Positions 1 to 59,123 of a stretch of 59,123 nt of DNA are shown one piece after another. This stretch comes from Rubritalea profundi. Lineage in GTDB: Bacteria; Verrucomicrobiota; Verrucomicrobiia; Verrucomicrobiales; Akkermansiaceae. The stretch lies in assembly GCF_002954445.1 (NCBI RefSeq), contig NZ_MQWA01000001.1:3010730-3069852 (forward strand), written 5' to 3'. The stretch's first letter is position 1. Each line of letters starts with the position of its first letter. Under the pieces are notes generated by a model that did not search any database, had not been told where the DNA came from, and was given only the letters and a program-made list of their open reading frames with translations. A program made the translations under genes and the position numbers.

Positions 1-405
1 CTGTTCAACAAGACGCGTTATCCAATCACTGACACGCTGGAGAGTCCAACATATCTAATAGTCTGACAATACCTGAATACGCTATCCATTGATCTGTATG
101 GGATCTGAGATGTGGTGTGGGCTACGGAGGGCTATCGTTGATCTATCCGCAAATGCTGGCGCAGAGGCAACTCGACCTTTAGCTGATCTGTTAAATGAGC
201 GTTCCAGCTCAGTCTTTGCGCTCGAGCCGATCTTCTGTGTGGCTTTATTTATAATGAGATCAATCCAGCATTTGTTTACTTCTAGCGCGAAGTGGTCTGA
301 CGCAGCGCTTGCGAAAAAATGGAGAATTATTTTGGCTGATACTGAGATCGAACACGGGTAGTAGTTGACGGTTTTGTGAGTGGCTGGCAATTTCCATCTA
401 ATCTT

Positions 406-1428
406 ATGGATAAAACAATCAAACTGAGAGCTGATATTGAAATCGGTGTGTGCCCAACGCATGTAAAATTTGTAGGTGGACTGGTTCCGGGTGATGACGG
501 GAAACTCCCTCGTGATGAGAATGGCGAGCTTTTTGCCGTTGCTGAGATGCGAAGACTAATAAAGCGTTCAGCTGTAAAGATCGATTCTGTTCAGATTTCC
601 CAATTCAATGGGGCCGACGCTGATGATCTAGCCGAAATGTATGAGCAGCTTCAAGGGTTTGGGCTGATAGTTAAAATTATTTTGATGGTAGGCGGAGCAA
701 ATCCAATGGACCCAGCTGATGAAGATGCTGTGGTAGCTCAACTAGTGGAAGGTGTGAACACGGCAAAGAAGTTTGGTGTCACAGAGGTGGGGTCAACCTC
801 GCTCGAAGAATGGCTCTCTGGTGCTCCTCGCAAAGAGGGCGCTGATTTTGATGCCGCGGTCGAGCAGATAATCAAAGTCCACAAGCGGGTCTACGATGAA
901 GCTGGGATCGAGAACTCCGACCTCACAGTTTGGCAGTTCGAGTTCCTACGCGGGACTGAGTTTACTACATTCACCGACCTCGGTCGTGTGTGGAAAGTGG
1001 CAAAAGGCCTGAATGCTATTCTAGAAAAGAAGTTCTTCAAGCTACTTGTCGATGCAGCACATTGTGGTGATTCTGCGCTGAGCATTCCTGAAAATGAAGC
1101 TTTGATCGAACAAATCGCAGAGTCTGGTGAGTTAGGAATGTTCCATGCGTCAGCACTGACAACGCGTGGCTGCCTCAGTACTGATGATGGCTGGATTGGG
1201 GCTCTTCTAACAGCTTGCGCTAAGACCGGTAAACTCACAGAAGTGATTGTGGAACTCTTCCACCACGAAGACGAGGCTCTCGCCGCCCTCCGTGAAGCTG
1301 TTTCAGGTCACGGCACTGACACGCTCGACGGCCGAAGCTACACCGACGCAGTCGTCGACGGTCTAGAAAATGTTTCCCGTCGCATCAATAATCTAGTTGC
1401 CCGCGGCATCCTTCCTGAAAAGAAGTAG
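406..1428 (+). CDS. Xylose isomerase-like TIM-barrel protein (sugar phosphate isomerase/epimerase-like)
   Basis: The 340-residue product looks like a soluble TIM barrel of the xylose isomerase/AP endonuclease 2 superfamily. Metal-ligand-like clusters are visible: an acidic ELFHHED stretch near the C-terminus, VDAAHCGDS mid-protein and MFHASA after it. No signal peptide or membrane segment is seen. I chose the ATG at 406; a GTG at 376 would add ten residues without a better ribosome binding site. It stands alone on the plus strand and converges with the downstream dehydrogenase across a shared hairpin. The substrate cannot be told from the sequence. The superfamily assignment is moderate, and a specific isomerase name would be a guess. 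Confidence 0.6.
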   Translation: MDKTIKLRADIEIGVCPTHVKFVGGLVPGDDGKLPRDENGELFAVAEMRRLIKRSAVKIDSVQISQFNGADADDLAEMYEQLQGFGLIVKIILMVGGANPMDPADEDAVVAQLVEGVNTAKKFGVTEVGSTSLEEWLSGAPRKEGADFDAAVEQIIKVHKRVYDEAGIENSDLTVWQFEFLRGTEFTTFTDLGRVWKVAKGLNAILEKKFFKLLVDAAHCGDSALSIPENEALIEQIAESGELGMFHASALTTRGCLSTDDGWIGALLTACAKTGKLTEVIVELFHHEDEALAALREAVSGHGTDTLDGRSYTDAVVDGLENVSRRINNLVARGILPEKK

Positions 1429-1452
1429 GTTACTCTAAATTTACAAATTCAA

Positions 1453-1487
1453 ACGCACCCGAGGTTGAATTCTCGGGTGCGTTTTTT
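1453..1487. terminator. Strong hairpin terminator between convergent genes
   Basis: An 11-bp perfect stem (ACGCACCCGAG, 1453-1463, with its complement at 1472-1482) closes an 8-nt loop and is followed by a run of T on the plus strand. It lies between the convergent genes ending at 1428 and 1504. It is a good intrinsic terminator for the plus-strand gene and may act on both. Confidence 0.85.
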
Positions 1488-1503
1488 TGTGAGTTCTCTA
1501 AGT

Positions 1504-2733
1504 TTAGGAAACTACCGTGAGTGATTTGGCTGCTTCGGGGTCGAGTTCTATGCAGGTCCATGGGAGGCCAAATTGGTTGAGGTCTTCCATGAATGGGTCT
1601 GGGTCGTTCTGCTCCATGTTCCAGACTCCGGCGGAAGTGGTCCATTTTCCTTCTAGTAATAATTTAGCGCCAATCATGGCGGGGACACCTGTGGTGTAGG
1701 AGACTCCTTGGGAGCCTACTTCAGCGAAGCATTCTTCGTGGTCGCAAATGTTATAGATATAGACTGCTTTTTCTTGTCCGTCTTTGATGCCGCGGATGAT
1801 ACAGCCGATACATGTCCTGCCGGTGGTGGTCTTGCCTAGGTCACCTGGGTCTGGTAGGACGGCTTTGAGAAACTGCAGGGGGACGATTTTTTGACCGTTG
1901 TACTCGATTTCGTCAATACGGGTCATGCCGACATTTTGCAGGACTTCGAGGTGTTTGAGGTAATTCCCCGAGAATGACATCCAGAATTGTGCGCGCTTGA
2001 TGGTGGGAATGTGCTTGGTGAGCGACTCCATCTCCTCGTGATACATCCGGTAGATCGAGTAGGTTCCGACTTGTTCTGGGCAAGTGAACTTCTGTGAAAG
2101 CGACATTGCATCAGTTTCTTGAAAGGCTCCATTTTCCCAGTGCCGGCAGGCTGCAGTGACTTCACGGATGTTGATCTCAGGGTTGAAATTGGTGGCGAAT
2201 GCTTGGCCGTGGTCACCTCCGTTGACGTCAACGATGTCGAGATAGTGGATCTCATCAAAGTGGTGCTTGAGCGCCCAAGCTGTGAAAACGTTGGTGACGC
2301 CTGGGTCGAATCCAGAGCCAAGCAGAGCTTTGAGACCAGCCTTCTCAAAGCGTTCTTGGTATGCCCATTGCCAGTGGTATTCGAATTTTGCTTCGTTCGG
2401 TGGTTCGTAGTTCGCGGTATCAAGGTAGTGGACTTCAGCTTCGAGGCAGGCATCCATCAATGGAAGATCTTGGTAGGGGAGGGCTACATTGATGACGAGC
2501 GATGGCTTAACTTGTTTGATGAGAGCAACCGTTTGAGGAACGTTGTCAGCATCAATTCGAGCAGTGCTGATATTCACACCGTAGCGCTCCTTGACAGAGT
2601 TGGCAATTGAGTCGCATTTCGAGACGGTGCGTGATGCAAGAGTGATGTGGCTGAAAATGGTGGAGAGCTCAGCACATTTGTGAGCAACGACGGAGCCGAC
2701 ACCGCCGGCGCCGATGATAAGAACGGTAGACAT
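1504..2733 (-). CDS. Carboxyspermidine/carboxynorspermidine dehydrogenase (saccharopine dehydrogenase family)
   Basis: This 409-residue cytosolic oxidoreductase would join aspartate semialdehyde and a diamine by NADPH-dependent reductive condensation, giving carboxy(nor)spermidine in the alternative polyamine route. A Rossmann motif GAGGVGSV is at residues 8-15. The central GSGFDPGVTNVF and the NGGDHG segments are typical of the carboxyspermidine dehydrogenase branch rather than true saccharopine dehydrogenase. Length is normal for that branch. The ATG at 2731-2733 gives the proper Rossmann start. The partner decarboxylase (nspC type) is not adjacent, which is unusual because the two often form an operon. 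Lysine-pathway saccharopine dehydrogenase is the main alternative. Confidence 0.8.
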   Translation of the reverse strand: MSTVLIIGAGGVGSVVAHKCAELSTIFSHITLASRTVSKCDSIANSVKERYGVNISTARIDADNVPQTVALIKQVKPSLVINVALPYQDLPLMDACLEAEVHYLDTANYEPPNEAKFEYHWQWAYQERFEKAGLKALLGSGFDPGVTNVFTAWALKHHFDEIHYLDIVDVNGGDHGQAFATNFNPEINIREVTAACRHWENGAFQETDAMSLSQKFTCPEQVGTYSIYRMYHEEMESLTKHIPTIKRAQFWMSFSGNYLKHLEVLQNVGMTRIDEIEYNGQKIVPLQFLKAVLPDPGDLGKTTTGRTCIGCIIRGIKDGQEKAVYIYNICDHEECFAEVGSQGVSYTTGVPAMIGAKLLLEGKWTTSAGVWNMEQNDPDPFMEDLNQFGLPWTCIELDPEAAKSLTVVS

Positions 2734-2861
2734 AATCGTGTAGAATTTTGTGGGTTAGAGAGTCTTGTAATCGTTAGTTTGGGAATTGTCAGAGCTTTTA
2801 TTTTAGAATTTTTGAGGGTTAGCTTGCCATGATAGATGATTTGGTCATGATACCACAAAAC

Positions 2862-2878
2862 TTGGCATGAGAAATGCC
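2862..2878 (+). promoter_or_regulatory. Candidate sigma54 (-24/-12) promoter upstream of the TPR gene
   Basis: TTGGCATGAGAAATGCC carries GG at 2864-2865 and GC at 2876-2877, exactly ten bases apart, and matches most of the sigma54 consensus (TGGCA.G....TGC). The start codon at 2915 lies about 38 bases past the GC, so the predicted leader would be roughly 25 nt. The GGCAT/ATGCC halves also form a palindrome, so a repressor site is an alternative reading. Confidence 0.45.
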
Positions 2879-2914
2879 TTGGAATCCTTTACCTAACACA
2901 AATAAGACTAGCAG

Positions 2915-4324
2915 ATGAGCGATAAAATCGTTGAAATTACAGAGGCTGAATTGGCTCAAAACCTAAAGACATTTTGGCTAAAAGCACTTTCCGCTGTGGA
3001 AATGCAGAACCATACTTATGCCATTAGTTTGGTCAATGCGGTGCTTAAAGATGAGCCTGGTTTTCTAGCTGGCCGTCAACTCGCGCGTAAATGTGCTATC
3101 CAAGTGGTGGCTACTTCAGGAAAGAAGAAGAAGATCGGCAGTATGACAGCACGGCTATCTGGTGGAGTGTCGTCAATGAAGCTGGCTAGTGCTGCTAAAA
3201 AGGACCCAATAAGCGCCTTGATTCAGATTGAGAAGGAGCTGGAAAAAGACCCATATGAGACTCAGGTCAATGATGTGCTATTTGATACGGCCATGCGTCT
3301 GAACCTCTTGGATACTGCAGCCTTTGCGCTCGAAACCGTGCGTAAAGGTGCGCCAGAGAACACGAAGCTTATGCACAAGCTCGCTGAGCACTACCTACTA
3401 CGTGATATGCCAGATGTAGCGACCGATGTATATAATGACATTTTGAAGCAGGACCCAGGAGATATCCATGCGGTCAAGGGGTCTAAAGATTCATCAGCCC
3501 GGGCATCGATGAAAAAGCAAAGATGGGAAGATGCCCAAAGTATCGATGACCTGAAGAAGGATACGGCGGAAATGGCTGAAATTGAGGCTTCGGATCGTGC
3601 GGCAATGACGAAGGATCAGCAGATCGAAAAGTTAGGTAAATTGATCGAACAATATCAAGCAGATCAAAACAATCTCATTGTTGTGAAGGATATCGCCCAA
3701 CTCTACGAAGAAATGGAGAACTGGAAAGATGCGCACGCGTTTTATGACTGGGCTTTCCAGATCAGTAACGGAGACGCAGCACTGAAGCTAAAGGCTGGCC
3801 AGATTGGTGATCGTGTTGCCAATGAGGCTGTTAAGGAAATCGAGGCTCAGCTTGAGGGAGATCCTAACAACGACGAACTTCGCGCCCAGGTCGTATCAGC
3901 TAGGCAGCTACGCGCTAAGGAGTCCGTGGAAGAGGCTGAAAAACGAGTGGAGCAAAACCCTACTGACCCGCAACTCCGTTTCGAGCTTGGCTCAGCTCTT
4001 TACAATGCCGGCCAATACAGTGACGCAATTCCGCATTTGCAGCAAGCAACACGCAACCCACACATCCGGACACGCGTATTGCTTACTCTCGCGCGTGCTT
4101 TTGATGGGAAATCTATGTATGACCTTGCTCTCAAGCAGTTGTCCGATGCCTTGGCTGACTTGCAAGCAATGGATACGACTAAGAAAGAGGTTCTTTATGA
4201 AAAAGGCCTGATTCACGAGAAAATGGGAGTGAAGGATGAGGCTCTGGAATGCTTTAAACAAATCTACGAAGTTGATTACGGCTATCGTGATGTAGCCACG
4301 CGTGTAGAGTCGTCCTACAGCTAG
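2915..4324 (+). CDS. Tetratricopeptide-repeat protein, cytoplasmic
   Basis: A 469-residue, charged, helix-rich protein without signal peptide or membrane segments. TPR-like helical pairs are recognisable in two blocks: about residues 85-190 (alternating LNLLDTAAFALE and YNDILKQDPGD type helices) and about 340-460 (for example ALYNAGQYSDAIPHLQQA and EKMGVKDEALECFKQI). A lysine-rich patch GKKKKIG is near residue 75. TPR proteins are scaffolds for other proteins; nothing identifies the partner. It follows a sigma54-like site and has its own hairpin downstream, so it is probably monocistronic. No specific function is claimed. Confidence 0.75.
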   Translation: MSDKIVEITEAELAQNLKTFWLKALSAVEMQNHTYAISLVNAVLKDEPGFLAGRQLARKCAIQVVATSGKKKKIGSMTARLSGGVSSMKLASAAKKDPISALIQIEKELEKDPYETQVNDVLFDTAMRLNLLDTAAFALETVRKGAPENTKLMHKLAEHYLLRDMPDVATDVYNDILKQDPGDIHAVKGSKDSSARASMKKQRWEDAQSIDDLKKDTAEMAEIEASDRAAMTKDQQIEKLGKLIEQYQADQNNLIVVKDIAQLYEEMENWKDAHAFYDWAFQISNGDAALKLKAGQIGDRVANEAVKEIEAQLEGDPNNDELRAQVVSARQLRAKESVEEAEKRVEQNPTDPQLRFELGSALYNAGQYSDAIPHLQQATRNPHIRTRVLLTLARAFDGKSMYDLALKQLSDALADLQAMDTTKKEVLYEKGLIHEKMGVKDEALECFKQIYEVDYGYRDVATRVESSYS

Positions 4325-4335
4325 TCTGAATTTTC

Positions 4336-4370
4336 AAAAGCTTTAAGCTTCAGCCTTGGAGCTTTTATTG
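4336..4370 (+). terminator. Weak hairpin after the TPR gene
   Basis: AAAAGCT (4336-4342) can pair with AGCTTTT (4360-4366) with an imperfect interior, eleven bases after the TPR stop codon. The T-run is short and belongs to the stem, so this is only a possible terminator. Confidence 0.35.
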
Positions 4371-4501
4371 AGAAAAGTTATTCAATAATAGTGCCAAATA
4401 AGTGTTGCGCAGACGAGATATCTAATGAAGATGCGCGCTCGAAGTGAGTTGCCATACTTAATGGCGCTCGCATCTGATTTAATCAACAAAGGAGAAACGT
4501 T

Positions 4502-4807
4502 ATCGCAGCAAAACCAAGAAGAGGCGGTCGTCGCCCAAACAGAAGACCCGGCGGAGGAAGAGGCCGTTTCAAGAGAAAAGTAGTAGACGAACGCGAGGAT
4601 AAGTCTGTTGAGCTTGAAGGAATAATCAAGGTTGTTCTTGCTGGCACTATGTTCAGAGTTGAGCTTGCTGGTGGCCACGAAGTATTGGCGCACATTTCAG
4701 GTAAAATGCGTAAGCGTTTCATTCGTCTAGTTATTGGCGATCGAGTACGTATGGAGATGTCTCCTTATGATACTACGAAGGCTCGGATCACCTTCCGTAT
4801 TGGTTAA
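4502..4807 (+). CDS. infA: Translation initiation factor IF-1, apparently starting at AUC
   Basis: The reading frame ending with TAA at 4805-4807 encodes the IF-1 S1-type OB fold (KSVELEGIIKVVL, then LAGGHEVLAHISGKMRK, then DRVRMEMSPYDTTKARI) after a basic Arg/Gly/Lys-rich extension of about 30 residues. IF-1 binds the 30S A site with IF-2 and IF-3. An in-frame TGA at 4475-4477 and no ATG, GTG or TTG until deep inside the OB fold leave no ordinary start. A strong Shine-Dalgarno AAAGGAG (4488-4494) sits seven bases before ATC GCA GCA AAA, exactly where a normal ATG would be, so ATC is taken as the start codon. An ATG-to-ATC sequencing error would give the same picture. Confidence 0.85.
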   Translation: MAAKPRRGGRRPNRRPGGGRGRFKRKVVDEREDKSVELEGIIKVVLAGTMFRVELAGGHEVLAHISGKMRKRFIRLVIGDRVRMEMSPYDTTKARITFRIG

Positions 4808-4836
4808 TTTAGAGGATTTTTTTTAGCTCAGTGCTC

Positions 4837-5187
4837 ATGCTTAGGTACTATAGTTACAAAGGATGTGGCACTTGCCGTAAGGCCAAGAAGTGGTTGGCTG
4901 AAAATGCTGTCGAGGTGGAGGAAATCGCGATTCGCGAGACTCCACCCTCAGTCGACGAACTGAAGTTTGCATTGCAGAGTGGTCACACTCTCAAAGCACT
5001 TTTTAATAGCTCTGGCGGAGACTACCGTGAGCTGGGGATGAAAGACCTCCTTCCTACATTGAGCGATTTGGAAGCGCTGGAGGTGCTTCATAGCCGAGGA
5101 AACTTGGTTAAGCGTCCATTCCTAGTTTCGCCAAAAGGGGCCTTGGTTGGTTTCAAGCAGGCTGAGTGGGAGCAGTTTTTTCTGTAG
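4837..5187 (+). CDS. Spx/ArsC-family thioredoxin-fold protein
   Basis: A 116-residue thioredoxin-like protein of the ArsC/Spx/YffB family. The redox motif is C-G-T-C at residues 10-13, directly after the first strand (YYSYKG), and the conserved RPFLV segment follows about residue 90. Family members are glutaredoxin-coupled arsenate reductases or, as in Spx, redox-responsive RNA polymerase partners; the sequence does not decide between them. I start at the ATG (4837); the in-frame GTG at 4831 is an alternative. It lies 29 bases after infA and may be cotranscribed. No arsenic-resistance genes are nearby, which argues against a dedicated arsenate role. Confidence 0.75.
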   Translation: MLRYYSYKGCGTCRKAKKWLAENAVEVEEIAIRETPPSVDELKFALQSGHTLKALFNSSGGDYRELGMKDLLPTLSDLEALEVLHSRGNLVKRPFLVSPKGALVGFKQAEWEQFFL

Positions 5188-5241
5188 AGTCGAATTTTTG
5201 GACTTAGCATAGTTAGATATTTCTGCTAGGTATTTGTATTG

Positions 5242-7080
5242 ATGTTTTTTGAGAATGGTCAGCAGGTGTTTTTGGCGATCTTGATGGTCGTTGTCTTTAC
5301 GGCCTTCGTGAAGGAATGGCTGTCTACCGAATTAGTAGCCATTGGTGGGCTGGTGGCCTGTATTTTTTCAGGAGTGCTCTCGGTGACTCCAGGAGCTGAG
5401 AATAATGCTTTATTGGTGTTTTCTCACCCTGCGCCGATCACCGTGGCGTGTATGTTTATTATGAGTGCGGCACTTGATCGCACTGGAGTGATTGAGTCCT
5501 TGGGCAATTGGTTCGAGAAGTTTGCAGGAGGAAGTCCAATGCGGATGTTGGTGGTGATGTTGATATTGGTTGCCAGCTTATCTGGTTTCGTTAACAACAC
5601 GCCGGTAGTTGTAGTTTTCATGCCTATTGTTTTAGGGATATGCCGCCGAAAGGATTACAAGGCTTCAAAATTCCTGATTCCACTGTCCTATGCCGCGGTC
5701 GCTGGTGGAACCATGACGATCATTGGGACGTCGACGAATCTCGTGGCTGCGGGTATTGCCAACAAGGAGATGAGGCCATTTACCATGTTTGAAATCACTC
5801 CTTTGGGACTTACCTTTGTGGTAGTGGTGTTTGTTTACATGATTACTATTGGCAGGAAATTATTGCCAGACCGCACGACATTGGCCGCTTTGATCGATAA
5901 CGAAACGAGCCGCGAATTTATAACGCACGCCTTTGTTAAAGAGAACTCCCCACTCGCTGGTCAGCTATTTCCTGATTCAGAGTTAGCTAAGATAAAGAAA
6001 GCGAGAGTGATAGAAGTGCGCAGAGATGGTAACCGATTGCTGGACCCACTACCAGAACTTCGATTTAAAATGGGGGATGAAATTGTTTTCAAAGGAGGAG
6101 TCCAAGCTCTGATGGGAATCAAGAATAATACCGATGTCGATGTACGGGGTGAAGAAAAACTAGGCTTGGAAGACATCCGTACGGAGTCGGCAGTATTGAT
6201 GGAAGGTATTCTGGGCCCAGAGTCCTCCCTAGCAGGAAGAAATCTAAAAGAACTCAACTTCCGTCAGCGCTTTGGAGTATTGATTCTAGCCGTGCATCGC
6301 AAGGGTGAGAACCTGCGTGAGCGATTCGAGGACGAGCGCTTAAAGTTTGGTGACACGCTGCTAGTGCAGGGACCATCTGAGAAAATGCAGCGACTCTTCC
6401 AGCAAAAAGATTTCATCAACCTCAGCGCTCCTAAGCACCAAGAAAGTCGCACGCACAAGGCACCATTTGTGCTTATGTCTTTAGCTGCTTTTATTCTGAT
6501 TGGAGCACTCGGAGGGAACTTTGGTATTCCTGCAGTACCTACGGTGCTATTGGCGATGTGCTGTGCTTTCGGGGTTTTGGTGACACGTTGTCTCGACCCA
6601 CATGAGGCGTTTCAAGCGATTGAGTGGAAGGTCGTGTTCATGATTTGTGGTATGCTGGGGCTAGGCATGGCGATGACTCATAGTGGTCTCGCTGCAAATA
6701 CCGCAGGAGCTGTGGTTGCGCTAGTGGATGGTCTTAGTTTTGTTGATGCTGGGATGAAGCCTTACATCATGCTGGCAGCTTTTTATCTGTTATCCAATGT
6801 GCTGACCGAGATGATTTCGAATAATGCGGTGGCTGCCTTGCTTACACCCTTGTCTATCTACGTGGGTATTCAGATGGGCGTGGACCCACGACCATTCGTT
6901 GTGTCAGTGATGTTCGGTGCCTCTGCCAGTTTCTCCACACCGATCGGCTACCAGACCAACACGTTTGTCTATGGTGCTGGTGGCTATAAATTCAGCGACT
7001 TCTTCAAAGTAGGCTTCCCGCTCAATGTGATGCTGTGGATTGTAGCGAGTATCATGATTCCTTGGCTCTGGCCATTCTAG
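5242..7080 (+). CDS. SLC13/DASS-type anion permease with two TrkA-C domains
   Basis: A 612-residue inner-membrane transporter. Hydrophobic segments fill residues 8-200 and 410-612; between them lie two TrkA-C (RCK-C) domains at about 225-305 and 310-395, each with the pattern ending in GDEIVFKG or GDTLLVQG. This architecture is that of the SLC13/divalent anion:Na+ symporter group often annotated as sulfate permease. Hairpin-loop signatures appear as NNTPVVVVFMPI and as SNNAVAALLTPL. The ATG at 5242 is used; a TTG immediately before it is less likely. Its 3' end overlaps ppk1 tail to tail by 4 bases. Sulfate, phosphate or a dicarboxylate are all possible substrates; the polyphosphate neighbours make phosphate tempting but unproven. 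Confidence 0.8.
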   Translation: MFFENGQQVFLAILMVVVFTAFVKEWLSTELVAIGGLVACIFSGVLSVTPGAENNALLVFSHPAPITVACMFIMSAALDRTGVIESLGNWFEKFAGGSPMRMLVVMLILVASLSGFVNNTPVVVVFMPIVLGICRRKDYKASKFLIPLSYAAVAGGTMTIIGTSTNLVAAGIANKEMRPFTMFEITPLGLTFVVVVFVYMITIGRKLLPDRTTLAALIDNETSREFITHAFVKENSPLAGQLFPDSELAKIKKARVIEVRRDGNRLLDPLPELRFKMGDEIVFKGGVQALMGIKNNTDVDVRGEEKLGLEDIRTESAVLMEGILGPESSLAGRNLKELNFRQRFGVLILAVHRKGENLRERFEDERLKFGDTLLVQGPSEKMQRLFQQKDFINLSAPKHQESRTHKAPFVLMSLAAFILIGALGGNFGIPAVPTVLLAMCCAFGVLVTRCLDPHEAFQAIEWKVVFMICGMLGLGMAMTHSGLAANTAGAVVALVDGLSFVDAGMKPYIMLAAFYLLSNVLTEMISNNAVAALLTPLSIYVGIQMGVDPRPFVVSVMFGASASFSTPIGYQTNTFVYGAGGYKFSDFFKVGFPLNVMLWIVASIMIPWLWPF

Positions 7081-9191
7081 CGTTTTTGGCTATTTGGAAT
7101 GTGTGGCTCGAAGGTGGTAGTGCGTGTGTACGATCTGGCTTTGGCAAGCTTGGTTGCCTTTTTTTGCAGATATTCCTGCATTCTGAATACGCTGACTTTT
7201 CCTTTAGGCAGGATCCGCTCTGAGCTGCCGTCTTCTAAGATACGGTGTGCTTGCTGGTTGTCTTTGAACGCGCATTCGAGGATGTCAGAGAGTTGATTTT
7301 TGATCTCCTTGTCGGTGACTGGAATCATGAGTTCTATCCGCTTTTCTAGGTTGCGTGTCATCCAGTCAGCTGAGGAAATGAATATTAGATTGTCTCCACC
7401 TTGGTGGAATTGGAAGATTCTGGAGTGCTCGAGGTAGTAGTCGATCACCGAGACTACTTCGATGTTTTTGGCTTCTTGGCGGGAGCCGGTTTTGAGGCAG
7501 CAAATACCACGAATGTTGAGCTTGATTTTAACTCCCGCTTTTGAGGCACTATAGAGGGCATCGATGATGTCCTTGTCTTGGAGTGAGTTTACCTTGGCCG
7601 TGATAAATGCTTTCTCCCCAGATTTAGCCCGCGATGCTTCGCTGGAGATCAGCTCGAGTAAGCGCTTCTTCATGTGCGTAGGGGCTGGAAGGATATGTTT
7701 TGGAGTGAGTAGCTTTGAGCGACCAGTGATGGCATTGAACACAAGCGAGGCATCGGCACCAAAGTTGTCATTTGCTGTGAGGATAGAGGCGTCAGTGTAG
7801 AGGCGAGCGGTTGTCTCGTTGTAGTTTCCTGTGCCAAAGTGGCAGTAGCGCTTGATCGACCCAGCTTCTTTTCTGAGGACTAAAGTTATTTTAGCGTGGG
7901 TTTTGAGCCCCTTGACTCCATAGACTATTTGGACACCTGCGCGTTGGAGTTCTTCCGCTTTATGGAGGTTTCTAGCTTCGTCAAAGCGAGCCTTGATCTC
8001 AACAAGGACTGTCACTTGTTTGCCGTTTTCAGCAGCACGAATGAGAGCATCAATGATGCGCGAGTTCTTGGCTGTGCGATAGAGAACTTGCTTGATGGCT
8101 AAAACACCATCGTCTTTGGATGCTTCTTCTATCAAGCGGATGACGGGGTCAAAGCTGTGGTAGGGATGATAGAGTAGGATGTCTTGCTTCGCGATTTCAT
8201 CAAAAATTGAATTCTGGAAGTCGATGCTGGTGGCGGCCTGAGGTTCCCACGCTGGAGCTTTGAGTTCCTCGTAGCCAGAGATGAAAGCGAGTTGCATGAA
8301 GTCGCTCAGGCAGAGCGGTCCCGCGATTCTGTAAATTTGATCGACGCTTGCTTTGGCTACTGAGAGTACTGTTTTTTCTAGCAGCCTTGATCCTGTGGCG
8401 CTCATCTCGACACGTACTGTGTTACTGGTTTTTCTCGCTGAAAGGACTTCTTCCATCTCGCCGGCTAAGTCGATCGCGTCTTCTTCCTGAACCGCAATGT
8501 CTCCATTCCGTGTGATGCGAAATACCGTGTGCGCCCTCACTGTTTCACTAGGGAAGATGCCGCTGGCGAAGTCAGCGATGGCTTCTTCTATGGGGATGAC
8601 GTATTGAATACCGAGTTCTTCTACCTGAATGAAGCGATCAATGCCTTCGGTGATGGGGATGAGCACGATCCGTTGCTGCCCTTTTTTACTCTTCATCATG
8701 CATGCTACAATCAGAGTCATGGCTGGCAGGGTGAGAGCTGGATGGCTGTCACTCTCAGGTTCTTGATCGAGGGCGAGTGGAGTGAGAAGCGGGAATACGT
8801 TTTTTTCGAAGCGGTGACGAACTTGCTCCTTGATGTGTTTCGGAAGCTTTTTTGGCGAGCAGATATGGATCTTATTTTTTTCTAACTCAGGCAGTAATTC
8901 GTCATTCAATAGAGAATGTTGCTCTGAGATTTGAATTTTGACACGCTTACGAATGGCGGTCAATTGCTGCACAGGAGTCATTCCCGCTAGACCTTTCTTT
9001 CTCGATCCAGTACTTTTTAGTAGGGTGAGACCACCGACTCTCACTTGGAAGAATTCATCCATATTCGAAGCGCTGATCGCGAGGAATTTGAGGCGCTCAA
9101 GTAATGCTTTGTCTTGACGTTGAGCTTCGCTGAGGACTCGTTGGTTGAACTCAATCCACGAGAGTTCTCTGTTTATGTAGCTGGAGGACAT
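7077..9191 (-). CDS. ppk1: Polyphosphate kinase 1
   Basis: PPK1 reversibly transfers the gamma phosphate of ATP to polyphosphate. The 704-residue length is standard. The N-terminal helical domain begins INRELSWIEFNQRVL and includes NMDEFFQVRVGG; the catalytic phospholipase D-like domains follow. The autophosphorylated histidine is H432 in the KTHAKI motif, and HFGTGNYNE completes the first active-site half. The second PLD-like half carries SADWMTRNLEKRIE. Six bases separate it from the upstream ppx-like gene, so the two are an operon. Regulation is not evident in the sequence. Identification is secure. Confidence 0.96.
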   Translation of the reverse strand: MSSSYINRELSWIEFNQRVLSEAQRQDKALLERLKFLAISASNMDEFFQVRVGGLTLLKSTGSRKKGLAGMTPVQQLTAIRKRVKIQISEQHSLLNDELLPELEKNKIHICSPKKLPKHIKEQVRHRFEKNVFPLLTPLALDQEPESDSHPALTLPAMTLIVACMMKSKKGQQRIVLIPITEGIDRFIQVEELGIQYVIPIEEAIADFASGIFPSETVRAHTVFRITRNGDIAVQEEDAIDLAGEMEEVLSARKTSNTVRVEMSATGSRLLEKTVLSVAKASVDQIYRIAGPLCLSDFMQLAFISGYEELKAPAWEPQAATSIDFQNSIFDEIAKQDILLYHPYHSFDPVIRLIEEASKDDGVLAIKQVLYRTAKNSRIIDALIRAAENGKQVTVLVEIKARFDEARNLHKAEELQRAGVQIVYGVKGLKTHAKITLVLRKEAGSIKRYCHFGTGNYNETTARLYTDASILTANDNFGADASLVFNAITGRSKLLTPKHILPAPTHMKKRLLELISSEASRAKSGEKAFITAKVNSLQDKDIIDALYSASKAGVKIKLNIRGICCLKTGSRQEAKNIEVVSVIDYYLEHSRIFQFHQGGDNLIFISSADWMTRNLEKRIELMIPVTDKEIKNQLSDILECAFKDNQQAHRILEDGSSERILPKGKVSVFRMQEYLQKKATKLAKARSYTRTTTFEPHIPNSQKR

Positions 9192-9197
9192 GATGGT

Positions 9198-10757
9198 TTA
9201 GCTGAGTTGGTCTTCTACGAGGTTGATTTCTAATCCGAAAATATTTTCAAAGAGGTCGCCTTTGCTCTGCATAGCTAAGCGTTCGGCATGTGCATCTGCT
9301 ACACGAAGAAGGAAAATGTGGAGACGTCGCCGGCTCACGCGAATTTCTAGCTCGCTGACTCGGCCAGCATGAGAGCGTTCGAGGGCGTCGGCGATGCGGA
9401 GTAGGGATGCAAGTTTGGAGACTCGCATACGGTTGATCATATCGAGATCCTTGTAGGTCGAGTGACTTGGTTTCGGCAATGAATTGCGGTGATAGCGAGC
9501 GATGAGGGCGATCATTTCGACGTCATTGCGGGGGAGGCCGAAGATCTCGCTATTGAGGATGATGTATTGCGAATGTTTGTGGTGGGCTCGGTTGCTGATG
9601 AATCCACCGCATTCGTGGAGAATTGCGGAGATGTGCAAGAGTAGCGCATCGTGCTCAGTGAGTTTGTGGATATCTTGGAGTTGCTCGAAAAGTTGAAGTG
9701 AGAGATTTGCCACTTGGCGAGCGTGCTGCATATGGACCTTGTATTTTTTTGCGATTTTTTCGGCAGATCTAATCACCTCCATAGTGAACTCTCCGGATAG
9801 CGATGGGGTTAGGTTGAGGTCTTGGAGCAGTCCTAATTCGTAATCGCTCTCTGGGATATGGATGCGCTTAGGGGAGAATGCATCGACAACAGCTAGGTTG
9901 ATCTCAAGTGCTGGTAGAATTGCTTCGGCTGTCTGGTAGTCGACTCGATAGCTCTGGACTATTTCATCGTCATCTTTTTTCGCCGCTTTATCACAGAGAT
10001 GAGTGAGAGCTTCGGAGCTACATGACTTGTCTTTGAACTCTTTTATGAAGCTACGGAGTAATTGGATCTCGTAGCCGATGAGGACGATGTGTTCGATGTT
10101 AGCCTCCTGAAATTCTTCAATAATGGAATCCAAGGGGCCCTTGATCTGCGAGCGCACACTTTTTCTATAAGAATTTGTGCGCTCATTTTTGGCAATACTT
10201 TCTCCAGTTCTGTGAACTCCAAGCCGGTAGCTACTGTAGGAGGTGATTCGACCTTTCTGAAGTAGTATAGCGCGTGTGTTACCTGGACCTACATGAAGGA
10301 CCAGTGTGTTGAGTGAGCGCATGGATGGGGTGTCACTCACCCGCCTGCGGGTCTTCAGATAGATGAGGCGTGTCATTTCCCCATCGTCGAGAATCTCGAC
10401 ATCCATTCCGCAGCTGATGTGAATTCGATTGAGGAGGATCTCTTTGTTCGTTGCTTCTGAAAGGATGTTAGTGGCAACAACTCTCAAGTGGGCCATGCTA
10501 ACAGCAGCAACGAGTTCATCAATGCTTTGTTGGAATCCGGTAAGGATGTTGACACAGCGCTCGATTGTAGAGCGGTTGAGTTTTCCGCGACTGAAGACAT
10601 CGTGCGCGATAGGAACCGATTGTTCTAAGAAATCGATTTGTTCCGCCTTGCCTTCAGGGTTTTCTGTATAGATGAGTAAGGAAATTGAACTTGCGCCGAT
10701 GTGTATTGTTGCGCTAATCGGCCTTTGCGGTGGGAGGGGAAGCGAATCGGAACTCAT
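9198..10757 (-). CDS. ppx: Ppx/GppA-family protein with degenerate phosphatase motifs and C-terminal HD-like domain
   Basis: About 519 residues: an ASKHA-fold Ppx/GppA domain (about 15-310) and a helical HD-like domain (about 330-515). It directly precedes ppk1 and should act on polyphosphate or (p)ppGpp metabolism. The motifs are unusual. The usual phosphate-binding DIGSNS is HIGASS, the second phosphate loop (normally DIGGGST) reads HVGPGNT, and the glutamate-rich catalytic helix is GEMTRLIY. The C-terminal domain has LHECGGF where HD is expected, followed by the normal HHKHSQYII. Catalysis may be reduced or altered and the protein may be regulatory. The start is ATG 10757; a GTG six bases upstream is possible. 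Confidence 0.8.
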   Translation of the reverse strand: MSSDSLPLPPQRPISATIHIGASSISLLIYTENPEGKAEQIDFLEQSVPIAHDVFSRGKLNRSTIERCVNILTGFQQSIDELVAAVSMAHLRVVATNILSEATNKEILLNRIHISCGMDVEILDDGEMTRLIYLKTRRRVSDTPSMRSLNTLVLHVGPGNTRAILLQKGRITSYSSYRLGVHRTGESIAKNERTNSYRKSVRSQIKGPLDSIIEEFQEANIEHIVLIGYEIQLLRSFIKEFKDKSCSSEALTHLCDKAAKKDDDEIVQSYRVDYQTAEAILPALEINLAVVDAFSPKRIHIPESDYELGLLQDLNLTPSLSGEFTMEVIRSAEKIAKKYKVHMQHARQVANLSLQLFEQLQDIHKLTEHDALLLHISAILHECGGFISNRAHHKHSQYIILNSEIFGLPRNDVEMIALIARYHRNSLPKPSHSTYKDLDMINRMRVSKLASLLRIADALERSHAGRVSELEIRVSRRRLHIFLLRVADAHAERLAMQSKGDLFENIFGLEINLVEDQLS

Positions 10758-10867
10758 GCTCACAATATGTCAATCCCACGGGCGTCTTGCAATAAGCAAT
10801 CTGGCTTGGTTTGTGACGAAGTCGTTATGCTAGATATTTGGCTTGAGTTCCTGTGCCAATAGCGGAG

Positions 10868-11704
10868 ATGATAGATGGCATGTTAACCGATGAAGCAAGC
10901 GTGATGTATCGTGTCGAGCCTGGCGTGAAAATTGATCTAACCACTCAGGATCCTTCAGATAAGAGACTGTGGGAGAACGGCTCCAAGTCTGTCCATGCGG
11001 AATTGATGCTAGAGAAGTTAGATGAGCTAAAGGCTCTGCAGAATCTACTGTTTGCTGAGGGCAAGCAAAAGGTATTGATCGTAGTTCAGGCTATGGATGC
11101 GGGAGGGAAAGATGGTTGTGCAAAAAATGTATTTTCCTCAATGGACCCGCAGGGGGTGCATGTGAAGGCATTCAAGTCTCCGCATGAAGAGGAACTCGCT
11201 CATGACTTTTTATGGAGAGTGCACAAGGCTGTGCCGGCAAAGGGGATGATAGCAGTCTTCAATCGCAGTCATTACGAAGACATTATTGCAGTGCGAGTGA
11301 AGAAGTTATTCCCAGAGAAGGTGTGGATGAATCGCTATAGGCACATTGTAGATTTTGAGAAGATGCTCACAGATGAGGGAACTAAAATTGTGAAGATTTT
11401 TCTTAACATTTCGAAAGAGGAGCAAAGAGAGCGACTGCAAGCGAGGCTTGATGATCCAGCTAAGCTTTGGAAATTTGACCCAGGTGATCTAGCTGATCGA
11501 GCTCGTTGGGACGAGTTCATGGTTGCGTATAGTGATCTCATCTCAAAGACCTCCTATGACCATGCTCCGTGGCACGTCGTGCCGTCCGATAGAAAGTGGT
11601 ACAGAAACTTGGTGGTTGCTCAGATTGTGATCAACGCCCTCAAGGGCTTGAAAATGGAATTTCCTGAGGTGAAGTGGAATCCGAAAGATATGCACGTTAA
11701 GTAA
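10868..11704 (+). CDS. ppk2: Polyphosphate kinase 2 family (polyphosphate:nucleotide phosphotransferase)
   Basis: PPK2 enzymes use polyphosphate to phosphorylate nucleoside mono- or diphosphates. The single-domain product of 278 residues has the P-loop MDAGGKDG at 76-83, the lid-region arginines, and the Walker B-like motif VFNRSHYEDI. The closing PWHVVPSDRKWYRN segment is typical. It is divergent from the ppx-ppk1 operon, with only about 100 bases between them. Starts at GTG 10853 and ATG 10880 are also possible and none has a convincing Shine-Dalgarno. The stop overlaps the next gene as TAATG, implying translational coupling. The nucleotide preference cannot be read from sequence by eye. 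Confidence 0.92.
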   Translation: MIDGMLTDEASVMYRVEPGVKIDLTTQDPSDKRLWENGSKSVHAELMLEKLDELKALQNLLFAEGKQKVLIVVQAMDAGGKDGCAKNVFSSMDPQGVHVKAFKSPHEEELAHDFLWRVHKAVPAKGMIAVFNRSHYEDIIAVRVKKLFPEKVWMNRYRHIVDFEKMLTDEGTKIVKIFLNISKEEQRERLQARLDDPAKLWKFDPGDLADRARWDEFMVAYSDLISKTSYDHAPWHVVPSDRKWYRNLVVAQIVINALKGLKMEFPEVKWNPKDMHVK

Positions 11705-12126
11705 TGGCTGTATTTACCAAAGAGTTAGAATTCCAAACTAGCGGGAAAGGGACTTACGAAATTAGTCACGAAGTGGAACGAATTGTTGAGCAATCTAATG
11801 TTCGCCATGGAACTGTCACGATCTTTGTGAAGCATACCAGTGCCAGTCTAGTCTTGATGGAAAATGCGGATCCATCTGCGCGCCGTGATCTAGAGATGTT
11901 TTTTGATAAACTGGTGCCCGAAGATACTGACTATTTTATTCACACTTATGAAGGGGCCGATGACATGCCGTCTCACATACGAATGGCTTTGACTCGTAGC
12001 AGTGAGGTGATTCCTGTGCATGAACGACAAATGATGTTGGGGACGTGGCAAGGGATCTTTTTGTTTGAGCATCGAAGGGCTCCACATCGCCGCCGCATTG
12101 TAGTGACTGTGATGGGGGATTCATAG
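11704..12126 (+). CDS. yjbQ: YjbQ/UPF0047 family protein
   Basis: A 140-residue protein of the UPF0047 family, a trimeric beta-sandwich enzyme; E. coli YjbQ has weak thiamine phosphate synthase activity. Conserved features are the early strand GKGTYEISHEV, VKHTSASLVLMENADPS, the HIRMALTRSSEVIPV helix-strand and the C-terminal GTWQGIFLFEHR. Length is typical. The ATG overlaps the ppk2 stop by one base, and the next gene starts two bases after its stop, so it is in the middle of a compact operon. Family assignment is firm; cellular role is not known. Confidence 0.92.
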   Translation: MAVFTKELEFQTSGKGTYEISHEVERIVEQSNVRHGTVTIFVKHTSASLVLMENADPSARRDLEMFFDKLVPEDTDYFIHTYEGADDMPSHIRMALTRSSEVIPVHERQMMLGTWQGIFLFEHRRAPHRRRIVVTVMGDS

Positions 12127-12128
12127 AG

Positions 12129-12884
12129 ATGGACGAGCCTATAGATGTGTGGGTCAACTTTGACGTGGTTGATGAATGTGACGATTGGATAGTGGTCAAT
12201 AAGCCAGCGCCCTTGATTGTGCATCCCACGAGTAAGAAAGTTGAGCCCACCTTGTTAGGTGGACTGGAGCAGTTGTTGAGTTTTGATATTCAAAATGGAG
12301 CAAGGCTGTCGATCATCAACCGCCTTGACCGTGAGACCAGTGGTCTAGTCCTCGTGGCAAAGCGTAAGTTTGCGGCTCGGATGTTTGGTCGTGCAATGGA
12401 GCGTCGACTTTTCGAGAAGGAGTATGATGCCATTTGCCTTGGTTGGCCGGCTTGGGAGGAAAGGTCACTGGATGCCCCGTTGTTGCGTAAGGGTGAGTTG
12501 GAGTCATCTCCAATCTGGGTAAAACAAATGGTGCACCCAGATGGGAGGCCTAGCGAAACGTATTTTAGAGTAGTCAAGCGAGGGACGCACCGAGGGGTGA
12601 AGGTGAGTTTACTCAGAGTGTTTCCTAAGACGGGCAGGATGCATCAGATTCGAGTGCACGCAGCCTACCTCGGCCATCCTTTGGTGGGTGATAAAATTTA
12701 TGGTGAGGATGAGACGTGTTATTTACGCTATATTGAAGGCGGCTGGAGTGCTAAGCTTGCTTCTCAACTGTTACTGAAGCGTCACGCCCTGCATGCTTCT
12801 AGGATGGCGCTCACCCTCGATGAGGTCTCGTTGGAGTGGGAAATTGGCTTAACCAAGGATCTAGATGACTTTTTTGATGCGTAG
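12129..12884 (+). CDS. RluA-family RNA pseudouridine synthase
   Basis: A 251-residue pseudouridine synthase catalytic domain. The catalytic aspartate is D67 in NRLDRETSGL; the other family motifs LVVAKRKFAARM, TGRMHQIRVHAAYLGHPLVGDKIYG are present in order. There is no N-terminal S4 domain, so it resembles TruC/RluE-type short RluA enzymes acting on a tRNA or rRNA uridine. It starts two bases after yjbQ and 28 bases precede the next gene, making it part of the ppk2-yjbQ-rluA-nif3 run. The target position cannot be assigned. Confidence 0.9.
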   Translation: MDEPIDVWVNFDVVDECDDWIVVNKPAPLIVHPTSKKVEPTLLGGLEQLLSFDIQNGARLSIINRLDRETSGLVLVAKRKFAARMFGRAMERRLFEKEYDAICLGWPAWEERSLDAPLLRKGELESSPIWVKQMVHPDGRPSETYFRVVKRGTHRGVKVSLLRVFPKTGRMHQIRVHAAYLGHPLVGDKIYGEDETCYLRYIEGGWSAKLASQLLLKRHALHASRMALTLDEVSLEWEIGLTKDLDDFFDA

Positions 12885-12911
12885 AGTGAAGGGTTTTGGT
12901 AGTTCTTAGCT

Positions 12912-13670
12912 ATGGCTAGTCTGCGTGAAATTGAGTGCTATATAAATAAGGAGTTGAGGCTGGGGGAGATCCCAGATTACTCAGCGGCTCACAATGGGCT
13001 TCAGTTGTCAAACAATGGTGAGGTCACCAAGGTGGCAGCGGCGGTAGATGCCTCCTTGCCGGTAATTCGTAAAGCCATCAATGAGGGGGCTGACATGCTA
13101 GTCGTGCACCATGGACTTTTTTGGCAAGGTGTTCAGTGCTTAGTCGGGGCTCAGTACGAAAAATTTGCAGAGGCAATACATGCGAATCTAGCTATCTACA
13201 GTGCGCATATACCTCTCGATGTGCACCCCACGCTCGGGAATAATGCATTGCTTGCAAAAGCTATTGGCATGGAGAATGCCATCAGCTACCACGACTGGAA
13301 GGGCATAAAGCTGGGATTGCGGCAGGAGATGGAGCTAGAGTTTGAGGAGATGATTCAACGAGTGGAGATGGCTTTAGGGCAGGATGTTCATTTTTGCCGA
13401 GGTCGCAAAGAGCCGTCAGTGGGTGTGGTTGGTGTAATCACTGGAGGGGCTGGATCTGAAATAGCAGCGATGGCGGCACAAGGAATCGATACATTTATTA
13501 CCGGGGAAGGGCCGCATTGGAGTTACCCCTTGGCTGAAGAGTTGGGGGTAAACCTCATCTACGCTGGACACTATGCTACCGAGACTTTTGGAGTCAAAGC
13601 TCTCAGTGCTCAGATTGCCGAGAAATGGGGGGTTGTGCACACATTTATAGATCACCCTACTGGGATTTGA
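12912..13670 (+). CDS. Nif3-like dinuclear metal-centre protein
   Basis: A 252-residue NIF3/YbgI family protein forming, by family knowledge, a toroidal hexamer with a two-metal site. Metal ligands are visible as LVVHHGLFW near residue 64 and HIPLDVHPTLGNN near 105, and near the C-terminus as GHYATETFG. The family is often annotated as GTP cyclohydrolase 1 type 2, but its physiological reaction is unsettled. It is the last gene of the operon that begins with ppk2; a hairpin follows. Length and start (ATG 12912) are typical. Confidence 0.9.
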   Translation: MASLREIECYINKELRLGEIPDYSAAHNGLQLSNNGEVTKVAAAVDASLPVIRKAINEGADMLVVHHGLFWQGVQCLVGAQYEKFAEAIHANLAIYSAHIPLDVHPTLGNNALLAKAIGMENAISYHDWKGIKLGLRQEMELEFEEMIQRVEMALGQDVHFCRGRKEPSVGVVGVITGGAGSEIAAMAAQGIDTFITGEGPHWSYPLAEELGVNLIYAGHYATETFGVKALSAQIAEKWGVVHTFIDHPTGI

Positions 13671-13681
13671 CGTAAATATCT

Positions 13682-13718
13682 CACCCCTAGATACTTTGTC
13701 GAGTTGGGGTGCCTTTTA
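13682..13718 (+). terminator. Probable terminator of the ppk2-nif3 operon
   Basis: CACCCC (13682-13687) pairs with GGGGTG (13706-13711), followed by CCTTTT then a long A run. The loop is large and the T-run short, so it is plausible but not strong. Confidence 0.5.
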
Positions 13719-13847
13719 AAAAAAAAAGCTTAAATAGTCCTTGCTATCGACAGGTGAAAAATTCTATCTTGCAACTAGATATCACTGCTATGTGAGAGTT
13801 CTCTTTCTTGAATCAACATCGTTGAAGTTAAGATAGATTGTTAAGAA

Positions 13848-13866
13848 TTAGCTCTCGAAGAGCTAA
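13848..13866 (+). promoter_or_regulatory. Perfect palindrome in the leader of the export cluster
   Basis: TTAGCTCT (13848-13855), a 3-base centre CGA, then AGAGCTAA (13859-13866): an 8-bp perfect inverted repeat 26 bases before the ATG at 13893. With so small a loop it could be an RNA hairpin in the 5' leader or a dimeric repressor site. About 220 bases separate it from the previous operon; the promoter itself is not clear to me. Confidence 0.4.
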
Positions 13867-13892
13867 ACTCCACGAAACCAACCTAAGGAAAT

Positions 13893-14468
13893 ATGAAAAA
13901 CACAATGAAATACGCATTCGTAGGTGCAGTCTTCGCAGCCGCTGTGCCATTCGCAGCAGCTGCAGAGAAATCTGCTGCCGACGTGAAGAAGTGCAGCGCT
14001 GTTTATAAAAGCGCTTCAGAAGCCATCGCTAAAGATCCAGCTAAAGTACTCGAACTGGTATCTAAGCTAGTGGCGGCTAATGAATCCTGCGCCGCTGATG
14101 TCGTAAAAGCAGCCATCATAACAACGAAGGCAAATAAAGAGCTAGTTGCTCAAATTGTGGAGACCGCAGCAACTTCAGCTCCTAAACAAATTTCTCAAAT
14201 TGCAGCTGCAGCAACAGCCGTAGCTCCTGATACAAGCCCTCAAATTGCTGCAGTAGTGAACAAAATCAATGCTCAGCTAGGTACCGCCCAGTCAAATTCT
14301 GGTAAAGTGAACCCGAATTCATCTCCTGGTGGTCTAGGGAACAGCCCATCTTATGGAGGTTCTGCTCCTGGATTTTCCGGCCTAAGCACGGGTGCCGGTG
14401 CTGGAGCTGCTGGAGCTGCTTCAGGAAGTAGCGTTATCACTACTCCTTCTAAAGCAACTCGTAAATAA
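13893..14468 (+). CDS. Secreted alanine-rich protein of the polysaccharide export cluster
   Basis: 191 residues with an N-terminal signal peptide (MKNTMKYAFVGAVFAAA, cleavage near AAAAEK). The mature part is helical and alanine-rich (about 25-130, with two cysteines), then a Gly/Ser/Pro/Asn low-complexity tail of about 55 residues. I recognise no family. AAGGAA at 13884-13889 is a good ribosome site for this start. It is 13 bases ahead of the outer-membrane barrel gene and is probably in the same transcript, suggesting a periplasmic or cell-surface role in exopolysaccharide export. Function unknown. Confidence 0.75.
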   Translation: MKNTMKYAFVGAVFAAAVPFAAAAEKSAADVKKCSAVYKSASEAIAKDPAKVLELVSKLVAANESCAADVVKAAIITTKANKELVAQIVETAATSAPKQISQIAAAATAVAPDTSPQIAAVVNKINAQLGTAQSNSGKVNPNSSPGGLGNSPSYGGSAPGFSGLSTGAGAGAAGAASGSSVITTPSKATRK

Positions 14469-14481
14469 ATATAACTTATCT

Positions 14482-15675
14482 ATGAAGCTAATTAAAGTAT
14501 GTACTGTAAGTGCACTCGCTACCGGATCACTTGCTGCGCAAGGCATTTTTAATGTGTCACCAAACGATGGCATTACAGAGTCCATCCCTCTAGAAGTCAC
14601 TGGCACAATCAACTTCGGTTGGGATGATAACCTCACTCCAACAATCGAAGCTAACCGTGGTGATGAATCAGCCTACACGTCACTTAAAGTTGGGGCGAAT
14701 TACTTAAATATTGATCCACAGACCAATATTGATTTCAGCCTTAAGTTGGGAGTTCTTTATTACCTCGACAACATTGAGAATGCTGCAGCGAGTGACACTT
14801 ATAGTGATTCACAAGTATTGCTTAATGTTTCTCACAATGTGAGCGAACGCCTTCGTTTTTCCACACGAAACTATGTATTCTACGGGCTCGAGCCTGACTA
14901 TAACTACGGAGCAGTCAATGACCGCACTAATGAAGAATACCTATTCATGTCCACAGATAACTCAATGGGTTACAAGTGGACCGAGCGTCTAGGTACTTAC
15001 ACAGGTTTTAAGTATGACGATCTTAGCTACAGTGGCGGCGACACGCGTAATGATCGTAAGAGCCTGACTCTCTACAATCAATTCCGCTATGTCCTGTCTC
15101 CTCAGGCAATCGCTACTTTGGATTATCGTTACAGAATGGCCGATGTGAGTGGAGGACTCGATTCCGATAACCACAAGGTGCTTGCTGGTGTTGAGTATCG
15201 CTTGAATAGTACAGCGGTTCTTGTTGCTAAAGCAGGAGCTCAGTACCGTAAGGTTGATTCTCTTGACGCCTCTTCTGATCCAACATTTGAAATTGGTTAT
15301 ATGCAGCGTGTGAATGAAATGTTCCGCGTGCGTGCTGACCTTTCGTATGAGATCAATGATTATGGAACGTCTTTCCTCGGGAGTAATTTCGAGAACAATC
15401 AGGCATTCCGTATTTCACTCGCTGGTGATTACCACCTCTCACAGAAGTTGTACTTCACAGGTGGAATCAACTACGTGGCAAATGAATACTATGGTGGGCG
15501 CCCTGAAGACGAAGTAGACGTGCTCAACTTGAGCATCGGAGCTACGTACAAGATGATGGACAACCTTGCTGCGAACCTTAACTATAACTACACGAATTCC
15601 AGTGATGATGGTGATACACTTAACCGTGATTACGATCGTAACCGTGTGCAGGCTGGCTTAACTTACACATTCTAA
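14482..15675 (+). CDS. Outer-membrane beta-barrel protein of exopolysaccharide locus
   Basis: A 397-residue secreted protein. The true start is the ATG at 14482, giving signal peptide MKLIKVCTVSALATGSLAAQ. The mature part is a succession of alternating amphipathic beta strands rich in Tyr, Asn, Asp and ends with AGLTYTF, a terminal aromatic as expected of a BAM-inserted barrel. Such barrels accompany Wza/Wzc-type export loci and resemble the EpsL/BBP2 type. It lies between the Ala-rich secreted protein and the tyrosine kinase, and is closed by a strong terminator, so it may be an accessory pore or assembly factor for the polysaccharide. Confidence 0.75.
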   Translation: MKLIKVCTVSALATGSLAAQGIFNVSPNDGITESIPLEVTGTINFGWDDNLTPTIEANRGDESAYTSLKVGANYLNIDPQTNIDFSLKLGVLYYLDNIENAAASDTYSDSQVLLNVSHNVSERLRFSTRNYVFYGLEPDYNYGAVNDRTNEEYLFMSTDNSMGYKWTERLGTYTGFKYDDLSYSGGDTRNDRKSLTLYNQFRYVLSPQAIATLDYRYRMADVSGGLDSDNHKVLAGVEYRLNSTAVLVAKAGAQYRKVDSLDASSDPTFEIGYMQRVNEMFRVRADLSYEINDYGTSFLGSNFENNQAFRISLAGDYHLSQKLYFTGGINYVANEYYGGRPEDEVDVLNLSIGATYKMMDNLAANLNYNYTNSSDDGDTLNRDYDRNRVQAGLTYTF

Positions 15676-15711
15676 GTTAGCTAGCTTATTGTAGGCGTTC
15701 TTATATTTAAG

Positions 15712-15748
15712 AGCCTCATCTGTATATTTTACAGATGAGGCTTTTTTC
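15712..15748 (+). terminator. Strong intrinsic terminator after the barrel gene
   Basis: AGCCTCATCTGT (15712-15723) and its perfect complement (15731-15742) enclose a 7-base loop and run into a T tract. It separates the two secreted-protein genes from the kinase/export pair. Confidence 0.92.
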
Positions 15749-15812
15749 TTTGCCAGACGATACCTATTCCTATACTAGTTCCATTTGATTTCCAGCCGTT
15801 TACCGTTTGAAT

Positions 15813-17957
15813 ATGCAACCTAACAATTCTTTAAATACCTCCGATGCGACCCTCCATGCCGTCGATTACTTACAGATCTTAAAAAATAGGTATGGTATTA
15901 TTTTACTTACATTTATCTTAGTTGTTCTCACTGCTGCCGTTATTACTTATGTAATGCCAAAGAAGTATGAGGCGATCGCTGTGGTGAAGATTAATCCATT
16001 GGGTACGAATAACCAAGTTTTGGGAAGCGGTTCCTCAGCTCTCATGACTAGGCAGTTTTTCGGTACTGAGTTTAAAAAGATTGAGTCGGATGAAAATTTA
16101 AAAAGAGCGGCTGAGCTAGTTCAGTTGCCACAAAAAATGCAGATCTCAACCGATGAGGCTATTCTGGTACTCAAAGGTGGACTCTCGGCGAGGCAGGAGC
16201 GAGGTACCGACCTGATTGAGATTTCATTACGCATGGTGAAAGATAACCGTCAATACGTAAAGCCCGCCACGGAAGCTATCGCTCTGGCTTATAGCGAGAT
16301 GCGTATAAATCAAGAGACTAAGCGACGCGACAAAACACGCGTTGAATTGGCTAAGAAAATTCAAAAGTATGAGGATATTGTCGAAGATTATAGAACTAGA
16401 CTGCTAGAATTTTCGGCCAAGACTGGAATCTATTCACTAGATCGCAGCAGTGGTGGAGCTACTGATGTTGTTCGTCGTGATCTCCAGCAAGAGAATATGC
16501 TCTATGATGAAGCAGTGAAAGCTAGGGACGAATTGGAGCGACAAGTAAAGGACCTTGTAGGTCTTGATGATGAGACATTGATTTCTCACGTGTCTGGCCT
16601 CAATCGTCCTGAAAGTGCTGTCCTAGCATTGACGTTTCAGCAATACCAAGATGCTAAACGCGAACGTGCAGGAGTAATTGCTCAAGGATTAGGCGAGAAT
16701 CATCCACAGGTGAAACATCATGATTCTCAAATTTCAATTCTCAGAGAGACCCTAGATGCCAAAGTGCGGAGAGTAAGAGATTTACTTAAAGTGTTACTTG
16801 AGCAAGCTGGAGCCAAAATTGCTCGCCTCCAGATATCAAAAGACGCATCCCAATCAGATGCTAAAAACACAGCTGAAGATTACACGCGATTTCAGTCATA
16901 CCAAGATGAATACAAAGACTCAGTCAATAATCTGAATACTCTAAGAACGAGTAATGTGATTGAAGAATTGCAGGAGAATATGTCGATTGAGCCGATTGAG
17001 TTCTACTCATACCCGCAAGAGCCAGAAGTGGCTGATTACGTTTCTCCGAATTGGATTCTAAATATGGCACTCGGCAGTGTTGCTGGTATGATTTTTGGTA
17101 TAGGTATTGCCTTTTCTTTAGAGCTTATGGATACTTCAGTGAAAAGCTTGGAGGATGTAGAGAGGTACCTTCAGGTCCCAGTGCTTGCCGTAGTGCCAAG
17201 GGACGTGGGAGTGCTTTATAAGATGTCGACAGCAAGCCCGGATGCGGAAGCTTATAGAATTCTGAGAACGAACATCGAGTTCAACCGTCCTAGTCAGGAT
17301 GACAATGCGATCACGGTCGTTTCAGGTGGTGCCGGTGAAGGTAAGTCTACAACCTTGGTGAACTTAGCCTATATCTGTGCCCAAGGTGGCTATTCCACGC
17401 TGATGATTGATGCTGACCTGCGTCGTCCACGTCTCCACACATTCTTTGATATCAACAACAGCGTGGGACTGACTAACTATCTCACTACGACACTTCCGCT
17501 TGAAGATGTTGTTCTTCAAACATCAATAGAAAACCTCTACTTCATGCCATCAGGTATTTTACCGGCAGATGCATCTGGAATTTTAAATTCTCGCCGCATG
17601 TCTGAGTTGATACAGGAAGTAAAGAGCCGTTTTGATTTGGTTCTTGTTGATTCTCCTCCAATTTTAGGTGTGAGTGATGCCTCCGTTATTTCTAGTGAAG
17701 TAGACCTCACCATGATTGTAGTACAGCACAGGAAGCTGCCTCGCAATATGCTAGTTCGAGTCAAGCAGGCGGTCGAAAATGTGGGAGGCACGGTGCTGGG
17801 AGTTGTCTTGAATAACGTAGATTTACGCAGTGATAGTCAGTATCAGTATTATACGAGTTACTACACCTATTACGCCCCAGGTCAGAATAAATCTGCAGCT
17901 GCCGAAGCTACTGCTAAATCCAGTTCTGACTCGCCAAAGACTAACGACCTTTACTAA
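15813..17957 (+). CDS. Polysaccharide co-polymerase with bacterial tyrosine kinase domain (Wzc-like)
   Basis: 714 residues. An N-terminal Wzz domain is framed by transmembrane segments near residues 28-50 and 415-440, with a long periplasmic coiled coil between. The cytoplasmic BY-kinase domain has Walker A SGGAGEGKSTT (about 503-513), Walker A-prime DADLRRPRLH and Walker B LVLVDSPP. The C-terminus has a tyrosine cluster of seven Tyr within eleven residues (near 676-686), the autophosphorylation tail. Such proteins set chain length and gate export with a Wza-type channel, whose gene follows. The ATG at 15813 is preferred over a TTG six bases earlier. Confidence 0.93.
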   Translation: MQPNNSLNTSDATLHAVDYLQILKNRYGIILLTFILVVLTAAVITYVMPKKYEAIAVVKINPLGTNNQVLGSGSSALMTRQFFGTEFKKIESDENLKRAAELVQLPQKMQISTDEAILVLKGGLSARQERGTDLIEISLRMVKDNRQYVKPATEAIALAYSEMRINQETKRRDKTRVELAKKIQKYEDIVEDYRTRLLEFSAKTGIYSLDRSSGGATDVVRRDLQQENMLYDEAVKARDELERQVKDLVGLDDETLISHVSGLNRPESAVLALTFQQYQDAKRERAGVIAQGLGENHPQVKHHDSQISILRETLDAKVRRVRDLLKVLLEQAGAKIARLQISKDASQSDAKNTAEDYTRFQSYQDEYKDSVNNLNTLRTSNVIEELQENMSIEPIEFYSYPQEPEVADYVSPNWILNMALGSVAGMIFGIGIAFSLELMDTSVKSLEDVERYLQVPVLAVVPRDVGVLYKMSTASPDAEAYRILRTNIEFNRPSQDDNAITVVSGGAGEGKSTTLVNLAYICAQGGYSTLMIDADLRRPRLHTFFDINNSVGLTNYLTTTLPLEDVVLQTSIENLYFMPSGILPADASGILNSRRMSELIQEVKSRFDLVLVDSPPILGVSDASVISSEVDLTMIVVQHRKLPRNMLVRVKQAVENVGGTVLGVVLNNVDLRSDSQYQYYTSYYTYYAPGQNKSAAAEATAKSSSDSPKTNDLY

Positions 17958-17985
17958 ACTTATTTTTACCGCTAAACTACAGATT

Positions 17986-18576
17986 ATGAAAAAAGCTTTC
18001 TTCTTACTAATATCTTTGATGGCTCTGTGCCTTCCCGTCGCTCAAGCGTCCTCTGTGACTAGCGGTGAGAAAGTAACCATTACCATCAAAGGCGTTCCAG
18101 CGAGTGAACAAGCTTCGATCAATAGTGAATACGTTGTCGATGACTCTGGAAAATTGTACCTGCCGATGCTTGAAGTCGGAATTAAGGCATCAGGAAGCTC
18201 TAGCTCATCGGTGGCTCGTAGGATCGAGGCCGCCTATAGAGATGCTAAAATATACACAAATCCTCGAATCACTATTCTGACTATAAAGGACGATATTGTA
18301 GGTGAGGATATAGCTAAGCGTAATAACCAGTTCGTGACCGTGTCTGGCGAGGTGAAGCGCGATGGGCCGGTGCAATACCGCACTAATATGACAATCTATG
18401 AAGCTATAGCTACTGCTGGAGGGGCAGATACCTTTGGAGCGATGAATCGTGTGAAGCTTGAACGCAATGGTAAAGAGACTATATATGAGCTCATAAAAAG
18501 TTCAAAAAATCGAACAATTAGAGTGCGAGTGGGAGATGTGATCACAGTTCCACCGAAGAATGCATTTGGTAGATAG
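17986..18576 (+). CDS. Polysaccharide export protein, Wza-like (Poly_export and SLBB)
   Basis: 196 residues from the ATG at 17986, which gives signal peptide MKKAFFLLISLMALCLPVAQAS. A Poly_export domain (about 25-110, with YVVDDSGKLYLPML) is followed by one SLBB domain (about 118-190, starting FVTVSGEVKRDGPVQY). Full-length Wza is about twice as long and has a C-terminal outer-membrane helix; this short form lacks it and has no lipobox, so the barrel protein upstream may supply the outer-membrane passage. It follows the kinase gene by 28 bases. Confidence 0.9.
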   Translation: MKKAFFLLISLMALCLPVAQASSVTSGEKVTITIKGVPASEQASINSEYVVDDSGKLYLPMLEVGIKASGSSSSSVARRIEAAYRDAKIYTNPRITILTIKDDIVGEDIAKRNNQFVTVSGEVKRDGPVQYRTNMTIYEAIATAGGADTFGAMNRVKLERNGKETIYELIKSSKNRTIRVRVGDVITVPPKNAFGR

Positions 18577-18603
18577 AGTATAGAGGTACCTATTTTTATA
18601 GCT

Positions 18604-18630
18604 CATTCTCTTTGAGAATGGGTTATTTTA
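18604..18630 (+). terminator. Small hairpin after the export gene
   Basis: CATTCTC (18604-18610) and GAGAATG (18614-18620) form a 7-bp stem with a 3-base loop, followed by GGTTATTTTA. Position fits a terminator; the U tract is poor. Confidence 0.5.
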
Positions 18631-18670
18631 CTTATTGAGCCTAGGCTAAAGTCGATTATAGTGTAGAAAC

Positions 18671-19375
18671 ATGAATTCGAGCTCTTTAGCCATCCTTACC
18701 TCGTTTGTATTGAGTGCAGCACTCGTCGCTGAGCCTGCCGCGGAGCTCTTCAAGAAGCTCAATGCCGATAGCTATGCTGAAAGGCACAAAGCTCAGCTTG
18801 AGCTTGATACGTGGGCTGTTGCGAATCCTGCTGAGTCGCTTGAGCTATTCTTTAAAGAATATAAAGCAGCCGCGACACCTGAAGTGAAGGTGCGAGTCGG
18901 CCAGTTACTTCGAGATCGCGTGATATTTGAAAAATTCGGGAAACCCAAAGGATTTGTAGGTATTCGAATGGATAACGGTGCTGAGAAAGTTGACGATGAG
19001 TTACATGCAGTAGTTTTGGTTACCAATGTTGTCAAAGACTCACCCGCTGAGATGTTTGGACTGAAGCAAGGGGACGCTATATGGAGAGTCGACCAGCAAA
19101 CATTCAACCGCAATGCATTAGCGTACCTTCAATTTAAAGAGATTGTCACCTCTAAAAGGGAGGGAGACACAGTCGTGATTGATCTCGTCCGTGGCGGCAA
19201 GCGAATCGAAGTGAAACTAGTGTTAGGTACGATGCCGGCCGATCTTGAACGACTGAATAATAGGTTCCTTAATAAAGATCCTGAATTAGATAAACAAAAC
19301 TATTTCGACAATTGGCTTCAAAGTAAGATGGAAGCCGCGGTCGAGAAGCCTAAGTTAGAATCGGCCGTTAAATGA
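18671..19375 (+). CDS. Secreted PDZ-domain protein
   Basis: 234 residues with a signal peptide (MNSSSLAILTSFVLSAALVAEP). A helical region (about 25-80) is followed by a PDZ domain (about 95-195) in which the carboxylate loop/strand region reads GFVGIRM and the exit includes SPAEMFGLKQGDAIWRVD. No protease domain is present, so it is probably a periplasmic adaptor or peptide-binding protein. Its last 21 bases overlap the 3' end of the convergent FadL-like gene. The target is unknown. Confidence 0.8.
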   Translation: MNSSSLAILTSFVLSAALVAEPAAELFKKLNADSYAERHKAQLELDTWAVANPAESLELFFKEYKAAATPEVKVRVGQLLRDRVIFEKFGKPKGFVGIRMDNGAEKVDDELHAVVLVTNVVKDSPAEMFGLKQGDAIWRVDQQTFNRNALAYLQFKEIVTSKREGDTVVIDLVRGGKRIEVKLVLGTMPADLERLNNRFLNKDPELDKQNYFDNWLQSKMEAAVEKPKLESAVK

Positions 19376-20590
19376 TAGGCCTAGTATATTGACGTTGCCA
19401 CTTGAGGTGCCGTCAAAGGATCCACCAGCAGTGGACTCTGCCAAGTCTACGGTTTTCGCGAAAATGTGGGTGAAACCAAAGTCCACGCTGTACTTCTCGT
19501 TGATCTTATAGGTGGTGCCCGCACTGAGCCAGAGTCTCTCTGAATCTGGAATACGTAAGGTTCTATATTCCGCTGAGCTGACAGGACTTTCGTCAAAGGC
19601 AATACCAGTGCGGAATGTCCAATTGTCATCGTGTTTATAGGTGACACCAGCGGCGATACGGTAAACATCTTTCCAGTTCTCAGCAGTGGCAGGTAAGTTG
19701 GCATTGGCTGTTTTTATGAGAAGTTCGTCAAAGGTACTCCAATCAGTCCAGGTGAAGCTAGCATGGAGGTTCCATTGCTCGTTGAGCTCATGGTAGCCAC
19801 TGAGTTCAATTGATTGAGGGAGAGTGGAACCTGCTGTTGCATTGGTGGTGCTGCCTGGAGGTAGCACCCCTGGAAATCCCGTGTCTGTTTTCACCGTCCC
19901 CTCAAGTTCGAAGTCGATTTTTGAATAGTAGGCTAGGCCAAAGCGCGTTTTATCATTGAGCTGAAACATGGTGCCGAGGTTGAAGCCGTAGGCCCAGTCA
20001 TCACCCTCGACATCTAATATCGTTGCTCCTCCTTCAATCTGAGAACTATTCGGGACCGAGTTTGTGAGTGTACTATCCACATAGACTGCATCAAATCCCG
20101 CACCGATACTCCAGCACTGATTGATCTGATACGCAGCCTTCGGGCTTAGATAGTAGGTCGTGATCTCACTTTTATTAGCGAGACTCGTTGCCGAGAAACT
20201 ATCAGAGTAGTCAGTGCTGAGACCGAAGCGTGAATGGAGGGCGAAACCCACTGCTAAGTCTTGATTGATACGGTGACTTAAATAGGCGTAAGGAATGAGT
20301 GCCGACTGTGCTGGTCCCACATCTTTAGCTGGTGTGCCGTTGAATGTTCCAGTCACTTCTACATCGGGCGCTAAATAGGAAAATCCAGTAGAAAATTGGG
20401 TGCCGTCGAGAAGCAACATGCTTGAGGCATTCGTTGCAATGGCCGAGGCATCCTCAGCTATGGCTGCTTCACCAGCAAATGCCCGACCTAAACCACTTGT
20501 CGAACGTTCCTGTAGTTGATAACCCGCTCCGAGGCTTAAACTCGACGTAGTCATCAGGATGAAAGGAATAAATATAGGGGGAGGGGTCAT
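19355..20590 (-). CDS. FadL/OmpP1/TodX-family outer-membrane transporter
   Basis: 411 residues starting at the ATG whose complement is 20588-20590, giving a signal peptide that ends near SLSLGAG. The mature N-terminus GYQLQERSTSGLGRAFAGEAA matches the FadL hatch, and IATNASSM is the NPA-like element; the barrel ends in LSFNGRF with terminal Phe. FadL proteins carry long-chain fatty acids or other hydrophobic compounds across the outer membrane. A sigma70-type promoter with an embedded palindrome lies directly upstream, suggesting repression by a ligand-responsive regulator. The 3' end overlaps the PDZ gene. Confidence 0.9.
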   Translation of the reverse strand: MTPPPIFIPFILMTTSSLSLGAGYQLQERSTSGLGRAFAGEAAIAEDASAIATNASSMLLLDGTQFSTGFSYLAPDVEVTGTFNGTPAKDVGPAQSALIPYAYLSHRINQDLAVGFALHSRFGLSTDYSDSFSATSLANKSEITTYYLSPKAAYQINQCWSIGAGFDAVYVDSTLTNSVPNSSQIEGGATILDVEGDDWAYGFNLGTMFQLNDKTRFGLAYYSKIDFELEGTVKTDTGFPGVLPPGSTTNATAGSTLPQSIELSGYHELNEQWNLHASFTWTDWSTFDELLIKTANANLPATAENWKDVYRIAAGVTYKHDDNWTFRTGIAFDESPVSSAEYRTLRIPDSERLWLSAGTTYKINEKYSVDFGFTHIFAKTVDLAESTAGGSFDGTSSGNVNILGLSFNGRF

Positions 20591-20610
20591 GTGTATTTTG
20601 CGATTAGCTA

Positions 20611-20640
20611 ACTTTATGTAAACAAGTGTTTGTTTGTCAA
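20611..20640 (-). promoter_or_regulatory. Promoter with operator palindrome for the FadL-like gene
   Basis: On the minus strand TTGACA (complement of 20635-20640) is a perfect -35 box, with TAAAGT or ATAAAG 18 or 17 bases further as -10. The spacer holds a perfect inverted repeat, AAACAA (20620-20625), GTGT, TTGTTT (20630-20635). A palindrome inside the spacer is a classic TetR-type repression geometry. The regulator gene is not in the window. Confidence 0.7.
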
Positions 20641-20712
20641 GTTTCTTCAAGTTGTTGTAGAGATGACTCTCGTGTGTTGACAGCTTGACTCGGTTAGGAA
20701 TACTCAGTGCTG

Positions 20713-21564
20713 ATGGATCGTGATTCAGCAACAGAGAGTGTGTCGCTCAAACGAAAGGTGAGAACAATTATTTTCGAAGCGGAGACTCCCGCTGGGAAAG
20801 CGTTCGACGTAGCATTATTGTGGTGCATAGTCTTGAGCGTTCTGGTTGTGATGCTTGAGACGGTCGAGTCGGTTGATACGAGATACTCAGGCTGGCTGTT
20901 GTTTTTTGAATGGTTTTTCACAGGGATATTCACTTTAGAATACGTTTTAAGGCTTTGGTGTAGTAAGCGGTCATCAAAGTACGCCACGAGTTTCTTTGGA
21001 ATAGTAGATTTTCTCTGCTGTCTACCAGCCTATATTGTTCTCTTTTTTGGTGGTTCCTCGGCATTTGGTATAGTGAGAGCCTTGCGCTTATTGAGGATGT
21101 TTAGGGTGTTAAAAATGGTGAACCATGTTCACGGTGCCGACGTCATTCTTCATGGTTTGGCTCGCTCAAGAGCCAAAATTACAGTCTTCTTTTTTGCTAT
21201 CGTGCTATTTTCTACTATTGCTGGAACTGTGATGTACTTTATTGAGGGCGGGCAGCCTAACACGGAGTTTACCAGTATCCCAAAGAGTATCTACTATGCC
21301 ATCGTATCGATAAGTACTGTTGGCTATGGCGACGTCGTCGCTCAGACGGAGTTAGGTCAATTTGTTACCACTATTATGATTTTAGCGGGTTACGCTGTGA
21401 TAGCGGTTCCAACAGGCATTGTGACGAGTGAAATGATGAAAGATCAGAGCTCTCAAATGCCAGATAGATCGACTGATGCCTGTCCTAGCTGTGGGGTACA
21501 CGGGCATCTGCCAGATGCCTCGTACTGCCGCCGCTGTGGCAGTACGATGGATGAAGACGAATAA
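20713..21564 (+). CDS. Voltage-gated potassium channel with C-terminal zinc ribbon
   Basis: 283 residues (from ATG 20713; GTG 20707 is possible). Six membrane segments fit a Kv-type subunit: S4 is RALRLLRMFRVLK (about 122-134), the selectivity filter is TVGYGD (about 202-207), and S6 follows. The channel tetramer would pass K+ across the inner membrane on depolarisation. After S6 is a short linker and a CPSC...CRRC zinc-ribbon (about 257-276), which is not part of standard bacterial Kv channels. It may assist assembly or sense metal/redox state. It is transcribed alone, divergent from the FadL-like gene. Confidence 0.93.
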   Translation: MDRDSATESVSLKRKVRTIIFEAETPAGKAFDVALLWCIVLSVLVVMLETVESVDTRYSGWLLFFEWFFTGIFTLEYVLRLWCSKRSSKYATSFFGIVDFLCCLPAYIVLFFGGSSAFGIVRALRLLRMFRVLKMVNHVHGADVILHGLARSRAKITVFFFAIVLFSTIAGTVMYFIEGGQPNTEFTSIPKSIYYAIVSISTVGYGDVVAQTELGQFVTTIMILAGYAVIAVPTGIVTSEMMKDQSSQMPDRSTDACPSCGVHGHLPDASYCRRCGSTMDEDE

Positions 21565-21576
21565 ACGAGTTTTCGA

Positions 21577-22094
21577 CTACCTAGGAATGATAAGTTTTTT
21601 TCCTATGCCGATGTTGGATCCCTTAAGACGATTGGCTCTCTGGATTGAACTCACAGATGTGCCATACTTTCTAGAAAGGCCGTAGAGAGTGTCTCCTTTT
21701 TTCACGGTATGAGTGATAGGTGGCTTTTTCTTAGGTTTGACAGCGACAGGGGTGCTCTTACGTGGCGCTGGTGTGCTAGCTATCTTGGGAGGAGTAGTAT
21801 ATGCGGGTTTTGGCGTTGCTACATATTGGGGTTTTGGCGCAGCTTTTTCGGCGCTGATTTTTTCTTGCCACGAGAAATGTATTTTCTCTTTGGTGGGCTA
21901 TCTGCCCATTTTTCTACGTAGTTGCCGTTGCTATCGAAGGGGCCAAAATTCGGTTGATAGCCGGCTGTTTCGTAGACTTCAATAGTGCCACCGGTTTGAT
22001 GACCACAACTACTAAGCAGGCAGGCTAGGCAGCCGATTGCGGCTGGCACTATGGAGACCTTTAGTTGAGAAATAAGAATAGATGGGCGGGTCAT
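21577..22094 (-). pseudogene. LysM lipoprotein, interrupted by a -1 frame change
   Basis: The first part (22094 to about 21845) encodes a lipoprotein signal (lipobox LLSSC near residue 30) and a polar linker. The frame then meets a stop after ASN-rich residues, while the -1 frame continues with a Pro/Lys-rich linker and a full LysM domain (HTVKKGDTLYGLSRKYG, ending IGIGKKLIIPR) to a TAG at 21577-21579. The change falls at an A5 run (T5 on plus, 21844-21848); six A would restore one 172-residue protein. LysM binds peptidoglycan. A sequencing or mutational deletion is most likely; ribosomal slippage on GAAAAAG is possible. Confidence 0.75.
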
Positions 22095-22165
22095 GTAGGA
22101 GATAGGTTTCGGTACGAAGTACGAGGTGAGAACTTACACCGATATTTGTTTAGAATAAATTAAGA

Positions 22166-23425
22166 TCACTGTTTGGTGAGGCCATCTTTTCGGGACTGCT
22201 TCCAATAGGCGTATTCTGATCGGTTAAAATCAATATATTCAGGTGACATATCACTGGTGTAAACGGTGTATTCAGCATCACCAAGATGGAGGTTGATCGT
22301 GATCTCAAATTTATCTTTAGCTACGACTTTACGTAGTTCATCCATAGGAGTATTTGCTTCAATCCCACCAAGACAGGCAGGTTTTGAGCCGATGTGGATA
22401 TCGATCATTTCTTCTCGGATCATCGCCCTAGAATAACCAACAGCGTGGATGATGCGTCCCCAGTTAGGGTCGTTGCCATTCCAGGAAGCTTTGACGAGTG
22501 CTGAGTTTGCAACAGCTTCCGCTACTTTCTTTGCGTCACTATAGGTTCTAGCTCCATTGACTTTGACCGTGACAAACTTAGTGACACGTTCACCGTCTCT
22601 GACTAATGATTTGGCCATTTCTAACATGACAAACTCTAGAGTTTCTCTGAATAGCCTATAGTTCTTTGATTTAGGTTTGATGCGAGGCATCCCGCTCTCG
22701 CCATTGGCTAGAACGACAACTGAGTCATTGGTGCTCATGTCGCCATCGATGGTGATACGGTTGAAGGAATTCTCAACTGCTTCGTGGACTGCTCTATCGA
22801 GGCAGGCTTTACCGATGTTTATATCAGTTGTAATAAAGCAGAGCATGGTGGCCATACTCGGGCAAATCATTCCAGCCCCCTTTGCGCAGGCTCCTATTCT
22901 GACTTTATGGCCGTCCAGATCCATTGAGATGGCGATCTCTTTGTGCTGGGTGTCGCTGGTCATGATGGCCTGAGCCACATTGGTGCCTTTCTTGGAGTCT
23001 AAGCCTGCCACCAATTCCGGAAACTTTGGAGTGATGCGCACCATCGGCATAGGTAAGCCGATGACACCTGTGGAGCATACTGCCACCTGTCCCTGGCGGA
23101 GGCCTAATGATTTAGCTATGGCTTTGGCTGAATTTCTAGCATCTTGAATACCTGTGACACCAGTGCAGGCATTCGCATTGCCGCTGTTGACAACAATGGC
23201 TTGGATGTCCCGGTCGCGGAGGTGTGCCTGAGAGACTCTCACTGGTGCGGCTTTGACTCGGTTCGTTGTGAAAGTTCCCGCGGCAACGCAAGGGCTACCA
23301 CTATAAATAAGAGCGAGGTCTAGGCGTTCGGCGTCTGGAGTCTTGATGCCAGCTGATACAGCATTGGCAACGAAACCTTTTGGCGCACATACGCCACCTG
23401 TTATTTTACGAAACGGTGTCGGCAT
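22166..23425 (-). CDS. argJ: Bifunctional ornithine acetyltransferase / N-acetylglutamate synthase
   Basis: ArgJ recycles the acetyl group from N-acetylornithine to glutamate in arginine synthesis. The 419-residue precursor is cleaved autocatalytically; the nucleophile is T193 in PSMATMLCF, and the oxyanion residues are in CSTGVIGLPMPM. NSGNANACTG is also diagnostic. It follows argC by 30 bases in the same direction, so both are one operon. Presence of ArgJ implies the cyclic acetyl route. Confidence 0.97.
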   Translation of the reverse strand: MPTPFRKITGGVCAPKGFVANAVSAGIKTPDAERLDLALIYSGSPCVAAGTFTTNRVKAAPVRVSQAHLRDRDIQAIVVNSGNANACTGVTGIQDARNSAKAIAKSLGLRQGQVAVCSTGVIGLPMPMVRITPKFPELVAGLDSKKGTNVAQAIMTSDTQHKEIAISMDLDGHKVRIGACAKGAGMICPSMATMLCFITTDINIGKACLDRAVHEAVENSFNRITIDGDMSTNDSVVVLANGESGMPRIKPKSKNYRLFRETLEFVMLEMAKSLVRDGERVTKFVTVKVNGARTYSDAKKVAEAVANSALVKASWNGNDPNWGRIIHAVGYSRAMIREEMIDIHIGSKPACLGGIEANTPMDELRKVVAKDKFEITINLHLGDAEYTVYTSDMSPEYIDFNRSEYAYWKQSRKDGLTKQ

Positions 23426-23455
23426 CTTTTATATGAAGTTCGGTTAGAGGAGTCT

Positions 23456-24499
23456 CTAGATGTTTTGAAGACCAGCTTGGGTTGGAAGCCCCGCCACCAG
23501 ATTGAAACTTTGTACCGCTTGGCCAGCAGCACCTTTACCTAGATTATCCTCAGCGCTGAAGAGTAAGACTCTTCCTGTGCGCTCGTCAACTGCCCAGCCA
23601 ATATCTATGAAATTTGTTCTAGTGACATTTTTTGTATCCGCTGTGGAGCCTTCACCTAGCAGCCTTACAAATTCCTTATCTGCATAGGCCGCTTCGAGAG
23701 CTTTACCGATGCTCTCAGGCGAGCCTATGAGCTTCGCACTCGTAGTCGTGCAAATTCCGTTGTGTGTCGGCACCAAGTGAGGGGTGAACGACATGGCGAC
23801 AGGCTCGCTCGCTGCGATACTGAGTTCCTGTTCGATCTCAGAAAGATGTCTATGTTTTGGAGCGCTGTAGGCTCTAACGCTTTCATTAGCCTCACAGAAG
23901 GAGAACAGAACGTTGCTGCTTTTACCGGCTCCACTGACCCCACTCATCGAGCAGGTGACAATGGACTGTGGATCTATTAACCCATTCTGAAGAAGTGGCA
24001 CGAGAGGGAGAATGATACTTGTCGGGTAACAACCGGGTGACGCGATGAGTCTCGCTTTGGCAATTGCTTCACTGCGTTGAGGTAGTTCGGGCATACCATA
24101 CACCGCTTCTTTTAAAAGCTCTTGAGCTGGGTGCACCGCTCCGTAAAATTCCTCATACACATCTGGATCATTGAGGCGGAAGTCGGCGGAGAGATCGATG
24201 ACCTTGACTCCAAGCTCTAACAAAGCAGTTGCATAGGCAGCCGCGACACCGTGGGGGAGCGCTAGAAATGCTATCTCGGCTCCGCTGGCTTTGATCGTTT
24301 CCGCATCGGGCTCGGTGAACGCGACTTCGCTGCCAGCCATTTGAGAAAACCTAGGAAAGACCGAGCTCAAGGGCTGGCCCGCGTATTGCCTAGACGTCAC
24401 ACATGTGAGTTCAGCGTTCGGGTGCATCAGCAAGAGCCGTAATAACTCCATGCCCGTATAGCCACTTGCGCCTACCACTGCTGTCTTGATCTTTTGCAT
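23456..24499 (-). CDS. argC: N-acetyl-gamma-glutamyl-phosphate reductase
   Basis: ArgC reduces N-acetylglutamyl phosphate to the semialdehyde with NADPH. The 347-residue protein has the N-terminal GASGYTGMEL nucleotide-binding loop (10-19), DLSADFRL (102-109) and the catalytic cysteine C157 in ASPGCYPT. Length is standard. It is first in the argC-argJ operon, and its start lies about 70 bases from the divergent tRNA-Pro gene. Confidence 0.97.
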   Translation of the reverse strand: MQKIKTAVVGASGYTGMELLRLLLMHPNAELTCVTSRQYAGQPLSSVFPRFSQMAGSEVAFTEPDAETIKASGAEIAFLALPHGVAAAYATALLELGVKVIDLSADFRLNDPDVYEEFYGAVHPAQELLKEAVYGMPELPQRSEAIAKARLIASPGCYPTSIILPLVPLLQNGLIDPQSIVTCSMSGVSGAGKSSNVLFSFCEANESVRAYSAPKHRHLSEIEQELSIAASEPVAMSFTPHLVPTHNGICTTTSAKLIGSPESIGKALEAAYADKEFVRLLGEGSTADTKNVTRTNFIDIGWAVDERTGRVLLFSAEDNLGKGAAGQAVQSFNLVAGLPTQAGLQNI

Positions 24500-24565
24500 G
24501 CTCTGAAAATGCAGGAAATTTCTGGCTTGCCAACTCCCAATTGCTACTTATGTTCGCCACGTGTC

Positions 24566-24642
24566 CGGGACTTGGCGCAGTTTGGTAGCGCGCTTCGCTG
24601 GGGGTGAAGAGGTCGCAGGTTCGAATCCTGTAGTCCCGACCA
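24566..24642 (+). tRNA. tRNA-Pro (anticodon GGG)
   Basis: Acceptor arm CGGGACT (24566-24572) pairs with AGTCCCG near the 3' end; the D arm pairs GCGC/GCGC. The anticodon loop CTGGGGG gives anticodon GGG, reading CCC and CCU. The T arm is GCAGG-TTCGAAT-CCTGT, and the CCA end is encoded (24640-24642). A small hairpin and T run follow at about 24650-24675. Confidence 0.95.
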
Positions 24643-24840
24643 TTTAATTCCTTATCTTGGAAGGATTTTTTTGTTTCTAAACTGAACTGACACCTCTGTG
24701 GTGGAGGGTAGCAGAGTTCTGACGGGTGCTTGTCGTTGGATGTTTCGGTTTGTTTAAAACCGTCAGATTCATTGTCGAATGATCCATGAGACTAGTATGG
24801 GCTTGTGAATCGTAAAAACTTGCTTAGGATAAACGCCTAG

Positions 24841-25122
24841 ATGTCCCAGGTAGACATGTTAGAGGCATATATTAACCTGAATCAAATAGAACAAATGTTA
24901 CTCAAAAAGACTAAGTTGGCTCTTCGTGTAAACGACGAGAACCCCAATCACCATTTATGGAACAACCGTGGAGTGTGGTGGTGTCACCTCACAGTCCACA
25001 AAGCAGATGCTACTGCAGAGCGCTTGCGCTTCTCGCTCAAGACTCGCGATGTGGATCTGGCTCGCAAGAGACGTGATAATATCTTTCACGATATTTCTGA
25101 GCACTACGCTATTGCCGCCTAA
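24841..25122 (+). CDS. Small basic protein, weakly like a recombinase arm-type domain
   Basis: 93 residues, basic, no signal peptide. The part WCHLTVHKADATAERLRFS followed by LKTRDVDLARKRRDNIF resembles the N-terminal arm-binding region of tyrosine recombinases, where a strand pair precedes a helix, but no catalytic domain follows. It lies about 200 bases after tRNA-Pro, a usual attachment-site type, so it could be what is left of an integrase; it also ends cleanly before a strong terminator, which suggests a whole gene. A remnant of its last codons is found again at 44271. The family is not recognised with confidence. Confidence 0.6.
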   Translation: MSQVDMLEAYINLNQIEQMLLKKTKLALRVNDENPNHHLWNNRGVWWCHLTVHKADATAERLRFSLKTRDVDLARKRRDNIFHDISEHYAIAA

Positions 25123-25199
25123 GTGGTAATTTTGAATCAAAACCCGCATTGCTTCCCAGCGATGCGGGTTTTGTTTTTTAGAGGTCGAGCCTTAGGGCG
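25105..25199. repeat. 95-bp repeat copy A (end of small gene, terminator, thiD-like tail)
   Basis: About 88% identical (roughly 11 mismatches in 95) to 44271-44365, in the same orientation. Copy A covers the last codons of the small gene, a hairpin, and the reverse complement of the last codons of a thiD-like gene (ending L-R-L-D-L-stop on the minus strand). The thiD gene itself is absent here. Confidence 0.9.
25139..25179 (+). terminator. Strong terminator after the small gene
   Basis: AAAACCCGCAT (25139-25149) and ATGCGGGTTTT (25162-25172) form an 11-bp perfect stem, followed by G and six T. It sits 16 bases after the stop codon of the small gene. Confidence 0.9.
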
Positions 25200-25205
25200 T
25201 TCTCC

Positions 25206-25403
25206 TTTGCTTGCGGCACCGCCAAGGAACTCTATTTCGACCGGACCGCCAAGGACCGCCGCGTACTCATCCAGCAATCCCTTGACCGCCAATTTGGTGT
25301 CGGTTGCTCCTTTGAGGCGAATAGCGTCGATCCACATGCAGGAATCTACCTAGACGAGGAACAGAGCGACGGAGAAGTCCGTTGTCTCTACCTCTATTTC
25401 TGA
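25206..25403 (+). pseudogene. 3' fragment of an unidentified gene
   Basis: An open frame without a start codon reads like real protein (for example KELYFDRTAKDRRVLIQQSL then QFGVGCSFEAN then GIYLDEEQSDGEVRCLYLYF) and stops with TGA at 25401-25403. It begins immediately where the thiD-like repeat tail ends, as if two broken genes had been joined. I do not recognise the family. The opposite strand has a competing open frame, but its composition is less protein-like. Confidence 0.45.
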
Positions 25404-25506
25404 TACAACGGTTGTGGCTGCATGAGGTTGGCCTTCAGCCAACATACGCTTCTTTGCGGTAAACCTAAGGAATACGCTACGCTTCTTCCATAGGCTTGTG
25501 TATTAG

Positions 25507-25563
25507 ATTCGCCGATAGTGAAATAAACCATTCCCTTCAGTCATTCACTATTTTGACGCGAAT
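25507..25563. repeat. Long imperfect inverted repeat
   Basis: ATTCGC (25507-25512) pairs with GCGAAT (25558-25563), and TAGTGAA (25516-25522) with TTCACTA (25544-25550), giving a nested hairpin 16 bases before the 3' end of the MobA-MoaD gene. It could terminate that minus-strand gene or be part of a short mobile repeat. The rest of 25404-25578 shows smaller fold-back pieces and no gene. Confidence 0.5.
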
Positions 25564-25578
25564 GGCTAATCAGTGGCA

Positions 25579-26397
25579 TTAGCCGCCGGCAACAGGTGGG
25601 ATGAAGACGACTTTGTCACCCGCTTTGAGTGGGGTGGCCCAATCTGAGAAATCGTCATTGATCGCTAGCATTAGTTGCTTTTGTTTGTGCGGGAAGGCGT
25701 GGCGAGATTTGAGTTCTTCGTAGAGGCCGGACGAGGTGACGGAGTCAGTGGTGACCGATTCCTCGTCGCAACCGGCAAGTTCACGAAGTTGAGCAAAATA
25801 GCGGACGGTGATTGTTTTAGACATACGAGAATGGGTGAGAAGGCTGCGAACCTCTAATGTGTCAGCTGGGCTGTTAGCGTTATCGAGCGCGTGTGGGGAA
25901 TTTAGAGCGATAAGTTTAGTATCGATTTTTTCTAGAACCTTGCGTGGGCAGCGCGATCCGTTTTTGACTGCTTGGCTGATGGCGTCAGCTGAACTGGGCT
26001 CGTAGATTGCGCAAAGTGGTTCGGCTCGGTGGTCGACTCGGCTGTGGTAGCTAGTCGCTTGGTCTTGTGGAGAGGCGCTGGTAATTAGTTCGGCAAGGGT
26101 GGAAGACTCGAGCAATGGGAGGTCGCAAGCGATCACCAGCCAACGGGCGTGTGGATGGGCTTGTTGCGCCGCATGGATAGCACAGAGCGGGCCCTCAGCT
26201 GGATCGATGATGGCGTCCACACCAAATTCTTGATCGGCAGGGTGGCTCAGAAATGATTTCTCGCAGTGGGCATTGAGCAAGCTGTGCAAGCGTATCCACT
26301 CTGGTTGGTCGTCACGGTAAATGAGCTGGGCTTTGTCTTGGCCCATGCGGGTAGATTTGCCGCCGACGAGTAGGAGTCCGTAGAGTGGTGCTGCCAT
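25579..26397 (-). CDS. MobA-MoaD fusion for molybdenum cofactor synthesis
   Basis: A single 272-residue frame joins two Moco enzymes. Residues 1-190 are a MobA-type guanylyltransferase (nucleotide loop GGKSTRMGQDK at 12-22, DPAEGPLCAI at 65-74, ACDLPLL at 90-96), which attaches GMP to molybdopterin. Residues about 192-272 are a MoaD ubiquitin-like sulfur carrier ending PPVAGG, with the terminal Gly-Gly that is thiocarboxylated. M192 could be an internal start giving free MoaD, but no Shine-Dalgarno precedes it. No other Moco gene is in the window. The MobA part is slightly short and the join is clean, with no stop or frameshift. Confidence 0.85.
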   Translation of the reverse strand: MAAPLYGLLLVGGKSTRMGQDKAQLIYRDDQPEWIRLHSLLNAHCEKSFLSHPADQEFGVDAIIDPAEGPLCAIHAAQQAHPHARWLVIACDLPLLESSTLAELITSASPQDQATSYHSRVDHRAEPLCAIYEPSSADAISQAVKNGSRCPRKVLEKIDTKLIALNSPHALDNANSPADTLEVRSLLTHSRMSKTITVRYFAQLRELAGCDEESVTTDSVTSSGLYEELKSRHAFPHKQKQLMLAINDDFSDWATPLKAGDKVVFIPPVAGG

Positions 26398-26602
26398 GAT
26401 GGAAGTAGTTGTGCGCTATCTCGGCACTTCGAGCAATAGTGATTTTGGAGGAAAACGATATAAAAGGCACTGGAGAACAAGGTAAGATTTATCGTCAATC
26501 CTGATGAGGGACTGTATATTTTACAGGGTTGGTGGTGCGTCTGTCGTTTAGCAAAAATACGTAAAGCGAGCTAACACAGGGGGTAGCGAGCAACGCGCCT
26601 GC

Positions 26603-26619
26603 TTGGCACAAGCTGTGCG
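26603..26619 (+). promoter_or_regulatory. Candidate sigma54 promoter upstream of the DUF4114 gene
   Basis: TTGGCACAAGCTGTGCG has GG at 26605-26606 and GC at 26617-26618 with ten bases between, matching TGGCAC and TGC of the consensus. The start codon at 26635 is only about 17 bases past the GC, which would leave a very short leader and consume the purine-rich ribosome site; this weakens the call. Confidence 0.4.
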
Positions 26620-26634
26620 AGTAAGAGAGATACT

Positions 26635-29066
26635 ATGAGATATAGAAAACAAAATAATCGTACAGGATTGCTGTGCACATGCGCCGCGTTGGCTCTTTTT
26701 ACTGTGGTCGATAGCGTGTTCGCAGATGCCCAGCCATTTGAAAGGCAACCCAATTTTTACCAAGTTGTGTCAGGTCAGCTCAACTCATTGGATCCACGAG
26801 ATGGAGTGTACACCAAAATGGGTGATAAAAACCAGAGTTACAACGCTGCTGGTTACAACGTGAAAGACGACTTTGTATACGCATGGGGTCGTTACGCTCC
26901 CTACAAGGATCAACTTATTAGGATTCACGGAGATGGATCATTCCTGGCTTTGGGGACGCCCACGCCGGTGGGTGAAGCTGTGCCTACCTACGGATATACG
27001 CGGGGGATATGGACTTCGAGGGCCACCTGTGGGTTCGAGGAGATCGGTTCTATAGCCCGGACCTGATGAAGATTAATGTGGAAACGTCCACTTATGAGAT
27101 GGTGCCGTTTTCTGGGCCGAACCCGGGAGGTGTGGCTGATTTAGTCTACCAAGAGATTGAAGGCGCAGGGTACTTCTTTGGTGCTCGGAATCAGGATCTT
27201 TACGTTTGGAATGTCACTGCTGGGAGTGTGCAGCGCGTGCCCGTAAAGAACTTACCCGAAGGCCGAATTGCCTACGGTGCTGCCTACACAGATCAAGCGG
27301 GTAGCCTGTTTGTCAGTAGCAATAAGGGCGGAGTCTACCAGATACTTAACCACACCAGTGATACTCCCAGAGCGGTATTTTTGTTAGATAGTGTGGTGAC
27401 TGGTAATAACGATGGCTTTAGTTGTCCATCATCAGACAGTCCTTTGGTCATTCCTGAGAATCAGCCACCGACTATTAGCCTCGAGGAAGGAGGGGTGACT
27501 ATTGGTGGTACGCGTCGATGCACTGTAGATTTAGGAGTCAAAGATGAAGGACTCCCGCTCGTGGGCGACGGGCTTGTGGTGGAGTGGTCACATCAAGCAG
27601 GTCCCCGACCGATAAGCTTCACCAAGCCAGACAAGGCAAAGACTGAGATGTACTTCTCAAGGAATGGCCAATACATAGCGCGCTGTAACGCCTCTGATGG
27701 TGAGTTGATAGTGTCTGAAGATTTCTTCATTACAGTAGCTGATGACGAAGTGAAATTGGTCGAAACCTACTCAGGCTCCGATGATGACTACAAGTACTCT
27801 CGTAACCTATGGAGTATGGTGAAGGAACAACTTCATTGTAGGAAACACGGAACTTTATTAGAAGAGGAGAAGCGTGGGTTCGATGCTGAGGATTTTGTGC
27901 TGACTGAGGATGCCGAGGTGATCATCACCGCTATTTATGATGGCGGGACATTTCGTAATTCCTTGTTCTGGTATAGCCAGGATGATCCGAATGAGATGAC
28001 TGAAATTTGGCACAGCTATGTGTTAGGGCCAGCATCTCCACTGAAACCTGGATCACGGGCTAGTCTAGGGGTGCTGCCAGCGGGGACGCCTTTACGGTTT
28101 GGACTTGTTGTCGATGGTGCACGCGGAGGTGAAACAATGGTCTTTCAGGATGCGGATCGCAATCCAGACGGACTGATCCAGTGTGCAGCGAAGTTGTTCG
28201 GAGATGCCTATGACGGCCCCTTGATACTCGCCTTTGAGGATCAAGTGAATGGTGATCAGGACTTTAACGATGTGATTTTTCAGATTGAAATCGTTCCCAG
28301 ACATAGAGGTTTAGCCCAATATGACGAGGTGATCCCAGGGCAAATGGGCCTCCATAGTGATAGAGGTCGTCGAGGGGTAGAGCAACATTTAGCTGCGCTT
28401 GGGATGAACTCCGCGAGTGTCGAGACGCTTGGTCAAGTATTCCAACTTCCAAACCAAGCTGTGACAATTGAGTTCAGAGAAGACCGAAGTTCGATGAAGT
28501 TCGATCTCTGTGTGTTTGATTACGATCAAGTGAGCCACCTAGATCCAAGTTCGTTAGAGTTTCGCACGCGTGCAGCTAAGATAGCCATCTCGGTTTTAGA
28601 CGACCGCGATACCAATCCTGGTGACGCACTCAGCTTTGATCCATCACTGTATGGATTGGCTGGCAAGACAGTAGGCCTCATGGTAGTTCCCAATAACCGC
28701 AGAGAGGTGTTCTTAAGAAACCCGCATCGATACACAGCCAAGGGTCACGGCGAGAGGACGAAGCGTCAGCCATTGTTCAGCTTGGTGGGTGCAAATCCAG
28801 GTTATTTGGATCAAATGATCACAGTGTCAGACGGCAACACGACAGTGCTGTGTATTGAGGATCACACAAGATATGAAGTGGGTGAAGCCCCTGAGCTAGG
28901 TGATGTCAGTGATAGTAGCTTCGACGATGCGATCATAGTCATTAGAGGTCCGATAACTGGCGTGAACCTGTTTGATAACCTCTATGGTTTACCAACGGCT
29001 GATCCTACTCTTGGTTTTGAGGGGGAAGATGGAATCACACCAAGGGATGCGGTCATCTGCTACTAG
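26635..29066 (+). pseudogene. Secreted DUF4114 protein, interrupted by a -1 frame change
   Basis: The frame from 26635 starts with a signal peptide (MRYRKQNNRTGLLCTCAALAL, cleaved near FADA) and beta-propeller-like repeats. At a G5 run (27002-27006) the homology passes to the -1 frame, continuing from about 27007 to TAG at 29064-29066; one extra G would make a single ~810-residue protein. The second part includes propeller strands (LYVWNVTAGSV), an Ig-like segment, and a DUF4114 signature (LAFEDQVNGDQDFNDVIFQI near 28225-28285), a calcium-binding-type motif of extracellular bacterial proteins. It is likely exported. The break may be a sequencing error. Confidence 0.75.
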
Positions 29067-29119
29067 ATTCACATAGCAATTCATGGTAGAGCTTATCGAG
29101 ATGAGTGGGCTTGGGGAAA

Positions 29120-30946
29120 TTAAGAAATAATCCCAAGTTTGCACAAAATCCTGGTAAGCTCTTTCGTGTTGATAGGTTTTGCTAGATAATGGTTCATGCC
29201 AGCATCTAAGCAGCGCATCTTGTCCTCCGCGAGGGCATTGGCAGTCATGGCGATGATGGGCGTGTCCGTGTAATAGTGGCCAGCTTCTCCTTCACGGATT
29301 TTAGTACTCGCAACAAGACCATCCATGACTGGCATTTGCATATCCATAAAGATGACTGAATACACTTGTTTGGCGATGAGAGCGGCGATTGCTTCTTTTC
29401 CGTTGTGAGCAATATGTGCCGTCAGTCCCATTCGCTCAATCAACAACTTGGCGAGCTTTGCGTTGATGGGGTTGTCTTCGACAATCAATGCGTAGGTAGC
29501 ACTGCCGTATTGGTGGGGTTTTTCTGGGGAGGATACTGGTTGAGATAGGTTGAGAATTGGGGGCAGTACTTGGCTGATCTTGCTGCCCCACTTGTTTAGC
29601 TTAGCTTGTATGAATTCTAAGTTGATTGGGTGGTCGTCTGCTACCAGCACGCGAGTGCCATCAAGTTTCGAGGTGCCCTTGTGGGCGGCAATTCGAGGAA
29701 CAGGCTGCAGCGCTGGTAAGTAGGGGAGCTTGACCACAAAGGTGGCTCCCTCGCCCGGAGTCGAGCTGGCGTGAATGGAGCCGCCCATGGCTTCAATGAG
29801 TTGTTTGCAGATCGAGAGCCCGAGCCCAGTACCGCCATACTTTCGTGTGGTGGAGGCATCGGCCTGAATGAATGGTTGGAAGAGTTGCTCGGTCAGCTCA
29901 GGCGAGAAACCGATGCCTGTGTCGGTGATGGTGAGTTCGATGGAGTTTGTGTTAGGCCGTGATGCACGCACTACGACATAGCCTTCATTTGTAAACTTGA
30001 GTCCGTTAGAGACTAGGTTGAGAATGATTTGTTTGATCCTTCCAATGTCGCCGTTGAGGTCGAGTGGGACGTCCTCATCAATAGAGTAGAGGAGGTCCAC
30101 ATTCTTTGTGGCTGCAGTTTGAGCATGAATGTCGAGAGTCTCTTCAATGCACTCGGTGAGGCTGAAGTCGACCATTTCTAGTTCGATCTGCTGGCTTTCT
30201 ACCCGAGAGAAATCTAGGATGTCATTGATGATGGAGAGCAGGATGTCGCCACTTTTTTTTATCAGTTGAAGGTATTGCCTTTGTTCGTCGGAGGCATCTG
30301 ATTGAATTAAGATGTCGCTGAATCCTAGGATGCCATTGAGTGGGGTTCGAATCTCGTGACTCATTGTTGCGAGGAAGAGCGACTTCGCCTCATTCGCTTT
30401 GATGGCACTTTCTGAGGCCCTTTCCATGTCTAGGGCTATTTTGTTTCTCTCCGTAATGTCACGGATAATACCTTGGATGATGGTCTGTTCATCTACCTCA
30501 AACTTTGAAGCAGAAATTTCCGTAGGTACGTAGGTTTGGTCGGCGCACCTGAGTGTTACCTCGAAGCGTGTGTGGCCGTGCTGGTTAACTTCATCTTTGG
30601 CTTTGGTGGCCTGGTCGAGAAACTCTTTCGGATAGAGATCAATGATGTTGGTGCCGATGAGTTGGTCGGGTTGCAGTTTGAGAAGTTGGCAGATCGTGGA
30701 GTTGGCATCGAGGATGATTCCCTCTTGAGTATAGAGAATAATTCCATCTATAGATGAATGGAATAGGGCTGTGAATTTCTTTTCCTCCGCACGCAGCTTT
30801 GAGGACTTGAGCTGGACCTGTTGTTCTAGTTGCTCGTTGGCGTCGAAGAGCTGGGAGCTTTTTTGCTCAAGCAGTTTCTCAGCCTGAATCCGGGCATTCT
30901 TCTCGCGCACGTGGCGATTTTCCCATTTTTGCGCTTCAGTGGTCAT
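29120..30946 (-). CDS. Soluble hybrid histidine kinase of the H-NOX module
   Basis: 608 residues, no membrane segments. Order: coiled coil (10-55), PAS (about 55-170), HisKA with H197 in SHEIRTPLNG, HATPase (N310, DTGIGF, GGTGLGLSI), a vestigial receiver start (431-460) cut before its Asp, and a complete receiver (485-605) with D535 in FMDMQMPVMDG. It would autophosphorylate and pass phosphate to its own receiver and on to an Hpt protein. It begins 7 bases after the H-NOX gene, which by analogy with HnoK kinases makes H-NOX its NO-sensing inhibitor. The Hpt gene lies just beyond the regulator gene. Confidence 0.93.
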   Translation of the reverse strand: MTTEAQKWENRHVREKNARIQAEKLLEQKSSQLFDANEQLEQQVQLKSSKLRAEEKKFTALFHSSIDGIILYTQEGIILDANSTICQLLKLQPDQLIGTNIIDLYPKEFLDQATKAKDEVNQHGHTRFEVTLRCADQTYVPTEISASKFEVDEQTIIQGIIRDITERNKIALDMERASESAIKANEAKSLFLATMSHEIRTPLNGILGFSDILIQSDASDEQRQYLQLIKKSGDILLSIINDILDFSRVESQQIELEMVDFSLTECIEETLDIHAQTAATKNVDLLYSIDEDVPLDLNGDIGRIKQIILNLVSNGLKFTNEGYVVVRASRPNTNSIELTITDTGIGFSPELTEQLFQPFIQADASTTRKYGGTGLGLSICKQLIEAMGGSIHASSTPGEGATFVVKLPYLPALQPVPRIAAHKGTSKLDGTRVLVADDHPINLEFIQAKLNKWGSKISQVLPPILNLSQPVSSPEKPHQYGSATYALIVEDNPINAKLAKLLIERMGLTAHIAHNGKEAIAALIAKQVYSVIFMDMQMPVMDGLVASTKIREGEAGHYYTDTPIIAMTANALAEDKMRCLDAGMNHYLAKPINTKELTRILCKLGIIS

Positions 30947-30953
30947 GGAGGCT

Positions 30954-31490
30954 TTAAGTTATCGTTATGATGAAGAGTTCGGAATCATCATCAACACTTT
31001 TGCGTTCAATGTCAGCCTTGCTGTTAAAGTGTTCTAGGCTTCCGCGGATGAGACCTTCACAGACATCTTCCATATGCCGAACAGAATGGTATGTCATGTA
31101 GAGTTGGTTAGCTGAATGTGGTCGCGCGCACTCGAAGGATGGTAGTTCAGCATCAGGATAGAGCTTTCTAACTTCTACATGAATGTAGGTTTCGACTTGT
31201 TCTAGAAAATCGAGTGGTGTTGCTGATTTCTTGACAAAAACTGGGTAAGACTTCGCGAGTTGATGGAAGAGGTGGCGGCCAAACTCTTTGAGTAAGTCTG
31301 AGACCTCAATATGAATTTCTTCACTTAAGTTACAGACGAGCGATACGATTTCAGTATGAGGGTAGGTGCCGACGGCGGTGTAAGCTCCACCTGAGGGGAG
31401 GTCGCTTTTCTCTATGATGGTGTCTACCATGTCGAGACCATGGGCGTCTTCGACCATGCTAAGAAATTCTGTGAATATGATTCCTTTCAT
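30954..31490 (-). CDS. H-NOX heme nitric oxide sensor
   Basis: 178 residues with the whole H-NOX (HNOB) fold: start MKGIIFTEFLSMVEDAHGLD, the proximal heme histidine H104 in the HVEVRKLYPDAELP segment, and the heme propionate motif Y134-x-S136-x-R138. H-NOX proteins bind NO (and in some groups O2) through heme and regulate a partner kinase or cyclase. Here the partner is the kinase gene 7 bases downstream; a response regulator gene precedes it by 25 bases. No distal Tyr/Trp assignment was attempted, so NO rather than O2 selectivity is an expectation from the kinase-linked group. Confidence 0.95.
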   Translation of the reverse strand: MKGIIFTEFLSMVEDAHGLDMVDTIIEKSDLPSGGAYTAVGTYPHTEIVSLVCNLSEEIHIEVSDLLKEFGRHLFHQLAKSYPVFVKKSATPLDFLEQVETYIHVEVRKLYPDAELPSFECARPHSANQLYMTYHSVRHMEDVCEGLIRGSLEHFNSKADIERKSVDDDSELFIITIT

Positions 31491-31515
31491 AAGGTTGGGT
31501 GTTTTTGTTGGGTTG

Positions 31516-32892
31516 TTAGAGTTGTGTTTTAGTCGTCGGCGTGAGGTTGAGGCGGTTCATTTTATTATAAATTGATTTTTCGCTGATGCCGAGAGTACGG
31601 GCTGATTCAGCTTTATTTCCATTACAAAGATCGAGAGTTTGGCCGATTGCTATTTTTTCAATTTCAGCAAGGGTTTTGCCCGCCAAGGAGTTCGTAGTGG
31701 TGTCTGAGTTAGATGGTGAGTCGATGTTGCCCACGAGGTCGTCTGCATCTATTTGATTATCCTCGCAAAAGGCGGATGCTCTCTCGATGAGATTTTCTAA
31801 CTGACGAACGTTGCCCGGCCAATCGTATTGTAATAGCTTCTTCGTGGCACTCTTGCTGATGACTATGCTAGGGCTTCCTCGTTGAAGAGTAATTCGTTTC
31901 AAGAAGTGCTCAGAAAGTGGGATTATCTCTTCCGGCCGAGTTCTGAGAGCGGGGAGTTCGAGTGGGATGACACTGATACGGTAGTACAGATCTTCTCTAA
32001 ATTCTTTATTTTTAATCTTCTCTTTAAAATCAATATTGGTAGCTGTGATGATACGAACGTCACAGGGGAGAGTCTGTTCACCACCAATCCGCTGGAATTC
32101 TTTATCCTGAAGTACATTGAGGAGTTTTGGTTGTAGATCGATGGGGAGATCTCCAATCTCATCCAAGAAAAGGGTGCCGCCTTTGGCTGCTTCAATCTTG
32201 CCTACACGTCTCTTTAGTGCGCCTGTGAACGCTCCTTTTTCATGGCCGAAGAGTTCGCTTTCTAACAGTTCACGGGGGAGCGCTGGGCAACTGACAGTGA
32301 TGAATGGTTTGTCAGCACGATCACTCTGGGCGTGCATGTAGCGGGCGAGTACGCCCTTGCCTGTGCCGCTCTCACCAGTGAGTAAGATTGAGGAATCAAG
32401 GTGCGCGACCTTTTTTGCATTGGCCATTAATTTCTTCATCGGCGCTGAGTAGGCGATGACATCTGTTGAGGTTGCTGCAGGACTTATGGAGTCTTTGAGC
32501 GATTGGTTTTCGCGCTGGATATGGCTGTATTTTTTAGCATTTCGCAGCGTGGTGAAGAGGAGGTTTAGGTCAAAAGGTTTGGTGATGTAGTCATGTGCGC
32601 CGAGCTTGACGGCCTTCATTGCGGAGCTGGCGTCGTTTTCACCACTGAGGATGATAATAGGTACTAGTGGGTGCGACTTTGATAATTCCTGGAGGCAATG
32701 GAAACCGTCCATTTTAGGCATATGTAGGTCAAGCAAGACGACATCAACATGATCTTTCATCATCTCTAGCACTTCTTGCCCGTTAGAAACTGTTGCTGGA
32801 CGAAATCCATGTTGAGTAGCCTTGATGCTGAGCAGGTTTCTTATCGTGCTGTCATCGTCAGCAATGATCAAGTTATACGGAGAATTTGGCAT
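31516..32892 (-). CDS. NtrC-type sigma54-dependent response regulator
   Basis: 458 residues. Receiver domain (5-125) with phospho-acceptor D55 in LLDLHMPKMDG; AAA+ domain (about 145-375) with Walker A GESGTGKG (173-180), the sigma54-contacting GAFTGA loop (220-225) and Walker B LFLDEIG (241-247); C-terminal Fis-type helix-turn-helix (about 410-455, KAESARTLGISEKSIYNKM). Phosphorylation should trigger oligomerisation and ATP-driven opening of sigma54 promoters. It is first in the regulator/H-NOX/kinase operon. Candidate -24/-12 sites occur before three plus-strand genes here. Confidence 0.96.
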   Translation of the reverse strand: MPNSPYNLIIADDDSTIRNLLSIKATQHGFRPATVSNGQEVLEMMKDHVDVVLLDLHMPKMDGFHCLQELSKSHPLVPIIILSGENDASSAMKAVKLGAHDYITKPFDLNLLFTTLRNAKKYSHIQRENQSLKDSISPAATSTDVIAYSAPMKKLMANAKKVAHLDSSILLTGESGTGKGVLARYMHAQSDRADKPFITVSCPALPRELLESELFGHEKGAFTGALKRRVGKIEAAKGGTLFLDEIGDLPIDLQPKLLNVLQDKEFQRIGGEQTLPCDVRIITATNIDFKEKIKNKEFREDLYYRISVIPLELPALRTRPEEIIPLSEHFLKRITLQRGSPSIVISKSATKKLLQYDWPGNVRQLENLIERASAFCEDNQIDADDLVGNIDSPSNSDTTTNSLAGKTLAEIEKIAIGQTLDLCNGNKAESARTLGISEKSIYNKMNRLNLTPTTKTQL

Positions 32893-32935
32893 GGGTTTGA
32901 ATTGTATGAGATTTATATGATGTTAGGCTAATAGA

Positions 32936-33268
32936 ATGAATGTTGAAATCGATAAATTTCATTTACTGACATTAGTCGGAGATGATGCTGAGGCTGTGGG
33001 GGTGGTACTTGAGGAGTTTGGTGAGAGCGGGCTAGCGTTGGTTGATCTGATGGCGGCTGCAAGATCTCAGGGGGATACCGAAGAGTTTAGAGCGGTGACA
33101 CACCAACTTAAGGGAGCTGGGGGGATGTTCGGGATGCTGACTCTGCATGTTGTTTGTGAGCAATTAGAAAGTACTAAATTAGTGGATGTCACTGAGGGAA
33201 AGGAGGCAGAGTTGCGCAGAGTTTTCATGAAATCTCATCAATTAGTTACTGACTTGGTTTTGGGTTGA
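32936..33268 (+). CDS. Hpt histidine phosphotransfer protein
   Basis: 110 residues, all helical, with H56 in the Hpt motif HQLKGAGGMFG. A free-standing Hpt relays phosphate from a hybrid kinase receiver to a response regulator. It is divergent from the NtrC-type regulator (44 bases apart), completing an H-NOX, kinase, Hpt, regulator relay in one locus. Its last 31 bases overlap the 3' end of the NodT-like gene on the other strand. Confidence 0.92.
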   Translation: MNVEIDKFHLLTLVGDDAEAVGVVLEEFGESGLALVDLMAAARSQGDTEEFRAVTHQLKGAGGMFGMLTLHVVCEQLESTKLVDVTEGKEAELRRVFMKSHQLVTDLVLG

Positions 33269-34674
33269 GGAAGTTCTCCCCCTCCAAGGGCTTTGAATAA
33301 TCGAACGGAATGTGCGGCATTTCTGCCAAGGGTCGCAATACTTTCATCTTTAGTTCTGATGTAATCTTGTTGAGCATTGAGAAGGCGTCTGAGGTCGACT
33401 TGTCCAGTTTGGTAGGCGTCGTTCATGAGTTCGGCGGCTCCGGAGTATTCCTCTGTGGCTTTTTCAAGGAGTTGGTGACGCTTTTTTGAGAACTGTAGTC
33501 GGGTCATGCTATTTTCTACTTGAGTGACGGCATTGATGACTGTGCCTTCGTAAAGTGTGATAGCCTGGTTGAGTTTGGACTCTTGTTCGCGGACTCGGTT
33601 TCGGTCGGCACAAGCATTAAAGATTCTCCATTTGAGCGAGGGACCAAGGCCAAGGGTTCGAGTAAGAGTCTCCACATTGATTCCTTGTCTGAAGTATTCG
33701 TAACTGATTGCTCCTGAGAGTGAAAGTTGTGGATAGAAGTTGGCAGTGGCAACTCCAATGCGGGCTGATTGGGCAGCGACTTTTCGTTCGGCTCTGCGCA
33801 CATCAGGACGCGATCGTAGAATTTCAGCAGGGAAACCCGCATCAATGGTACGGGGTGGTCTGGGGATTCTGGATGTTGAGGAGAGTAGATTAGGCATTTC
33901 AGATGGCCGCATAGCGAGTAAGGCAGAGAGCCGGTTGCTGATGACTTTTTTCTCTTGTTCTAGTTTAGGTATTTCAGCTTTGCTGGCAAGTAGATCGGCG
34001 TTAGACTCGTATTTTTCTAGCTTGGTTGCTAGTCCATCATCGAAGCGAGTATCGATCATGCGCTTAATTTCAGTGTAATTCTGAGTGGCCTCCTCAGCTA
34101 CGGCGATTCTTTTTTCGAGTGTGCGGTAGGCTATGTAGTGGAGGGCGACTTCACTGTTGATGAACACTAGGGCGTCACGGTAGCCTTCAATTTTTGCTTC
34201 GTATTCAGCGGTAGCGGATTCGACTCTCCTAGCAACGCGGCCGAAGAGATCAATCTCCCATCCGACATCGAGGCTGGCTAGTTGGTTGTGTGAGGAATCG
34301 TAGTCCCACTTTACGCCAGATGAGTCGAAAGAGCCTAGTCCATGTTCATCGCGGGCAGTAAATTCAGCATGTGGGTACCAAGCGGCAGCGAGCACGGATC
34401 GCTGGTGCCAAGATTCCGAAATGCGAGCTCGGGCAATACGTATATTAGGGTTGGCGTCTCTGGATATTTTGATTAGCGTATCGAGAGTGGGGTCATTATA
34501 TTTTTTCCACCAACGTTGAGAGCCAGTGAATGACGATTTATTATCAGAATCAATAGACTCAGTCCAAGCGTCGGGTAGCTGGACTTCGGGAGGGGTGTAG
34601 TCGGGACCAACCTTCATACAACTGGGCAGAAGAATGGTGCAGCAAACCAATGGTACTAGACCTAAATATTTCAC
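33238..34674 (-). CDS. NodT/TolC-family outer-membrane efflux lipoprotein
   Basis: 478 residues from the GTG at 34674, which gives a compact lipoprotein signal with lipobox LLPSC; a TTG ten codons upstream is the alternative. The mature start MKVGPDYTPP is the standard NodT signature, and two OEP repeats with long helices follow (ending near KALGGGELPQ). Such proteins are the outer-membrane channel of tripartite pumps. No RND, MFS or ABC pump is adjacent, but an HlyD-like adaptor is encoded in the divergent cluster at 38088, so the two may serve one export complex. Confidence 0.92.
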   Translation of the reverse strand: MKYLGLVPLVCCTILLPSCMKVGPDYTPPEVQLPDAWTESIDSDNKSSFTGSQRWWKKYNDPTLDTLIKISRDANPNIRIARARISESWHQRSVLAAAWYPHAEFTARDEHGLGSFDSSGVKWDYDSSHNQLASLDVGWEIDLFGRVARRVESATAEYEAKIEGYRDALVFINSEVALHYIAYRTLEKRIAVAEEATQNYTEIKRMIDTRFDDGLATKLEKYESNADLLASKAEIPKLEQEKKVISNRLSALLAMRPSEMPNLLSSTSRIPRPPRTIDAGFPAEILRSRPDVRRAERKVAAQSARIGVATANFYPQLSLSGAISYEYFRQGINVETLTRTLGLGPSLKWRIFNACADRNRVREQESKLNQAITLYEGTVINAVTQVENSMTRLQFSKKRHQLLEKATEEYSGAAELMNDAYQTGQVDLRRLLNAQQDYIRTKDESIATLGRNAAHSVRLFKALGGGELPQPKTKSVTN

Positions 34675-34808
34675 GCTGTATTTATTACAGTATCCATATT
34701 CCAATGGCTGTAAAAATTTTAGGTTTTTTTATATTTCAGCTGAGGGACGTCGCCTTATGTTTAGTGTAACCTATTTATCTACATTGTTTAGTGTGATTTT
34801 TTCGATGG

Positions 34809-34826
34809 TTGGCATGCGACACGCAT
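34809..34826 (+). promoter_or_regulatory. Candidate sigma54 promoter of the glycan cluster
   Basis: TTGGCATGCGACACGCAT has GG (34811-34812) and GC (34823-34824) ten bases apart. The predicted start of transcription near 34836 leaves a leader of about 20 bases that contains GGAG (34844-34847) at a normal distance from the ATG at 34857. An NtrC-type activator gene lies 2 kb upstream. Confidence 0.6.
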
Positions 34827-34856
34827 AAGTAATGGAGAATAACTCTAAAAATCAAA

Positions 34857-35882
34857 ATGAACACAATCACTACCAAACAATCACTCAAATGTATCAGCTT
34901 CATCATTCCAGCGATGAACGAAGAAAAAACTATCGAAACGCTCTACCAAGGCATAAAAAAGAATTTACGCGATATTGAATGCAGCTGGGAGGTGATCTTC
35001 ATTGACGATGGATCAACTGATAACACCTGGAAGGTCATGCAGTCCTTGGCTATGCGCAGCAGTTTACACGTAAAAGCATACAAGTTTTCGAACAACAGAG
35101 GAAAAGCTGATGCGCTGGCCCTCGGTTACCAGGTCGCGAAAGGTGACATTGTCTTCACGATGGATGCCGACTTACAGGATGATCCTAGGGAGATACCTCG
35201 TTTCATAGATGCAATTGAAGCCGGTAGTGATATTATCACTGGATGGAAGCGTAAGCGCCATGACCCATGGCACAAAGTTTTGCCAAGTCGAGTGTTCAAC
35301 GCAGTGCTTAGTAATGTCACAGGAGTGAACCTTCACGACCACAATTGTGGTTTTAAGGCCTATAAAAAGGAGGTTGTTAAATCTCTACCAATGTATGGAG
35401 ATATGCACAGAATGGTTCCTTCACTTGCATCTTTCAAAGGTTTCAAAACCTCTGAAATAGAAGTAGAACATCACGCTAGAGAGCATGGAGTTAGTAAATA
35501 TGGCTGGAGTCGTCTTATCATTGGTGCAATCGATACAACAACTGTTGGTTTCTTGCAGCGCTTCAGGAATTGCCCAATGCACTTTGCTGGCAAAGTATCT
35601 GCAGTGTTGGTCATGTTTGCCCTAAGTCTATTCGTCTCTGCTATTGGAGTAGCTCTCACAGGTGGTGCAGCTGGGATACTTGTCATTCTAGGTTCCATAA
35701 GTACGGTAACAGCTATCTTAGTGTGTATGCAGGGACTTATGTCTGAGCACCGAGTCTACCGCGCGATGGAAAAAGGTCGTGACTTGATGGTGTCCGAAGC
35801 AATCAACAGCGATGAGGCTCACCCTTCTATGCGTATAGCTCAGTGTGAGGTATCCACTCGAGATATGCTAATAGCTAGCTAA
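34857..35882 (+). CDS. Family 2 glycosyltransferase with C-terminal membrane anchor (DPM/ArnC-like)
   Basis: 341 residues. GT2 domain (10-240): SFIIPAMNEEKTIETL, IDDGSTDNTW, the DXD-type MDADLQDDP, and HDHNCGFKAYKKEVV, as in dolichyl/undecaprenyl-phosphate glycosyltransferases. Two hydrophobic helices (about 245-300) anchor it in the inner membrane. The likely job is to load a sugar onto undecaprenyl phosphate, which would feed the GT39-like enzyme at the end of the cluster. It is the first gene after a sigma54-like site. Confidence 0.9.
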   Translation: MNTITTKQSLKCISFIIPAMNEEKTIETLYQGIKKNLRDIECSWEVIFIDDGSTDNTWKVMQSLAMRSSLHVKAYKFSNNRGKADALALGYQVAKGDIVFTMDADLQDDPREIPRFIDAIEAGSDIITGWKRKRHDPWHKVLPSRVFNAVLSNVTGVNLHDHNCGFKAYKKEVVKSLPMYGDMHRMVPSLASFKGFKTSEIEVEHHAREHGVSKYGWSRLIIGAIDTTTVGFLQRFRNCPMHFAGKVSAVLVMFALSLFVSAIGVALTGGAAGILVILGSISTVTAILVCMQGLMSEHRVYRAMEKGRDLMVSEAINSDEAHPSMRIAQCEVSTRDMLIAS

Positions 35883-35920
35883 ACGATAACGAATGAAATA
35901 ACCTTAAACTTGCTATTTGT

Positions 35921-37156
35921 ATGAAAAATGAAAATGAAAATGAAATCAATGTGGGTGTGGTGACTTCCACCTACGCCCGTAGTGAGGATGACTGCCAAGT
36001 ACCCTGGATGCGTGAACTGATTGTTCAAATGAAGAACTACCCTTGCAATATTCGGGTGTTAGCTCCTGCATTTAAAGGATTGAAGAGTCATAGTATTGAT
36101 GGAGTTCCAGTACATAGATTCCGATATGCTCCCAAATCGATCGAAACTCTAACCCATGATGAGGGGGCTCCAAATAAGGTTCGCTCATTATTCTTTCAAC
36201 TATTAGCGATACCTTATATTTTGATGGGCGCTCTGTCCGTTTTATGGTGGTGTGTAAAGTTCAAGATTCAGGTTCTACATGTGCACTGGCCTTTCCCTCA
36301 TGGATTGTACGCGATACTACCTAAGTACCTTCTAGGAGTGAAAATAGTAGCAATGAGTCACGGTGCGGAGCTCGCCATTGCTCGTAGGAGTCGGCCCGTT
36401 CACAAAGTTTTATCTTGGTTACTAGGCTCAGCTGATGTCCGTTGTACAAATAGCTCACACACAGCCAGCGAGGTTGCAAGGGTAAGTGGTTGTAAAGACT
36501 CAGTCATTCTACCTTACGGTGCTACAGTTCGCTGCAAAAGTGGTACATTGGAGCCTCTAAAAAAGCCGTTACTTCTGTTCTGTGGCCGTTTAGTTCAACG
36601 AAAGGGAATAGATGTCCTGCTTAATGCGTTACCTAAGGTTTTAGAATCCATTGATGTTGATGTCGTGATCACTGGTGAAGGTGATCGTAAGCTCGAGTGG
36701 GAAAAACTCTCTGATGAACTCGGCTTAAGTGAGGTTGTCAAGTTTCCTGGATTTGTGAGTGACGAGGAACTCAGTCGCTTGTATGCAAGCTGCTCTATCT
36801 ATGTGCACCCCGCCATCTATGATGACAATGGGGACACTGAAGGGTTGGGCGTCGTCTTGATAGAAGCACTGTCAAATAAGAAACCTGTGATTGCCTCTAA
36901 TGTCGGTGGCATTCCAGATGTCATTCATAATGGTGAAACAGGCTTGCTCGTAGAAGAAAAGAACGAGCAGGCCTTAACCGATGCTATCCTTAAGCTACTT
37001 AACAACAAAACTCTCTGTTCTGAGCTCGGTGAAGCTGGATACTTACACGTTACTAGATTTTTTGACTGGGAGCGAATAGCCAAAGAAACTTATGAAGTCT
37101 ACGCTTCACTCACTTCCACGGTAGAGCTGAAAATTAATACTTACGAGAAAGCTTAG
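35921..37156 (+). CDS. Family 4 glycosyltransferase
   Basis: 411 residues, GT-B fold. N-terminal half includes HVHWPFPHGL and SHGAELAIARRS; the C-terminal nucleotide-sugar domain has LLFCGRLVQRKGIDVLL, VVITGEGD and the catalytic EGLGVVLIEALSNKKPVIAS motif with GGIPDVI. Such enzymes transfer hexoses to lipid or glycan acceptors on the cytoplasmic side. It follows the GT2 gene by 38 bases and ends three bases before the flippase-like gene, so all are one operon. Confidence 0.93.
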   Translation: MKNENENEINVGVVTSTYARSEDDCQVPWMRELIVQMKNYPCNIRVLAPAFKGLKSHSIDGVPVHRFRYAPKSIETLTHDEGAPNKVRSLFFQLLAIPYILMGALSVLWWCVKFKIQVLHVHWPFPHGLYAILPKYLLGVKIVAMSHGAELAIARRSRPVHKVLSWLLGSADVRCTNSSHTASEVARVSGCKDSVILPYGATVRCKSGTLEPLKKPLLLFCGRLVQRKGIDVLLNALPKVLESIDVDVVITGEGDRKLEWEKLSDELGLSEVVKFPGFVSDEELSRLYASCSIYVHPAIYDDNGDTEGLGVVLIEALSNKKPVIASNVGGIPDVIHNGETGLLVEEKNEQALTDAILKLLNNKTLCSELGEAGYLHVTRFFDWERIAKETYEVYASLTSTVELKINTYEKA

Positions 37157-37159
37157 AAT

Positions 37160-38113
37160 ATGAAAACTTGGATTAAGTATGGTGTGATTTTATTGGCAAT
37201 GGGATGTGCCTCAATAGCACTTTCTGAGCAATTTAGTGCTCTACCGAAACTTATAGGAGAGGTAGATTTCATGATAGTAGCTTATGTTGTAGTGGGGCTT
37301 GTGATCTATCAAATCTTTAATGCGGGTGTGTGGGCAGATGTGTTAGCTTGTATTGGCTTACCTAGGAACCGTTGGGCCTGTACCCGTATCTGGTTAGAAT
37401 CGGAGTCTCTCAAGTGGTTACCCGGGGCAGTATGGAGCTATGGATCAAGGGTTTTTCTTTCGAGTGAAATCGGGGTGGATAAGAAGAAAGCTGGCTCTAG
37501 CATGGTGTTAGAGTTAATCATAACCAACATAGCGTGGGGGCTGTTGGCTCTATCACTCTTTCTAAGCTTCCCCATTATTGAATGGGGGAGTGGGATGTTA
37601 GGTTCGCACAATTGGATTCTCTATTTATGCGTTCTCTCAGCTCTAGCAGTCGTTGGCGTCGGGGTATTGAAATGGAAGTATGAGAAGATTAAAGAATTTT
37701 TAAATATTGGTCCTATCGCTATGTCAAAATGTGTGCGCACCTTGTTCCATTACCTTTGTCTGTGCGTCTTGAATGCTTCACTCTTGTGGGTTTTCATACA
37801 AGCAGTTCCCGGGGTAGAAGTCCCTTATACCATAGTTATCGGGATCACCGCTGCTGCTTGGCTCTGTGGGTTTTGGGCAATAGGAATTCCTGGTGGAATT
37901 GGAGTGCGCGAAGCTGTTATAGTGAGTTTGTTGTGCCAGTTTACCAATTTAGAGAACGCGATACTAGTGGCGGCACTTTGGCGAGTTTGTCAGATGGTTG
38001 CTGAGGTGTCATCGATCTCCTTGGTCGCGGGGGCTGGCTTATTTAAATGGGGGAATCAAAGACAGAATATAAAAACTGAAACTTGTTATGAAGAAAATAG
38101 TTTTCACAATTAA
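37160..38113 (+). CDS. Flippase-like membrane protein (LPG synthase TM / UPF0104 family)
   Basis: 317 residues with about eight transmembrane segments. The motif GFWAIGIPGGIGVREA (near 250-265) is the conserved core of the lysylphosphatidylglycerol synthase transmembrane family. There is no C-terminal aminoacyl-transfer domain, so it is of the stand-alone type, which in glycan clusters is suspected to flip lipid-linked intermediates or regulate lipid modification. Its end overlaps the adaptor gene by 26 bases. Confidence 0.85.
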   Translation: MKTWIKYGVILLAMGCASIALSEQFSALPKLIGEVDFMIVAYVVVGLVIYQIFNAGVWADVLACIGLPRNRWACTRIWLESESLKWLPGAVWSYGSRVFLSSEIGVDKKKAGSSMVLELIITNIAWGLLALSLFLSFPIIEWGSGMLGSHNWILYLCVLSALAVVGVGVLKWKYEKIKEFLNIGPIAMSKCVRTLFHYLCLCVLNASLLWVFIQAVPGVEVPYTIVIGITAAAWLCGFWAIGIPGGIGVREAVIVSLLCQFTNLENAILVAALWRVCQMVAEVSSISLVAGAGLFKWGNQRQNIKTETCYEENSFHN

Positions 38114-39482
38114 AGAGGGAGTTAAAGACAACGCTGCAAGTTTACTTATCTTGGTAGCAGTGACAATAGGGTTTGCAGTGCTGAGCTTGTTGGTGATTTA
38201 TCCAGCCTACAAATCAAAAGGCAATGGAATGGCATCTTCAAAGCTGTCCTATACCGAAATGCTACGAAAATCTGGCAAGTCGATTCCCGTGACAAGTGTG
38301 GCAGTAACGCGGCAGGTGATAGACTACCACATTATGGGAGAAGGCGTCTGCACCAGTAAGCCAATCTTGGTGCCGATCATACCCATGTCTGTCGTAGAAA
38401 ACGTCTATGTAAGAGAAGGGGAGCGGGTGAAGGCCGGTCAGCTTTTAGCTACTTTGGACTCACTGAAGGCAAAGATAAAATATGAATCGGCAAAGCTAGC
38501 AGTATCAACAGCGGCAGCCGAGCTAGAACGGGTACGCTTAGGTTCCGCTTATGTGCTGGCTCAGGAAAGGCCAGAAGTCGAAAAAATCAGTTTATCAGCG
38601 TTGGAGAATCAGCTGGAGTTCTCAACCGAAAAGCTCGAGCGCTACGAGAGTGCCTTCGAGAAGGGAGTTATCTCTCGGATTAGCTTACTCGAATCTCTAA
38701 AGGAGCATAGTGATGCCTCAGAGAGTTTTTTCCAAGCTCAGCTATCTATGCGGATGGCCGAGCAAGGTGTGGAACAGAGTCTAAAAATAGCTGCAAATGC
38801 ATTGGGGGATGCCCAACAGGCTTTGGCTCATCGAGTCGAAGAACTCAAGAGTTATAAGGTGTATGCATCAACCGCTGGAATAGTAGACCGGGTATTGATA
38901 CATTCTGGTGAGTACAACCAAGATAGTGGTAAACCTGGGTTTCTTATCTCCAGTGGTCTCTGGTTTGATGCCTACTTTGACCAATCAGATTACGGCTTTA
39001 TCCAAAAGGGACTCAAGTCGTCAATCACTCTAGAATCCTATCCGGGGCGTAAATGGGATTCTCACATTGAGATGGTGAAGCCGATTGTGAGTTTCAATAG
39101 TGGTGGGCCAGAAATTTCTCGTCCATTGCGACCCCGTGGATCTGGCTCACCAGAGTGGGCCGCAACATTCAAGGTGAGTATCGTGTTTGATGAGGAGAAT
39201 ACCCAAGACCAAGTGATCACAGGAATGACTGGATTCACTAGGCTGAAGTTACAGCGTGAGGCGCTGGCAGTACCCAGGTCTGCGGTGCTCTCGCTCTCCG
39301 CTGGCTCTGCTGTTGTCTACGTGGTTAATGGTGATGATTGGTCCATCAGGGAGGTCTCCATAGGCTATGCGGGAGGTGAGCAAGTTGAAATCCTAGATGG
39401 ACTAATCCAAAACGAGAAGGTACTAATAGACGGACACATTAATTTGAAAGTGAATGATAAGATTGCAGTCGATCAAGAATGA
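38088..39482 (+). CDS. HlyD/RND-type membrane fusion (adaptor) protein
   Basis: 464 residues. One N-terminal transmembrane helix (about 18-42), a lipoyl-like half motif (VVENVYVREGERVKAGQLLATLDS), a coiled-coil hairpin (about 125-250), the second lipoyl half (YKVYASTAGIVDRVLI), a beta-barrel and a membrane-proximal domain. It is an inner-membrane anchored periplasmic adaptor. Pumps usually encoded beside such adaptors are missing; a NodT-type channel is divergent from this cluster. It overlaps both flanking genes by about 26-29 bases, indicating tight coupling. Confidence 0.88.
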   Translation: MKKIVFTIKEGVKDNAASLLILVAVTIGFAVLSLLVIYPAYKSKGNGMASSKLSYTEMLRKSGKSIPVTSVAVTRQVIDYHIMGEGVCTSKPILVPIIPMSVVENVYVREGERVKAGQLLATLDSLKAKIKYESAKLAVSTAAAELERVRLGSAYVLAQERPEVEKISLSALENQLEFSTEKLERYESAFEKGVISRISLLESLKEHSDASESFFQAQLSMRMAEQGVEQSLKIAANALGDAQQALAHRVEELKSYKVYASTAGIVDRVLIHSGEYNQDSGKPGFLISSGLWFDAYFDQSDYGFIQKGLKSSITLESYPGRKWDSHIEMVKPIVSFNSGGPEISRPLRPRGSGSPEWAATFKVSIVFDEENTQDQVITGMTGFTRLKLQREALAVPRSAVLSLSAGSAVVYVVNGDDWSIREVSIGYAGGEQVEILDGLIQNEKVLIDGHINLKVNDKIAVDQE

Positions 39483-40824
39483 CCCAGATTGGCTGCCAAA
39501 GCTTTTCAATCTAGCATTGGCTGTGGTTGCCTTTTTACTTATTGTTGTATCATTGATTAAGCCGTGGTTTGCGGTGCCTCACTACGAAGTTTCCGGTGGT
39601 GAGCTGAGTTATTCGGATTCAGTATTGGCATTCTACTTTAAGTTAGTCTTGATACTGATTTTTATTGCCAGCGTGGCAGCTGTCACTCTCTTTTGGAACA
39701 AGCGAAGTCAACGTGGAGGAATACTCATAAAAGGAGTGATCATGAGCTTTGTTATGGTTGTCTGGTTTCCAGCTTGGTTGACCCAGCGAGACTCAAACCT
39801 CATAGGTGATGCGGCCTGGGTTCAGCAACAACATGACACATTGACTTGGTTAGGTGGTGATGTCTACCGCTCTCATTCGGAGCGCAGTGTGGAGCTTGGA
39901 ACTGGGGTCAACGCCCAAGATCCTCCCGATAGATTGGCTGTTTACCGACCACCGAGTGGCTCGATTGGTGTGACTCAAATTAATGATTGGCTGTGGTGGT
40001 ATGGTTACGGGCCTAGCTTCACACAGTTTGTTGCGAGTGCTTGGTTCTATGCTGTGATCGGTTATCTGTTAGCTGGATTGTGTGTGTGTGGATTGTATTG
40101 GAGACGCTCAGTCACGGTGGCCCGAAAGCTTTACAAGCAAAGCATCCTTTTTTTCATCAAAGCCTCAGCCTGTGTGATCGCTCTAACTGCTGGTAATGTC
40201 TACATGGCGCATCACTCTCTAAAGTCGGCAAAATTGGCGACAGCTCAGGGAGATTATGCTGGGGCTAAGCAGCAAATAGAAAATGCCATTGGCTGGTTGC
40301 CTAGCTTGGAATGTGATAGTGGAGTTATACGGCAACTGGGATATTGTGATGTCAAACTTGAGAATAGATTTTCAGCGGAAGCCCAATTCTACCGGGTTGA
40401 TTGGCTGGAGCGTCACGGCCATTACGCTCGTGCTCGTGCTCAGCTAGATCAGATGGTTCTAAGCGATACGGATGTGTCGCGCAATTTAGCACGTGAACTC
40501 AGCCGGCAGCAACTACGCGTGGCAATCAATAACATAAATTCAGGTCGCTATAGTAGCGCTATTCAGTATTTGGACTCAGTTCTTGCACGTGAAAATAACA
40601 GTATTCAAGCGTGTTTTCACCGTCAGTTAGTGGCCTTACAAACGAGTGACTTGAGGTCTAATAAAGCGTCTCATTCTGAACTGATTGAGCTTTATCGAGG
40701 CTTGCGCAGTAAAAACAAAAAGGGTGTGATAGCCTCTTCTAACTGGATGCTTGCACAGGGTGAATTGAGGATGGGCAATGTCAATGAGGCTTGGGAGGCG
40801 AGGAAACGCTCGATGGGGAAATAG
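39454..40824 (+). CDS. Membrane protein with TPR-like C-terminal half
   Basis: 456 residues. Hydrophobic segments at about 15-40, 60-80, 90-110, 190-215 and 230-250, with a Trp-rich extracytoplasmic loop between them. From about 255 to the end, helical TPR-like pairs appear (AKLATAQGDYAGAKQQIENA, YARARAQLDQMVLS, INSGRYSSAIQYLDSVLAR). I recognise no characterised family. Its start lies inside the adaptor gene and its stop is one base before the next start, so it is a structural part of this system, perhaps a scaffold in the periplasm. Confidence 0.75.
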   Translation: MIRLQSIKNDPDWLPKLFNLALAVVAFLLIVVSLIKPWFAVPHYEVSGGELSYSDSVLAFYFKLVLILIFIASVAAVTLFWNKRSQRGGILIKGVIMSFVMVVWFPAWLTQRDSNLIGDAAWVQQQHDTLTWLGGDVYRSHSERSVELGTGVNAQDPPDRLAVYRPPSGSIGVTQINDWLWWYGYGPSFTQFVASAWFYAVIGYLLAGLCVCGLYWRRSVTVARKLYKQSILFFIKASACVIALTAGNVYMAHHSLKSAKLATAQGDYAGAKQQIENAIGWLPSLECDSGVIRQLGYCDVKLENRFSAEAQFYRVDWLERHGHYARARAQLDQMVLSDTDVSRNLARELSRQQLRVAINNINSGRYSSAIQYLDSVLARENNSIQACFHRQLVALQTSDLRSNKASHSELIELYRGLRSKNKKGVIASSNWMLAQGELRMGNVNEAWEARKRSMGK

Positions 40825-40825
40825 T

Positions 40826-43800
40826 ATGCTGATGGTGACTCTAAAGAAAATCAAGGCATCGAAGAGTTCCTTATGGGCGGTGTTAGCTGTGGTGCTAAGT
40901 TGGTTATTTCTGGCTGGAGAATATGGGCCGGAGGGGAACCTCTATAGCTATCGGGCACCAGATAGCGCCCACTGGATTAGCTGCAGTGATGTAGATCAAT
41001 ACACTGGCTGCTTCCGCTATGATTTAGACCTAGAGGCGGAGGCACGTCATGCTTGGTTAGCAGTCGTCAGCGAGGGAGGCTATGAGTTACTTTGTAACGG
41101 GAACCCGATTGGGGCCCAAGGATACTGGAGGCCAACTCGAATTTTTCAAAATGGCCTAACTGAGTCAGGTCAGCGGGTGGTGCGGAGTGAACCGATCGTG
41201 GCGTATAATTTCCCACGTGAGTACCAATGGAGCGGACATGACAATACCAAGCTGGTCACATTTTTTGATTTAACACCCTACCTACATAAAGGAAAAAATA
41301 GCATTTGTCTCGAGGCTGAGGGACGAACCACGCAGCCCACGGTGCTGGCATTCGGTGAGGTGACTACAAAGGACGGTACATTAGTAGAATTGGTAACTAA
41401 CAAAAACTGGGTAGCCGAACCAGTACCTAGAGGTCTTGGCAGAAATAGTTGGGCCAAACCACTCTATTCCGTGAGTCATTGGAGTGCTGCTCAAGTTGTT
41501 GCGGGCAAGCAGAGGTCATTTTTGAGTGCCGTACCTGAGGGGACATACGAGAAACCGTTTTCAAGTCATTGGATACAACCAGTGCGGGATGCTGCAGGGC
41601 GTTTCCCAGGTGAGGTAGAGGCGCAGTTCTCCCTGCAGCATCCTGAGAGAGCATATTTAAGATTGGCAAGCCATGGAGATTTCTGGCTATGGGTAAATGA
41701 TGTGCGTGTGGAAGTGAGTGGCAGCTCCAAAGGTCTCTACAACGGGGGAGAGTGGGGGGTGAAGTGGACTGGAAGAAGGCCACTGGCTATGCCTTTTGTC
41801 ATGCTAGATCCAGATGAAGCAGAAAGCTTCTTTGTCGGAAAGCGATTCGAGAACCCTCGACATGGCGACCCGACTATCAATGACTTTAAGAGCTACGAAA
41901 ATACTCATAATAGAACCCGTGATAGACCAAATCAAAGTGGCGGCAACTTAGATGATGATAGAAGTGAAGAGGAACGTGGGCGTCTACAAGATCCCTATGG
42001 GTTTTATGAGGAAACTGACGCCTCATTGCCTCAGTCGTTAGCTAGGCCGAGTGCTAGCGTCCAATACCATGGCTATGATATTGGCGCGTACTTGCGGGAT
42101 GGCCAGAACTCGATACGAATCAAGTTAGTCGATAGAGAAGACTTTGGCTATGACGGTAGCCAGCCACTCAACTTCGCACTCGATGGCATAGTTAGGCAGA
42201 GCAATACCGTTGATTTCAGCTTGGGAGAATTGACTTGGATGGCCACTGGGGCGGCGAGTCCTATGACGGCTTACAGGGTGAAACCTAGTGATCTATCAGT
42301 TCTGGACTTCTATGCCACGAACCAGCCATCTGCCAATAAATGGTGGGAGATCGCTCTCGCTATTGGAGCTCTAGCTTTACTAGTTATCATCGGACGAAGC
42401 AACAGAGCGCTTACTCATTGGTGCCTGGTGTATACCTGTATACTAGGCTTGATTGCTTTGCTGGTCTTCAGTTTTGCCGAGCGTAGTGAGTACGTGTGGT
42501 TTCTAGCAGAGAGCAGAGGACCACTTTTTGTAGGGCTGGCGGGAGTTGTGAGCTTCGGAGTTTTTTACGTTGGAAAGAAATGGCAGGTATCAGGACGGGG
42601 GCGACGGAGTTCTACCACCATTATGGTTCTTCTGTTGGTATTGGTATTTATGCTACGGGCTTGGATGGTGCACTACCAGCCGATTGATGATGATGAATAT
42701 GCGTCAATTCAAGCAGTGCTGGCGATAGCGGAGACTGGTACGCCAAGTCTAGCTGGAGATATATGGTACAGTCGTAGCCCACTTTACCATTATGTCGCAG
42801 CTGGGGTAGTGAAGGTGTTTGGACCAAATATCTGGTCACTGAGGCTTTATTCGGTAGTTTTGAGTGTGGTCACAGGATGGGTTGTCTGGCTGTTAGCTAT
42901 GCGCTTCTTTAAAGACCGCTGGGTGGCGAGTGCTAGCCTGTTAGTTTTTGCCGTTCATCCATTCCTCATCTTCAGCGGTCACATTGCACGCTTCTACCAG
43001 CAACAACAACTAATGGTGCTGTTGATGGTCTATCTATTTATTGAAGGATTTATTGTGAGGCGAGGCATATGGTACCGTGTTGGTGCCATTCTGCTGTTTT
43101 CTTTTGCTGTGTTGAGTCAGGAAATTAGTGTCATTTTTGTACCAGTCTTCCTCATTACTTATCTTTTGTTTGGCCGTGGGGTTGCGTTGAAATGGGATAT
43201 AAAAGCCGTGATCTATATGGCCATTGCTGGAGTGCTGATCGTTGCAGATGTGCTCTTGTTTAAGGTGAAATGTATCACGGAATCAGTGGGGGTGTCTCCC
43301 AATATAGAGGCCACAGTGGCTCCGACCTTTTGGGAATTGGGTAATATTCTGTCGATGTTTATTGGTTACTCACGCTTGCACGTGGTGCTGGCTCTTTTTT
43401 ACTTTTTCAGCTTTGTCTATTCGATCCGTCGAGGCTCGAAGATTGTGATCACGCTGCATGTGTTCCTCTTGGTTTCTATTTGCACGTTCAACTTTCTAAT
43501 CACCTCAGTGAGCTTCCGCTATATGTATTCGATCATACCCTTGTGGATTCTCCTCGGGGTCCATGGCGTGAGTGTTTTCAGCAGACTTCTAGCATCTCAA
43601 ACTAACAGGCGAGTAGCTATGACGATGAGATGGATTGTGATAGGGGTGGTCATTGCCTCCATGTCTCCATGGAGAATCGCAGGTTCTTACCGGGAAAAAA
43701 TCCTTGGTGACCCGATTTCTTCGTTAGCCTACGTCAGGGGAGAAATGAGAAAGTCTGACAAGATAATGATCACAGAGCCACACCCACATGCCGCAAAGAT

Positions 43801-44155
43801 TGAGTTAGGTAAAGTCGACTACGATCTCGTTGTGCCTATTCTATTTGATTACACGTACCGTAAAGATGGAGTGCTCCATGATCGGAATGGTGATGCAAGG
43901 GTGGTCAACCGTTTAGCTGACTTACAGAGGATTTTTGTAGAGGACAATAGGGTGTGGATCATCATCAACCGTGAGAAATTTCGCTCGCGTAAAAAGAATA
44001 TTCGCTGGGAATATCCAGGCGCTCGTGAGGAGTTATTTATCCGTCAGAACTGCGAGCTCAAATACCGGTCCTACCTTTGGTCGGTGTACCTCTGGGATCA
44101 ATCGCTTGGGAAATTCGAGACCTTCCGCAAAGAACCTGGTAGCTGGATCGAGTAA
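40826..44155 (+). CDS. Large GT39/ArnT-like membrane glycosyltransferase with N-terminal beta-rich domains
   Basis: 1109 residues. After one N-terminal transmembrane helix comes a large beta-rich extracytoplasmic region (about 40-475) with two jelly-roll-like stretches (for example GGYELLCNGNPIGAQ and RLASHGDFWLWVNDVRV) similar to carbohydrate-binding parts of glycosidases. From about 500 on, a polytopic PMT/ArnT-type domain carries DDDEYASIQAVL in its first loop and HIARFYQQQQ. Such enzymes use undecaprenyl-phosphate sugars on the periplasmic face. The ATG at 40826 is one base after the previous stop. The combination is unusual, and no named family is claimed. Confidence 0.8.
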   Translation: MLMVTLKKIKASKSSLWAVLAVVLSWLFLAGEYGPEGNLYSYRAPDSAHWISCSDVDQYTGCFRYDLDLEAEARHAWLAVVSEGGYELLCNGNPIGAQGYWRPTRIFQNGLTESGQRVVRSEPIVAYNFPREYQWSGHDNTKLVTFFDLTPYLHKGKNSICLEAEGRTTQPTVLAFGEVTTKDGTLVELVTNKNWVAEPVPRGLGRNSWAKPLYSVSHWSAAQVVAGKQRSFLSAVPEGTYEKPFSSHWIQPVRDAAGRFPGEVEAQFSLQHPERAYLRLASHGDFWLWVNDVRVEVSGSSKGLYNGGEWGVKWTGRRPLAMPFVMLDPDEAESFFVGKRFENPRHGDPTINDFKSYENTHNRTRDRPNQSGGNLDDDRSEEERGRLQDPYGFYEETDASLPQSLARPSASVQYHGYDIGAYLRDGQNSIRIKLVDREDFGYDGSQPLNFALDGIVRQSNTVDFSLGELTWMATGAASPMTAYRVKPSDLSVLDFYATNQPSANKWWEIALAIGALALLVIIGRSNRALTHWCLVYTCILGLIALLVFSFAERSEYVWFLAESRGPLFVGLAGVVSFGVFYVGKKWQVSGRGRRSSTTIMVLLLVLVFMLRAWMVHYQPIDDDEYASIQAVLAIAETGTPSLAGDIWYSRSPLYHYVAAGVVKVFGPNIWSLRLYSVVLSVVTGWVVWLLAMRFFKDRWVASASLLVFAVHPFLIFSGHIARFYQQQQLMVLLMVYLFIEGFIVRRGIWYRVGAILLFSFAVLSQEISVIFVPVFLITYLLFGRGVALKWDIKAVIYMAIAGVLIVADVLLFKVKCITESVGVSPNIEATVAPTFWELGNILSMFIGYSRLHVVLALFYFFSFVYSIRRGSKIVITLHVFLLVSICTFNFLITSVSFRYMYSIIPLWILLGVHGVSVFSRLLASQTNRRVAMTMRWIVIGVVIASMSPWRIAGSYREKILGDPISSLAYVRGEMRKSDKIMITEPHPHAAKIELGKVDYDLVVPILFDYTYRKDGVLHDRNGDARVVNRLADLQRIFVEDNRVWIIINREKFRSRKKNIRWEYPGAREELFIRQNCELKYRSYLWSVYLWDQSLGKFETFRKEPGSWIE

Positions 44156-44242
44156 TAACGTTCATAAGTTTGAATAGCGCCCAGTACCCACTTCCTCACG
44201 AAGTGCTACTCTCACCATCTTGTTTCGCTATTGATCCACTCT

Positions 44243-44258
44243 AACTATTCAAATGGTA
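44243..44258. repeat. Single end of a MITE-like repeat
   Basis: AACTATTCAAATGGTA differs at one base from the right terminal repeat of the element at 49211-49415. A weaker partner (TTTGAATAG, 44169-44177) lies 70 bases away in inverted orientation, so this may be a small degenerate relative. The interval 44156-44343 holds no gene; besides this it contains repeat copy B. Confidence 0.45.
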
Positions 44259-44270
44259 TTAAACTAAACT

Positions 44271-44365
44271 TACGCTATTACCGGCTAAATGGCAATTTTG
44301 ACTCAAAACCCGCATTGTTTACCAGCGATGCGGGCTTTGTTTTTTAGAGGTCGAGCTTCAGAGCG
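44271..44365. repeat. 95-bp repeat copy B (remnant of small gene, terminator, 3' end of thiD)
   Basis: Counterpart of 25105-25199. Here the thiD end is real and the small gene is reduced to its last codons (tac gct att acc ggc taa). The hairpin AAAACCCGCAT (44305-44315) with ATGCGGGCTTT (44328-44338) serves as the thiD terminator on the minus strand. Confidence 0.9.
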
Positions 44366-45165
44366 CCTGGGCGCAATTGGTTGAGCGCTTGTACAGGCAC
44401 ATCGTCGGCAGACTTGAATGAAAAGGATTGAGAGATTGCTGAGTGAACCCAGTCTTTTGCTACCTGAACGGCATCGGGGATGGAAAGGCCTCTGGCGATA
44501 TTTGCGGTGATGGCGGCTGAAAGTGTGCAGCCTGTACCGTGGGTGCTTTCAATATCGACGGTTGGAGCGCTGTAGCGGTAGGCTTTTCCTTCATGCCAAA
44601 GTACGTCGACTCTGTTATTTTCTGCTGGGAGGTGGCCACCTTTGACGAGGCAAGAAATATTGTAAATCGAGCTAATCTCTTGTGCTGCGGCTTCGAGTTG
44701 GTCGACTTGGGTGATTTCTTGATTGAGTATGACTGAAGCTTCCGCGAGATTGGGTGTGACAAGTTGAGCGATGGGCAGCAGGCGGCTGATGTAGGCCTCT
44801 ACGGCATCATCTTTGAGCAAGTGTGCGCCAGATGAGGCAACCATGACTGGGTCTACGATGATGGGTATGGGTTGTTGTTGAAGTAGCTCGGTGATGGCGA
44901 CGATGTGAAGCTTGGAATAGAGCATGCCAGTCTTGATCGCTTTGATCTGGTAGGTTTCTAGAAGGATACGTATTTGGTCTTGCAGGATCGCGGGGGGGAT
45001 CGGGTGGATGGAAACGACTTGGTTTGGTGTTTCGGCCACGACACAAGTGATGGCGGTAAGACCATGTGTACCATAGTAGGAAAAGGCTTTGAGGTCAGCC
45101 TGGATACCAGCTCCAGATGAGCAATCAGAGCCTGCGATTGAGAGGACAACTTGTGGTTTATACAT
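44344..45165 (-). CDS. thiD: Hydroxymethylpyrimidine/phosphomethylpyrimidine kinase
   Basis: ThiD phosphorylates HMP twice in thiamine synthesis. 273 residues, ribokinase fold. The start VVLSIAGSDCSSGAGIQADLK is diagnostic, followed by IKTGMLYS, VDPVMVASSGAHLL and the anion-hole motif THGTGCTLSAAI near the C-terminus. It overlaps the upstream hydrolase gene by 8 bases. No other thiamine gene is close except the distant yjbQ. Confidence 0.95.
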   Translation of the reverse strand: MYKPQVVLSIAGSDCSSGAGIQADLKAFSYYGTHGLTAITCVVAETPNQVVSIHPIPPAILQDQIRILLETYQIKAIKTGMLYSKLHIVAITELLQQQPIPIIVDPVMVASSGAHLLKDDAVEAYISRLLPIAQLVTPNLAEASVILNQEITQVDQLEAAAQEISSIYNISCLVKGGHLPAENNRVDVLWHEGKAYRYSAPTVDIESTHGTGCTLSAAITANIARGLSIPDAVQVAKDWVHSAISQSFSFKSADDVPVQALNQLRPGALKLDL

Positions 45166-45862
45166 AGCTAACTTGTGGGGTAGATTGTTCGGCGAAGTCC
45201 TTGATTATCGATGCGCATTCCGCGCTTGCAGATTGCAAGATGAGGTGCGGGCCATCTAACCAATGAGTAGTGGCATGGTCATAGTGCATACACAATTGAT
45301 TTTGTGTCTCCCAGGGAACCATGTTGTCATCCGAGGCTTGCAGGATGAGCATCGGGAGTTTTTTGAGACAAGGGCTATCAGAGGATTGAAGACCGAGAAT
45401 GGCGCGGATTCTTTGGCTTAGGACTTTCGATGGAATTCTAGAAACAATCTTTTTAAGTTCTGTGACCTGTTGCTCAGATGCCTCATCGCCGATAAGGAAG
45501 TGCCTTAGGGTGCGTTTTGGCGGGCTCAGCATGAGTAAGGGCCGAAGTGGCAAGATGGCTAAGTTCGGGTTTTTAGGCGAGGCACAAAAGCTCGCAGCGA
45601 GAACTAAAGATTGAACGGAGTGTGGGAAGCGCTTCGCTAGTCGAAGGGCGAGTGGGCCGGAGAAACTTTCAGCAATAATAACGCGTGGAATTTGCCAATC
45701 GAGTTGCTCACTCAGCCATTTTTCTAACGAATCATAGGACTGGGATATAGTTGTGGGGTACTCGACACATTCGGTCAGAACATCACCGAGATCCTCTACC
45801 AAGGGCGGGAAGAGTGTGGTGTCGCCGTGAAGGCCGGGTAGAAGAGTGTATGTAACTGGCAT
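45158..45862 (-). CDS. Alpha/beta hydrolase (BioH-like)
   Basis: 234 residues with an alpha/beta-hydrolase fold. The oxyanion start is LLPGLHGDTTLF; the nucleophile elbow is AESFSG (Ala in place of the first Gly), the acid is in ASDDNMVP and the catalytic His is in DGPHLILQ near the C-terminus. There is no signal peptide. It overlaps thiD, so it may take part in thiamine or related cofactor metabolism, or simply be cotranscribed. The substrate is unknown. Confidence 0.82.
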   Translation of the reverse strand: MPVTYTLLPGLHGDTTLFPPLVEDLGDVLTECVEYPTTISQSYDSLEKWLSEQLDWQIPRVIIAESFSGPLALRLAKRFPHSVQSLVLAASFCASPKNPNLAILPLRPLLMLSPPKRTLRHFLIGDEASEQQVTELKKIVSRIPSKVLSQRIRAILGLQSSDSPCLKKLPMLILQASDDNMVPWETQNQLCMHYDHATTHWLDGPHLILQSASAECASIIKDFAEQSTPQVSYV

Positions 45863-45966
45863 AAGCTAGAGTTTAGTACGTGAGTCAAATGATAGATCTC
45901 ACACTCTATCAGAGAAATCTTAGATTGGTGACAATCTTTTCACGAAATCCGAGCGATAGCGAAGAA

Positions 45967-46950
45967 TCAACTCGCTGATCGGGCTAGGCAGCCAGGGCAA
46001 TCTTGTACCCAATGATTTGGGGACTTTTCGGTAAGCTCTGGAGAATGATCACTGGTGCAGAGCTCAGGTTTTCCAAGAGTGTTGCGCTGATGGAAGCTGC
46101 AGCCTTCTGGCGGGTTAGTGAGTGAGGGCGGGAGACCCGGGATCGTGTAGAGCCTTTCGCCTTTGGCGTGGGTGGCAGGAATCGATTTCAACAAGGCGCG
46201 GGTGTAGGCGTGCATTGGATTTCGGAATAAGTCGTCTGCGCTAGCGCTTTCAACAATCCGGCCAGAATACATGACGTTGACGTTGTCACAGACTTGGGAG
46301 ACGACTCCTAAGTCATGGGTGACCATGATCACTGCTGTGCCGAGTTTTTCCTGTCGTTCCTTGATGAGGTCGAGCACTTGCTTCTGGACTGTAACATCGA
46401 GGGCTGTAGTGGGCTCGTCACAGATGAGAAGCTCAGGACGAGTGATCAGAGCCATGGCTATCATGACGCGTTGGCGCATGCCGCCTGAAAATTCGTGTGG
46501 GTAGGAGTGGATGCGCTTTTCTGGTTCGGGGATTCCGACTTCGGCCAGTGCCTCAATGGCGCGGTTGAGAGCCACTTTCCCTTTGACTCCTTCATGGATT
46601 TCAAGAGGTTCGGTGAGCTGTGTGGAGATTTTTAAAAAGGGATTGAGTGAGGTCATTGGGTCTTGGAAAATCATCGAGATTCTCTTGCCTCGAATTTTGC
46701 GGAGTATCTTTTCGGAGGCTTTGAGCAGGTCGATGTCGCCGTCGAAAATGGCGGTGCCCGAATGGATTTTCCCCGGAGGCATGGGGATGAGACCTAGCAG
46801 GGAATAGCAGGAAACGGATTTGCCTGATCCAGACTCACCGACAATGCCTAGGGTCTCCCCGCGGTCGACAGAGAAGGAAACGTCTTCGACTGCACACACG
46901 ATGCCGTTGCGGGTGTGAAAGCGAGTGGTGAGATTGGAGACTTTGAGCAT
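45967..46950 (-). CDS. OppD/DppD-type ABC transporter ATPase
   Basis: 327 residues. Walker A GESGSGKSV, Q-loop MIFQDPMTSLNP, signature FSGGMRQRV, Walker B LLICDEPTTALDVTVQ, switch His in VTHDLGVV, and the C-terminal oligopeptide extension with cysteines (near 280-327) that in this family can bind an Fe-S cluster. It would power uptake of peptides or nickel. Permease, binding protein and the OppF partner are not next to it. The ATG at 46950 is chosen; a TTG seven codons upstream is poor. Confidence 0.92.
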   Translation of the reverse strand: MLKVSNLTTRFHTRNGIVCAVEDVSFSVDRGETLGIVGESGSGKSVSCYSLLGLIPMPPGKIHSGTAIFDGDIDLLKASEKILRKIRGKRISMIFQDPMTSLNPFLKISTQLTEPLEIHEGVKGKVALNRAIEALAEVGIPEPEKRIHSYPHEFSGGMRQRVMIAMALITRPELLICDEPTTALDVTVQKQVLDLIKERQEKLGTAVIMVTHDLGVVSQVCDNVNVMYSGRIVESASADDLFRNPMHAYTRALLKSIPATHAKGERLYTIPGLPPSLTNPPEGCSFHQRNTLGKPELCTSDHSPELTEKSPNHWVQDCPGCLARSAS

Positions 46951-47068
46951 GGGAGTAGTAGCGTGTAGCAAGTGGCAGGTAGCAAGTCGAAAATTAGAAT
47001 ATGGAGTGAGTTGCGTGAGATTTTAAATCTCACAAAGGGTCACTTTCCTTAAAGTTCTTGAGCTTCGA

Positions 47069-47404
47069 CTATTTTAAAGCCAATAGAAAAAGGCTTCGGG
47101 GTTGGATGCTTTGAGGAGGTTTTTGGCTGCTGTGAGGAGCTGCTATAATGGTTCCTTTCAGAGATTGAATGTAGGCTCTGTCTTCGAGAGTGCCGCTTAT
47201 GCCGAGGTTGTCAAATTCCTTGAGATAGATTGTTACGGTGTAGGGTGAAATATTCATGACCGATGCAATGACTCGGTCCCTGACTTTTTGCTTATGCATT
47301 CTCAGGCACATTAGCTTACGCGTGAGCTTTTCAGGAAGAGTTGGGGCATCGCACGCCTCTTCAATATCAGCTAGATCTTGCTCGGAAAACTCTAGGGTAA
47401 TCAT
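47069..47404 (-). mobile_element. Remnant of an IS630-like transposase (N-terminal helix-turn-helix)
   Basis: The first 80 residues (MITLEFSEQDLADIEEACD, then NISPYTVTIYLKEFDNLGI) have the layout of the IS630-type N-terminal helix-turn-helix. The DDE catalytic part is absent; the tail after residue 82 looks out of frame. TA is the target of this family, and a MITE-like element with TA flanks lies 2 kb away. Family assignment is by eye. Confidence 0.5.
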
Positions 47405-47456
47405 CTGATGCCTCTAGCGTCAGACCGTAGAAAAAAGCTTCAAGCCTTTTTCACGA

Positions 47457-48128
47457 TTAATGATCGCGCTTAGTATACTTCGGCTGGGACTTAAATTGCC
47501 CGAGCTTTTTCTGGGGCGACCCCTCCAAATTCTTCATCGACTTGTTGTGGGGGATTTGGAGGGAAATGAAGGCTATACATGCGCCGATGAGAGCGCAGAA
47601 CATGTCGCTCTGGGTGTCCCAGCCGTCGCTCTGGGTGCCGAGGAACGCCTCCGATGCCTCTGCGGAAACGAGGGCCGCTGCCCATTCAATGAGTTCATAC
47701 ACGGCGCTGACGGCCATGCAGACAGAAATGACGCAGAAGGCCATCCAGCCACGTTTTTCGATCACTTTGTTACGAATGAAGATTTCTCGGCAAATGATTG
47801 CGGGGACGAGGCCCTGCATGAGATGACCAAGGCGGTCGTAATGGTTGCGAGAGAGGTCAAAGGCGTCTTTCACCCAGTCGCCGACGGGAACCAGCGCGTG
47901 GGTGTAGCGGCCGCCGACTATGAGGACAACCATGTGCAGGCCGATCAGGACGAGTGCTAAATTCGAAAATCTCCAGCCCTTGGCTTGGGCGATGAAGATG
48001 CCGATAAAGCCGATGAAAACGGGAGCCACCTCCAGCCACCAAGTCGTTCAGTCGAAGGGATGGATCCCGGACCAGACCAGAACAGGGAGCATCGCTGCCA
48101 GTAGGAAAAAATTAGGATGGGTTTTCAT
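47457..48128 (-). pseudogene. DUF2238/YjdF-type membrane protein with an in-frame TGA
   Basis: From the ATG at 48126-48128 (MKTHPNFFLLAAMLPVLVW) the frame runs for 26 codons, then TGA (complement of 48048-48050), then continues in the same frame (TTWWLEVAPVFIGFIGIFI) to the stop at 47457. The family expects D-R-x-T-W at the break, so CGA to TGA explains it. About five transmembrane helices, with YDRLGHLMQG and YELIEWAAAL typical of DUF2238. Without readthrough only a GTG/ATG-internal product from 48029 could be made. Confidence 0.8.
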
Positions 48129-48268
48129 AGGTTCGCCTAAGCGTAAAACAATGTGATCAGCACGAGGCCAAAAGTCAACGCACCGAAAATAAAGGCGCGG
48201 CATCAGCAATGCTACAATGTCAGGGCTCAGAGCAACCCAAGACTCAGGATGTGGGGAGGACAAGCATG

Positions 48269-48961
48269 TTAGTTCCTCTCAAACGCAGTCCAGAAATCGG
48301 CACCTTGCTTATTGGTCAACGCATAAGGAACATTGCCATCATTGAGACGGACTCGCTCCTGCTTCAGTAAGGTCCTCAAACGAGAAACCGTTGCCTGATG
48401 CGCTTTGTGATCCGCAAGATTTTTGGTTTCTTGTGGATCCTCTACCAAATCGAACAACTGGGTATGACGCTCATCACCGACGCAGTATTCGATCAACTTG
48501 TATTGCTGATCACGCACAGACCGTTGCCAGGACATGAAGGCAAAATAGAGGTGGTCTCGGTGCTTGGATTTTGAGTCACCAATCGCTTTATCGAGGCTTC
48601 GATACTGAACCGCCTCTGGCGTCTTTAATCCCGCGCGATCACATAATGTTGGATAGACATCGTACATGTAGTAGAGCTGTTCACGGATCTCGCCCTTGGG
48701 GATGCCAAGGCCCATGATCACCATCGGAACCCTAACGGAATGCTCGTAGACATTTTGTTTACCCATCAAGCCGTGGCTACCAATGGCCAATCCGTAGTCA
48801 GAGCAAAATACAACGATGGTGTTGTCAGCTCTCCCCGTTTTCTTAAGCGCCTCAAGTACACGTCCGATCTGATCATCCTCCTTCGTTGAGACTACGGCGG
48901 ACAGGTGGGATGCGCTGGGTGGGAAAAGAGGAATATCCAACAGCCAACAAGGAATATTCAA
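48269..48961 (-). pseudogene. C-terminal half of a sulfatase
   Basis: From about 48898 to 48269 the product matches the C-terminal half of type I sulfatases (DDQIGRVLEALKKTGRADNT, FCSDYGLAIGSHGLMGKQNVYE, then LFDLVEDPQETKNLAD). The catalytic CxPSR Cys and most metal ligands, which belong to the N-terminal half, are missing. The first ~22 residues do not belong to the family, so the 5' half was lost at a junction near 48900, just outside the inverted repeat at 49003. Probably iduronate-2-sulfatase-like in origin. Confidence 0.85.
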
Positions 48962-49002
48962 TTTCCAAGGGGCCGAGGTTGATCATTCAACATTCACAAT
49001 TT

Positions 49003-49202
49003 CACGACAAAAATTTAAGCACTGGATTCTACAATTAATGTGATCGCTCAGTGTGACAAAACCTCGGAGTGCTGAGGCTTGACGCAGCTCTGGTGAGGCT
49101 GTGGCTTGACACATGGGGGCGGGAGTTTCAAGTGTGCAGTTTTCAGTTTTCAGACCGATAGGATGAAGCCTGTTGCTGATTGTGTGGTCTGACAGCTAGG
49201 GG
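49003..49202. repeat. Left arm of ~195-bp inverted repeat around the P450 cassette
   Basis: From CACGACAAAAATTTAAGC onwards this is the reverse complement of 54036-54227 with few mismatches; the left arm carries a 7-base duplication (a doubled CAGTTTT stretch near 49137-49150). It encloses about 4.8 kb. The sequence contains GGCTTGACGCAGCTCTGG-type motifs, a kind of intergenic repeat I associate with Verrucomicrobiota. Confidence 0.92.
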
Positions 49203-49210
49203 GGTGGTTA

Positions 49211-49415
49211 TACCAATTGAACAGTCATCTTACCATAATGATAGGTTTTTAAGGTTGGGTGAAATAGTCAGCGGAGCCGAGATGGAAGGGGCGCCGAATG
49301 ATTAGATTCTAGCGGCGTTGCGCGTCGGTCAGATAGCCCGCTATGGCCCTTCCTTACGCCTTGCTACAATCCAATCATTCGACGTCATCAAGGCAATCTG
49401 ACTGTTCAAATGGTA
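49211..49415. mobile_element. MITE-like element with 24-bp terminal inverted repeats
   Basis: The ends TACCAATTGAACAGTCA (49211 onward) and the inverse at 49392-49415 match at 20 of 24 positions and are bounded by TA, as expected for IS630/mariner-type targets. The interior has nested inverted pieces (CGAATGATTAGATT near 49296, and its inverse near 49367) and no open frame. The element supplies the last 13 codons and the stop of the esterase gene, so it inserted into that gene's 3' end. Confidence 0.75.
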
Positions 49416-50250
49416 TTATATTCCGGGTGGTCCTGCCACCGCGCGCTTCAAGCCGCCCCAAAGCAAAGGTCTTGGACACGTGTTCTTGCCAATAGCTCCA
49501 GTCATGGACTCCGGGATATTCTTCAAAGGTGAAATCGATACCCGCGTCTTCGAGTGCCCGTGCGAGCTCTCTGTTCTGCTCAATCAACAGATCGTCTGAC
49601 CCGCAATCGAAGCGAAACGGCTTTAGGCTTTCTCGATTTTGCAGGATGGTTTCAAGGACGCCCTCGGGCTGCTTGGATTCCCCTCGGTAGCTCGGCAAAG
49701 GGGTTTCTACAAAAAGCGCCATCTGCTCTAGCTGGGTGATCGATGAATGCCCAGCAAAGCCGGCGAAGCGCTCTGGATACTTGGCTCCCAAGCGCAGTGC
49801 TCCAAAACCGCCCATCGACAAACCACCGATGAAATGCGGCGCAGTGCGTACGTTGCCGGTCACTTCAGAGACCAGATGGGGCACATCCTCGACGATCCAT
49901 TTTTCAAAGTCCTGAGCAGGGTGGGGCACGTAGCCACTGCCATCGCCCCACAGGCCATCCGAAGGCATTGCTAGAATCATCGGCGGCACATCGCCCGCAT
50001 CAATCATCGCTTGAAGCGTCAGATGGGCATTGCCAGAAAGAGCCCACGCCCAATGGCTACCATAGACGCCGTGTAACAGCAGAACCACCGGCACATCGCT
50101 GCGGCCAATCGCTTGCTCCGGCACATAGAGCGTGACGTCTGCCCGTTGTTGCAGCGCGGGGCTCTTGACCGTGACGAATTGCAGCTTGCCGCTCTGGCAT
50201 GGCAGGTCTCCGACTTCGGTCGTCCGGAAATGAGAAGTTTGCGCGCTCAT
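49375..50250 (-). CDS. Esterase D / S-formylglutathione hydrolase-like esterase
   Basis: 291 residues, alpha/beta hydrolase of the esterase D type. LLLHGVYGSHWAW forms the oxyanion region, S145 is the nucleophile in IGGLSMGGFG, an acid lies in CGSDDLL and His in GVHDWSYW. The start overlaps the dehydrogenase stop as TAATG, so they are coupled. With that dehydrogenase it resembles the FrmA/FrmB formaldehyde-clearing pair. The C-terminal tail of about 13 residues (from NIIPFEQ) is encoded by the MITE-like element, not by the original gene. Confidence 0.88.
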   Translation of the reverse strand: MSAQTSHFRTTEVGDLPCQSGKLQFVTVKSPALQQRADVTLYVPEQAIGRSDVPVVLLLHGVYGSHWAWALSGNAHLTLQAMIDAGDVPPMILAMPSDGLWGDGSGYVPHPAQDFEKWIVEDVPHLVSEVTGNVRTAPHFIGGLSMGGFGALRLGAKYPERFAGFAGHSSITQLEQMALFVETPLPSYRGESKQPEGVLETILQNRESLKPFRFDCGSDDLLIEQNRELARALEDAGIDFTFEEYPGVHDWSYWQEHVSKTFALGRLEARGGRTTRNIIPFEQSDCLDDVE

Positions 50251-51359
50251 TAATCAAAGACGATCACCCCCTTGGCGTTACGACCAGCCAGCATGTCATC
50301 AATGGCTTGTTGTAAATCCTCGACGGCATAGGTGCGTGTGATCAATTCATCGAGCTTGAGTTGCCCCTGCGCGTAGAGCTCCATCAGTTTGGGGAAATCG
50401 AACTCGGGCTTCGCCTTGCCATACAGCGGATTGAGATAAATCTTATCCCACTCAAACAGGTTCATATCGATCTCAATGGTTTCCTCGATCCCAGAAACCT
50501 GCACCGCCATACCAGCATTGCGAATCATCGCCAGCGGCGCGGCACCCAGCGCGGGGATTCCAGTGCACTCAAATGAATAATCAGCCCCGCGTCCACCGCA
50601 GAGGGCTTTGACTTTTTCCGCGGCTTGCAGCAGTCCGGTATCGTTGCGATCAGCGAGCACGGTATGGGTCGCACCAAACTGCACCGCCATGTCGAGTCGT
50701 TGTTGGTTCACATCCACCGCAATAATTTTGGAAGCGCCGGAAATGCGTGCGCCTTGGATCACGTTGAGCCCAACCCCGCCAGTGCCGAGGACCACAGCAC
50801 TGCTACCAGGGCTGAGTTGCGCAGCATTTACCACAGAGCCGTAACCGGTCATCACACCGCAGCCAATAATGCAGGCCGAGGTAAAGGGAATCTCCACGGT
50901 GATCGGCACGACCGCCTCTTTGCGCACCACGGTGTGGCTGCTCAGCGTGCCGATATTGAATGAACGCCCTAACGGGGCACCTTGCCAACGCGTGGCATCG
51001 GCATGCGCCATCCCATCGGTCGGCACTTTACCAGTGACCGGTGAATATTTTTCACAGATATTTTGATGGCCGTTCTGGCATTGATAGCAGCATTTGCAGG
51101 GGATCGCCCAATTCAAAATGACGCGATCGCCGACCGCCACATGCGTCACGCCCTCACCCACGGCTTCGACAATGCCCGCGCCCTCATGGCCGAGCACAAA
51201 ATTTCCACCCCAGTTGAGTGAATCCCAATCTGTGTGGCAGAGGCCAGATGCCTTGATGGCAACCAGCACTTCATCGCGTGCGGGTGGATTGACTTCGATT
51301 GTTTCGACGGTGAACCCGCCCTTACCATCCGCCACTGCGGCTTTCGCTTGAATTGACAT
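50250..51359 (-). CDS. Zinc-dependent alcohol dehydrogenase, class III-like
   Basis: 369 residues, MDR superfamily. Catalytic zinc ligands C41 (GLCHTDW) and H58-E59 (GHEGAG); structural zinc cysteines C88, C91, C94 and C102; the Rossmann motif LGTGGVGLNVIQG; and GCGVMTGYGSVVN as in class III enzymes. Class III enzymes oxidise S-hydroxymethylglutathione or related thiol adducts, i.e. detoxify formaldehyde; other alcohols are possible. It lies between the P450 gene (20 bases upstream) and the esterase, consistent with handling formaldehyde released by P450 demethylation. Confidence 0.9.
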   Translation of the reverse strand: MSIQAKAAVADGKGGFTVETIEVNPPARDEVLVAIKASGLCHTDWDSLNWGGNFVLGHEGAGIVEAVGEGVTHVAVGDRVILNWAIPCKCCYQCQNGHQNICEKYSPVTGKVPTDGMAHADATRWQGAPLGRSFNIGTLSSHTVVRKEAVVPITVEIPFTSACIIGCGVMTGYGSVVNAAQLSPGSSAVVLGTGGVGLNVIQGARISGASKIIAVDVNQQRLDMAVQFGATHTVLADRNDTGLLQAAEKVKALCGGRGADYSFECTGIPALGAAPLAMIRNAGMAVQVSGIEETIEIDMNLFEWDKIYLNPLYGKAKPEFDFPKLMELYAQGQLKLDELITRTYAVEDLQQAIDDMLAGRNAKGVIVFD

Positions 51360-51379
51360 TACGCTTAAATTTTTTTTGG

Positions 51380-52525
51380 TTACTTTGAGATCAACTGGAC
51401 CTTGAGTTCGTGATAGGCATTGGCACGTTCATAGTCGGCCTCTTTCTCCACCTTCCTTTGCGCGGAAAGTAGCGTCATCCCGTTGGTGTGCTGGCAGAGC
51501 TTTTTCAAGAGGGTGCGCACGATCAATCGCGCATGAGGTGCGCCAAGGCAGTTGTGTGCGCCGTTGCCGAATGCTATATGTGGATTAGGTTTGCGGTCGA
51601 GGCGCACGGTTTCTGGTTCCTCGAACATAGTCGGATCAAAGTTGGCCGACGCCCAGTTGAGCGAGATCAGCTTGCCGGCATCGACTTTCACACCGTGCAC
51701 GTCTGTATCCATTGGACACATACGCCCAAGGTGGGTCACCGGCGATGTGTAGCGAATCAGCTCTTCTGTCGCGGTCATCACCAGCTTCGGGTTTTCTCTC
51801 AGCGCATCAAGCGCTTCGGGATGTTCTGCAATGTATGCCATGACGGTCGATACAGTATTGATTATAGTGTCGCGTCCGCCAGCGAAGGCGAGGTTGGCAC
51901 AGCCCTGCATCTCCTCGCGGGTCAGTGGCCGGCCTTGATAGCGTGCCTGCACTAGAGCAGAGAAAAAGTCGTCGCCAGGATTGGCCTCGGCGCGGTCGAA
52001 TAATGAGTTGGTATAGGTCTCCATCTCAGCTCCTTTTGACTTGCCACTTTCATCGCGGAAAACATGGGTTCCCCAAGTGGTCCATAAATCAGCTTCCGAC
52101 TCCGGCACGTTGAGCAGATACGTCAGAGCACGCGATTGCAGAGGGATGGCAAACTCCCGCACGATCTCGATCGAATCACGCTCAAGAGCATCGAGGATGA
52201 GTTCCTCCAATAAATTCTCCATGCGTTCGATGTATTCAGGCTGAGTCGGCTGACGGAAGAACGGTTCTACAATTTTCCGGTACTCCGTGTGTGCTGGCGG
52301 GTCCACTTCGATCGGGTATTGACGCATGCTGCGCACATCTTCTTCGCGCGGAATCGGCACCCGGAATGGAGCGTCGGAGCTAAAGGTCGTGTAGTCGCGC
52401 GCCGCTTTGCGCACTTCCTTAAAGCCAAGAATCATCGCGACGGGGTCGCCGTCGAACTCAGTTGCTAAAACAGGTTTCTGCTCGCGGGCAGATTTAAACG
52501 GATCGTGGTAGGGACAGTTGGACAT
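51380..52525 (-). CDS. Cytochrome P450 (class I, soluble)
   Basis: 381 residues from the ATG at 52523-52525. I-helix AFAGGRDT (oxygen activation, 214-220), EELIRY containing ExxR (255-258), and the heme-binding loop FGNGAHNCLG with C326. No membrane anchor. It needs an electron donor; the [2Fe-2S] ferredoxin gene is 83 bases upstream, but no reductase gene is here. Small P450s in this setting in marine bacteria are known to O-demethylate 6-O-methyl-galactose from algal polysaccharides, releasing formaldehyde; that role is inferred. An upstream extension to 52672 would run through a 7-mer repeat and is rejected. Confidence 0.94.
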   Translation of the reverse strand: MSNCPYHDPFKSAREQKPVLATEFDGDPVAMILGFKEVRKAARDYTTFSSDAPFRVPIPREEDVRSMRQYPIEVDPPAHTEYRKIVEPFFRQPTQPEYIERMENLLEELILDALERDSIEIVREFAIPLQSRALTYLLNVPESEADLWTTWGTHVFRDESGKSKGAEMETYTNSLFDRAEANPGDDFFSALVQARYQGRPLTREEMQGCANLAFAGGRDTIINTVSTVMAYIAEHPEALDALRENPKLVMTATEELIRYTSPVTHLGRMCPMDTDVHGVKVDAGKLISLNWASANFDPTMFEEPETVRLDRKPNPHIAFGNGAHNCLGAPHARLIVRTLLKKLCQHTNGMTLLSAQRKVEKEADYERANAYHELKVQLISK

Positions 52526-52537
52526 GGTGGTCTTGGC

Positions 52538-52575
52538 AAAAAGGAAAAAGGAAAAAGGAAAAAGGAAAAAGGAAA
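52538..52575. repeat. Heptanucleotide tandem repeat before the P450 start
   Basis: Five tandem copies of AAAAAGG (52538-52572) plus AAA. On the coding strand this is a CCTTTTT tract 12 bases upstream of the P450 ATG, in the place of the ribosome site, between the ferredoxin and P450 genes. Such tracts change length by slippage. Confidence 0.95.
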
Positions 52576-52608
52576 CTGGTAACTCGTATTGCGACCGGGA
52601 CAGTCGCG

Positions 52609-52926
52609 CTACGAGAGGGGAGCGACTTCGACGATAAGACCGTCGAACTCTTCGACTACTTCGATCTGGCAACAGAGGCGACTGCGTTCGTCGGTTTCGT
52701 CTTCTAGATCTAGCATGTCTTGCTCAATCTCATCGGCCACGCCGACTTTATCCAGCCACTCGCGCTTTACTTTGACGTGGCAAGTCGAGCACGAACAAAC
52801 ACCACCGCAGTCACCGTCGATGCCCTCCACATCGTGTTCGGTGGCCACTTCCATCAGTGTGCCAATGGCATCTTCGACAACGACCTTTGAGCCGTCCTGC
52901 GTGATAAAGGTAATTTTAGTAGGCAT
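52609..52926 (-). CDS. [2Fe-2S] ferredoxin (adrenodoxin type)
   Basis: 105 residues with cluster ligands C40, C46, C49 and C86 (pattern C-x5-C-x2-C ... LCCQI), the spacing of adrenodoxin/putidaredoxin-type ferredoxins. It should carry electrons to the P450 encoded next. It is the first gene of the minus-strand operon ferredoxin-P450-ADH-esterase, divergent from the AraC gene. The reductase must come from elsewhere in the genome. Confidence 0.95.
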   Translation of the reverse strand: MPTKITFITQDGSKVVVEDAIGTLMEVATEHDVEGIDGDCGGVCSCSTCHVKVKREWLDKVGVADEIEQDMLDLEDETDERSRLCCQIEVVEEFDGLIVEVAPLS

Positions 52927-52930
52927 ATAA

Positions 52931-52965
52931 GCAGAACTTTAGCAGGGGATTCGATCTAGTTCTGC
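52931..52965. promoter_or_regulatory. Inverted repeat in the ferredoxin/AraC divergent region
   Basis: GCAGAACT (52931-52938) and AGTTCTGC (52958-52965) are perfect inverse copies 19 bases apart, just 4 bases before the ferredoxin ATG on its strand. It could be an operator for the adjacent regulator or a leader hairpin controlling the operon. The rest of the 114-base divergent region has no unambiguous promoter. Confidence 0.5.
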
Positions 52966-53040
52966 CACCCAATTCACCACAACTAATACTATCTTCACAT
53001 TGGATTGCTTATTAACTTAAAATATGGAGAATAGAGAGCG

Positions 53041-53880
53041 ATGAAGCCCACCCGCGAAAATGTCCGCCCCCACTCAGGCAGTTCCTTTACCTGCCTCGAT
53101 ATCGATTTGCCGACGTTCGACCACAACTACCATTACCACCCCGAGATCGAGTTGACTTGGGTCATGGAAAGCTCGGGCCAGCGCATCATCGGCGATTCCG
53201 TCGAATCCTTCACGCCCGGCGATTTGATCTTAATCGGTCCGCAAGTGCCTCACCAGTACCGCAACTGGAGCCAAGGCCGAGCCTGCTCGCGCGTCATTCA
53301 ATTTCGCTCCGACCTGTTTGGTGCCGAATTTTTCAACTCAGTCGAATTTCAAAAAATGGATGCCCTGTTGAATGAATCCAAACGCGGGCTCAGCTTCTCA
53401 CCGACAACAACCAAAGCCGTGCAATCGCAGATCCAGCAACTCTTTGAACTGCCAGCAGGCCCGGAACAGGCACTGCGATTGATTGAGATTCTCCACACCC
53501 TCAGTATCGATACGAAACGCAAACCACTCGCCAGCCCCAGCTACTCGGCATCGGTCACCACACGCAAGATCGATCGTCTGCAGCGCGTGCTCAACTACCT
53601 CGAGTCGCACTGGCGCGAGCCCATCACCCTACAGCAAGTATCTGACACCGCGGCTCTGCACCCCCAATCAGTTAGTCGATTTTTCCAACAACACCTAGGC
53701 ATGAGTTACCAGAGCTATCTGGTGCAGCTGCGGCTCAGCCACGCCGCCCGCGAGTTGATCGAAACCGAACACACCATCACCACCATCGCCTTCGACTGCG
53801 GCTTCAACAACCTCGGTAACTTCAACCGCCTCTTCAAAGCCAACTACGGAAAAACGCCGAACACATTTCGCAGGGTGTAG
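53041..53880 (+). CDS. AraC-family regulator with N-terminal cupin
   Basis: 279 residues. A cupin sensor (10-110; HYHPEIELTWVMESSGQR and GDLILIGPQVPHQYRN) precedes two helix-turn-helix motifs (about 180-279; PITLQQVSDTAALHPQSVSRFFQ and TITTIAFDCGFNNLGNFNRLFK). Cupin AraC proteins usually sense sugars. It is divergent from the P450 operon and most likely activates it in response to the sugar or its product. Like the operon it is richer in G+C than the flanking genes. Confidence 0.92.
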   Translation: MKPTRENVRPHSGSSFTCLDIDLPTFDHNYHYHPEIELTWVMESSGQRIIGDSVESFTPGDLILIGPQVPHQYRNWSQGRACSRVIQFRSDLFGAEFFNSVEFQKMDALLNESKRGLSFSPTTTKAVQSQIQQLFELPAGPEQALRLIEILHTLSIDTKRKPLASPSYSASVTTRKIDRLQRVLNYLESHWREPITLQQVSDTAALHPQSVSRFFQQHLGMSYQSYLVQLRLSHAARELIETEHTITTIAFDCGFNNLGNFNRLFKANYGKTPNTFRRV

Positions 53881-53940
53881 TCATTTGCAGATATTGTGTG
53901 ACTTCACGACGCCTTCTGCGTAGGTACGCTGGAGTCTTGC

Positions 53941-54011
53941 GTGGCGGCGGTTTCCAACCGCCAAGCCCAAGATTGTAAAATACGGACGAGGCGGTTGGAA
54001 ACCGCCGTCAC
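53941..54011. repeat. 22-bp extragenic palindrome (GGCGGTTTCCAACCGCC type)
   Basis: 53941-53962 and 53990-54011 are inverse copies with one mismatch in 22, with a 27-base spacer, 60 bases after the AraC stop. It may stop AraC transcription or be a REP-like dispersed palindrome. Confidence 0.75.
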
Positions 54012-54035
54012 ACCCTGAAGGAGTGGAGCCATCAG

Positions 54036-54227
54036 CCCTAACTCTCAGACCACGTAATCAGCAACAGGCTTCACCCTATCGGTCTGAAAACGGCACACTT
54101 GAAACTCCCGCCCCCATGTGTCAAGCCACAGCCTCACCAGAGCTGCGTCAAGCCGCAGCACTCCAAGGTTTTGTCACACTGAGCGATCACATTGATTGTA
54201 GAATCCAGTGCTTAAATTTTTGTCGTG
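54036..54227. repeat. Right arm of ~195-bp inverted repeat
   Basis: Inverse copy of 49003-49202. Together the arms bound the MITE-like element, esterase, dehydrogenase, P450, ferredoxin and AraC genes. From 54228 to 54758 no gene is seen; only small fold-back pieces such as ATAATTCT/AGAATTAT (about 54491 and 54534) are present. Confidence 0.92.
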
Positions 54228-54707
54228 TAGTGTGATATTTCATAAGAAATCTGTAAGATGATTCCATCCTATAAGGCACTATGGATCACGAGTCGACTAG
54301 TAGCATTGTGCGAATGGTAGTATTGTATGTCTAATAAATACTGTGAGGCCCTTCCCCGTAAAACAACTTCCCAATATCCCTCTAAATCACGCTAAATCAC
54401 AAAAATATCACCATTGAGTCAGACTCCTGAGCTGGGCGCACCCTCGTTCGAAATGATGTAGAGAACCCTCCAGAAAATTGGATCTTCGCCCAATAATTCT
54501 AACTCCGACAGACTCTTAAACAGAGAATTATAAGATTTATCACCGGACCCCTTTTTCTACATCATCAGTAGCCCCTAGCCAGCCAATCGCCCTGGCTCTG
54601 TCCCCATATTTCACATATTTCATGTCCCGGGTGCTGTAATTGAGTGCATTCCCCGTAACTTTTGGCCACCAATCTTTATACAATGTGGATTTCGCATAGA
54701 TACTTGT

Positions 54708-54731
54708 GGATGAATATTACTTTATTCATCC
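54708..54731 (+). promoter_or_regulatory. Palindrome upstream of the PVC-type protein
   Basis: GGATGAAT (54708-54715) and ATTCATCC (54724-54731) form a perfect inverted repeat with an 8-base centre, 28 bases before the ATG. It may be an operator or a leader hairpin. Confidence 0.45.
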
Positions 54732-54758
54732 ATCAGATGCATCTATGATACTGCATTT

Positions 54759-57700
54759 ATGAAATTTATTTACCTCATTATCATCGCTCTGAGCCTTCCT
54801 CTCACAGCTCAGAAAGCAGTTCCTCTTTTCGATGGAAAGACTCTAAAAGGCTGGAACACAAACAAGGGAGAAGAAAAGTATTGGTCGGTGCGCGATGGTC
54901 TCATCGTAGGCGGGGATATGAAAAAGAAGGTGCCCTTTAACACCTTCTTAGCCACAGATAAATCTTACCAAAACTTTGAACTAGAATTTGACATCCGTCT
55001 CGTAAAAGGCAGCGGATTTATTAACTCAGGTATCCAAGTGAGAAGTATCCGCGTCCCTAAAAAGAGTGAAATGAAAGGCTACCAAGTCGATGCAGGTATT
55101 GGCTGGTGGGGTAAAATCTACGATGAATCCAGAAGAAACAAAGTCATTGCGCAGCCCATTGATCCCGCTGCGATCAAAAAAACAGCGAAGGACTGGGACT
55201 GGAATCACTACCGCATTCTCTGTGAAGGACCACGCATTAGATCATGGATCAATGGTGTCCCAGCACTAGACTATACCGAAAAAGACAAAAATATTCCGCT
55301 CGATGGATTGATCGGATTCCAAGCCCACGGTGGTGGCATTTTTGAGGTGCAGTATAAGGACATCACCATCAAAGAACTCCCTAGCACTCCAAATGTTAGA
55401 ACATGGAAGGCACTACAAGCTCCAGCGAAAGTGTCACCACCAAAAAAATCTGGCGCACGTAGTCCACAACAAGAACTCCAAGGATTCAAGCTACCAAGAG
55501 GCTTCACTGCCGAGCTCGTAGCCAGTGAGGAGCAAGGAGTGGGCAAGCCAATCACCGTCCAATGGGACACCGCAGGACGCATGTGGACGATGACCGCCTT
55601 TGAATATCCTATCGATGCCAACGAAAATAAAGCACACGCAGAAGCCATCTATAAAAGGGGAGGCAAAGACAAAATACTCGTTTTTGATAACCCCAGCGCT
55701 CCTGGACCACAGACGCCCCGCGTCTTTGCCGATGGTCTCGTCATCCCACTCGGCATGATCCCCACTGCTGACGGCGCACTCGTCCAGTATGGTACCGAGA
55801 TCCGCCACTACTATGACAAGAACCAAGACGGCAAAGCTGAAGGGTTCGACACTGTTTTAAAAGGGTTTGGCATTCAAGACTCCCACCTATTTCCTCACCA
55901 GTTTGAGCGTGCGCCAGGAGGATGGTATTACCTCGCACAGGGACTTTTCAACTATTCAGACGTGGTTCGCCCGGGTGGAAAAGCATTTGCGGATGGCAGT
56001 AAATCAGTCTCATTTCGCCAATGTAAACTAGCAAGATTCAGACCAGATGGCAGCGAATTTGAAAGCGTAAGCGCAGGTCCTAACAACATCTGGGGACTCA
56101 TACAGAAGAACAACGGTGAAACCTTCATCCAAGAAGCGAATGATTGGGGAATACCGATAGCTGAGTATCTCCAAGGCACACACTATGCCACTGGTTCTAA
56201 AGAAAAGCTCCGCAGCTACGCGCCACAAATACCATCCACTCTCCCAGGTCAACAAATGGGCGGAACCGGGCTCAGCGGCATCGCCCTTACCGAAGAGAAA
56301 GCATCAGCATTTAATCAACTCCACCCCAAAGCTGAAAACGTTTTCTATATCGTGAATCCGATCACTAACAGAATCCAAATTATTACTACCGTGCGTGATA
56401 AAAATGGTGATCACAGCTACACAAAACAAACCGACTTCATGACCTCTGAAGACAAATGGTTCCGCCCCGTAGCGGCACACTTCGGACCCGATGGATGCCT
56501 CTACATCGTGGACTGGTATAATAAAGTGATCTCACACAATGAAGTCCCACGTGCTCACCCAGACCGTGACAAAACAAGTGGTCGCATCTGGCGCATTCGC
56601 CTGATAACCTTACCCCAAAGACACCGCTAGATTTAACTAAAGCCAACCCAGCTCAACTCATCCAGGCACTTCAAAACCCCAATGAGAAAATCGCACGTCT
56701 CGCATGGTATGCCATCGCTGACCGCAAGGTTGAGAAGACTCCCGCTCTGACAGAAAACCTCCTCAAGCTCGTCAACGATACCTCCGCACCGATCAGCAGC
56801 CGCACACTCGCATTCTGGTCACTCGAAGACCTCGGTGAGTGGCAGGAACATTCCTCTGAGTTAGCGAAACTAGCCTCTGATCAGTCACCCTTCATGCGTT
56901 TTGAAGTGATCCGTAGTTTGGCGAATTTACATTTAAATGAAAAAGAATTCCTCTCCATCGCCTCAGCCTTCCCAACGGATGAAAACTACCGTGTCCGTGC
57001 GGAGCTAGCGAACACCATCCGCTATCACCGAGCGCCTACTCCTGGTATCATCGCACTTGCTGCCCAGCTTGGGCAGGCACCGCTCACAGGAAGGTCACTC
57101 ACCGCATACCATCGAAATTTTGAGCTCTACCTAGCACGCTGGGCAATGGAAAAACACGGTGCAGTCACCGCTAAGATGCTAGATTCTGAGATCGTTCAGA
57201 ACCTGAAGCCCGAGTCATTCTTGCTCGCTGTCCAGTCACTTCCCCCAGCCCAGGCCAGCGCACAACTCATCAAATCTATCCCTAAGCTGGATCGCGAACT
57301 CAGCAAGAATGAGCTCTCCCTGCTAGCCAGCCAGATTCAGAATCCAGACGTAACCAAGGCACTACAGTCATTGCTCCGTGATACTAAACACCAGCTCCGT
57401 ATCCTTAAAAAAATGGAACTGTTAGATGCTAAATTAGCCGCTAACCCGAGCCTCGCTGCCATCGTTGGTGAAGCATGTGCAGAACAATTTAAAAATCAAT
57501 CATCAGATGAAATTCAATCACTCATCATCAGGCTATCCGCTAAATTCCACCTCAAGCAAATGGAGCAACCCGTCACAAAATGGCTACTACTAGATGGCAG
57601 AAGTAACACCGAAATCATCTCCGGCCTCACCGCCCTCAGTGAGATGCGTAGTGCGTCACCAGCCACACTAAAACTCTACACCAAATTCTTCAACCACGCG

Positions 57701-59038
57701 CACGCTCCCATCAAACGACAAGCCACCATCAGCATCGCATCCTTCGGTGATCCCTCCACCGTAGAGTTCTTTGCCAAGAATTGGGATGACCTCCCTAGCG
57801 ACCTACGTCAGATCACCATCGGGGGGCTAACCTCAAGTAAAGCAAAAGCTGAATTACTCGGAAAAGCCACCGCCTCGGGTCAATTCAAAGGCCTCACCCC
57901 AGACTCACTAGGCAACATCATCACCGCGCTAGGTAGTGACAACGCAAGTGTGAAAACTATCCTCAAGAACACCCCAGGGCTCATCGTTCCCGTCATCAAG
58001 TTCACCGGTAAACCAAATGATACAGTAAACTACCCCATCGCGCTCAAAGGACCATTTACCGTCGAAGCCTGGGTGAAGCTCGATCCAGGTATCGGCCCAG
58101 ATGACTCCATCCTAGCAAACGACAAAGGCGGAGCGGATCTTAATTTCTTTGACAGTAAGTTCCGTTTTTATGGAGGGAAATCCTATGCTGACTGCATCAC
58201 GGCAAATCGAGCGATGCAGCCTAACCTTTGGACCCACTGCGCCGTCACGCGTAATAAAAAAGGTGAATTTAAAATTTACCTCGATGGAGAACTCGACTCG
58301 GCCAAAAGCAACCCAGTCACCGCAGACTTTCTAAACCTCACCATCGGCAACAGTACCCAAGCTGGTGGCAGCAGTTTAGAAATGCTAGAGTTCCGAGTAT
58401 GGGATCATGCCCGCAGCCCTGAGCAGGTCCTAGCTGATCACCTCACATCCTATGAAACAGAAAAGCCAAAAGGCCTCGTTCATCACGTCACAGGCAGCAC
58501 TCCTAAATTAACACTAAAAGGCAGCACGAACATCGCCTACGTCAGTAATGCTCCAAAACTCATCACGCCAGAAGCCGCGAAGAATGCTCATGCTAAATTC
58601 CAGAAATTCCTCAAGCTCGCTGACGACAAAGTCAAAGGAGACCCAGCAAAAGGCAAACTCCTCTTTGCCACCTGTGCTGCCTGCCATAAAGTAGGCGAAA
58701 GCGGTGGGATCATCGGCCCCGATCTCTCAGGAGCAGGAGCCATGACCACCGAGGCATTACTTCACAATATCCTCACCCCGAACGCTAAGATGGAAAGTGG
58801 CTACTACCGCCATGATCTTATCCTAAAAAATGGCGACAAAGTCAGCGGTTCGATGGTAGAAAAAAATAAAAACACCATCAGTATCCAGCCAATAGGAGGT
58901 GCCATCAAAGTGGTGAATAAAAAAGACATCGATAAGCACAACATCTCAAAATCATCACTCATGCCCGAGGGTTTGATCGATCACCTCAAGCCAAAACAAG
59001 TATCAAATTTATTCAGTTACCTACGCACACTCAAATAG
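54759..59038 (+). pseudogene. Secreted PVC-type multidomain protein (DUF1080, dehydrogenase propeller, LamG, heme CxxCH), frameshifted
   Basis: Signal peptide MKFIYLIIIALSLPLTAQ, then DUF1080 (about 20-210; LFDGKTLKGWN), a PVC-type membrane-bound dehydrogenase propeller (about 245-615; FKLPRGFTAELVASEE ... FGPDGCLYIVDWYNKVI), HEAT-like helices, a LamG-like domain (FTVEAWVKLDPGIGP) and a PVC-type heme domain with C-A-A-C-H near 58675-58689. The upstream frame ends at TAG 56628-56630, while homology passes to the -1 frame near 56602 (DNLTPKTPLDL) and continues to 59038; one missing base would explain it. Intact, it would be a ~1425-residue secreted sugar-oxidising or sugar-binding protein. The remaining 59039-59123 shows nothing. 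Confidence 0.85.
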
Positions 59039-59123
59039 CCATTCTAAATGCTTGAATGAATCAGCGTATGCTGATGATCATGTGATGTCAGCCATGCCAG
59101 CACATTTGAAAAATGGGGTCAAA

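Follow-up and report, generated by a model that had tools for sequence, protein, structure and literature searches.

The infA gene of Rubritalea profundi, which encodes translation initiation factor IF-1, raises the question of where its translation starts and of what a start codon outside the AUG/GUG/UUG set would mean in such a gene. The window (the whole stretch of DNA that was analysed, 59,123 nucleotides) lies in contig C1 of a genome of 4.17 Mb in 4 contigs, and the infA frame occupies window positions 4478-4807, ending with TAA at 4805-4807 (Table 1). After the upstream TGA the frame reads TTT AAT CAA CAA AGG AGA AAC GTT ATC GCA GCA AAA, in which a spacer of 7 nt (4495-4501) separates the Shine-Dalgarno (SD) sequence from ATC. 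The initial annotation had recognized this frame as IF-1, and the 101-residue product counted from ATC bears this out, with scores of 86.7 bits (E 7.5e-25) against TIGR00008 (cut-off 61.15), which places it within IF-1, and 72.7 bits (E 1.9e-20) against Pfam PF01176 (cut-off 30.2). Two further statements, that AAAGGAG stands seven bases before ATC and that ATG, GTG, and TTG are absent between the upstream stop and the OB fold, also proved accurate. The first canonical codon, ATG 4649, sits 57 codons past the upstream stop and is too late to serve as the start because of its position inside the OB fold.

Table 1. Coordinates of features at the infA locus of Rubritalea profundi, as window positions.
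Feature	Position	Strand	Basis
In-frame stop TGA delimiting the infA frame at its 5' side	4475-4477	+	Sequence, translation
Shine-Dalgarno sequence AAAGGAG of infA	4488-4494	+	Sequence
Predicted infA start codon AUC	4502-4504	+	No in-frame ATG/GTG/TTG 5' of ATC; conservation in the family; downstream constraint
infA CDS, 101 codons + TAA, as predicted	4502-4807	+	Translation, TIGR00008, PF01176
N-terminal extension of IF-1, basic, Gly/Arg/Lys-rich	4505-4597	+	Translation
OB fold of IF-1, residues 33-99	4598-4798	+	TIGR00008 match
Earliest in-frame canonical codon of infA, ATG	4649-4651	+	Within the OB fold

Judged on the window alone, the missing canonical start is not strong evidence. ATG, GTG, and TTG make up 6.0% of codons in the coding frames of the window, and 57 codons without one would be expected with P ~0.03; conservation was therefore needed to decide where infA starts. 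The window contains 39 long frames; in 38 of them an ATG, GTG, or TTG appears no more than 23 codons after the stop, and only one has an SD match of at least 6 nt at any of its first six candidate starts.

We searched for IF-1 in 195 genomes of the family Akkermansiaceae and 125 of the phylum, with matches in 191 and 124, respectively, and in a contig collection, from which 80 loci were kept out of 418 confirmed; among these 80, the nearest named IF-1 relatives were Rubritalea metagenome-assembled genomes (MAGs). The 240 infA loci that were read, a part of all matches, included 235 with a frame and five without (L281-L283, L287, L288), and four weak IF-1-like frames (L284, L285, L286, L289) were excluded by score. 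Removal of identical frames left 144 from the family and named near relatives. With AUC, AUA, and AUU denoted collectively as AUH, and with the AUH position called by residue patterns picked after the frames had been read, these comprised 66 AUH frames (53 ATC, 7 ATA, 6 ATT), 77 ATG frames, and one undecided frame (L100). A family genome handle was available for 97 of the 143 called frames, and the other 46 (9 AUH, 37 AUG) came from named records alone, with a presumed affiliation.

The comparison of relatives strongly supports the AUC start that the initial annotation had proposed, and the outcome in which all relatives carry ATG was not observed. All 11 genomes read from the genus of R. profundi have AUC or AUA as the infA start, and AUH starts were identified in 58 of the 98 Akkermansiaceae genomes read and in 13 of 16 genera, exclusively in 12 and mixed with ATG in g3; genera g7, g10, and g13 have ATG only. 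Neither GUG nor UUG was found as an infA start in these 98 genomes. AUH is thus the commoner state than AUG among the Akkermansiaceae infA genes read, and the non-canonical start is kept among relatives, as in IF-3-controlled genes, although the remaining 40 genomes have AUG, which indicates that an AUH device is dispensable. A twelfth genome of the genus, G058, yielded just a weak IF-1-like match below the cut-off (L281, 41 bits), as did another genome of the family, G005 (L282, 23 bits); in both, infA may be absent from the assembly or replaced.

Named records show both states. The infA gene starts at ATC in an Akkermansia muciniphila record (NZ_FXYA01000135.1), the protein of which is one residue off that of genome G038 in g3, and at ATA in Persicirhabdus sediminis KCTC 22039 (L040, frame identical to L011). 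It starts at ATG in Akkermansia glycaniphila Pyt, Haloferula rosea, Haloferula luteola, and Luteolibacter marinus, and also in at least four MAG records titled A. muciniphila (L056, L080, L090, L094), two of which agree with g10 and g13 genomes; such titles thus look unreliable.

No AUH start of infA was detected among 50 loci from other families of Verrucomicrobiota (L162-L211), which comprised 34 ATG and 16 GTG starts, those of L185 and L192 having been read by hand. An ATG or GTG was available close to the OB fold in these frames, farther out in L192. AUH loci of the family have their start 28-115 codons 5' of the OB fold, as compared to 5-13 codons in most loci of other families, most of which are missing the basic, Gly/Arg/Lys-rich N-terminal extension; L192, from the same order, has a long one. 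The GTG loci were L163, L166-L170, L173-L175, L177, L181, L182, L184-L186, and L188, and GGAG or GGAGGT stands 8 nt before GTG in the 15 of them that were called by script. AUG and GUG in other families suggest that AUH was gained near the base of the Akkermansiaceae.

The frames themselves point to the AUH codon as the translation start. After the in-frame stop, 46 of the 66 distinct AUH frames contain no ATG, GTG, or TTG before AUH is reached; the stop lies at most 10 codons 5' of AUH in 36, and a single sense codon separates the two in 16. We compared pN/pS upstream and downstream of AUH in three groups of loci that had been chosen by their first residues, which makes codons +1 to +5 circular and codons +6 to +11 the fair comparison. 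For the 12 upstream codons versus codons +6 to +11, pN/pS was 0.96 versus 0.60 (25 loci), 1.02 versus 0.00 (11 loci), and, weakly, 1.01 versus 0.72 (7 loci). Codon -1 is variable and codon 0 is always AUH, the latter partly fixed by the choice of groups. These observations place the onset of constraint on the protein at the AUH codon and, together with the conservation of this codon, make a start of infA at AUC in R. profundi near-certain.

We then considered infC, which encodes the partner factor IF-3. In R. profundi, infC has an ATA start after AGGAGGA (L142:407-409; G000:C1:3653106-3653108, outside the window). Among 50 family genomes, the infC start was AUH in 45 and GTG in five, all of them in g3; five g10 genomes have an ATG 14 codons 3' of the infC AUH that is a possible alternative start. 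For 43 genomes with both genes, both starts were AUH in 27, infA was ATG and infC AUH in 11, infA was AUH and infC GTG in four, and neither was AUH in one (G002, infA ATG and infC GTG).

A phylogenetic tree of these 43 genomes was reconstructed from the infA OB fold and infC (284 columns); 20 of its 40 inner branches are well supported, and several long branches were flagged. Two switches between AUH and AUG were counted. The third base of the infA start changed six times, four times within AUH and twice to or from AUG. On the same tree, the third bases of the four conserved Ile codons changed 11, 13, 12, and 14 times, and 35 fourfold columns changed 13-23 times (mean 18). It is the low total, and nothing else in these counts, that argues for constraint on the infA start, since the 4:2 split is also expected from equal mutation; the counts are blind to gain versus loss of AUH.

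What might such a start do? Codons that lack a 3' G (AUU, AUC, and AUA) are discriminated against by IF-3 (PMC4611024), the AUU start of infC is under IF-3 autocontrol, Streptomyces infC starts at ATC, and sigR, with a GTC start, is repressed by IF-3 (PMC5472188). More IF-3 in vitro led to a smaller full-length share at AUU with the CAU initiator (PMC10158994). Initiation quality control is described as a joint action of IF-1 and IF-3 (PMC13345285, preprint), and IF-1 promotes movement of the C-domain of IF-3 in the direction of the P site and makes the complex of the 30S subunit with the factors more stable (PMC8266586). On this basis, fMet-tRNA on AUC would pair with the first two bases and mismatch the third, giving weak 30S complexes on infA mRNA that IF-3 would preferentially dissociate, and IF-1 would make this selection more stringent by keeping IF-3 stably positioned close to the P site. 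A shortage of IF-3 and IF-1 relative to 30S subunits would allow initiation at AUH, and thereby production of both factors; an ample supply would repress the synthesis of both. A strong SD would compensate for the poor codon and allow enough basal IF-1, the net effect being a throttle combined with homeostatic control of IF-1 as well as IF-3.

Our favored reading, to which we assign a probability of roughly 0.6, is that AUH in infA is a weak start kept by selection, which holds down IF-1 synthesis and is subject to IF-3/IF-1 proofreading, as AUU is in infC. The initial annotation had raised a feedback or throttling device; the idea is plausible given AUH in infC, the rarity of AUH changes, and many strong SDs, and its regulatory step, feedback control of IF-1 via the AUC start, is one that we infer. 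It is possible, at somewhat less than even odds, that AUH in infA and infC together form one cross-controlled IF-1/IF-3 circuit, with the sensor shifted to IF-1 in A. muciniphila-like species. Four g3 genomes (G028, G038, G047, G055), the IF-1 of which is similar to that of the A. muciniphila record, combine infC GUG with infA AUC, so that in such genomes IF-1, not IF-3, would report initiation stringency. If the favored reading is true, start-codon proofreading governs a second core initiation factor in a family to which an intensively studied gut bacterium belongs, and joint homeostasis of IF-1 and IF-3 is testable via a one-base change.

By sequence logic, infA would work like infC and sigR. 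As with infC of Escherichia coli (AUU) and Streptomyces (AUC), infA is an initiation-factor gene with a conserved, IF-3-rejected start of the AUH class (PMC5472188), but IF-1 is not the main codon discriminator, and such control of infA is a proposal. Streptomyces sigR likewise has an IF-3-sensitive non-canonical start outside infC (PMC5472188), although it is a sigma factor gene with GTC and its repression has been demonstrated. The GUG infA genes found in other families of the Verrucomicrobiota (16 of the 50 loci read) are also non-AUG and in the same phylum but differ in having a codon that is canonical for IF-3 and a short IF-1 N-terminus. Eukaryotic eIF1 autoregulates through a poor start context; like the infA product as proposed here, it takes part in start selection and has its synthesis limited at its own start. 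However, it is the context rather than the codon that is poor, and eIF1 is no homologue of IF-1. The nearest precedent on infA itself is that of chloroplasts, an IF-1 gene with a non-AUG, low-efficiency UUG start (PMC9845219), a change of which to AUG raises translation ~300-fold (Hirose et al. 1999, via PMC9845219); UUG, however, is a 3'-G codon accepted by IF-3, in an organelle of an unrelated lineage. In a literature search of open-licence papers, with subscription ones mostly missing, no paper describing AUH as the infA start was found, and a search of PMC4245832 and PMC4626046 for chloroplast infA starts gave no relevant AUH example.

The chloroplast case, in which a weak start merely lowers IF-1 (PMC9845219), also illustrates the strongest alternative, namely a static throttle in which AUH, whether or not a strong SD accompanies it, sets a suitably low IF-1 level and feedback does not arise as IF-3 activity is near-constant. 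Conservation of the infA start codon on the tree is compatible with this, and the 11 of 43 genomes that combine an AUH infC with an AUG infA imply that coupling of IF-1 is unnecessary. We nevertheless consider a purely static setting less likely, since the codons used (AUU, AUC, and AUA) are those that IF-3 rejects, and GUG or UUG, which could throttle in the absence of such rejection, went unused throughout the 98 genomes.

A second alternative is that AUH is a historical relic that arose by drift, became tolerable thanks to a strong SD, and has been retained with little significance. The distribution of SDs is in keeping with this: an SD of at least 4 nt was present in 43 of 66 AUH frames versus 1 of 77 AUG frames, and AAGGAG was similarly positioned in 37 of the 66 AUH loci versus none of 77 AUG loci, a contrast to be read as a pattern rather than a test because the loci are related. 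The division of changes within AUH and to or from AUG likewise matches neutral expectation. The third-base total, however, is far below that at either set of comparison sites even though one mutation restores AUG, and we regard a relic as improbable. The SD is absent in 23 of the 66 AUH loci, many of these with the context TTTTAAGTT ATC, which led us to consider a leaderless mRNA for these loci.

That infA starts elsewhere, either in a longer frame upstream or at an ATG in another frame followed by a frameshift (e.g., the 52-codon ORF at 4425), is very improbable. An ATG, GTG, or TTG does occur farther 5' in frame in 20 of the 66 AUH loci, but the nearby stops, the pN/pS of ~1 upstream and lower downstream in all three groups, and the unconserved codon -1 beside codon 0 argue against it. 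An error of sequencing or assembly at 4502-4504 has a negligible probability, given the agreement of independent genomes, including the single-contig assemblies G028, G038, and G146, and AUH in the named Persicirhabdus strain. RNA editing into AUG was set aside, since no deamination is known to convert AUC or AUU to AUG.

If infA does start at AUH, gene prediction is affected: prediction based on ATG, GTG, and TTG misplaces the starts of Streptomyces infC and sigR (PMC5472188), and it may do the same for infA in Akkermansiaceae genomes. We screened the R. profundi genome for other genes of this kind with the motif AAGGAGN{4,7}ATHGC, which gave 35 matches versus 31 for a reversed control and which misses AUH genes with a different SD, infC itself being outside the pattern. 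Among the 30 of 35 matches that were read, infA alone qualified as a frame of at least 60 codons with an in-frame stop at most 10 codons upstream and with ATG, GTG, and TTG absent nearby.

A dedicated, odd initiator tRNA was considered and rejected; three CAU anticodons, including that of the initiator-like L342, were found among the 30 of 43 tRNA matches read. The initiator tRNA (L342:1498-1574, minus strand; also L350-L375) has A-U at 29:41, G-C at 30:40, and G-C at 31:39, in a position where three G-C pairs have been termed highly conserved (PMC10486304). This A-U, G-C, G-C stem was present in all 26 genomes read of 30 searched, and it occurs with AUH and AUG infA alike, so the tRNA variant does not track the infA start.

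Hairpins in the leader 5' of the infA start seemed frequent by eye, but a hairpin specific to AUH loci was rejected, the mean folding z (-75 to -13) being -1.18 in 66 AUH loci versus -0.87 in 77 AUG loci. The sequence TTGCG recurs, by eye, ~60-100 nt 5' of the infA start (window ~4405-4432; L003-L010, L016-L026) and may be a candidate -35 part of a promoter. On the same strand 3' of infA, an ArsC-family (glutaredoxin-like) gene occupies window positions 4831-5187 (PF03960, E 9.5e-17).
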